24,993 nt of DNA. It comes from a virus. A model generated the notes under the pieces. That model saw only the letters and a program-made list of their open reading frames with translations. It was not told the DNA's origin and did no database searches. A program made the translations under genes and the position numbers. Below are positions 1 through 24,993 of this stretch, piece after piece (the first letter of the stretch is position 1; each line of letters begins with the position of its first letter). The stretch spans positions 1 through 24,993 of the IMG/VR virus record IMGVR_UViG_3300042381_001170; one strand, given 5' to 3'.

Positions 1-65
1 TGTAAATTATTTTGTTCTGAGTTGAACTTATTTTTTATTGAGGTAATCTTCCTCACTTCTGACAT
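1..65 (-). CDS. Partial hypothetical protein, cut by the window edge
   Basis: An ATG at 65 opens a frame that stays open to the window edge and reads MSEVRKITSIKNKF and then about seven more residues. It lies 24 nt after the stop of the preceding 25-codon frame, on the same strand as everything else, which fits the tight packing of the region. Only 21 complete codons are visible, so no family can be named. It is polar, rich in Lys and Asn, and has no signal peptide. The short length means it could be chance; its position downstream of a run of small genes is the main support. Confidence 0.4.
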   Translation of the reverse strand, partial: MSEVRKITSIKNKFNSEQNNL

Positions 66-89
66 TTACAAAGGTATTCAATGTTTAAC

Positions 90-167
90 CTATTTTTTAT
101 AAAACATTCCAGCCACATTGGGAGAGCCGCAGTTCCCACGTTGTTTAAAGACTTTCTTGGCGGACAT
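90..167 (-). CDS. Possible 25-residue microprotein
   Basis: This ORF starts at 167, 17 nt after the lipoprotein stop, and ends with TAG at 90. It reads MSAKKVFKQRGNCG followed by SPNVAGMFYKK. The product is basic, with one Cys in an NCGSPN motif and no hydrophobic segment. I do not recognise a family. Support comes from its position directly downstream of the lipoprotein on the transcribed strand and from its non-repetitive composition, which is higher in GC than the flanking DNA. No strong ribosome binding site is visible, but neighbouring genes lack one too. It may be a real microprotein or a chance frame. Confidence 0.35.
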   Translation of the reverse strand: MSAKKVFKQRGNCGSPNVAGMFYKK

Positions 168-184
168 ATCTACTGGGGAGTGTT

Positions 185-346
185 TTATTTTGCAGTTGTA
201 GTATCTACTGCTGTTGTATCTACACTTACTGAATCAACTTGTACTGATGTTGAATCTACTGTTGTTAAAGAAGCTGGTGCTTCTACTTTCTTACAACTTA
301 CTACTACTAAAGCCACTAAGGCTAATGCTAAAAATACTTTTTTCAT
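185..346 (-). CDS. Small lipoprotein (53 residues)
   Basis: The frame encodes MKKVFLALALVALVVVSCKK followed by a Thr-, Val-, Asp- and Ser-rich tail ending in TAK. The N-terminus is a textbook lipoprotein signal: two Lys, about 14 hydrophobic residues, then the lipobox VVVSC with Cys18 as the lipidation site. The Lys-Lys after the Cys is common in Bacteroidota lipoproteins. The mature chain would be only about 36 residues of low complexity with repeated VDT/VDS units, suggesting an extended linker-like peptide at the cell envelope. A class 1 promoter (375-403) lies 28 nt upstream, so it is probably expressed separately from the upstream gene. Its function is unknown; phage-encoded envelope lipoproteins often act in superinfection exclusion, but that is only a possibility here. 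Confidence 0.8.
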   Translation of the reverse strand: MKKVFLALALVALVVVSCKKVEAPASLTTVDSTSVQVDSVSVDTTAVDTTTAK

Positions 347-374
347 TTTTGTTTTTATTTATTTATTATTATTT

Positions 375-403
375 AATATACGAACTTTTTTTATTAATCC
401 CAA
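375..403 (-). promoter_or_regulatory. Class 1 promoter before the lipoprotein gene
   Basis: On the minus strand TTGGGA (398-403) and TATATT (375-380) are separated by exactly 17 nt. The same arrangement occurs before four other genes in the window. The -35-like box overlaps the end of the preceding gene. It resembles the Bacteroidota TTG/TAnnTT promoter with a 20-nt gap after TTG. Confidence 0.5.
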
Positions 404-663
404 ATTTCTTCGTAAGTTTTTTGAAAAATATCTGGTTTGCATGGATAAAATTCTCCTTGTACTCCTTTTATAATGAAGTCACCTACACTAGCTGTCATGT
501 CTCCTTCTAAGGTTTCTATTGTAATTTTTCCTGAAGGGTTACCTTGCTCAGGACTTGTTTTAGTCCTGATTGGGGTTTTCATAAATTCAGCTATTTCTCC
601 TTGATTTGTTCCATCCCATTGAATTGCTTCAATTACAACTGGTTTCTTTCTGTATTGTGCCAT
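394..663 (-). CDS. Small phage protein of the MAQYRKKPVVIEA / PGDYG type
   Basis: This 89-residue protein opens with MAQYRKKPVVIEAIQWDG and ends with VGDFIIKGVQGEFYPCKPDIF and a short tail. That pattern (a beta-strand start, IQWDG, then GD-(F/W)-II-GV-GEFYPCKPDIF) is typical of a widespread small phage protein often annotated PGDYG-domain or hypothetical. No catalytic residues are established for the family, and its role is unknown. The start lies one base after the stop of the P-loop gene, so the two are probably co-transcribed. The length is normal for the family. The recognition is from memory of the conserved motif. Confidence 0.85.
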   Translation of the reverse strand: MAQYRKKPVVIEAIQWDGTNQGEIAEFMKTPIRTKTSPEQGNPSGKITIETLEGDMTASVGDFIIKGVQGEFYPCKPDIFQKTYEEIWD

Positions 664-664
664 A

Positions 665-1168
665 TTATTCCTCTATTTCTTCAGTTATGCTATCACCACC
701 ATCCCTACAATCTTGAGCGTTTAGTACGGTATCCAAATTCCATCCATCATAGGCATAGAGTTTTTCACAACCTCTATCCATCCAATAGAATTCTGACATC
801 CACTCATCCCATTTAGAATCAACCAACTTGATGAAGTTCTCGTCATTACCTCTATCTCGGTATCGTTGAATAAATTCCTCTTTTCTGTTATCATCAGGAT
901 AAACCAAATAGAAGAAAAGACAATTATCCAATAACGCATCTCTAACTTCTTTATGTGAAGAAACAAAGATGTATTTGTAGTTTCCAATGTTCTCTTTGAT
1001 ATGGGCAATATAGTTTTGAGGAAACTCAGGGTTTCTTATCTTTTCACCATTCTCATTAACAACCCAGCTGAAGCCACTTGAATCGGAATCCAAAGTGGTG
1101 TCAGGGTTGTTTTTATGATAGGTTGTCTTCCCTACTCCAGGAAAAGCAGATACTATCTTAGTTCTCAT
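665..1168 (-). CDS. P-loop NTPase, kinase-like
   Basis: This 167-residue protein has a Walker A motif at its extreme N-terminus (AFPGVGKTT, residues 8-16), followed by a DSDSSGF stretch that could hold a substrate-binding or metal-binding Asp. A YKYIFVSSHKEVRD segment around residues 64-77 fits the second strand of a small nucleoside/nucleotide-kinase fold. The later YRDRG stretch (around residue 103) could act as a lid with basic residues. Phages often carry single-domain P-loop proteins of this size that are thought to phosphorylate nucleotides or polynucleotides, but the substrate cannot be read from the sequence. The start ATG overlaps the upstream stop by one base (TAATG), indicating translational coupling with the fibre-like gene. 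The C-terminus is acidic. Confidence 0.75.
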   Translation of the reverse strand: MRTKIVSAFPGVGKTTYHKNNPDTTLDSDSSGFSWVVNENGEKIRNPEFPQNYIAHIKENIGNYKYIFVSSHKEVRDALLDNCLFFYLVYPDDNRKEEFIQRYRDRGNDENFIKLVDSKWDEWMSEFYWMDRGCEKLYAYDGWNLDTVLNAQDCRDGGDSITEEIEE

Positions 1169-1602
1169 TAGAAACTTACTGTTGAAAGAATTTTAATGAT
1201 TGTAAGTTCAGGATCAAAATCATTTCCTAATTGCTTTGCAACTAATAGATCGATTGATGTTCCATTTTTTTGCTCAATCCATAATTCTTTTAAGAATTTA
1301 GTTGAATTAATTTCATTTGTATCCTTATCTCTTGTGATTGTGAATACTGCTACGTTTACTTGTTTTAGTGTCATGTTATTTTGAAATTGATTTGTTGAAT
1401 AATTAATTGTTGCATTTCCTGATAATTGTAATCCCGGTGTTACTGTTGTGCCTACTGCGTTAATGTTTCCGGATACTGTTAGTTTATGTGAAGGATTTGC
1501 TGTTCCCATCCCTATATTACGTGTATATATGCCTGTGGTTATTCCTGAGTGGTTGCTTGTTGTTGTTCCTGAGTATCCAACTGTTGTTCCTGTTTCGTTC
1601 AT
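1168..1602 (-). CDS. Short tail-fibre-like protein
   Basis: This 144-residue protein has a Gly/Thr/Ser/Asn-rich N-terminal half containing IGMGTANPSHKLTVSGNIN (residues 30-48), the motif seen at the end of phage fibre repeats and before fibre chaperone or tip domains (G-G-T-x-P-x-x-K-L-x-V-x-G). The C-terminal half changes character: it is charged and mixed alpha/beta, with NVAVFTITRDKD and LTIIKILS. It is much shorter than a usual fibre and lies among metabolic genes rather than in the tail module. It might be a virion decoration protein, a fibre-tip or adhesin accessory, or a fragment of a larger fibre. The stop overlaps the P-loop gene start by one base. Confidence 0.65.
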   Translation of the reverse strand: MNETGTTVGYSGTTTSNHSGITTGIYTRNIGMGTANPSHKLTVSGNINAVGTTVTPGLQLSGNATINYSTNQFQNNMTLKQVNVAVFTITRDKDTNEINSTKFLKELWIEQKNGTSIDLLVAKQLGNDFDPELTIIKILSTVSF

Positions 1603-1605
1603 GAT

Positions 1606-1938
1606 CTATATTTGTTTACTTTTAAAATAGTCATTTAAGAAAACTTTTCTATAAAGCATCACTTTTCCTTTGTAGGTCTTAGTCTCTATAATTCTAGTTT
1701 CTACTTTCTCCTTAGTTTGGTTAGCTACTCCGTATACGGCTGCTCCTAAAGCTGGTCCTGCTGCGTGTCCTAAAAAATCAAATAAAGACACCATTTCTAC
1801 TTCTTCTTGTTTTGCTTCCATTATTGTAATTTTAATTGGGCTTTCGTCTACACTACTCACAAGTCTCATCACATCTGCTTTGCTAAAGATTGAACTTGGT
1901 GAGAATTTTACTTGATGTAGTATTAATTTTTTTTCCAT
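1606..1938 (-). CDS. Hypothetical protein with a hydrophobic patch
   Basis: This 110-residue protein is not recognised. The N-terminal two-thirds is mixed alpha/beta and soluble-looking. A central Gly/Ala-rich stretch (FLGHAAGPALGAAVYGVA, around residues 54-71) is hydrophobic enough to lie at or in a membrane, and a basic C-terminus follows (KTYKGKVMLYRKVFLNDYFK). The start ATG lies inside the end of the preceding 50-codon membrane-protein gene in another frame, so the pair is probably translationally coupled and may act together at the membrane. The next gene starts 3 nt after its stop. Confidence 0.65.
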   Translation of the reverse strand: MEKKLILHQVKFSPSSIFSKADVMRLVSSVDESPIKITIMEAKQEEVEMVSLFDFLGHAAGPALGAAVYGVANQTKEKVETRIIETKTYKGKVMLYRKVFLNDYFKSKQI

Positions 1939-2075
1939 GATTGTATTTTTGTTTTAATTGAACATTTAATATAGGTAAAATATCCTGCGAATGCAACAAA
2001 AAAAGCAGAAATATTTAATAAATGTGGATGATTTTCTCCACATGCTCCACAAACGTGACTGATTACTTCTCCCAT
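1923..2075 (-). CDS. Small CxxC membrane protein (50 residues)
   Basis: The frame starts with ATG at 2075, one base after the stop of the upstream gene, and ends with TAA at 1923. It overlaps the next gene by 16 nt in a different frame. The product begins MGEVISHVCGACGENHPHLL, where the CGACGENHPH stretch has two Cys and two His and could bind a metal. One transmembrane-like segment follows (ISAFFVAFAGYFTYI, residues 22-36), then a basic tail (KTKIQSWKKN) that would sit in the cytoplasm by the positive-inside rule. The tight spacing on both sides and the organised Cys/His-TM-basic layout support a real gene. Its function is unknown. Confidence 0.7.
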   Translation of the reverse strand: MGEVISHVCGACGENHPHLLNISAFFVAFAGYFTYIKCSIKTKIQSWKKN

Positions 2076-2076
2076 T

Positions 2077-2388
2077 TTATAGTTCAATTAGAGTTGCATT
2101 TTCAATTGACTTGGTAATTGATTCCCATTTTGAGATATATTCTTGAATTGAGCTGTAGAAGGTGGTCTCACCTGTATTGAGCTTTTCTTTGGCAATAACT
2201 TTCAATGCATGATTGAATGTTGATGGATAACAAACTGATCGTAGATACGCTCTATCGTCCTTGCCTCTATTTACTCTTTCGAACACTGTGTATCCTCCTG
2301 AGGTGGAGTTTACAATAAAGTATGGTTCTAGTGTTGGATCTTCTATAACTGTATCACCTGCTGGTATTGTACTTGGATTTCGTAACAT
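2077..2388 (-). CDS. Conserved-looking hypothetical phage protein
   Basis: This 103-residue protein begins MLRNPSTIPAGDTVIEDPTL, with an extended N-terminal arm, then FIVNSTSGGYTVFERV, then a helical C-terminal half with TFNHALKVIAKEK and a long helix over EYISKWESITKSIE. The alternation suggests a small alpha/beta fold with a tightly turning beta hairpin. I know of no confident function. It sits between thioredoxin and the small CxxC membrane protein, 12 nt after the thioredoxin stop, and is probably co-transcribed with them. Confidence 0.75.
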   Translation of the reverse strand: MLRNPSTIPAGDTVIEDPTLEPYFIVNSTSGGYTVFERVNRGKDDRAYLRSVCYPSTFNHALKVIAKEKLNTGETTFYSSIQEYISKWESITKSIENATLIEL

Positions 2389-2400
2389 TTTTTAATTTTT

Positions 2401-2667
2401 TTAGTTTAAAATAAATTCTCTTAACTCCTGCTCGTCTATTCTTCCTGATTTAGCTTTTGTGTCTGCTCCCTCTTGGATTACAACTGTATGAGGAATTCCT
2501 CTTACTCCGTATTCTCCTGCTAGGTTGTCAGGATCATTCTCAACGTTTACTTCTACAAATTGTATCTCTTCGCTTTGTAGTTCTTGCTTTACTGATTCAA
2601 AAGCTGGTGCGTAGACTGAACAAGGGCCGCACCAACTAGCCCAGAACTTAATTACTGTTTTTTTCAT
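2401..2667 (-). CDS. Thioredoxin
   Basis: This 88-residue protein has the active site WCGPC (Trp12-Cys16) after the first core strand, and the cis-proline loop GIPHTVVI later in the fold. It is slightly shorter than the usual 105-residue bacterial thioredoxin because the N-terminal strand and helix are trimmed, as is common in phage. The expected role is reduction of the C-terminal cysteines of the phage ribonucleotide reductase encoded nearby. An AGGAG sequence lies a few bases before the ATG, inside the end of the upstream gene, one of the few Shine-Dalgarno-like sites in the window. The start shares one base with the upstream stop (TAATG), so translation is probably coupled. Confidence 0.95.
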   Translation of the reverse strand: MKKTVIKFWASWCGPCSVYAPAFESVKQELQSEEIQFVEVNVENDPDNLAGEYGVRGIPHTVVIQEGADTKAKSGRIDEQELREFILN

Positions 2668-2816
2668 TATGCTCCTTTTGATTTGTAGTGATCTGCTTTA
2701 GAAAATTTTCCTCCTGGTTGTTCTCTCGCAACTAGATCTGCTGCTCTCTTACTTTTTAAGGTTGGGATCCATTCCATAACCGATTGATAAATTCTCTTTG
2801 CTGAATTCTTTGACAT
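2667..2816 (-). CDS. Small basic hypothetical protein (49 residues)
   Basis: An ATG at 2816 opens a 50-codon frame ending in TAA, which overlaps the thioredoxin ATG by one base. The product begins MSKNSAKRIYQSVMEWIPTL and ends FSKADHYKSKGA; it is basic, has no transmembrane segment, and may form one helix followed by a flexible tail. A clean class 1 promoter (2843-2871) lies 26 nt upstream. The promoter, the coupling to thioredoxin and the sensible composition make it a convincing gene, although I cannot assign a function. It may be the leader gene of a thioredoxin operon. Confidence 0.75.
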   Translation of the reverse strand: MSKNSAKRIYQSVMEWIPTLKSKRAADLVAREQPGGKFSKADHYKSKGA

Positions 2817-2842
2817 GTTCGTTTCTTTTTTAGTTATAGTAT

Positions 2843-2871
2843 AATATATGAATAATATTTTAATTAAGCAA
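2843..2871 (-). promoter_or_regulatory. Class 1 promoter of the thioredoxin operon
   Basis: On the minus strand TTGCTT (2866-2871) is followed after exactly 17 nt by TATATT (2843-2848). The same two hexamers at the same spacing occur before the polymerase gene. The site lies just after the stop of the endonuclease gene, so it restarts transcription behind that insertion. Confidence 0.55.
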
Positions 2872-2877
2872 CTTTTC

Positions 2878-3468
2878 CTACTTATATTTCCAAATAAATC
2901 CTCCTGCTGATTTATACCTACCTACTAGGCACGCTGATATGTTTCCTCGATTTATTTTTAGCAGATTGCTAGCTTGTGTTCCTGAAAGCCATTCTGCAAT
3001 ATGTGTTCCGTCTAGCAAATATTGATCGATAGGTTTTACTATCTTAGCTATTCTCTTTTCTTGACAACCTACCCAGTCTGTATTGGCTACGCCTCTAGCT
3101 CTACTAGCTTTTCCTGCAGAAGTGGTGTAGAAAGCTCTCATTGTTGCTGACTGCTTGTCAATGGACTCTTGTGAGTGAACCATCCTATGCTCCACTGTAC
3201 TTTGCAGTTTGCAGTTCAATCCTTTTAGTCCTAATACGTCGTAGAAATCCTGCCAGTGTCTCTCTCGTGTGTTTAGTTCCTCAATACTGCACTCTTCTAT
3301 AACCTCAAAGAGATGTTCACAGAAACCGTACTTTACTAGTGAAGCATAGAGTCTTGTCTGCCCTTTGCACTTAGACTTTTCATAAGACTTTTTTCTCTTC
3401 TCAATACTTACTGCTTGTCCAATATAAATTCTTCCTGTTGGACTTGTAATTTTATAAATTCCTATCAT
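2878..3468 (-). CDS. GIY-YIG homing endonuclease A
   Basis: This 196-residue free-standing endonuclease has GIY at residues 3-5, YIG at 15-17, an Arg at 25, a Glu in NTRERHW (about 69) and an Asn in GLNC (about 85), matching the catalytic set of the GIY-YIG nuclease fold. A variable linker (VANTDWVGCQEKRI) follows, then a C-terminal DNA-binding domain of the NUMOD1 type (AEWLSGTQASNLLKI and a final GGFIWKYK). Such proteins cut a specific DNA site so that their own gene is copied into phages lacking it. It is a close paralogue of the proteins at 13208 and 15061. A 5' RNA element with a kissing loop and terminator (3469-3582) directly precedes the ATG, so expression is likely controlled by transcription attenuation. 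Confidence 0.93.
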   Translation of the reverse strand: MIGIYKITSPTGRIYIGQAVSIEKRKKSYEKSKCKGQTRLYASLVKYGFCEHLFEVIEECSIEELNTRERHWQDFYDVLGLKGLNCKLQSTVEHRMVHSQESIDKQSATMRAFYTTSAGKASRARGVANTDWVGCQEKRIAKIVKPIDQYLLDGTHIAEWLSGTQASNLLKINRGNISACLVGRYKSAGGFIWKYK

Positions 3469-3582
3469 AATAAAAAAAAGCTTAGGCTTTCGAGGTCGTG
3501 ATCTCTACTTGCCATAAGCTTTAGTTGATATTTTCTTTAAATATGTAGTCACGACTCTACGTATATAAATAGCAACTTTTTA
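3469..3582 (-). ncRNA. Kissing-loop RNA leader A of endonuclease A
   Basis: Read on the minus strand, a TATTTATA box is followed by hairpin 1 (GUAG stem 3557-3560, CUAC stem 3545-3548) with the 7-mer GUCGUGA in its loop (3549-3555). After a linker comes a terminator-like hairpin: AAAGCUUA-u-GGC (3511-3522) pairs with GCC-UAAGCUU (3478-3487), then eight U (3472-3479), then the endonuclease AUG after AUU. Its apical loop carries UCACGAC (3495-3501), the exact complement of loop 1. Leader B has identical flanks and a different but also perfectly matching 7-mer pair. The likely role is an attenuator or a stand-alone sRNA of about 90 nt; the family is unknown to me. Confidence 0.75.
3564..3571 (-). 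promoter_or_regulatory. Class 2 TATTTATA box in leader A
   Basis: TATTTATA on the minus strand, preceded by AAAAAGTTGC, lies 3 nt before hairpin 1 of leader A. The same box precedes seven other gene starts in the window. No -35 partner is visible, reminiscent of T4 late promoters, which also use a single AT-rich box. Confidence 0.4.
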
Positions 3583-3774
3583 TGGAATCTGCCTTAAATA
3601 CCCTAGTAAAATTTGATTATTTACTCGATTTTCCATCGTAGTAAAGTCTTTTATTTTTAGCAAATAGTTGAACTGCTCCATTTGAAAGTCCTTGGAGTCA
3701 TTTATACAAGTCTCTTCCCAGAGATCTGTAAGTTCGTATATTTTATTTTTGAATTTGAAACAGTGTTTATCCAT
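3580..3774 (-). CDS. Hypothetical protein (64 residues)
   Basis: This 64-residue protein (MDKHCFKFKNKIYELTDLWE at the N-terminus) is not recognised. It is mixed-charge, has two Cys, and looks like a short alpha/beta protein with a helical C-terminal half (FNYLLKIKDF and LLGYLRQIP). It has its own class 1 promoter, whose TATATT ends only 5 nt before the ATG, so the transcript is probably leaderless. Its stop codon abuts leader A of the downstream endonuclease, meaning that cassette was inserted immediately behind this gene. A terminator stands upstream, so it forms a monocistronic unit. Confidence 0.6.
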   Translation of the reverse strand: MDKHCFKFKNKIYELTDLWEETCINDSKDFQMEQFNYLLKIKDFTTMENRVNNQILLGYLRQIP

Positions 3775-3779
3775 AATTA

Positions 3780-3808
3780 AATATACAAAAAAAGAGTTGT
3801 GTTACCAA
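3780..3808 (-). promoter_or_regulatory. Class 1 promoter embedded in a terminator
   Basis: TTGGTA (3803-3808) and TATATT (3780-3785) are 17 nt apart on the minus strand. The -35-like box lies in the hairpin of the terminator at 3787-3815, and the U-tract forms most of the spacer. The start codon lies 5 nt downstream of TATATT, which predicts a leaderless message. Confidence 0.5.
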
Positions 3809-3815
3809 CTCTTTT
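3787..3815 (-). terminator. Intrinsic terminator after the resolvase-like gene
   Basis: On the minus strand AAAGAGTTG (3806-3814) pairs perfectly with CAACTCTTT (3791-3799) around a 6-nt loop, followed by a run of T continuing to 3787. It begins 6 nt after the stop of the gene ending at 3821. It overlaps the promoter of the next gene. Confidence 0.8.
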
Positions 3816-3820
3816 CCTAT

Positions 3821-4270
3821 TTATTCTTCAATAATTTCTGCTCGATTTCCATCTACTGCAATTTCGTGCCAGTGAACTCTTCCCTCTTGGATTGCCCTCT
3901 TGATATTTCTCTGTTTACCCATCAAAGCTGCATTTCCTGATTTTACTTCAATGAAGTGCACCTCACATTTAGTTTTACTATCTGTTTGAGTAAATCCTAC
4001 ATAATCAATTGGCATTCCTAAAAATACTACATCCTCTGCCGGTACTGGAAACTTAGTCATGAATGGAACAAAGTGTTCAATTGTCTTACCCCAGTTAACT
4101 GCTGAGGATCTAAATGTTGAATCTTTTTTTACTTTTGCTTTCTCAATTATATGAGCTGCTGCATTTTCTTCAATTTGTCTTTGAAGATTTCGTACTTCAG
4201 TTTTTACATCTTCTAGGATGTAGATAAGTCCTCCAATTACAAGTAGGCTAATTACAATTACGTATATCAT
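3821..4270 (-). CDS. Holliday-junction-resolvase-like nuclease with an N-terminal membrane anchor
   Basis: This 149-residue protein begins with a transmembrane segment (MIYVIVISLLVIGGLIYIL, residues 1-19), then a charged helical, possibly coiled-coil, stretch up to about residue 50. A PD-(D/E)xK nuclease domain follows: the Glu in KTIEHFVPF (about 65), GMPIDYVGF with the catalytic Asp (about 89), and HFIEVKSGNA with Glu-x-Lys (about 108-110). A conserved basic helix (KQRNIKRAIQEGRVHW) completes the pattern of the archaeal-Hjc-like predicted endonucleases common in phages. It probably processes branched DNA, but the membrane tether is intriguing for such an enzyme. The start follows the stop of endonuclease D by 14 nt. 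A terminator follows it. Confidence 0.85.
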   Translation of the reverse strand: MIYVIVISLLVIGGLIYILEDVKTEVRNLQRQIEENAAAHIIEKAKVKKDSTFRSSAVNWGKTIEHFVPFMTKFPVPAEDVVFLGMPIDYVGFTQTDSKTKCEVHFIEVKSGNAALMGKQRNIKRAIQEGRVHWHEIAVDGNRAEIIEE

Positions 4271-4284
4271 ATTTTATATTTTTT

Positions 4285-4938
4285 TTAGTTTTTCCATTTC
4301 CAAAGAAAACCTTTAGCTGAGTTGTGTCCTTTTTTTCCTCTTAGACATGCCAATACATTTGTGTATCCGTATCCTGATCTACCTATTTCGGCAATATCAT
4401 TCCATACCTTGACGACCTCTTGTGTTGCTTTGTCTATTTGGAGGACTTGTTGATTGTTTTTATATCTACCGTTTTTGTCTCCTACTTTTACATTACTCCA
4501 GACTTTAAGTCTCTGATCTCTTTCCTCCTGTGTCAGTCCTTTGAAGCAATTTGCTTTCTTCCTTTCTTCAGGATCTTTGTACCTTTCCTTGTTTCTGTTT
4601 GAACAGTAAGCTCTGTGTTGTTGTCTTTTGTCTTCGTCCCAGTTTTTGGTATAGTCACCACCTAATCCGCCTTCGGCAATGTTATATAGATCTGCTGTGT
4701 TTTTAATCAACTCCTTCTCTTCTAAGAACATTACTTTTTCTGATTTGCATTCAAGAATTACTTCCCAGGTAAATGACTCTTCCTTGTACTTATTCCAAGC
4801 TCGTTGTAGGTGTACATTGTGATGTCTTTCTTTTTGCAAATCCCTCTTATGCTCTTTCCATCTACTTTTAAGGTTTTTACTACACCCTATATAACAGTAT
4901 CCCGTTACGTTATTTAGTATTCTGTAAATTGTAAACAT
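4285..4938 (-). CDS. GIY-YIG homing endonuclease D
   Basis: This 217-residue GIY-YIG protein has the variant TIY at residues 3-5, CYIG at 15-18, Arg26 in LKSRW, a Glu in FLEEKELI and an Asn in LYNIAEGGLGG. The AEGGLGG that follows is typical of the Seg/SegB-like group rather than the MIGIYKIT group of copies A, C and E. The linker is basic, and the C-terminal QIDKATQEVVKVWNDIAEIG segment with a terminal KGFLWKWK is a NUMOD1-like DNA-binding module. It lies between nrdA and the resolvase-like gene. A 6-bp hairpin (4942-4967) that holds a TATTTATA box in its loop ends a few bases before the ATG, so translation or transcription may be controlled by that structure. It lacks the kissing-loop leader of copies A-C. 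Confidence 0.9.
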   Translation of the reverse strand: MFTIYRILNNVTGYCYIGCSKNLKSRWKEHKRDLQKERHHNVHLQRAWNKYKEESFTWEVILECKSEKVMFLEEKELIKNTADLYNIAEGGLGGDYTKNWDEDKRQQHRAYCSNRNKERYKDPEERKKANCFKGLTQEERDQRLKVWSNVKVGDKNGRYKNNQQVLQIDKATQEVVKVWNDIAEIGRSGYGYTNVLACLRGKKGHNSAKGFLWKWKN

Positions 4939-4941
4939 ATA

Positions 4942-4967
4942 TCCTGCTTTATTATAAATAGGCAGGA
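4942..4967 (-). promoter_or_regulatory. Hairpin around a TATTTATA box before endonuclease D
   Basis: TCCTGC (4962-4967) and GCAGGA (4942-4947) form a 6-bp inverted repeat on the minus strand. The 14-nt loop contains TATTTATA (4953-4960), and the right arm ends 3 nt before the ATG of the gene at 4938. In a transcript that reads through from nrdA, the hairpin could block initiation; a transcript starting at the box would lack the left arm. This resembles the hairpin logic of T4 intron-encoded endonuclease genes, by analogy only. Confidence 0.5.
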
Positions 4968-5002
4968 AATATGTTTTTATCCATCACAGTTTACTGCGTT
5001 GG

Positions 5003-6712
5003 TTAGCCATCGCAAGAAAGGCAGGCTTCAGAAGTTCTACTGCCAATGTCCCCTCGGATTACCGAATCAGTTCTTAAATAATATAACGTTTTTAATCCAA
5101 GTTTCCAAGCTGTCTGGTGAACAAGGTTTATAAATTTAGGACTATCTCCCGGATCGAATGCTAAGTTTAGTGATTGAGCTTGATCAACATACTTCTGTCT
5201 TACTGAAGCTTGTTCTACCAAAGCCAATTGGTTTATTTCTGCAAATGTTAAGAATACTTCTTTATCGTCAAACGGCATAATGTCTTCAGGTAGATTTGCA
5301 ATTGATCCTCTATCCTTTAAAATTTGCTGCCATACCTCTTCTGTATTGTGTCCTTTGTCTTCTAAGTATTTTTCTAATACTGGATTCTTTCTAATGAAAG
5401 TTCCTTTAGAAGAATTGAAAGTATAAACGTTTGCTGGAATTGGTTCAATACCTGCTGATACTCCTCCTGAGATTGTTGAATTAGAAACTGTTGGAGCAAT
5501 AGCAATTAAATGCGTATTTCTCATTCCTGTTCCTTTACACCAAACTGGTTCTCCGTATTCCTCAGCTAATTTTCTAGATGCTGCTTCTGCTTGTGTTTTA
5601 ATCTGTGCAAATATTCTATTTGTCCAAGAAGTTGCTGCAATGGAAGCAAATGGAATTCCTTTTGATTGTAGAAATGTATGCCATCCTAAAACTCCTAATC
5701 CTAATGCTCTTCCTTTCTTAGCAGAACGATGAGATCTAATCATAGAATCCTTTCCATTTGTTTTAATAAGAAACTCCTCTAAAACTCCATCTAAGAAGTA
5801 TATAGCTGTCTCAACTAAGTCAGTATCTTTCCACTCTTCATATCTTGTAATATTTAAAGAGGATAAACAACAAACAAATGAATGCTCCTCGTCAGTATGC
5901 AATGCAATTTCTGAACATATGTTAGTCATTGTAACATCTAAGTTGTTTTTAACATATGCTGGTGGGTTGGCATTGTTGACATTATCCTTAAACATTAAAT
6001 AAGGTTCTCCTGTTTCAACTCTTGATTTTAAAATCTCAACCCATAGTTCCATTGCTTCTGGATCTCTGTGTTCTAATCTCTGCATGAATTTGTCATCAAT
6101 AGAAACACATTGGTGTAAATTCAAACACTGACGGTTTGGATCTCCTTGTGGTCTTCTAATACGTAAAAATTCTTTGATGTCAGTATGGTTAATATCTAAA
6201 TTTACTGAAGCTGCTCCTCTGCGAACTGATCCTTGATTTGTAGCAATGATAGTTGAGTCAAATATTTTAGCCCAAGGCACAATTCCCTCTGACTGTCCTG
6301 TTTCTCCGTTTCCGATCTTTTTTCCTCTTCCTCTTACTCTTCCTAGTCCAATTCCTACTCCTCCTCCTAAAGAGGTAAGTCTCATCAGTTCTGCATTGGT
6401 TAATCCAATACCTCTGATTGAATCAGGAGTATCTATACCGAAACATGAGATTGGTAATCCTTTATCAGTTCCAGTGTTTGAGAGTACAGGTGAAGCTAGG
6501 TTTAACCAACCCTTCCACATGTATTTAAAAAACTTGTTTGCTAGATCAGGACGATCTAATCTTTTAGCTACTGCATCAGCAACTCTTCTATAAGCTTTCT
6601 TTGGATTTTCATCAGGTAATAAATACCCGTTTGAAATTGTAGCCAAAGATACTTCATTCATCCAAGAAGGGTAGTCCTTTTCTGGCTCCCATTTACTGTA
6701 ATCTATATTCAT
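5003..6712 (-). CDS. nrdA: Class I ribonucleotide reductase large (alpha) subunit
   Basis: This 569-residue protein reduces ribonucleoside diphosphates together with the R2 subunit encoded at 7823. Key residues are visible: Cys90 in PISCFG and Cys282 in CCLSSLN (the redox pair), NICSE with Asn264, Cys266 and Glu268 (thiyl radical and substrate binding), Tyr544-Tyr545 in KTLYYLR for radical transfer, and a C-terminal CLSC (Cys564, Cys567) that accepts electrons from thioredoxin. It lacks the N-terminal ATP-cone of host enzymes, which is normal for many phage versions and implies no dATP shut-off. The ATG directly abuts the TAA of endonuclease B, so that insertion has occupied its original leader and translation is probably coupled. 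Confidence 0.97.
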   Translation of the reverse strand: MNIDYSKWEPEKDYPSWMNEVSLATISNGYLLPDENPKKAYRRVADAVAKRLDRPDLANKFFKYMWKGWLNLASPVLSNTGTDKGLPISCFGIDTPDSIRGIGLTNAELMRLTSLGGGVGIGLGRVRGRGKKIGNGETGQSEGIVPWAKIFDSTIIATNQGSVRRGAASVNLDINHTDIKEFLRIRRPQGDPNRQCLNLHQCVSIDDKFMQRLEHRDPEAMELWVEILKSRVETGEPYLMFKDNVNNANPPAYVKNNLDVTMTNICSEIALHTDEEHSFVCCLSSLNITRYEEWKDTDLVETAIYFLDGVLEEFLIKTNGKDSMIRSHRSAKKGRALGLGVLGWHTFLQSKGIPFASIAATSWTNRIFAQIKTQAEAASRKLAEEYGEPVWCKGTGMRNTHLIAIAPTVSNSTISGGVSAGIEPIPANVYTFNSSKGTFIRKNPVLEKYLEDKGHNTEEVWQQILKDRGSIANLPEDIMPFDDKEVFLTFAEINQLALVEQASVRQKYVDQAQSLNLAFDPGDSPKFINLVHQTAWKLGLKTLYYLRTDSVIRGDIGSRTSEACLSCDG

Positions 6713-7300
6713 TTAATTTGGTTTTTGTTGTTTTCTTTTTTCCCAAGATCGTTTTACAGCTTCTGCTGTTTTTCTTTTTGATTCCTCTGTCCTAGTTGTT
6801 CCAAGTTTACCGTTTGTGTATCCTCTTTCTTTTTTTGTTTTATTAGCCTTTGCGACACTTTCCTCTATCGGTATGAAATCTTTCCGTAATCTCCTTTCTC
6901 TTGTTGCTGCTGTTTCTAGATTGATTCCTTTATTGTGAGGTTCTTGACCTTTTTTAAATCTTCCGGAATTACTAGCCTGCTTCATAGATTCAATATGTTC
7001 TGGAGATTTAATCTTACCTTTTAGATGACTTCCTCCTCCTAGTGCTTCGTTTTTTAAATTATAACTTTGCTTACTTTCTGCAGCATTTAGTTCTACTAAA
7101 ATAAACTCCTCTAATTCTTGAAAATCTTCTCCTTCGTATAGAATCTCCCGAATAAAATTGTTCAAGCCATATTTACTAAATGCTTCTCTAATAAGTTTTC
7201 CACTAGCTTTGTATCCGTCATTAGAAGTTCCTCTGTGTGATCCAATGTACCATTTCCCATTTATTTTGTTAGTCCATTTGTAAACTATTCCTGTTTCCAT
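6713..7300 (-). CDS. GIY-YIG homing endonuclease B
   Basis: This 195-residue protein carries a GIVYKWTN start, KWYIGSHRG (YIG at about 18-20) and a YNLKNEALGGG segment with the conserved Asn. Its subgroup differs from copies A, C, D and E. The C-terminal part has NUMOD3-like basic motifs (KGKIKSPEHIESMKQ and GRFKKGQEPHNKG) and a very basic tail of KR-rich helices (EESKRKTAEAVKRSWEKRK). The gene sits in the nrdB-nrdA interval with its stop touching the nrdA ATG, a typical site for a free-standing homing gene beside its conserved target. Its 5' leader (7301-7417) is nearly identical to that of endonuclease A although the proteins are only distantly related, so the leader moves or evolves semi-independently of the coding region. 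Confidence 0.92.
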   Translation of the reverse strand: METGIVYKWTNKINGKWYIGSHRGTSNDGYKASGKLIREAFSKYGLNNFIREILYEGEDFQELEEFILVELNAAESKQSYNLKNEALGGGSHLKGKIKSPEHIESMKQASNSGRFKKGQEPHNKGINLETAATRERRLRKDFIPIEESVAKANKTKKERGYTNGKLGTTRTEESKRKTAEAVKRSWEKRKQQKPN

Positions 7301-7417
7301 AATAAAAAAAAGCTTAGGCTTTCGAGGGGGATGTCTCTACTTGCCATAAGCTTTAGTTGATATTTTCGATATATTTGTAGCATCCCCTCTACATATATAA
7401 ATAGCAACTTTTTATAG
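7301..7417 (-). ncRNA. Kissing-loop RNA leader B of endonuclease B
   Basis: The architecture matches leader A. Hairpin 1 has stem GUAG/CUAC (7389-7392 with 7377-7380) and loop 7-mer GGGGAUG (7381-7387). The terminator-like hairpin pairs AAAGCUUA-u-GGC (7343-7354) with GCC-UAAGCUU, followed by eight U (7304-7311), and then the endonuclease AUG. Its apical loop has CAUCCCC (7327-7333), the exact complement of loop 1. Relative to leader A, five of the seven loop pairs differ and all differences are compensated, while about 30 nt on each side of the second loop are identical. This is strong comparative support for the loop-loop contact. Confidence 0.75.
7396..7403 (-). promoter_or_regulatory. Class 2 TATTTATA box in leader B
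   Basis: TATTTATA on the minus strand, preceded by AAAAAGTTGC exactly as in leader A, lies 3 nt before hairpin 1 of leader B. If transcription starts here, the RNA would begin at or inside the kissing-loop structure. Confidence 0.4.
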
Positions 7418-7438
7418 AAACAAGGTACTTTTTGTAAA

Positions 7439-7786
7439 CTATTTAAAAGAATCTGGTATGTATTCCGGGTTTTTTCGCTTACTTTGTATTACCTGTTTTA
7501 GAAGCTTGATTCTAAAGTTCAACAGTTGAATATCTCTTCTATTAAAGGTTCCCATTATCTTTCCTTTTGCTCCTAAGTTTTTAGTCCATTTTAAATCAGA
7601 TAAAGTTTCTTCTAGTAGCTTTTCCAAATCCTCAGCAGACATTTTCCAAACTACTCTTAAAAAGTCTGCATCATTGGCTCCTCCAAATTCTTGTGAAAAA
7701 ATTTTAGATTCAGCTTCTGCTAATATTTTAGAGTTGTTGGTTAGTTTATTTTCTACTAGGTATTTTTTTAAGTTAAAGTTTTCCAT
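7439..7786 (-). CDS. Putative internal head protein with a capsid-targeting N-terminus
   Basis: This 115-residue protein starts MENFNLKKYLVENKLT, shared almost exactly with the protein at 14188, while the rest of the two proteins is unrelated. After this peptide comes KILAE-A (Leu22-Ala23-Glu24, then Ala25), which matches the T4 gp21 prohead protease rule (Leu/Ile-x-Glu before Gly/Ala/Ser). In T4-type phages, internal head proteins carry an N-terminal targeting peptide that is removed this way. The remaining domain is helical and basic (LSDLKWTKNLGAKGK, RIKLLKQVIQSKRK). A TATTTATA box lies 9 nt before the start, consistent with late expression. The function after injection is unknown, and the prohead assignment is inference. 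Confidence 0.65.
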   Translation of the reverse strand: MENFNLKKYLVENKLTNNSKILAEAESKIFSQEFGGANDADFLRVVWKMSAEDLEKLLEETLSDLKWTKNLGAKGKIMGTFNRRDIQLLNFRIKLLKQVIQSKRKNPEYIPDSFK

Positions 7787-7795
7787 TTTTTTTAG

Positions 7796-7803
7796 TATAA
7801 ATA
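7796..7803 (-). promoter_or_regulatory. Class 2 TATTTATA box before the head-protein-like gene
   Basis: TATTTATA on the minus strand ends 9 nt before the ATG at 7786. It may be a late-type promoter or an AT-rich translation enhancer; the short distance leaves room only for a very short leader. Confidence 0.35.
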
Positions 7804-7822
7804 TGTAATATGTTACTGGTTA

Positions 7823-8800
7823 TTAAAATGCGTTGTCCCAATCCATGTGACCTTTAGAATAATTAGTAACTCTAGAAGCGAAGAAGTCTGTGTGAATTTT
7901 CCCTGCTACTACAGCATCAAACCATAACATTTGTTTCAAAGCTCCTTTATCAATTTGATCTGAAGGTATTAGAGGTTTCAATCCTAAATCTCCCATCTTA
8001 GTGTTTACTCTGTGTTTGATAAAGTTTTTTAATTCATCCTTAGATAAATTTTCTAAATCTCCCATTTCAAATATCTTATCGATAAAATTGAATTCTAATT
8101 GAAGAGCAAGAGTTGCTGCATCTTCAATATCTTTTATAAGTGCTGGTGTTTTTAATTCAGGGTGTTCTTCCATTAATTGTCTGAACAACCAACAACCTGC
8201 TTCTGAGTGAAGTGATTCATCTCTTACTGACCATTCAACTATTTGTCCTACTCCTTTTAATTTGTTTCTCATTTTGAATGATAACAATACTGCAAAAGAA
8301 GAGAATAAGTTTACTCCTTCAGTAAATGCTGAGAATATTGCTAGAGACCTAGCTGCTTCATGCCAATCTGTTTCTCCTGCGTTTCCGTCTCTAACGTCCA
8401 TTAGAGCTTGAATTTTAGCTGCAGTTGACTCATCCTCTAGGAATTCTGCGAAGTTATCCAATCCCAATTGCTCATTCAATAGAGCATACGCCTCAGCATG
8501 GATTGTTTCGAATGCTCCAAAGGTAACAGCCATCATAATTACTTCAGGTTTTCTAAACCATTTAGTAACCAAAGTCGTCCAATAATCGTTTACAACTGTT
8601 TCTGTTTGTGCAAAGCCTTTTAGGATTCCGCCTATAACATTCTTTTCATGTGGTTTAAGATTCGAATTCCAATCTGATACGTCTTGTGACATTGGAACTT
8701 CTGTATGTAACCAGTGAGCCTGGTGTGCTTTGAGCCAGTAATCGTGTGCTTGTGGATACTCAAAGGGCTTGTAAACTATGCGTTCGTCTTTTAGACTCAT
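7823..8800 (-). CDS. nrdB: Class I ribonucleotide reductase small (beta, R2) subunit
   Basis: This 325-residue protein houses the dimetal centre and tyrosyl radical. The ligand set can be read as Glu67 (QTETVV), Glu98 and His101 (FETIHAEAY), Glu161 (FTEGVN), Glu195 and His198 (RDESLH). The radical Tyr is Tyr105 in HAEAY. Glu67 stands where E. coli R2 has Asp84: the Glu67-Glu98 spacing of 31 residues equals the Asp84-Glu115 spacing. The C-terminus (HMDWDNAF) is the short acidic-aromatic tail that docks onto the large subunit. It sits in one run with nrdA, separated by the head-protein-like gene and endonuclease B. The helicase gene ends 53 nt upstream. Confidence 0.96.
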   Translation of the reverse strand: MSLKDERIVYKPFEYPQAHDYWLKAHQAHWLHTEVPMSQDVSDWNSNLKPHEKNVIGGILKGFAQTETVVNDYWTTLVTKWFRKPEVIMMAVTFGAFETIHAEAYALLNEQLGLDNFAEFLEDESTAAKIQALMDVRDGNAGETDWHEAARSLAIFSAFTEGVNLFSSFAVLLSFKMRNKLKGVGQIVEWSVRDESLHSEAGCWLFRQLMEEHPELKTPALIKDIEDAATLALQLEFNFIDKIFEMGDLENLSKDELKNFIKHRVNTKMGDLGLKPLIPSDQIDKGALKQMLWFDAVVAGKIHTDFFASRVTNYSKGHMDWDNAF

Positions 8801-8853
8801 AATCGCTTTTTTGTTATTTGTTATAAATTAGGACTGTAAGAATAAATAGTATT

Positions 8854-10206
8854 TTAGAATGGAACTTGATTCTCCAATTCAAAGAACTTATTCGCGATTT
8901 CTTTGTAATTGCCTGCTGGCTTTCCGTCATCTGCCATCAAAGACATCTTTCCTAGAATTTCAATATGACCATTATTGGTATCCACTTTTGCATCCCAAGT
9001 CATGCCGTCCATTCCGTATCTGTTTTTCATTACGTGGATACGTCCTGTTCCCAAAACCTTATCCTCTTTCATTCTTGATAGAGATAGACAAACATCGGCA
9101 ACCATCATCTTGTCATACGAACCTGCTGCTTTGTCTCCTTCGATAACTGAATCCTTTGCACCCATTCTATTAACTTGAGAGGGTGTTAGGATAGGAATTT
9201 GAAGTTCCTTAGCCAATCCTTTCGTTGCAATGAATACATCATCGATTTCATCTTTTCTTTCTGTGAAACGAGATTTTGAAGGTGCTTTCAAATAATCAAC
9301 ATAATCGATAATAATCATATCGGGTTTGTGATCCATGTCGATACATTTCTGGATGTGTGCTTTGATTGTGTTTACTGAAGCTCCTTTTGGTGGATATTCT
9401 TTTACGATTAGTTTTCCTTTCAACTTACCTACAATTTTCTCAACCTCAGCTCTGTGTTTGTTTACTTCTTCAATTCCGTATCCTGTGAAGTAACAGTCAA
9501 AACGTTTTCCTACATAATCCTCTCCAAGTTCCAAAGTATAGAAGTTTACATTATATCCTAACGATACTGCATGTGCTGCTGCAGCAACCATTGTCCAGGA
9601 CTTTCCTCCTCCAGGATTACCAAACATGATAACCAAATCACCAGGTCCAAATCCTCCTCCAATAGTTTCATTAAGAATTGGCCAAGGTGTTGGAATAGTA
9701 GGTCTGTAGTTTTCTCTGTAACGACTCTCTACATCTTTATTATACTCATGACCCATATTTTTATCCATACCAGCTCTCATTGCTCTTTCAATCACTCCTC
9801 TGATTCCATCAAAGTCTCCTTGGTTTAGAAGATCTGCTGAACTGAGTAGTGCTGCTTTGAGTTCTTGGTTTTTTGCAAAAGTTGTAAACTCCTCTACTAC
9901 GTATGCTAAATCCTCTTGAGTTGCTTCGTAGCAGTTTCTTAATTCTGCTTTCACTGCTACCTGTAGAATATCATTCTCTACTTTTTGTAATTCAATCTTT
10001 AATGCTTCTAGGGAAATTGTAGTGTGGTACTTGTCATAGTACTTAACTGTAGTTTCCAAGATCCATTTGTGAGCATCTGAATCAAAATAATCTGGTTGTA
10101 GTAATTCTCTTGTGTTGAGTAGAAACTTTTTGTCTGTTAGGAGTGCTCCTAAGACTTTAAGTTGAAAGCCTTTCCCGTAGGAAGATAGTTTTGCTAATGA
10201 TGTCAT
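8854..10206 (-). CDS. Replicative DNA helicase, DnaB/gp41 type
   Basis: This 450-residue protein has an N-terminal helical domain (about 1-150) and a RecA-like core with Walker A GNPGGGKS (196-203), a catalytic-Glu strand FYTLELGED (222-230), Walker B MIIIDYVDYL (297-306) and the H3-like segment ILTPSQVNRMG. The order and length match hexameric superfamily 4 helicases such as T4 gp41 and bacterial DnaB, which unwind the fork on the lagging strand and recruit primase. No primase gene is in the window. It lies directly behind the exonuclease gene, 20 nt from its stop, and runs toward nrdB. The start ATG follows an AT-rich TTATAATAAAATAAG leader and no Shine-Dalgarno site. Confidence 0.95.
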   Translation of the reverse strand: MTSLAKLSSYGKGFQLKVLGALLTDKKFLLNTRELLQPDYFDSDAHKWILETTVKYYDKYHTTISLEALKIELQKVENDILQVAVKAELRNCYEATQEDLAYVVEEFTTFAKNQELKAALLSSADLLNQGDFDGIRGVIERAMRAGMDKNMGHEYNKDVESRYRENYRPTIPTPWPILNETIGGGFGPGDLVIMFGNPGGGKSWTMVAAAAHAVSLGYNVNFYTLELGEDYVGKRFDCYFTGYGIEEVNKHRAEVEKIVGKLKGKLIVKEYPPKGASVNTIKAHIQKCIDMDHKPDMIIIDYVDYLKAPSKSRFTERKDEIDDVFIATKGLAKELQIPILTPSQVNRMGAKDSVIEGDKAAGSYDKMMVADVCLSLSRMKEDKVLGTGRIHVMKNRYGMDGMTWDAKVDTNNGHIEILGKMSLMADDGKPAGNYKEIANKFFELENQVPF

Positions 10207-10226
10207 GTAACTTATTTTATTATAAC

Positions 10227-11249
10227 TTATTTTTTATATGTTGAAAGCGGTCTGAATAATTCTAACCATCCCTCAACGTTTTTGTTTAGAGCTTCAACTT
10301 GATCTGACTCTAACATGCTTAAAAAAGTAACTGCCTGTAAATTTGGTGTTGGCTCTTTTATCTTCTCTAATATATGAAAAATTTCGTAATCTCCCAACCT
10401 TGGCTGCAAAAGATTCATTAATTCATAGTTAGTTTTTACTTTATCCCAGTCATATATAATACTAGCGAATATTTTCTTAGTTTGCAACTTTTGTTCACAA
10501 ATATCATAAATATCTTTTAGTGAAACTCCAGGTCTGTTAATTAGCTCTGGGAATTCTTTCAATAATGTTTTAGGTCCTAATCCTTTTATCCCTGTAAGGT
10601 TATCTGAGTTATCGCCTAATAGTGCTTTCATTATTAAATAATTCTCAGGAATCAGTCCTATTTCTTCTTGTATATCTTTTTTTTGATATGTTTTTTTCTT
10701 GATAGGAGAATAAACTTCTATATTATCATCTACTATCTGCAAAAAATCTTTATCAGACGACACAATTGTAACTTTTTTTCCATTAGCTCCAAATTTTTGT
10801 GCTAAGTACGAAATCGTATCATCTGCCTCTACTTTATCTATCGATATTAGAGTAACTGGTAGACATTGTAAGTATTCAACCAATCTATGCATTTGCATAG
10901 TCATTGAAGCGAACTCATCGTCTTTATCATCGAACAATTCCCAATTGGTAATCCTTTTAATATTCCTAGTGGCTTTGTATTCTGGATTGATGCTTTTCCT
11001 ACTTGATGAGGATGCCTGTCCATCGAATACACATATAACTCTAGTTGGATCAATTGTTCTAGTTAGGAAGCCTAAAGACCTTAAGAAGCCAACGAGACCA
11101 CCTGTGTGGTGGCCTTGTGGATTCATAGATTGTAACATTGCAAAGCTCCTTATAAAGGTATTCATGCTATCCACAATCAAAACATGGTCGTTTAGTTTTC
11201 TGTCTGGCTTTTGTTCAATTTTATTTAGGATATCTAAATAATTAATCAT
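10227..11249 (-). CDS. 5'-3' exonuclease / RNase H (FEN family)
   Basis: This 340-residue protein has the FEN/PIN pattern: a first Asp in LIVDSMNTF (Asp27), VFDG, the EADD cluster in KVEADDTISYLA, VSSDKDFLQI, and the helix-3-turn-like GDNSDNLTGIKGLGPKTLL that binds duplex DNA. The helical arch region has Arg/Lys-rich SRKSINPEYKATR. This is the same fold as T4 RNase H and the exonuclease domain of DNA polymerase I. It would remove RNA primers and flaps, which the polymerase at 15761 cannot do because it lacks such a domain. Its start lies 8 nt inside the end of uvsX, indicating translational coupling in a recombination and replication operon. Confidence 0.93.
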   Translation of the reverse strand: MINYLDILNKIEQKPDRKLNDHVLIVDSMNTFIRSFAMLQSMNPQGHHTGGLVGFLRSLGFLTRTIDPTRVICVFDGQASSSSRKSINPEYKATRNIKRITNWELFDDKDDEFASMTMQMHRLVEYLQCLPVTLISIDKVEADDTISYLAQKFGANGKKVTIVSSDKDFLQIVDDNIEVYSPIKKKTYQKKDIQEEIGLIPENYLIMKALLGDNSDNLTGIKGLGPKTLLKEFPELINRPGVSLKDIYDICEQKLQTKKIFASIIYDWDKVKTNYELMNLLQPRLGDYEIFHILEKIKEPTPNLQAVTFLSMLESDQVEALNKNVEGWLELFRPLSTYKK

Positions 11250-12315
11250 CGAGTGCTTCTAGGTTACTTGTATCCTCTTCTACGTCTGCCTCTACCATTA
11301 CAGTAAAGTCTGTAGAGCCTAAAGTATTCGCCCAAGATCCTTTGTGAGTGTCTTTGTATGTATCGATTGCTTTCTTATCGTCTGCAATAAATCCATGACT
11401 GGTCATAATGATTGCTCCTCTTGATTGGATACCATCAATGTGATTTTTCTCTATCTGAACTTTGGTTCTTTTAGCAAATTCAAACTCCTTACCTTTTGTA
11501 ACGGCTTTGATCTTACTTGTTCCTGAGTTTGTAATGTTTCCAAATGTAATAATAACTGTTGAGTCATACCACATTGTTTTTCCTCCTTTATTCTCCAATC
11601 GAGGTTGTCCCATTGGATGTTCAGGTTTTGCAGTCCAAACTTTGTTGATTGCTACTAGGGTGTTGGTGTACTTGCTTGCTTCTTTTCTTGATAACATAAT
11701 TTTTTGGTTTACGTTATTTCCAAATTGAGTTGACATTGCTCCAGCATTCCACTCGTTATTATTCTTATTTGATCTTACAGATAAGTCACATGGAACTGAT
11801 CCAACTGAATCCCAGAAGAAACATAAATCGTAAGGAAGGTTTCCTTTCTTTTGTTCATCGATTAAGTCTAGGATATAAACTGCTACGTCTTCAATAGTAT
11901 TTAAAGTACCTCTATCAGCATATAAGAAAAATCCTTTGTAGTCAGTTATTTCTCCTGTTTCCTCATCAACCACTTCCTGTACTTGAAGACCCATCATTTG
12001 AGCATGTGGCCAAGACCATTTCATCTCAGTAATAATGAATACTGGAAGTACTTGTCTTTTTTGAGCCTCAACTGCTGCCTCTAATAATAATGTAGTTTTT
12101 CCTGTATCGGAATGACCTCTTAGAAGTGTAATATGTCCCATAGGAATTCCTTTGAGAGATGTTACTTCTGAGAATGCATCTGAGACTTTAATCCAATCCT
12201 GACTCTTGAACTTTACTGAAGTATTTGAAAAGCCTTTGTTCTTCTTAAAGTTGTCCAAACTAAAACCGCCTTTGATTATATCGCTAGCGGTTTGTGTTGT
12301 TTTTTTGACTGCCAT
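11242..12315 (-). CDS. uvsX: UvsX/RecA-like recombinase
   Basis: This 357-residue RecA-fold protein has Walker A GHSDTGKTT (67-75), the catalytic strand VFIITEMKW (about residues 91-99), and a Walker B-like segment in YDLCFFWDSVGSV (about 164-176) with the Asp. The N-terminus has the DNFKKNKGFSN segment that bridges monomers in such filaments, and the C-terminus is acidic, as in T4 UvsX. It forms the presynaptic filament for strand invasion and recombination-dependent replication and would work with the gp32-like protein encoded just upstream (its ATG lies 2 nt after the gp32 stop). The next gene overlaps its 3' end by 8 nt. The helicase and exonuclease in the same operon supply the remaining recombination functions. 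Confidence 0.93.
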   Translation of the reverse strand: MAVKKTTQTASDIIKGGFSLDNFKKNKGFSNTSVKFKSQDWIKVSDAFSEVTSLKGIPMGHITLLRGHSDTGKTTLLLEAAVEAQKRQVLPVFIITEMKWSWPHAQMMGLQVQEVVDEETGEITDYKGFFLYADRGTLNTIEDVAVYILDLIDEQKKGNLPYDLCFFWDSVGSVPCDLSVRSNKNNNEWNAGAMSTQFGNNVNQKIMLSRKEASKYTNTLVAINKVWTAKPEHPMGQPRLENKGGKTMWYDSTVIITFGNITNSGTSKIKAVTKGKEFEFAKRTKVQIEKNHIDGIQSRGAIIMTSHGFIADDKKAIDTYKDTHKGSWANTLGSTDFTVMVEADVEEDTSNLEALDD

Positions 12316-12317
12316 TC

Positions 12318-13148
12318 TTAATTGAATAGATCATCGAATTTATTAACTGTACTTTTGTTACCCTCTACTGCAGTCTCTAAAGTGAAATCTGTTTTGTTAC
12401 TTCCTAAAGAAGCAGGTAATTCAGGTTCTACTGCTGGTGCAATTGATTCAGATGGAGTTGCAGGTGCCTCAGCAACTTCTTCTCCTGGGTTCAAATACTC
12501 TTGTAATTTTTTCTTGATGTATTCGTAGTCGTACTGAGTTTGTACTTCTAAGGCATTTGGTTGATCCTTTAACCAAGAGTTTACTTTACTATCGTCATCT
12601 GATAGTGTAGTTTGCTTTGGTTTGATACGAACTGTAGTGCTTGGGAACTGACCTGGTCCTGCAGCTGGTGTATTCTCTACAACCATATCCCATCCACTCA
12701 TTACGTCTGTAAAATCTCCAATGTCTTCATCCTCTGCCAAAGCCAACAATGCTTTGTAGATGTTTACTCCGAATGACCAAAGACGAACTCCTTTTTCTTC
12801 TTCTCCTCTTACAACAACAGGAGCAAAGAATCTAGATTTAGGAGACAACTTTCCTGACAAAGACCAATTATCTTTATCGGATGTTTTTCTTAATTCTTTT
12901 ACGAATTCTTCAATTGGATCTTGTTTTCCGTAGTTTGAAAGAGACATCATAGGAAATTTCCCGATGTTGTAGTGTAGTTTCAACTCTGTAAAAGGATCTG
13001 CAGCATTGAAAGCCGAAGGTACAATTCTGATTGTTGATTTTCCATTTGCCGGTCTCCAATAGATCTTGTCGAAGTCTACTTTCTCACGGTCTTGATTTCC
13101 GCCACTGTTTAAACTTTCTAATTTTTGTCTAATCGCTTTTAAATCCAT
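12318..13148 (-). CDS. 32: Single-stranded DNA-binding protein, gp32-like
   Basis: This 276-residue protein shows the gp32 layout: a basic-polar N-terminal arm (residues 1-20), an OB-fold core with YWRPANGKSTIRIVPSAFNAADPFTEL and FFAPVVVRGEEEKGVRLWSFG, then a long acidic Pro/Ala/Glu-rich linker ending in KFDDLFN. That acidic tail is the protein-recruitment tip. The T4 zinc-binding Cys/His set is absent from the segment KLHYNIGKFPMMSLSN, so this version probably lacks the zinc. The gene has its own class 1 promoter (13191-13219) and leads an operon with uvsX, the exonuclease and the helicase. It binds ssDNA cooperatively at forks and recombination intermediates. Confidence 0.9.
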   Translation of the reverse strand: MDLKAIRQKLESLNSGGNQDREKVDFDKIYWRPANGKSTIRIVPSAFNAADPFTELKLHYNIGKFPMMSLSNYGKQDPIEEFVKELRKTSDKDNWSLSGKLSPKSRFFAPVVVRGEEEKGVRLWSFGVNIYKALLALAEDEDIGDFTDVMSGWDMVVENTPAAGPGQFPSTTVRIKPKQTTLSDDDSKVNSWLKDQPNALEVQTQYDYEYIKKKLQEYLNPGEEVAEAPATPSESIAPAVEPELPASLGSNKTDFTLETAVEGNKSTVNKFDDLFN

Positions 13149-13190
13149 AATGTAACTTTTTTTTTAATTTAACTTTATTTACTTTATTAT

Positions 13191-13219
13191 AATATACAAA
13201 ACCTTTTTTAATTTTCCAA
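13191..13219 (-). promoter_or_regulatory. Class 1 promoter of the gp32-uvsX operon
   Basis: TTGGAA (13214-13219) and TATATT (13191-13196) on the minus strand are 17 nt apart. The TTGGAA box lies in the last codons of endonuclease C, so that insertion either brought or preserved the box. The leader to the ATG at 13148 is about 42 nt and very AT-rich. Confidence 0.5.
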
Positions 13220-13987
13220 CTCCTCTTCCTTATATTTCCAAATAAATCCTCCAGCAGATTTACTCCAACCTCTTAAATTATTTGAAATAGTACCAGGAGA
13301 TATTCCTAAGCTATTTCCAGCTTCTGTGCTTGAGTTCCACTCTTTAATAATTACTCCTTCTTTAGAAAATTGGAGTATTGGTTTCCAATGCTTTTTAGCA
13401 ACTTCTATCCAATCTGTATTCGCATTTCTTGCTACATAATCAAAATTAGCAGTTCTTGCTGCCCAATCCGTATTAACGATTCTCTTTTGTTGAAAAGCTG
13501 CATAATCTGTATTTGCTACTGTTTTTTTTGCTCTTATTTTTTGATCCACCTTAGCCTTAATTTCTTTCCCTTTCTGTGTCTGGTAGAAGGCTTTTAAATC
13601 CCTACTCTGCTTTTCTCTATACTCCTTTCCTTCTGGTGTCTGGAAAAATGCTGATCTTCCTATTGATATACTGTTTCTAGTTTCCTGGGAGTGTATTCTA
13701 GGTTTTTCGTCTGTTGCTGTGAGTACGCAGTTCAGCCCTTTCAGTCCCAGTACCTCGTAAAAATCTTGCCAATGTCTTTCCCTTGTATTTAGGCTTTCTA
13801 TAACACATTCTTCTATAACCTCAAAGATATGCTCTGAGAAACCGTATTTTACCAGTGAGGCATAGAGTCTTGGTTGGTTTTTACAATCTCTCAAGTTACT
13901 ATAATTATTTTTTCTTTTCTCTAGTGTTTTACTCTGTCCAATATATATTTTACCACTTGGACTTGTTATTTTATAAATCCCTATCAT
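13208..13987 (-). CDS. GIY-YIG homing endonuclease C with expanded linker repeats
   Basis: This 259-residue GIY-YIG protein is a close paralogue of A: GIYKIT at residues 3-8, YIGQ at 15-18, Arg25, Glu70 in NTRERHW, Asn86 in GLNC. It is longer than A because the linker is expanded: two FxQTxxGKE units (about 114-142) and then four related copies of an Asn-Thr-Asp-Trp/Tyr unit of about 9 residues (158-200, for example NTDWAARTA, NFDYVARNA, NTDWIEVAK). The C-terminal NUMOD1-type domain (IKEWNSSTEAGNSLGI, SAGGFIWKYK) is intact. It sits directly upstream of the gp32 gene, and its own last codons hold the -35 box of the gp32 promoter. A kissing-loop leader with a different sequence but the same design precedes the start. 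Confidence 0.93.
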   Translation of the reverse strand: MIGIYKITSPSGKIYIGQSKTLEKRKNNYSNLRDCKNQPRLYASLVKYGFSEHIFEVIEECVIESLNTRERHWQDFYEVLGLKGLNCVLTATDEKPRIHSQETRNSISIGRSAFFQTPEGKEYREKQSRDLKAFYQTQKGKEIKAKVDQKIRAKKTVANTDYAAFQQKRIVNTDWAARTANFDYVARNANTDWIEVAKKHWKPILQFSKEGVIIKEWNSSTEAGNSLGISPGTISNNLRGWSKSAGGFIWKYKEEELEN

Positions 13988-14108
13988 ATTAAATAAAAAA
14001 AGGAGAAATTAAAAATAACCAGCTGGTACATGGTGTCTTTTTAAAATCTCCGTAATGTTTTTATCGGTAGTACCAGTACCTTCTTATTTAATATAAATAG
14101 CAATTTTT
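13988..14108 (-). ncRNA. Kissing-loop RNA leader C of endonuclease C
   Basis: On the minus strand, after a TATTTATA box, hairpin 1 has stem GGUA/UACC (14077-14080 with 14066-14069) closing a 7-nt loop CUGGUAC (14070-14076). The following hairpin pairs GGAGA (14047-14051) with UCUCC (14002-14006), has a second AU stem inside, and ends in an apical loop holding GUACCAG (14023-14029), the perfect complement of loop 1. A run of seven U follows (13994-14000), and the endonuclease AUG is close behind. Outside the AAAAA-TTGCTATTTATAT start it shares almost no sequence with leaders A and B, so this is architectural conservation. The sequence GUAC is palindromic, which slightly weakens the significance. 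Confidence 0.65.
14092..14099 (-). promoter_or_regulatory. Class 2 TATTTATA box in leader C
   Basis: TATTTATA on the minus strand in the shared context TTGCTATTTATAT seen in leaders A and B, 11 nt before hairpin 1 of leader C. It is the only stretch with clear sequence identity across all three leaders. Confidence 0.4.
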
Positions 14109-14187
14109 TTCCTAAACCGCTTAAACATTGTAGTATTTTTTTACAATTTTACGATTTTTACCTATATGACTAGCTTTTCTGTAATCG

Positions 14188-14541
14188 TTATTTTAAGAAG
14201 TGAGTATATTCTAGTCTATATTGATTCTCTGATGGCATGCTGTCGTAGTTGCGTAGAATTCTTGTTATAAAAGTAACTACCTCGTCTACTAAGGCTTTTC
14301 CGGATAGGCTGCTTCCTGACTTGTTTATATCCTCCAACACTTTTCCTATTAGAACTTCCTTATACTTCCTACCTCTTCCTTGTATCTCCAGTAAATCGTA
14401 GTACTTTGATTTCTTCAAATCATCTAAAGTTATAGATGTACTCTTCTCTTTTGACGTTCTACTAAATATCCCTTCTTGTAATTTTGACTTAGTAGTTAGT
14501 TTATTTTCTACTAAGAATTTTTTTAAATTAAAATTTTCCAT
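14188..14541 (-). CDS. Putative internal head protein with a capsid-targeting N-terminus (second copy)
   Basis: This 117-residue protein starts MENFNLKKFLVENKLT, nearly identical to the start of the protein at 7439, followed by KSKLQE-G (Leu21-Gln22-Glu23, then Gly24), a good match to the T4 gp21-type prohead cleavage rule. The remainder (from IFSRTSKEK) is unrelated to the other protein and is helical with a basic centre (EIQGRGRKYKEVLIGKVLEDI). This is the layout of T4 internal head proteins: a shared cleavable targeting peptide with different cargo. It starts 4 nt after the stop of the hypothetical gene at 14546. About 80 nt of AT-rich sequence without a clear gene separate it from leader C. 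Confidence 0.6.
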   Translation of the reverse strand: MENFNLKKFLVENKLTTKSKLQEGIFSRTSKEKSTSITLDDLKKSKYYDLLEIQGRGRKYKEVLIGKVLEDINKSGSSLSGKALVDEVVTFITRILRNYDSMPSENQYRLEYTHFLK

Positions 14542-14545
14542 TTGT

Positions 14546-15001
14546 TTATAATTCTATTATTCTAAATAATTTTGTGTTGACTCTTTTTAATTCTGCTCCT
14601 TTTGTTAATAGGATGCAGTTTTGATAGTCATTCCAATCCACTTTGAAGTTTGTATCTAATATTCCTCCATTTAGAGATTCAATTAGACGATTTAGTGAGT
14701 TGATTGTGTATAGGGTGTTTGATTCTTTTTTTCTATGAACTAGAATAGTATTTTCTAAGAAATTAGAAACATTTCCGAATTCTACGTTATATGTACAGAT
14801 ATATTCATCTTGGCTCTTTGAATAAAGAACGAAAATTTTATTATAAATGATTTTGTACTTGCCCTGTATTGTACTTAGTATCTCTTCCAGTTTTTCTTCT
14901 GAGGAGAATGTACAGAAAAGTTTGTTGCTCATGTCAGCGTAATTGTAATTTGATTCGATATCGTAATCGAATATTGTTGGCGCTACATCTAATTGTATCA
15001 T
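14546..15001 (-). CDS. Hypothetical phage protein (151 residues)
   Basis: This protein is not recognised by function. It begins MIQLDVAPTIFDYDIESNYN and contains the strand-helix pattern SNKLFCTFSSEEKLEEILSTI, then KIFVLYSKSQDEYICTYNVEF, then NTLYTINSLNRLIESLNGG, then YQNCILLTKGAELKRVNTKLFRIIEL. The regular alpha/beta alternation suggests a compact single-domain protein. It resembles small conserved proteins of marine T4-like phages in layout, but I cannot name it. A TATTTATA box ends one base before its ATG. It lies between endonuclease E and the second head-protein-like gene. Confidence 0.7.
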   Translation of the reverse strand: MIQLDVAPTIFDYDIESNYNYADMSNKLFCTFSSEEKLEEILSTIQGKYKIIYNKIFVLYSKSQDEYICTYNVEFGNVSNFLENTILVHRKKESNTLYTINSLNRLIESLNGGILDTNFKVDWNDYQNCILLTKGAELKRVNTKLFRIIEL

Positions 15002-15002
15002 T

Positions 15003-15010
15003 TATAAATA
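15003..15010 (-). promoter_or_regulatory. Class 2 TATTTATA box touching the start codon at 15001
   Basis: TATTTATA on the minus strand ends one base before the ATG (TATTTATAAATG). At this distance it cannot act as a normal -10 box for a full-length message, so here it may be a translation-enhancing AT-rich leader or a chance match. Confidence 0.25.
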
Positions 15011-15060
15011 TGTTTTTATTTTACAAAACTAAATTGTTACTGTATTTGTTGTTTCTTGTA

Positions 15061-15711
15061 TTATTGCTTATATGTCCAATAGTATCCTGCACAGCTATTT
15101 CCCTTTCCACTTACCACTCTATGTATGTCTCCTGGACCTCTCTTTACACTCTTAGCTGCTGATATTATTGAATCCCATGTACTTATCTGGATGGTTCTGT
15201 CTTTACTCCACTGCACTACTTCTCTCTTTCTGTCCTCGTTCTGTCCTCCGTAACGTTTTGATACTCCTAGTTGTTTTTCTCTATTCTGCCTTTTGTGTTC
15301 TTCTGTTATCACCTTACCTGCATGTACTCTTTTATTTCTTTCGGAAACATCCGGTCTTGGCCCTCTATTCTTTCCCTTCATTGTTAATGCTCTCTGCCTA
15401 TTTGATCCTTCAGAATTCTTTCCCGTCTTGTCAAGTGTTGTTGTTAGTTTGCAATTCAATCCTAACTGTCCTAAAACATCATAAAAATCTTGCCAGTACC
15501 TTTCTCGACTATTTAATGAATCTACTAAACACTCCTCTAAAATATCTACAATATGCTTTTCCCATCCATACTTTTTTAGCGAATTATATAACTGTGTTTG
15601 GTTTTTACAATTTAATAATCTTTTATAGTCACTCAATCTTTGTTGAAGGTTTATACTCTGTCCAACATACACCTTTCCTTTTGGATTCGTTATTTTATAA
15701 ATTCCTATCAT
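15061..15711 (-). CDS. GIY-YIG homing endonuclease E
   Basis: This 216-residue paralogue of A and C has GIYKIT at residues 3-8, YVGQ (YVG variant of YIG) at 15-18, an Arg in QQRL, a Glu in NSRERYW and GLNC with the conserved Asn. The linker is a very basic NUMOD3-like stretch (MKGKNRGPRPDVSERNKR, TEEHKRQNREKQLG) rather than the NTDW units of A and C, while the C-terminal NUMOD1-type module (STWDSIISAAKSV, CAGYYWTYKQ) is shared. It therefore combines a nuclease head shared with A and C with a different linker. It lies 49 nt after the polymerase stop. It has a TATTTATA box 7 nt before the start but no kissing-loop leader. Confidence 0.92.
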   Translation of the reverse strand: MIGIYKITNPKGKVYVGQSINLQQRLSDYKRLLNCKNQTQLYNSLKKYGWEKHIVDILEECLVDSLNSRERYWQDFYDVLGQLGLNCKLTTTLDKTGKNSEGSNRQRALTMKGKNRGPRPDVSERNKRVHAGKVITEEHKRQNREKQLGVSKRYGGQNEDRKREVVQWSKDRTIQISTWDSIISAAKSVKRGPGDIHRVVSGKGNSCAGYYWTYKQ

Positions 15712-15718
15712 GTTTTAT

Positions 15719-15726
15719 TATAAATA
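15719..15726 (-). promoter_or_regulatory. Class 2 TATTTATA box before endonuclease E
   Basis: TATTTATA on the minus strand (ACTATTTATAATAAAACATG in context) ends 7 nt before the ATG. The extended sequence CTATTTATAATAAA is identical before endonuclease D and before the structural gene at 23194, which supports a functional element. Confidence 0.45.
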
Positions 15727-15760
15727 GTACTTAAAATCAAAAACAAGTGTATCATACTTT

Positions 15761-17086
15761 TTATAAATCAAGGGAATTTCCATACTTCACCTTAATTGGA
15801 TATTTTCCTTTTTGTGAAAGAATTAACTCTAACTCCTCTAGTGTACTCTTTCCATCCTCCTTTGCAAAATCTATTAACATGGCATCGTAGGTATAAAGTG
15901 CCAGTTTACTTTTCTTATTTTGAAGAAACATAAGCACTTCTTTTAATATAACGATATTTCTTGAGGTTTCCAAGCTCTGCATCATATAATTCATTAATTT
16001 TTGTGGGTGCATCTCTTTTAATTCACTAGTAAATCTTTTTCCTGAGATTGGATCTTCTACGTATCCTATTTCGTTGAATTGCTTCCAAAGCATTTTAATG
16101 TATTGATCTATTTTTTCAAATACTTTAAGAAAGGCATACTCAGGTGGAATCTTTCCATAAATGGCATGGAAGTTAATCTGCTTTGCTTTTGCATACTCCT
16201 CCTCAGCTATTTCATCCTTTCCAAAGTAGAGTCTTGCCAATTGAACGTGAGCTGACTCATCTGTTAATTCATACCCTATTTGTTCACATAGTAATCTCAA
16301 ATGATATCCATCAAAATCCATCTCAACAAATACGTCGTTCTGGGGAATGATTGCTTTTCTAAACTCAGGTGCTTTTGGTATTGCTGCAAAGTTTACAGAA
16401 TTAAAAGCATTTGTAGGTCTTGAAGTTGTGTTGTATAAATTATACGAAGTATAAATAATATTATTATCAATACTGTACACAGGTTTATTTGGTTTGAATA
16501 ATTCTAGGAATGATTCATATGTTATTCTCAATCCTGCTCTCTCAATCATAAAGAAAACCGAAGTGGCTGTTTTATTATAAAAGTCAAAACCATTTGGTAT
16601 TGCATATTGCAATATGCGGTTTACAGCTTTGTAATTTTCCTCACATCTTTCAAATAGTTTGGATATTGGGATAATGGCATTTATTTCTTTGAACTCATGA
16701 AAACGATTGTAGTACCAATTACAAGTTGAGTTTGATCTCGCAAGTTCAAGTCTATTGTAGTGGGTCATGGAATAGAGTAAGGAAAGATCTATTACAGAGG
16801 GCAGTATGAAGTGATACATCAACTGTTTCTTATCAAACGCATAAAGTGTTGTGTATTCCTTTAAGATGTCGTAGACACAATTTTTACTTAAGTTTAATCC
16901 CTCATCATGGCTTATGGGAATAATATATCCCTCATGGTGATCCAAAGGTCTTAGGTAAACTGCTACGGTAGATGTAAGAAGTGGATGGTAATTATCATTT
17001 GAAGAAATTACTTCTATAAATCCTCCCTTCCTACCTAAATTTTTTACGAGCTGTATTTGCTCCTGTGTTTCTATAATATAGAACAT
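15761..17086 (-). CDS. Compact family A (PolA-type) DNA polymerase
   Basis: This 441-residue protein carries the family A palm and fingers: a TSRPTNAFNSVNFAAIPK segment (221-238, equivalent to the GRLSS..NLQNIP region), motif A DFDGYHLR (257-264), motif B KQINFHAIYG (302-311) and motif C YTYDAM (398-403). The two catalytic Asp are Asp257 and Asp401. Departures from E. coli Pol I are His262 in place of Glu710, Tyr-Asp-Ala in place of His-Asp-Glu in motif C, and Tyr298 where Arg754 of the O-helix would fall. The first 200 residues would be an exonuclease-like domain but show no DxE motif, so proofreading is probably absent. It has its own class 1 promoter behind a terminator. No other polymerase is visible in the window. 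Confidence 0.85.
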   Translation of the reverse strand: MFYIIETQEQIQLVKNLGRKGGFIEVISSNDNYHPLLTSTVAVYLRPLDHHEGYIIPISHDEGLNLSKNCVYDILKEYTTLYAFDKKQLMYHFILPSVIDLSLLYSMTHYNRLELARSNSTCNWYYNRFHEFKEINAIIPISKLFERCEENYKAVNRILQYAIPNGFDFYNKTATSVFFMIERAGLRITYESFLELFKPNKPVYSIDNNIIYTSYNLYNTTSRPTNAFNSVNFAAIPKAPEFRKAIIPQNDVFVEMDFDGYHLRLLCEQIGYELTDESAHVQLARLYFGKDEIAEEEYAKAKQINFHAIYGKIPPEYAFLKVFEKIDQYIKMLWKQFNEIGYVEDPISGKRFTSELKEMHPQKLMNYMMQSLETSRNIVILKEVLMFLQNKKSKLALYTYDAMLIDFAKEDGKSTLEELELILSQKGKYPIKVKYGNSLDL

Positions 17087-17106
17087 ATCTTATAACCTTT
17101 TTTTAT

Positions 17107-17135
17107 AATATACGAAAAAAGGCTTACCGAAGCAA
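17107..17135 (-). promoter_or_regulatory. Class 1 promoter of the polymerase gene
   Basis: TTGCTT (17130-17135) and TATATT (17107-17112) on the minus strand are 17 nt apart. TTGCTT is inside the hairpin of the terminator at 17115-17140, and the U-tract is part of the spacer. The leader to the ATG is about 20 nt. Both hexamers are identical to those at 2843-2871. Confidence 0.6.
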
Positions 17136-17140
17136 GCCTT
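17115..17140 (-). terminator. Intrinsic terminator between structural and replication modules
   Basis: On the minus strand AAGGCTT (17134-17140) pairs with AAGCCTT (17119-17125). The stem is extended by a G-U and a C-G pair closing a UUCG tetraloop, and six T follow. This is one of the most stable hairpins in the window, placed 10 nt after the stop of the gene at 17150, where it would end late structural transcription. Confidence 0.85.
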
Positions 17141-17149
17141 GTTGTATTT

Positions 17150-17806
17150 TTATTTTCTATAATCGAAATTGGCCTTTCGATCATTCTCTAGCTGGGTGTC
17201 TGCATCTGTTACATTAAATGTCTGCGATGTTGGCTGTGCTAATGGTGCTGGTTCCTCTACTAGGTATTTGTAGTCTGTTACAAAGGTTGAAATTCCTGGC
17301 ATTGTAGTTTCCAATGCTTGGATTGTTTTTCTATTTTTAGATTCTGCTCCTTCAAATGGATAGTTTCCAAACATCTTATCTTCGGCTGGTCCTTTTATAA
17401 TCCAATCTACTTCAGCAAAGTTTCTATTTGGGACACTTAGTTTTGTTTGATTATAAGTTGCTTTATCTGTTTCAGCAATCTTATTGTCGTTTTTGTCCTG
17501 GACAAAGTACCTCTTTGCTATGCCATTTTCTTTTTCTGACTTAGTTAGGGTCTTTTTAAAAAATCCTGCTATTGCTGTTCCTAGCAATCCTATTCCTGCT
17601 AGATATATCTCATTATGTCCATTTTTATGATTAGAAACTTTCTGCAGTACTACTTCTGTTTCCATAGGAGATTTTCCAGCATAATAAGTTTTAGTATAAG
17701 TCTCTACATATAGTCCCTTGTAGAATATTGAAGTTCCTCTTATTATAAATTCATTAGCACCTGCTGCTTTTGGTTTTGTATATTTGTTTTCTGGTAAATA
17801 TGGCAT
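17150..17806 (-). CDS. Putative virion-associated protein
   Basis: This 218-residue protein begins MPYLPENKYTKPKAAGANEF, a start seen in structural-type proteins of large Bacteroidota phages (from memory, so tentative). The first part is beta-rich (EFIIRGTSIFYKGLYVETYTKTYY), followed by a Gly/Ala hydrophobic patch (YLAGIGLLGTAIAGFF, about residues 68-83), then a mixed region. The C-terminus is Pro/Thr-rich and ends in a basic NFDYRK. The hydrophobic patch could be a single membrane pass or a buried helix. It is the last gene of the tail block, 12 nt after the hub gene, and is followed by a strong terminator, so it is probably a tail or baseplate component. Confidence 0.65.
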   Translation of the reverse strand: MPYLPENKYTKPKAAGANEFIIRGTSIFYKGLYVETYTKTYYAGKSPMETEVVLQKVSNHKNGHNEIYLAGIGLLGTAIAGFFKKTLTKSEKENGIAKRYFVQDKNDNKIAETDKATYNQTKLSVPNRNFAEVDWIIKGPAEDKMFGNYPFEGAESKNRKTIQALETTMPGISTFVTDYKYLVEEPAPLAQPTSQTFNVTDADTQLENDRKANFDYRK

Positions 17807-17818
17807 AGCTATTATTTA

Positions 17819-20800
17819 TTAAATTTGATATTCCCAATGCCAAGCCTCTGATGCTATTCTTTTGAATCCATACTGTGCTGCATTAAATGCCAGCCATGCA
17901 TACTCAGGCATATTTGTATTTAGCCTCTTTCTGCTACTATTAGCAAAGTCGACTGCTAATCCAAATCCGTGATTAGAGGTTCCAGGTATTGCTGCTGGTC
18001 CTTCTCCTGGTTTTGGAATACACCTCTGCATACTATCGGCAGAATTGCTACAATTACCCTCAAACGTTCTTTTTTGATCTGGAACTGTTCTATATGCAGA
18101 ATTTATTTTTAATGAAACTCCACCTTTTGTAGCTGCTGCAAGGAGTCTGTCTAAGGCAGGTGCTGCTTTTGAATATAGTCTTACTTGTCCATTATCACTG
18201 CTGATTGCTCCTTTATATTGAGTTGCATTTGAAATTGATACTAGCCTATTGCTTGGCATTTGTCCATTCTTATAAGATACTTGTTCAATTGTTCGTGTCG
18301 ATCCTCCTTTTGTTACACTAGTTTGGCCAGGTACATGCACTCCTGCTGCTTCTTGCGCTGCTAACTCATTTGTTACTGCCAAAGCAGAGGATCCATTTGC
18401 TGCACTAAAGGCACCTACTTCTTCGCTAGATGGTGGTTCGACTATAAAAAATTGAGTAGTAACTGAGGTTTCCCACCTATTAGCCACTCCTACGCTATGC
18501 TCAAGACCTGTTACTATATATCCAAATTTATCCTGATACTTGCTTGGAAGTATTCCTGGAGATATTTTGAATGCTTGTCCTATTATAAATCCTGCTATTC
18601 CGTCTAACTTAAATGATAGTTCGACAGGAATTAGTCCTGGTGCTGGTTCTCCTGATAATATTTTATTTTTTCTTACTACGTTCTCGACTGTCCACTCAGC
18701 ATGCATAGTTTTGAGGTTAGTAGGTGTTCCACCTTCTGCCAATTGTGCTGTATTAAAATCTGTAAAGTATTCCCAAACAGCTTGTCTCCATCCCTCTGCT
18801 CTTGCTTCTCTATCCTCTTGAGCAGATGATAAACCCTCCTTTGGTTCTTCGGAAGTATCTTTAGTTACTCTAATTCGATCAATTATATTTGGATTCCACT
18901 TTAGTATATTATCTACATTATCGCTGTAGTTCTGAGTGGATCCTTGGGCAGCTATTGATATTTGGCTTCCCATCTCATTGGTAATCTTACTACTTATTCC
19001 TACTTCTGTAAAAACACTATCAATTCCTGCCAAAGTAAATTGTGGAAATTTTTGTGCTTCCGCTATTGTTGGGGTTCTATTTCTATCTAAAAGGAACCAA
19101 GTATCTAAGTCTGTATCAAAAGCTAGTCCTAAATCATTTATACCTCCTAAGGCTGTATTTACTCCCTCAAGCACACTCTCAACAATATCGTGCATACTTT
19201 TATCGATCTTTCCATCCTTATCCAAAGCTTCATCTAATTTTGCCTTTAAGTATGTAGTTGGTACTAGTATATTCAGTACATCCTCGTTAGTACCTCCTGG
19301 TTGATACCCATTATGGCTATGTACACATTCAACAAATCCCATTTTACTTCCAAAGATTGCTTTATTAACTACGTCAAATCCTTTATTTACTGCTGATTTT
19401 GCTGTCTGTTTGATAGCCTCTAGCTCATTCCAAAAGGAGTCGTTTAGCAGCTTGATTGTAGCGGCAGCTCCAGCTGGGCCTAGTTGAGCTGTCACCTTTG
19501 CAATCTCTTTATCTAAGGTAGCTTGTCTGTAAGCTAATTTTGCCTCTAAGCTTAGCATTGATAATCCTCCAGCATCTGCTTCTGGTGCTGCAGGAAGTAC
19601 ACATACTAGTGGGTCTATTGAAAAATGCTCAGGACTTGTTAAAAAATTAGAAGATAGATTATAGTCTATATTAAACTTAGCTAAGGTCCTATCCTTACTA
19701 TCTTTACCCTTACTTGCGTCTACTAGGCTAATTGATGTATTAAATATATCAAAAAATGTACGAAGAGGTATGTAGTATAGATCCTGATTAGTGTCCCAGA
19801 ATGGAATTACTGAGTCGTTTACTGTTATTTTTTGATAGTATCCTCTAAAGTCTTGTAACTTTTCTGCTAATGTTGGAGCTACTTCCTTTAAATGTTCTTT
19901 TGTAAAAGCAGGAGTTACAATTTCCTGCATCCTAGTTATTACGTAGTGGTATATGCTCTTTCTTTGCTCTATTCCTTTTTCTGATGTACTGCTTTCTAAA
20001 TCTCCTAACGCTAGTCTTAGTTGTGGATCAAATGTTAGTTTAATAGATTCTAATATTTCTCCTTGAGAAATTATGCTAACACTACATTCATATCCTCCAG
20101 TTGAATTGTAATTCCAAGAAAAATTCTTAACATATCCAATCATCCCCTCGTAATTATACGAACTTTTTTCTCTAAGACTTTTAATATCTTCAAGTAATTG
20201 AGTCATACCAATTCCATTGCGAAAAAAGCGATTTCCTATCGACTCAATCTCTGTATACAGTTTCCCATCATTATCAACATACATTGAATGTCCCCACTCA
20301 AGTAAAATTGAAAATCCTGGTCGCAGGTACAGCTCCTCCATTATTTCAAAATCCTCTAAAGTCCAGCATACAAATTTTACCTCTGCTTCTCTTAGGGTTC
20401 CATAAGTATTTTTTGACTTAACATTCATGGAAGTAATGCCTGGCATGGGCCTTATGCCTGTGCTTGCTGCTCTATTTTGATATGCGTAGTTACTATATGC
20501 GCCGGTTGTAGCATCTGTTGGTGCATAGTCAATACCCTGTCTTAGTCCTCTATCAGGTCTAAGAACTCCTCCCATAAGAATATTGTACCCTGCTAGTATA
20601 TTGCTTCCGTTGATCTCCTTACGGCCTTTTTGTTGTGCTAGCTGTGCTGATTGTTCCTTTGTTAGTGTATTTACAGAAGAAGACATTTTTATCCAACCTG
20701 TTTTGGCATTTGCATAGATTAAGTCTTCGTTTGTCTTTCCCGTTTTTTTACCAATAATTAATTTTCGAGCTTCAATCTGTGCTGCTACTTTGGCTGAGAC

Positions 20801-20824
20801 TGGTTCGCCGTATCCTTTTGCCAT
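17819..20824 (-). CDS. Baseplate hub protein with C-terminal M15 (VanY-like) peptidase
   Basis: This 1001-residue protein has a long structural part and a C-terminal zinc peptidase. The peptidase is seen in LKINSAYRTVPDQ, then GTSNHGFGLAVDF with His952 and Asp959, and SEAWHWEY with His996; these give the His-Asp-His metal set of the D-Ala-D-Ala carboxypeptidase/endolysin family. The structural part (about 1-820) has features of tail hub and spike proteins (MNVKSKNTYGTLREAEVKFV, LYLRPGFSILLEWGHSMYV, RWETSVTTQFFIVEPP). Such fusions place a cell-wall-cleaving enzyme at the tip of a contractile tail, the role that lysozyme-bearing gp5 plays in T4. The start overlaps the LysM gene stop by one base (TAATG). 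Confidence 0.85.
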   Translation of the reverse strand: MAKGYGEPVSAKVAAQIEARKLIIGKKTGKTNEDLIYANAKTGWIKMSSSVNTLTKEQSAQLAQQKGRKEINGSNILAGYNILMGGVLRPDRGLRQGIDYAPTDATTGAYSNYAYQNRAASTGIRPMPGITSMNVKSKNTYGTLREAEVKFVCWTLEDFEIMEELYLRPGFSILLEWGHSMYVDNDGKLYTEIESIGNRFFRNGIGMTQLLEDIKSLREKSSYNYEGMIGYVKNFSWNYNSTGGYECSVSIISQGEILESIKLTFDPQLRLALGDLESSTSEKGIEQRKSIYHYVITRMQEIVTPAFTKEHLKEVAPTLAEKLQDFRGYYQKITVNDSVIPFWDTNQDLYYIPLRTFFDIFNTSISLVDASKGKDSKDRTLAKFNIDYNLSSNFLTSPEHFSIDPLVCVLPAAPEADAGGLSMLSLEAKLAYRQATLDKEIAKVTAQLGPAGAAATIKLLNDSFWNELEAIKQTAKSAVNKGFDVVNKAIFGSKMGFVECVHSHNGYQPGGTNEDVLNILVPTTYLKAKLDEALDKDGKIDKSMHDIVESVLEGVNTALGGINDLGLAFDTDLDTWFLLDRNRTPTIAEAQKFPQFTLAGIDSVFTEVGISSKITNEMGSQISIAAQGSTQNYSDNVDNILKWNPNIIDRIRVTKDTSEEPKEGLSSAQEDREARAEGWRQAVWEYFTDFNTAQLAEGGTPTNLKTMHAEWTVENVVRKNKILSGEPAPGLIPVELSFKLDGIAGFIIGQAFKISPGILPSKYQDKFGYIVTGLEHSVGVANRWETSVTTQFFIVEPPSSEEVGAFSAANGSSALAVTNELAAQEAAGVHVPGQTSVTKGGSTRTIEQVSYKNGQMPSNRLVSISNATQYKGAISSDNGQVRLYSKAAPALDRLLAAATKGGVSLKINSAYRTVPDQKRTFEGNCSNSADSMQRCIPKPGEGPAAIPGTSNHGFGLAVDFANSSRKRLNTNMPEYAWLAFNAAQYGFKRIASEAWHWEYQI

Positions 20825-21129
20825 TACCTTAGTTTATTTATGTCTCTATATAACTGTAATATATTTTCCTTATTTGCAGGTATTCTTAGCTGTATTCCTG
20901 GCTCTACAATTAAAGATGCTCTTTCAGAGTTATTTGCCATTGCAATGATCCACCATAAAGAATGGTCACTATAGAACTGTTGTGCCAAAGTATCATACCT
21001 ATCTCCTCCTGTAGAGATCACGTAGTAGTCCTGATCGGATAGTGGAATATCTGGATATATAGTATTATTTATATATTCTACTCCGTCTGAGGTTTTAGAA
21101 TGCTGTATGTCTCTGTATCTATTTGCCAT
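20824..21129 (-). CDS. LysM-domain baseplate protein, gp53-like
   Basis: This 101-residue protein has the signature of small LysM-containing tail proteins (phage tail protein X / T4 gp53 region): GGDRYDTLAQQFYSDHSLWWIIAMAN, then VEPGIQLRIP. In contractile phages these link the baseplate wedge or hub to tail tube or peptidoglycan. The N-terminal third is an extended arm (RYRDIQHSKTSDGVEYINNT). It lies between the 608-residue tail protein and the hub, with a 1-base overlap with the hub start, so stoichiometric co-translation is likely. Confidence 0.85.
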   Translation of the reverse strand: MANRYRDIQHSKTSDGVEYINNTIYPDIPLSDQDYYVISTGGDRYDTLAQQFYSDHSLWWIIAMANNSERASLIVEPGIQLRIPANKENILQLYRDINKLR

Positions 21130-21134
21130 ATACT

Positions 21135-22961
21135 TTATAGTTTATCTCCTTCTGTAAAGAATCTTACACCTTCTTGTGGACTTGTTATATAGTTATAGAG
21201 TCCTGTTTGAGGTGCAAAGGTGTGAATTGGTTTAAATGAAATGCTACACTGTATTACCATAGGCAATACCTGTACATCTGTCTCTACTCCCTCTGGTTGT
21301 CCCATTGCTATCTCCCAAGGTGTTCCATCTACTAAACTATACTTAACCGAGGTTATTACTCCTGGTACTTGATCAAGATACGACCCAACTGTCATTTTTA
21401 CAAGCGTTCCTCTCATTAGTCCTGATGTACCGTAGGTAGGTGCTGTTGTAGATGCTAGGTATACCATTTTTTTATATAATGGCTTTAGTTCCGATCTTGT
21501 AGCTGGTGCTATTTTAAATGATAGCGTTATATCTCTGTCAAATCCTCCATAGGTATAAAAACTTTCTGCTCTACCTACATATTTACGAGCTTCCCAACTT
21601 GCATTATATCCATCATCAAAAGAGTCGATATATGCTCTAAAGTACAAAAACCTACTATCTGCTGGCTCGGGTGTTATTACCTCAAAGTATAATTTAGCAA
21701 GATCTCTTCCTGCGGCTGCTCCTGGCACTCTGTCGGCTGAGATATCCTGACTATTTAGTGTATCTACCTCTGTGCCATTTCCCAATTCCCAGTAAGTATT
21801 GCTTGACCTACTACCATCTCTTCTAGCTCCTTGATCTCCTAAACCTACTCTGCGTTCTTTAACTACATCTCTACTTGGCTTGCTTGGATCTACTTGTCTA
21901 TTTTGTGATTCTGATGTGTATGTGCTTCCGTACTTATAGGAATCTTTCTTACCTCTTGTGTATACGTCCTCATCACTGCTTATAGGATCTACTACATCTT
22001 TTTTTGAAGCTTGTATGGTGATTGCACTCGCTGCTAGGTTTGCTGGAGTTATTTCTGTGTAGATGGTATCGCCATTTACTGCAGTGTTTATGTTTCCTTG
22101 TGTATCAGTTTTAATATATCCACTTCCATCACTATATGATGAACTAGGTAAATTATTTAAGGAATTAGGAAGGCTACTTCCTGTTATACCCACTTTGTCT
22201 ATGCTAACTATGGTGCTTTGCGGATTTTTAGTACCACTCTTTGCTGTAGTCTGTCCTATACCACTCTCCGAAGGTGATACTGCTATAGGTGTTCCACTTT
22301 CTGCGTTTAGCTTGGACTGTCTTTTATTGCTTCCAGATACCGGAAGAGCAGGATTTGCTATCTCATTACGATCTACATATACATCTCCTAGATAATTAAA
22401 TGCACTAGCATTCCTATTGACTAACTGGGTCTCTGCATTAGTTGGTACTACCTCTCCTCTCAAAGCATACTGTGCTCCCTCCACTCCACCTGCTCCGAAA
22501 AATGAAGCAAATGCACCTGGTATTTTTTCATTTGCACCCGGCCTTAGGTATGTATCAGTTCTAAATCCTTTTAGGAAATGCGTACCTGTTCCATTTACAG
22601 GAACTTGTGCTAGAGTCGATCCTGCAATCTTAACTGTATTGAGAAGAGTGCTTCCAGCTTGTTGTAGAACTGCTCTAACTAAGGATTTTCCTCCTTGTTG
22701 TGCTTTTCTAATTTTATCACCTGCTCCTACTTGTTGAAGCAATGCTTCGTTTAGTAGGTACTTTATTCCCGGCTTATCTACAAGCATTTGGGCAATACGG
22801 GAAACATCGTCAATGCGATGTGAAATCTCTGCTCCTATTTGACTTCCTGGTGCTTGTCCAATGTCTTTTGTTACATAGGGCTTATCGCTTCCAAGAGGTA
22901 TGGAACCATACTTCAGACTTTTAAGGTCTGTGTGCAGTGTGATTAATCCGTTATTTGCCAT
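21135..22961 (-). CDS. Large baseplate or tail structural protein
   Basis: This 608-residue protein has an N-terminal Gly/Ala-rich region with FLKGFRTDTYLRPGANEKIPGAFASFFGAGG, a low-complexity Ser/Gly/Asn middle (about 210-400), and a conserved-looking C-terminal domain (about 430-600): LYFRAYIDSFDDGYNASWEARKYVGRAESF, then TYGGFDRDITLSFKIAP, then SELKPLYKKMVYLASTTAPTYG and MRGTLVKMTVGSYLDQVPG. That C-terminal pattern recurs in baseplate or tail-tube-terminal proteins of large contractile phages, from memory; I cannot pin it to a specific T4 gene number. Position between a small virion protein and the LysM protein supports a baseplate role. Confidence 0.7.
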   Translation of the reverse strand: MANNGLITLHTDLKSLKYGSIPLGSDKPYVTKDIGQAPGSQIGAEISHRIDDVSRIAQMLVDKPGIKYLLNEALLQQVGAGDKIRKAQQGGKSLVRAVLQQAGSTLLNTVKIAGSTLAQVPVNGTGTHFLKGFRTDTYLRPGANEKIPGAFASFFGAGGVEGAQYALRGEVVPTNAETQLVNRNASAFNYLGDVYVDRNEIANPALPVSGSNKRQSKLNAESGTPIAVSPSESGIGQTTAKSGTKNPQSTIVSIDKVGITGSSLPNSLNNLPSSSYSDGSGYIKTDTQGNINTAVNGDTIYTEITPANLAASAITIQASKKDVVDPISSDEDVYTRGKKDSYKYGSTYTSESQNRQVDPSKPSRDVVKERRVGLGDQGARRDGSRSSNTYWELGNGTEVDTLNSQDISADRVPGAAAGRDLAKLYFEVITPEPADSRFLYFRAYIDSFDDGYNASWEARKYVGRAESFYTYGGFDRDITLSFKIAPATRSELKPLYKKMVYLASTTAPTYGTSGLMRGTLVKMTVGSYLDQVPGVITSVKYSLVDGTPWEIAMGQPEGVETDVQVLPMVIQCSISFKPIHTFAPQTGLYNYITSPQEGVRFFTEGDKL

Positions 22962-22969
22962 TTAGTTTC

Positions 22970-23194
22970 TTATCTAGGTAAGTTACTCATGTAGGGAAGT
23001 GGCTGTCCTGAAAGAGATACTGTTGGTGGTACTCCATTTATGTCTAGCACAGAAGGACTCTGGTCGATATTTGGAATATCTGTAATTGATGATTGAAAAT
23101 GCAATGTTGATGCTGGATTGGCACTTGGTATGCGTACTGGTGTTGCTCCGTCTAATCCTAAGTTAGATGATGGTAATAAATCTAATAGTCCCAT
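22970..23194 (-). CDS. Small Pro/Ser-rich virion protein
   Basis: This 74-residue protein (MGLLDLLPSSNLGLDGATPV at the start) is rich in Pro, Ser and Leu with no helix-forming stretches or charged clusters, and looks like an extended structural or scaffold peptide. It sits between the tape measure gene and the large baseplate gene (8 nt from the latter). A class 2 TATTTATA box lies about 21 nt upstream of the start, giving it the best-spaced late-type promoter in the window. No family is known to me. Confidence 0.65.
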   Translation of the reverse strand: MGLLDLLPSSNLGLDGATPVRIPSANPASTLHFQSSITDIPNIDQSPSVLDINGVPPTVSLSGQPLPYMSNLPR

Positions 23195-23215
23195 ATTAAT
23201 TGTGTTTTATTTTAT

Positions 23216-23223
23216 TATAAATA
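23216..23223 (-). promoter_or_regulatory. Class 2 TATTTATA box before the baseplate operon
   Basis: TATTTATA on the minus strand (CTATTTATAATAAA in context, identical to endonucleases D and E) lies 21 nt before the start of the gene at 23194 and just after the tape measure gene. As the only box directly upstream of structural genes, it is the main reason to think of this class as late promoters. Confidence 0.45.
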
Positions 23224-23229
23224 GTTTGT

Positions 23230-24993
23230 TTATGCCGATTTGTAACTTCCAAGTACTTGTGATCTACCTACTTTATTTGTATCCATATAAACATCTCCTG
23301 TTTTATTAAGCAAAGCGGTAAGTAGTGACTTGTTTTCTTCTCTCATTTGTCTTATTTCATTATGAGTATTATCTCTACTTGCTACAGCTTGTGACATTGT
23401 TGATGCTGGTGCTCCTTTTGGTTTATTTCCCATTAAGTTTGTTCCTGCTGCTATTTGATCATTTGGATGTAGTTGAACTGTTCCAAATTCTCCAGATACT
23501 ACTGGTCCTTTTTTAGGATCAATAACTCCATCTTTCATTTGAGAGTATACTAAGGCTCCTACTCCTGCTGCAATTCCTAACCCTAATAATGCTTGGAGTG
23601 GATTTGCTACTGCCCAGGCTGCTGCTATTCCTATTGATTTTGCCAATTCACCCGATAGCAATGCTTGTCTCGCAAGTAGCAGAGAGTTGTACCCCATTGC
23701 GGCTCCTTTTTGTGCAATTGCTTGGCCTGTTAGGAATGATTGATATCCTGCAACCGACATTGAGGATAGCTCCCATGCCTTTACTAGTCCATATATTATG
23801 GTGAATCCTGTTATTAATGGAGATAGGAAAGATAGTACTGATCCAATTCCACCTGCTACGCTTGCTATAACAAATGCTATTGGCTGTACAATACTGATCA
23901 ATGCCGATACTACTGGTACTAGTGCGTCTAGTATTGGTGCAAATGCTTGTGCTAGTTTATCTAATGATATCTTAATTCTATCCTGGATGCTTGCTTGCTC
24001 TAGCTGCTCTATTGTCACTCCTCTTGCAGCTGCTTGTGCCTCTTTACTTGCACCTGCTCTTAGAAGTTCCTGTTGAGCCATCTTACCTAATTCGTCCCTA
24101 CTCATTCCTAAAGCTTTTGCCAAAGAATCTTGCTGAATGCGGTTCATTCTACTAAACTCTGCTGCTGAGGCTCCATTCTTAGCTAGCTCTGCTGATAGTC
24201 CTGCTAGATCATTATTTAATGCTAGTTCTCTAGCTTTTTCTAGATTTAATTGCTTACCCGTTAATAGCTCAGCTTCCAGTTCAGCAGAAATAGAGGATTC
24301 GAAATTTATTAATGATTCTGCAATTTGATCTACTTTTTCTAAATTAATTCCTAAACCCAAGGCTGCGGATGCTGCGGCTGATAATTTTTCTGGGTTTCCT
24401 CCTAGAGATAGTGAGATACTATCTGAGGTATTTAGTACCTCCTGTAGCACTAGTCCGTGGGCTACTACTGATCTATTTGCAGTATTGTACTTATTTGTGG
24501 CTCCTACTATTGCTTTTTCGTAATCTTGAATACCTTTTCCTGCAACTTTGCTTCTCATTCCTAAGTTAGCTGCTTGCTTCTCACTCAGTCCAAGTAGGTT
24601 TTTTGCTTCTGCTAATCTACCTAAATCTTTATTAGAAAAGATTGCACCTGCCGCAAATCCCATCTCCTTTGTGAGCTCTCCCATCACCTTTAGTACATCT
24701 ACTGAAGATGCTAGACTCATGTTCATTCCTGCTGTGCTTACAGCATTCTGTCCTGTAAGTCTGGTGTACTCTACTGCTGCTGTATTTACATCTAGAAAGG
24801 CAGTATAGATTTTCCCCATTATAAAAAGTGGGTCCATCATTCCTTTTGCCAAAACCGCTACGGTCTGTCCTATTGCTTTACCTGCAAATTGAAATCTCTT
24901 ACCAAAACTCAATGCCCTTCCGTTATTCTCCTCTACAGCCTTTCTTATATCACTATTAAGCTTATCTCTTATATCGTCTAGCTGTTCCGAGAC
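23230..24993 (-). CDS. Tape measure protein, 5' end outside the window
   Basis: The frame runs without a stop from the right edge to a TAG-side end at 23230, giving at least 587 residues. It is the C-terminal part of a tail tape measure protein: long Ala/Leu/Ser-rich helices (AASAALGLGINLEKVDQIAESL, ELEAELLTGKQLNLEKARELAL), several hydrophobic transmembrane-like segments (ISIVQPIAFVIASVAGGIGSVLSFL, LLGLGIAAGVGALVY), then a soluble C-terminal region with VSGEFGTVQLHPNDQIAAGT. A TTG codon at 24912 could be read as a start but lies inside the ongoing frame (KAVEENNGRALSFGKRF in context). It sets tail length and passes through the membrane with DNA at ejection. Confidence 0.85.
   Translation of the reverse strand, partial: VSEQLDDIRDKLNSDIRKAVEENNGRALSFGKRFQFAGKAIGQTVAVLAKGMMDPLFIMGKIYTAFLDVNTAAVEYTRLTGQNAVSTAGMNMSLASSVDVLKVMGELTKEMGFAAGAIFSNKDLGRLAEAKNLLGLSEKQAANLGMRSKVAGKGIQDYEKAIVGATNKYNTANRSVVAHGLVLQEVLNTSDSISLSLGGNPEKLSAAASAALGLGINLEKVDQIAESLINFESSISAELEAELLTGKQLNLEKARELALNNDLAGLSAELAKNGASAAEFSRMNRIQQDSLAKALGMSRDELGKMAQQELLRAGASKEAQAAARGVTIEQLEQASIQDRIKISLDKLAQAFAPILDALVPVVSALISIVQPIAFVIASVAGGIGSVLSFLSPLITGFTIIYGLVKAWELSSMSVAGYQSFLTGQAIAQKGAAMGYNSLLLARQALLSGELAKSIGIAAAWAVANPLQALLGLGIAAGVGALVYSQMKDGVIDPKKGPVVSGEFGTVQLHPNDQIAAGTNLMGNKPKGAPASTMSQAVASRDNTHNEIRQMREENKSLLTALLNKTGDVYMDTNKVGRSQVLGSYKSA

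Follow-up and report, generated by a model that had tools for sequence, protein, structure and literature searches.

Free-standing homing endonucleases (HEs) are very common in phages, and what is known of their control comes mainly from T4-like phages. In the ColE1 RNA I/RNA II pair and the pT181 attenuator, 7-nt kissing loops sit within a conserved frame and can change without loss of pairing, with a downstream terminator in pT181; the partners there are two RNAs from opposite strands, whereas the leaders described below hold both loops in one transcript. Two hairpins joined by kissing loops also occur in the purine and lysine riboswitches. Among the T4-type HEs, I-TevI, I-TevII, I-TevIII, segB and Aeh1 mobE have RNA hairpins and late promoters upstream, and T4 mobE, which lies between the RNR genes, has a weak terminator with ~30% termination (PMC2988022). 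The put RNA of HK022 binds RNA polymerase, is ~70 nt long and has two stem-loops, with putL directly after an early phage promoter (PMC9378689).

The window analysed here, a 24,993-nt stretch of an IMG/VR virus record, carries its genes on the minus strand and encodes a NrdA 94.6% identical to that of Flavobacterium phage vB_FspM_immuto. Three HE genes in it are preceded by folded leaders (A, B and C), with the following features:

2878-3468, minus strand: GIY-YIG and NUMOD-like HE under leader A (PF01541, PF22083)
3469-3587, minus strand: leader A, whole, preceding the GIY-YIG/NUMOD HE
3477-3522, minus strand: hairpin 2 of leader A, 7-mer UCACGAC at 3495-3501, then U8 (3472-3479); from sequence, fold and covariation
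3545-3560, minus strand: hairpin 1 of leader A, 7-mer GUCGUGA at 3549-3555; from sequence and family covariation
3563-3571, minus strand: promoter-like element TATTTATAT of leader A; from motif
6713-7300, minus strand: GIY-YIG-type free-standing HE between nrdB and nrdA, downstream of leader B; from tblastn
7301-7417, minus strand: leader B, whole, ending directly before ATG 7300 of the HE
7304-7311, minus strand: U8 tract after hairpin 2 of leader B, 3 nt before ATG 7300; from sequence
7309-7354, minus strand: hairpin 2 of leader B (terminator-like), loop CAUCCCC at 7327-7333; from RNA fold and family covariation
7377-7392, minus strand: hairpin 1 of leader B, GUAG-A-GGGGAUG-CUAC, 7-mer at 7381-7387; from family covariation
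7394-7403, minus strand: promoter-like element TATTTATATA of leader B; from motif
13208-13987, minus strand: GIY-YIG HE under leader C (PF01541)
13988-14099, minus strand: leader C (family 2), whole, before the HE at 13208-13987
14002-14051, minus strand: hairpin 2 of leader C, 7-mer GUACCAG at 14023-14029, then U7 and ATG 13987; from family 2 covariation
14066-14080, minus strand: hairpin 1 of leader C, GGUA-CUGGUAC-UACC; from sequence and family 2 covariation

These leaders share with the T4-type HEs a 5′ structured RNA and a nearby promoter, here predicted, which would likewise restrict phage HE expression; the T4-type hairpins are single and sequester the ribosome-binding site (RBS) (PMC2988022), whereas the leaders described here combine two hairpins with a kissing pair, end in a U-tract and leave the start codon unpaired. 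The HE under leader B resembles T4 mobE in sitting between the two RNR genes, and the putative weak terminator at the start of the HE gene recalls the intrinsic terminators of T4 mobE and segF; those, however, lie inside the coding region, and the same partial source describes for them neither a kissing partner nor a mobile leader module. Size, the two stem-loops and a position directly after a predicted promoter recall HK022 put, whose paper never uses the word kissing and, in the sections consulted, mentions no terminal U-tract (PMC9378689).

Leaders A and B are built on one scaffold (family 1), in which a promoter-like element, hairpin 1, an AU-rich linker, hairpin 2, a U-tract and the start codon follow in this order. 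Hairpin 2 carries an AGUA/GAAA (loop-E-like) internal loop; in leader B, for which the RNA fold gave a z of -2.95, it consists of an 8-bp outer stem, GGC/GCC, an internal loop AAGUA/GAAA, GAG/CUC and the loop. The earlier note on leader B had described a fixed scaffold with a swapped, compensated 7-mer, and this was borne out: the second 7-mer differs between A and B at five of seven positions, while its flanks are identical, with 34 matching nt to one side and 29, reaching the ATG, to the other. On the minus-strand RNA, loop 1 changes in step, with GGGGAUG (7387-7381) pairing with CAUCCCC (7333-7327) in B and GUCGUGA (3555-3549) with UCACGAC (3501-3495) in A. The further claim that change is confined to the loops needs qualifying: across the family, compensated variation is also seen in the linker and in the stems of both hairpins. 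Read on the plus strand (3563-3580 and 7396-7412), each of the two leaders has a further stem, AGTTG...CAACT, with TTTTT after it, and because of this they may be terminators in both directions.

Pattern scans of IMG/VR with the hairpin-2 core fixed and the loops left free gave 62 distinct matches among the loci taken. Forty of them lay in an AT-rich leader context, and loop 2 had a perfect 7-bp match in the hairpin-1 loop in 40/40; the others, mostly G+C-richer or coding and without a proper partner, look like chance. The exchangeable complementary pair proposed from two leaders is supported, with an unpaired loop in 0/40 pattern-found leaders. Together with structure-only finds, family 1 comprises 45 distinct leaders with 21 distinct 7-mers, membership requiring the 7-bp match. 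Across 37 aligned leaders, the kissing helix was paired in 100% of cells and changed on both sides at six of seven positions, the hairpin-1 stem was paired in 99.3% of cells with compensatory changes at 4/4 pairs, and the covariation score of the whole structure was 0.506, against 0.138 ± 0.011 for shuffled alignments and at most 0.062 with the partners slid. Complete pairing, double changes at 6/7 positions and a score above both shuffles and slid registers indicate that the kissing pair is not due to chance; family 1 is a kissing-loop RNA whose complementary hairpin loops covary. The pattern itself fixed GUAGAGA and CUCGAAAGC, so that their conservation among pattern-found members is not evidence; in members found without it (L042, L217, L244, L270 and L314), the AGUA/GAAA internal loop, which is loop-E/sarcin-ricin-like, is kept and the inner 3-bp stem covaries (GAG/CUC, CAC/GUG, AGG/CCU, GGG/CCC). 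The loop 7-mers have 64% G+C, against 36% for the genome, as would be expected if pairing strength were selected.

Leader C belongs to a second family, which was brought in by a protein search with the leader-A endonuclease and is therefore unbiased as to RNA. Its scaffold, GGAGAUUUUA...UAAUUUCUCC-U6-7, has the topology of family 1 and is unrelated to it in sequence; pairing in the kissing helix reaches 96.4%, and four of its seven pairs have changed on both sides. The same arrangement was found on further scaffolds (L074, L076, L079, L081, L083 and L092). The earlier idea that the loops change fastest failed in family 2, where the pairwise difference was 0.29 for loop 1 and 0.34 for loop 2 but 0.43 for the middle of hairpin 2, with 0.00 for the outer arms and 0.42 for 4-fold sites of the downstream gene. 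The loops are thus outpaced by other parts and resemble helices that accept any complementary sequence; their change is explained equally well by a requirement for complementarity only and by selection for difference.

Scanned for structure alone, 38 of 2730 ORF starts had the architecture, compared with 2 of 8190 shuffled upstream sequences; the shuffled controls kept the T-tract and the contigs had been chosen for holding leaders, so these counts speak of specificity for HE genes and not of prevalence. By inspection, ~36 of the 38 genes are of HE type (GIY-YIG, HNH or NUMOD4-HNH), the other two being one for a MazG-like protein and one (L250) not clearly typed. Outside the HE set, a 9-nt kissing leader on another scaffold stands before a MazG-like gene at 17689 (minus strand) of contig IMGVR_UViG_3300023274_000003 (L316). 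The family 1 scaffold occurs with two GIY-YIG types, an HNH type (MNYQRIYDQI) and NUMOD4-HNH, and the MIGIYKI-type GIY-YIG enzyme occurs with family 1, family 2 and other scaffolds. With one scaffold on unrelated HE classes and one class on several scaffolds, the leader and the enzyme are modules that are exchanged independently of each other. Replication-type operons of small phages likewise have the leader at their head (L107, L116, L120, L122, L126, L150 and L169), one protein of which is DUF6291. Since one kissing topology has been rebuilt on at least two sequence-unrelated scaffolds and unrelated HE classes share the module, the leaders point to a general need to regulate such enzymes in phages whose Bacteroidota-type hosts are AT-rich.

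Leader-like RNAs were also looked for beyond these loci. The leader looks phage-specific, because the strict pattern, which would miss variants, gave chance matches alone in 84,980 bacterial and archaeal genomes. A cellular origin was rejected, the five hits in genome contigs being chance ones that had no hairpin-1 partner or proper U-tract. When leaders B and C were searched by blastn in 50,697 phage records, nothing real came up, and the same structural scan found no kissing architecture upstream of the HEs of Flavobacterium phage FL-1 and crAss001.

In Bacteroidota, TAnnTTTG is known as the -7 element. Of the 45 leaders, 37 have TAnnTTTR or TATTTATA in the 24 nt before hairpin 1, mostly at a distance of 0-5 nt; such a motif is present in 5.5% of random 24-nt stretches. 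In the 24,993-nt window, TATTTATA has nine copies on the gene strand and one on the other, and is probably a phage promoter class; with such an element beside hairpin 1, the RNA would begin near hairpin 1. Several members have a hairpin 1 that extends into the promoter-like element, the 3′ end of the element being inside the extended stem. Minus-strand sites at 4960, 7403, 7803, 14099, 15010, 15726 and 23223 lie ~9-30 nt before several start codons, and the motif stands in front of leaders A, B and C. A scan with the sigma-70 consensus was uninformative. The GIY-YIG gene at 4285-4938 has no kissing leader; a small hairpin, CCTGC-CTATTTATAATAAA-GCAGG, at 4939-4980 (minus strand) precedes its ATG and holds the promoter-like motif in its loop.

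The folded leader is probably an RNA switch or brake that limits the amount of HE made. In the specific form to which we give about an even chance, it would be a terminator-ended, promoter-proximal attenuator or insulator that throttles the genes of mobile endonucleases and is locked structurally by the kissing pair. Hairpin 2 of family 1 has a folding energy of -13.7 to -20.4 kcal/mol, and a G+C-containing stem stands directly before a U-rich tract, as in intrinsic terminators: by a simple count, 43 of 45 members have at least five T in the first six positions scored, a few (L135, L152) having poor U-tracts. Between hairpin 2 and the ATG lie about 12 to 50 nt (~12-16 nt in HE-linked leaders, 24 to ~50 nt in those of replication genes), and as this spacing varies while the U-tract abuts hairpin 2 in nearly all members, the conserved neighbour of hairpin 2 is the U-tract and not the start codon. 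A consensus terminator scan of the window did not list hairpin 2 for any of the three leaders, its rule taking loops of 3-8 nt only and the hairpin-2 stem being interrupted by the loop-E internal loop.

On this attenuator reading, the leader would be a mobile 5′ module of Bacteroidota-type phages with its own promoter directly upstream of hairpin 1. A transcript of ~75-80 nt would start near hairpin 1 and fold hairpin 1 and then hairpin 2; loop 1 would capture the hairpin-2 loop by a 7-bp kissing helix, after which the RNA would reach the U-tract. Hairpin 2 and the U-tract would act as a leaky intrinsic terminator (attenuator or insulator) ahead of the start codon. The majority of transcripts, whether from the leader's own promoter or from the phage operon upstream, would stop there, and a minority would continue into the endonuclease. 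Together, the kissing helix and the loop-E-like motif could build a rigid tertiary structure on which terminator efficiency depends or through which a factor can modulate it, and selection would act on loop complementarity alone, so that the 7-mers drift in concert. The kissing pair and the terminator hairpin appear compatible and no on/off switch is evident from sequence, and their coexistence makes a lock or tuning role likelier than a mutually exclusive switch. A switch by alternative pairing of the GUAG repeat, between hairpins 1 and 2, was rejected, the pairing being lost with hairpin-1 stems GAUG/CAUC, GUGU/ACAC and GUCU/AGAC; a leader peptide or uORF was likewise set aside, the ATG-containing frames of A and B not being conserved in GGUGAGUA-type members. 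Because the HE of leader B sits between nrdB and nrdA, with the nrdA ATG directly following, its terminator would have to leak: efficient termination would silence nrdA, an important gene, since the stretch 7300-6713 has no TATTTATA motif ahead of it. Unless it leaks or is overridden, the hairpin cannot be a terminator. T4 mobE gives a precedent for leakage (PMC2988022).

An unlikely alternative to attenuation is translation control of the T4 type, in which the leader would block the ribosome on upstream transcripts and transcripts from a promoter in or beside hairpin 1 would escape. Promoter-dependent hairpins of this kind are used by T4 I-TevI, segB and Aeh1 mobE (PMC2988022); in HE-linked members, moreover, hairpin 2 ends only ~12-16 nt before the ATG, and the extension of hairpin 1 into the promoter-like element in several members would suit such an escape. 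However, no stem was found to pair with the RBS/start-codon region: in minimum-energy folds of a stretch ending at the start codon, with hairpin 2 ending upstream of the U-tract, the start codon is outside any stem, and the U-tract and AUU before AUG are unpaired. A transcript starting at hairpin 1 would also retain the whole core, and conservation attaches to U-tract adjacency rather than to spacing from the ATG.

It is quite improbable that the leader is a stable terminated sRNA whose loops act in trans, on its own leader or on sister leaders, like pT181 or ColE1, with loop identity as a self-recognition tag. Each leader does look like a complete unit for this, with a promoter-like element, a structured body, a terminator-like end and G+C-rich complementary 7-nt loops. 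The earlier proposal that every leader has a private pair bears on the same point. No genome carried one pair twice and unpaired variants at normal frequency were not seen, both having been looked for, and identical pairs were found in 0/20 same-family pairs within a genome; by permutation, however, 1.70 were expected, with P(0)=0.16, because of which the private tag is undecided, being neither established nor refuted. One 102-kb contig has eight leaders (four of family 1 and four of family 2) with eight different pairs, and another contig has four. Against a tag, near-identical pairs coexist, such as GUUGCAG and GUUGCAU, one base apart, in one 102-kb contig, or GGACCAG and GGACGAG in another single contig; the same pairs recur in unrelated contigs (CCACGAC in 10, CUACGAC in 5 and GGACCAG in 8 distinct leaders), and no target other than the leader itself was found. 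A stricter form, in which terminated leaders act in trans via the loops, each HE leader has its own code and many HEs accumulate only if the codes differ, is very doubtful.

A put-like RNA for processive antitermination, in which the nascent leader would attach to RNA polymerase and carry it past later terminators, is very unlikely. Its ~70-80 nt and two hairpins lie directly downstream of a promoter predicted by motif only, a position like that of HK022 putL (PMC9378689), and in small phages the leader heads replication operons; but a U-tract ends hairpin 2, neither a U-tract nor kissing loops being among the put features in the sections available, and a single short gene, as HE genes are, hardly needs antitermination. 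A ligand- or protein-sensing riboswitch-like leader, with the kissing helix and the loop-E motif as receptor, is the most improbable, as AGUA/GAAA, although kept in the five members found by structure only or protein similarity, is absent from family 2 and the other scaffolds serving the same genes, and no metabolic gene beyond one MazG-like gene is associated, even if the two kissing hairpins recall the purine and lysine riboswitches.

Searches for known relatives point to an RNA family that is absent from Rfam 15 and undescribed, and that many phages of Bacteroidota-type bacteria carry. It is a structured 5′ leader in front of mobile phage genes, and its kissing-loop design, which is strongly supported, is unusual. 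No family of Rfam 15 had a gathering match in the window or reached its cut-off at a leader in the locus searches. Leader B matched RT-19 (RF03073), whose hairpin 2 is similar in shape, at 21.4 bits against a gathering score of 78.3; the match is absent from seven other member loci, and homology was rejected in favour of chance or a shape-level likeness. In the open literature on HE leaders with kissing loops or terminators, we found nothing closer than the T4 reviews and the put RNA. Loops that drift in strict concert offer a clean natural test of the effect of kissing loops on termination and, if the kissing pair proves regulatory, the loop pairs would be ready-made orthogonal parts.

The HE of leader B had no Pfam match at 0.001 and resembles T4 SegB and other GIY-YIG endonucleases by tblastn; the nrdA ATG comes directly after its stop. 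In the immuto phages, nrdB and nrdA are 9 nt apart without an insert, and here this HE (6713-7300) and a 115-aa ORF (7439-7822 region) lie between them. The first nrdA codons read MNIDYSKW, compared with MGVDYSTW in immuto, and the remainder is highly similar, as if the insertion site were at the nrdA start. In one other locus (L009), a tRNA gene cluster and a near-threshold permuted tmRNA (46.6 vs 47 bits), at 263-975 and 2592-2662, lie beside a family 1 leader. The small ORFs at 7439-7786 and 14188-14541 have ~30 N-terminal codons in common, which are partly present in immuto at 1803 too, and differ in the remainder, which suggests a swapped C-terminus.
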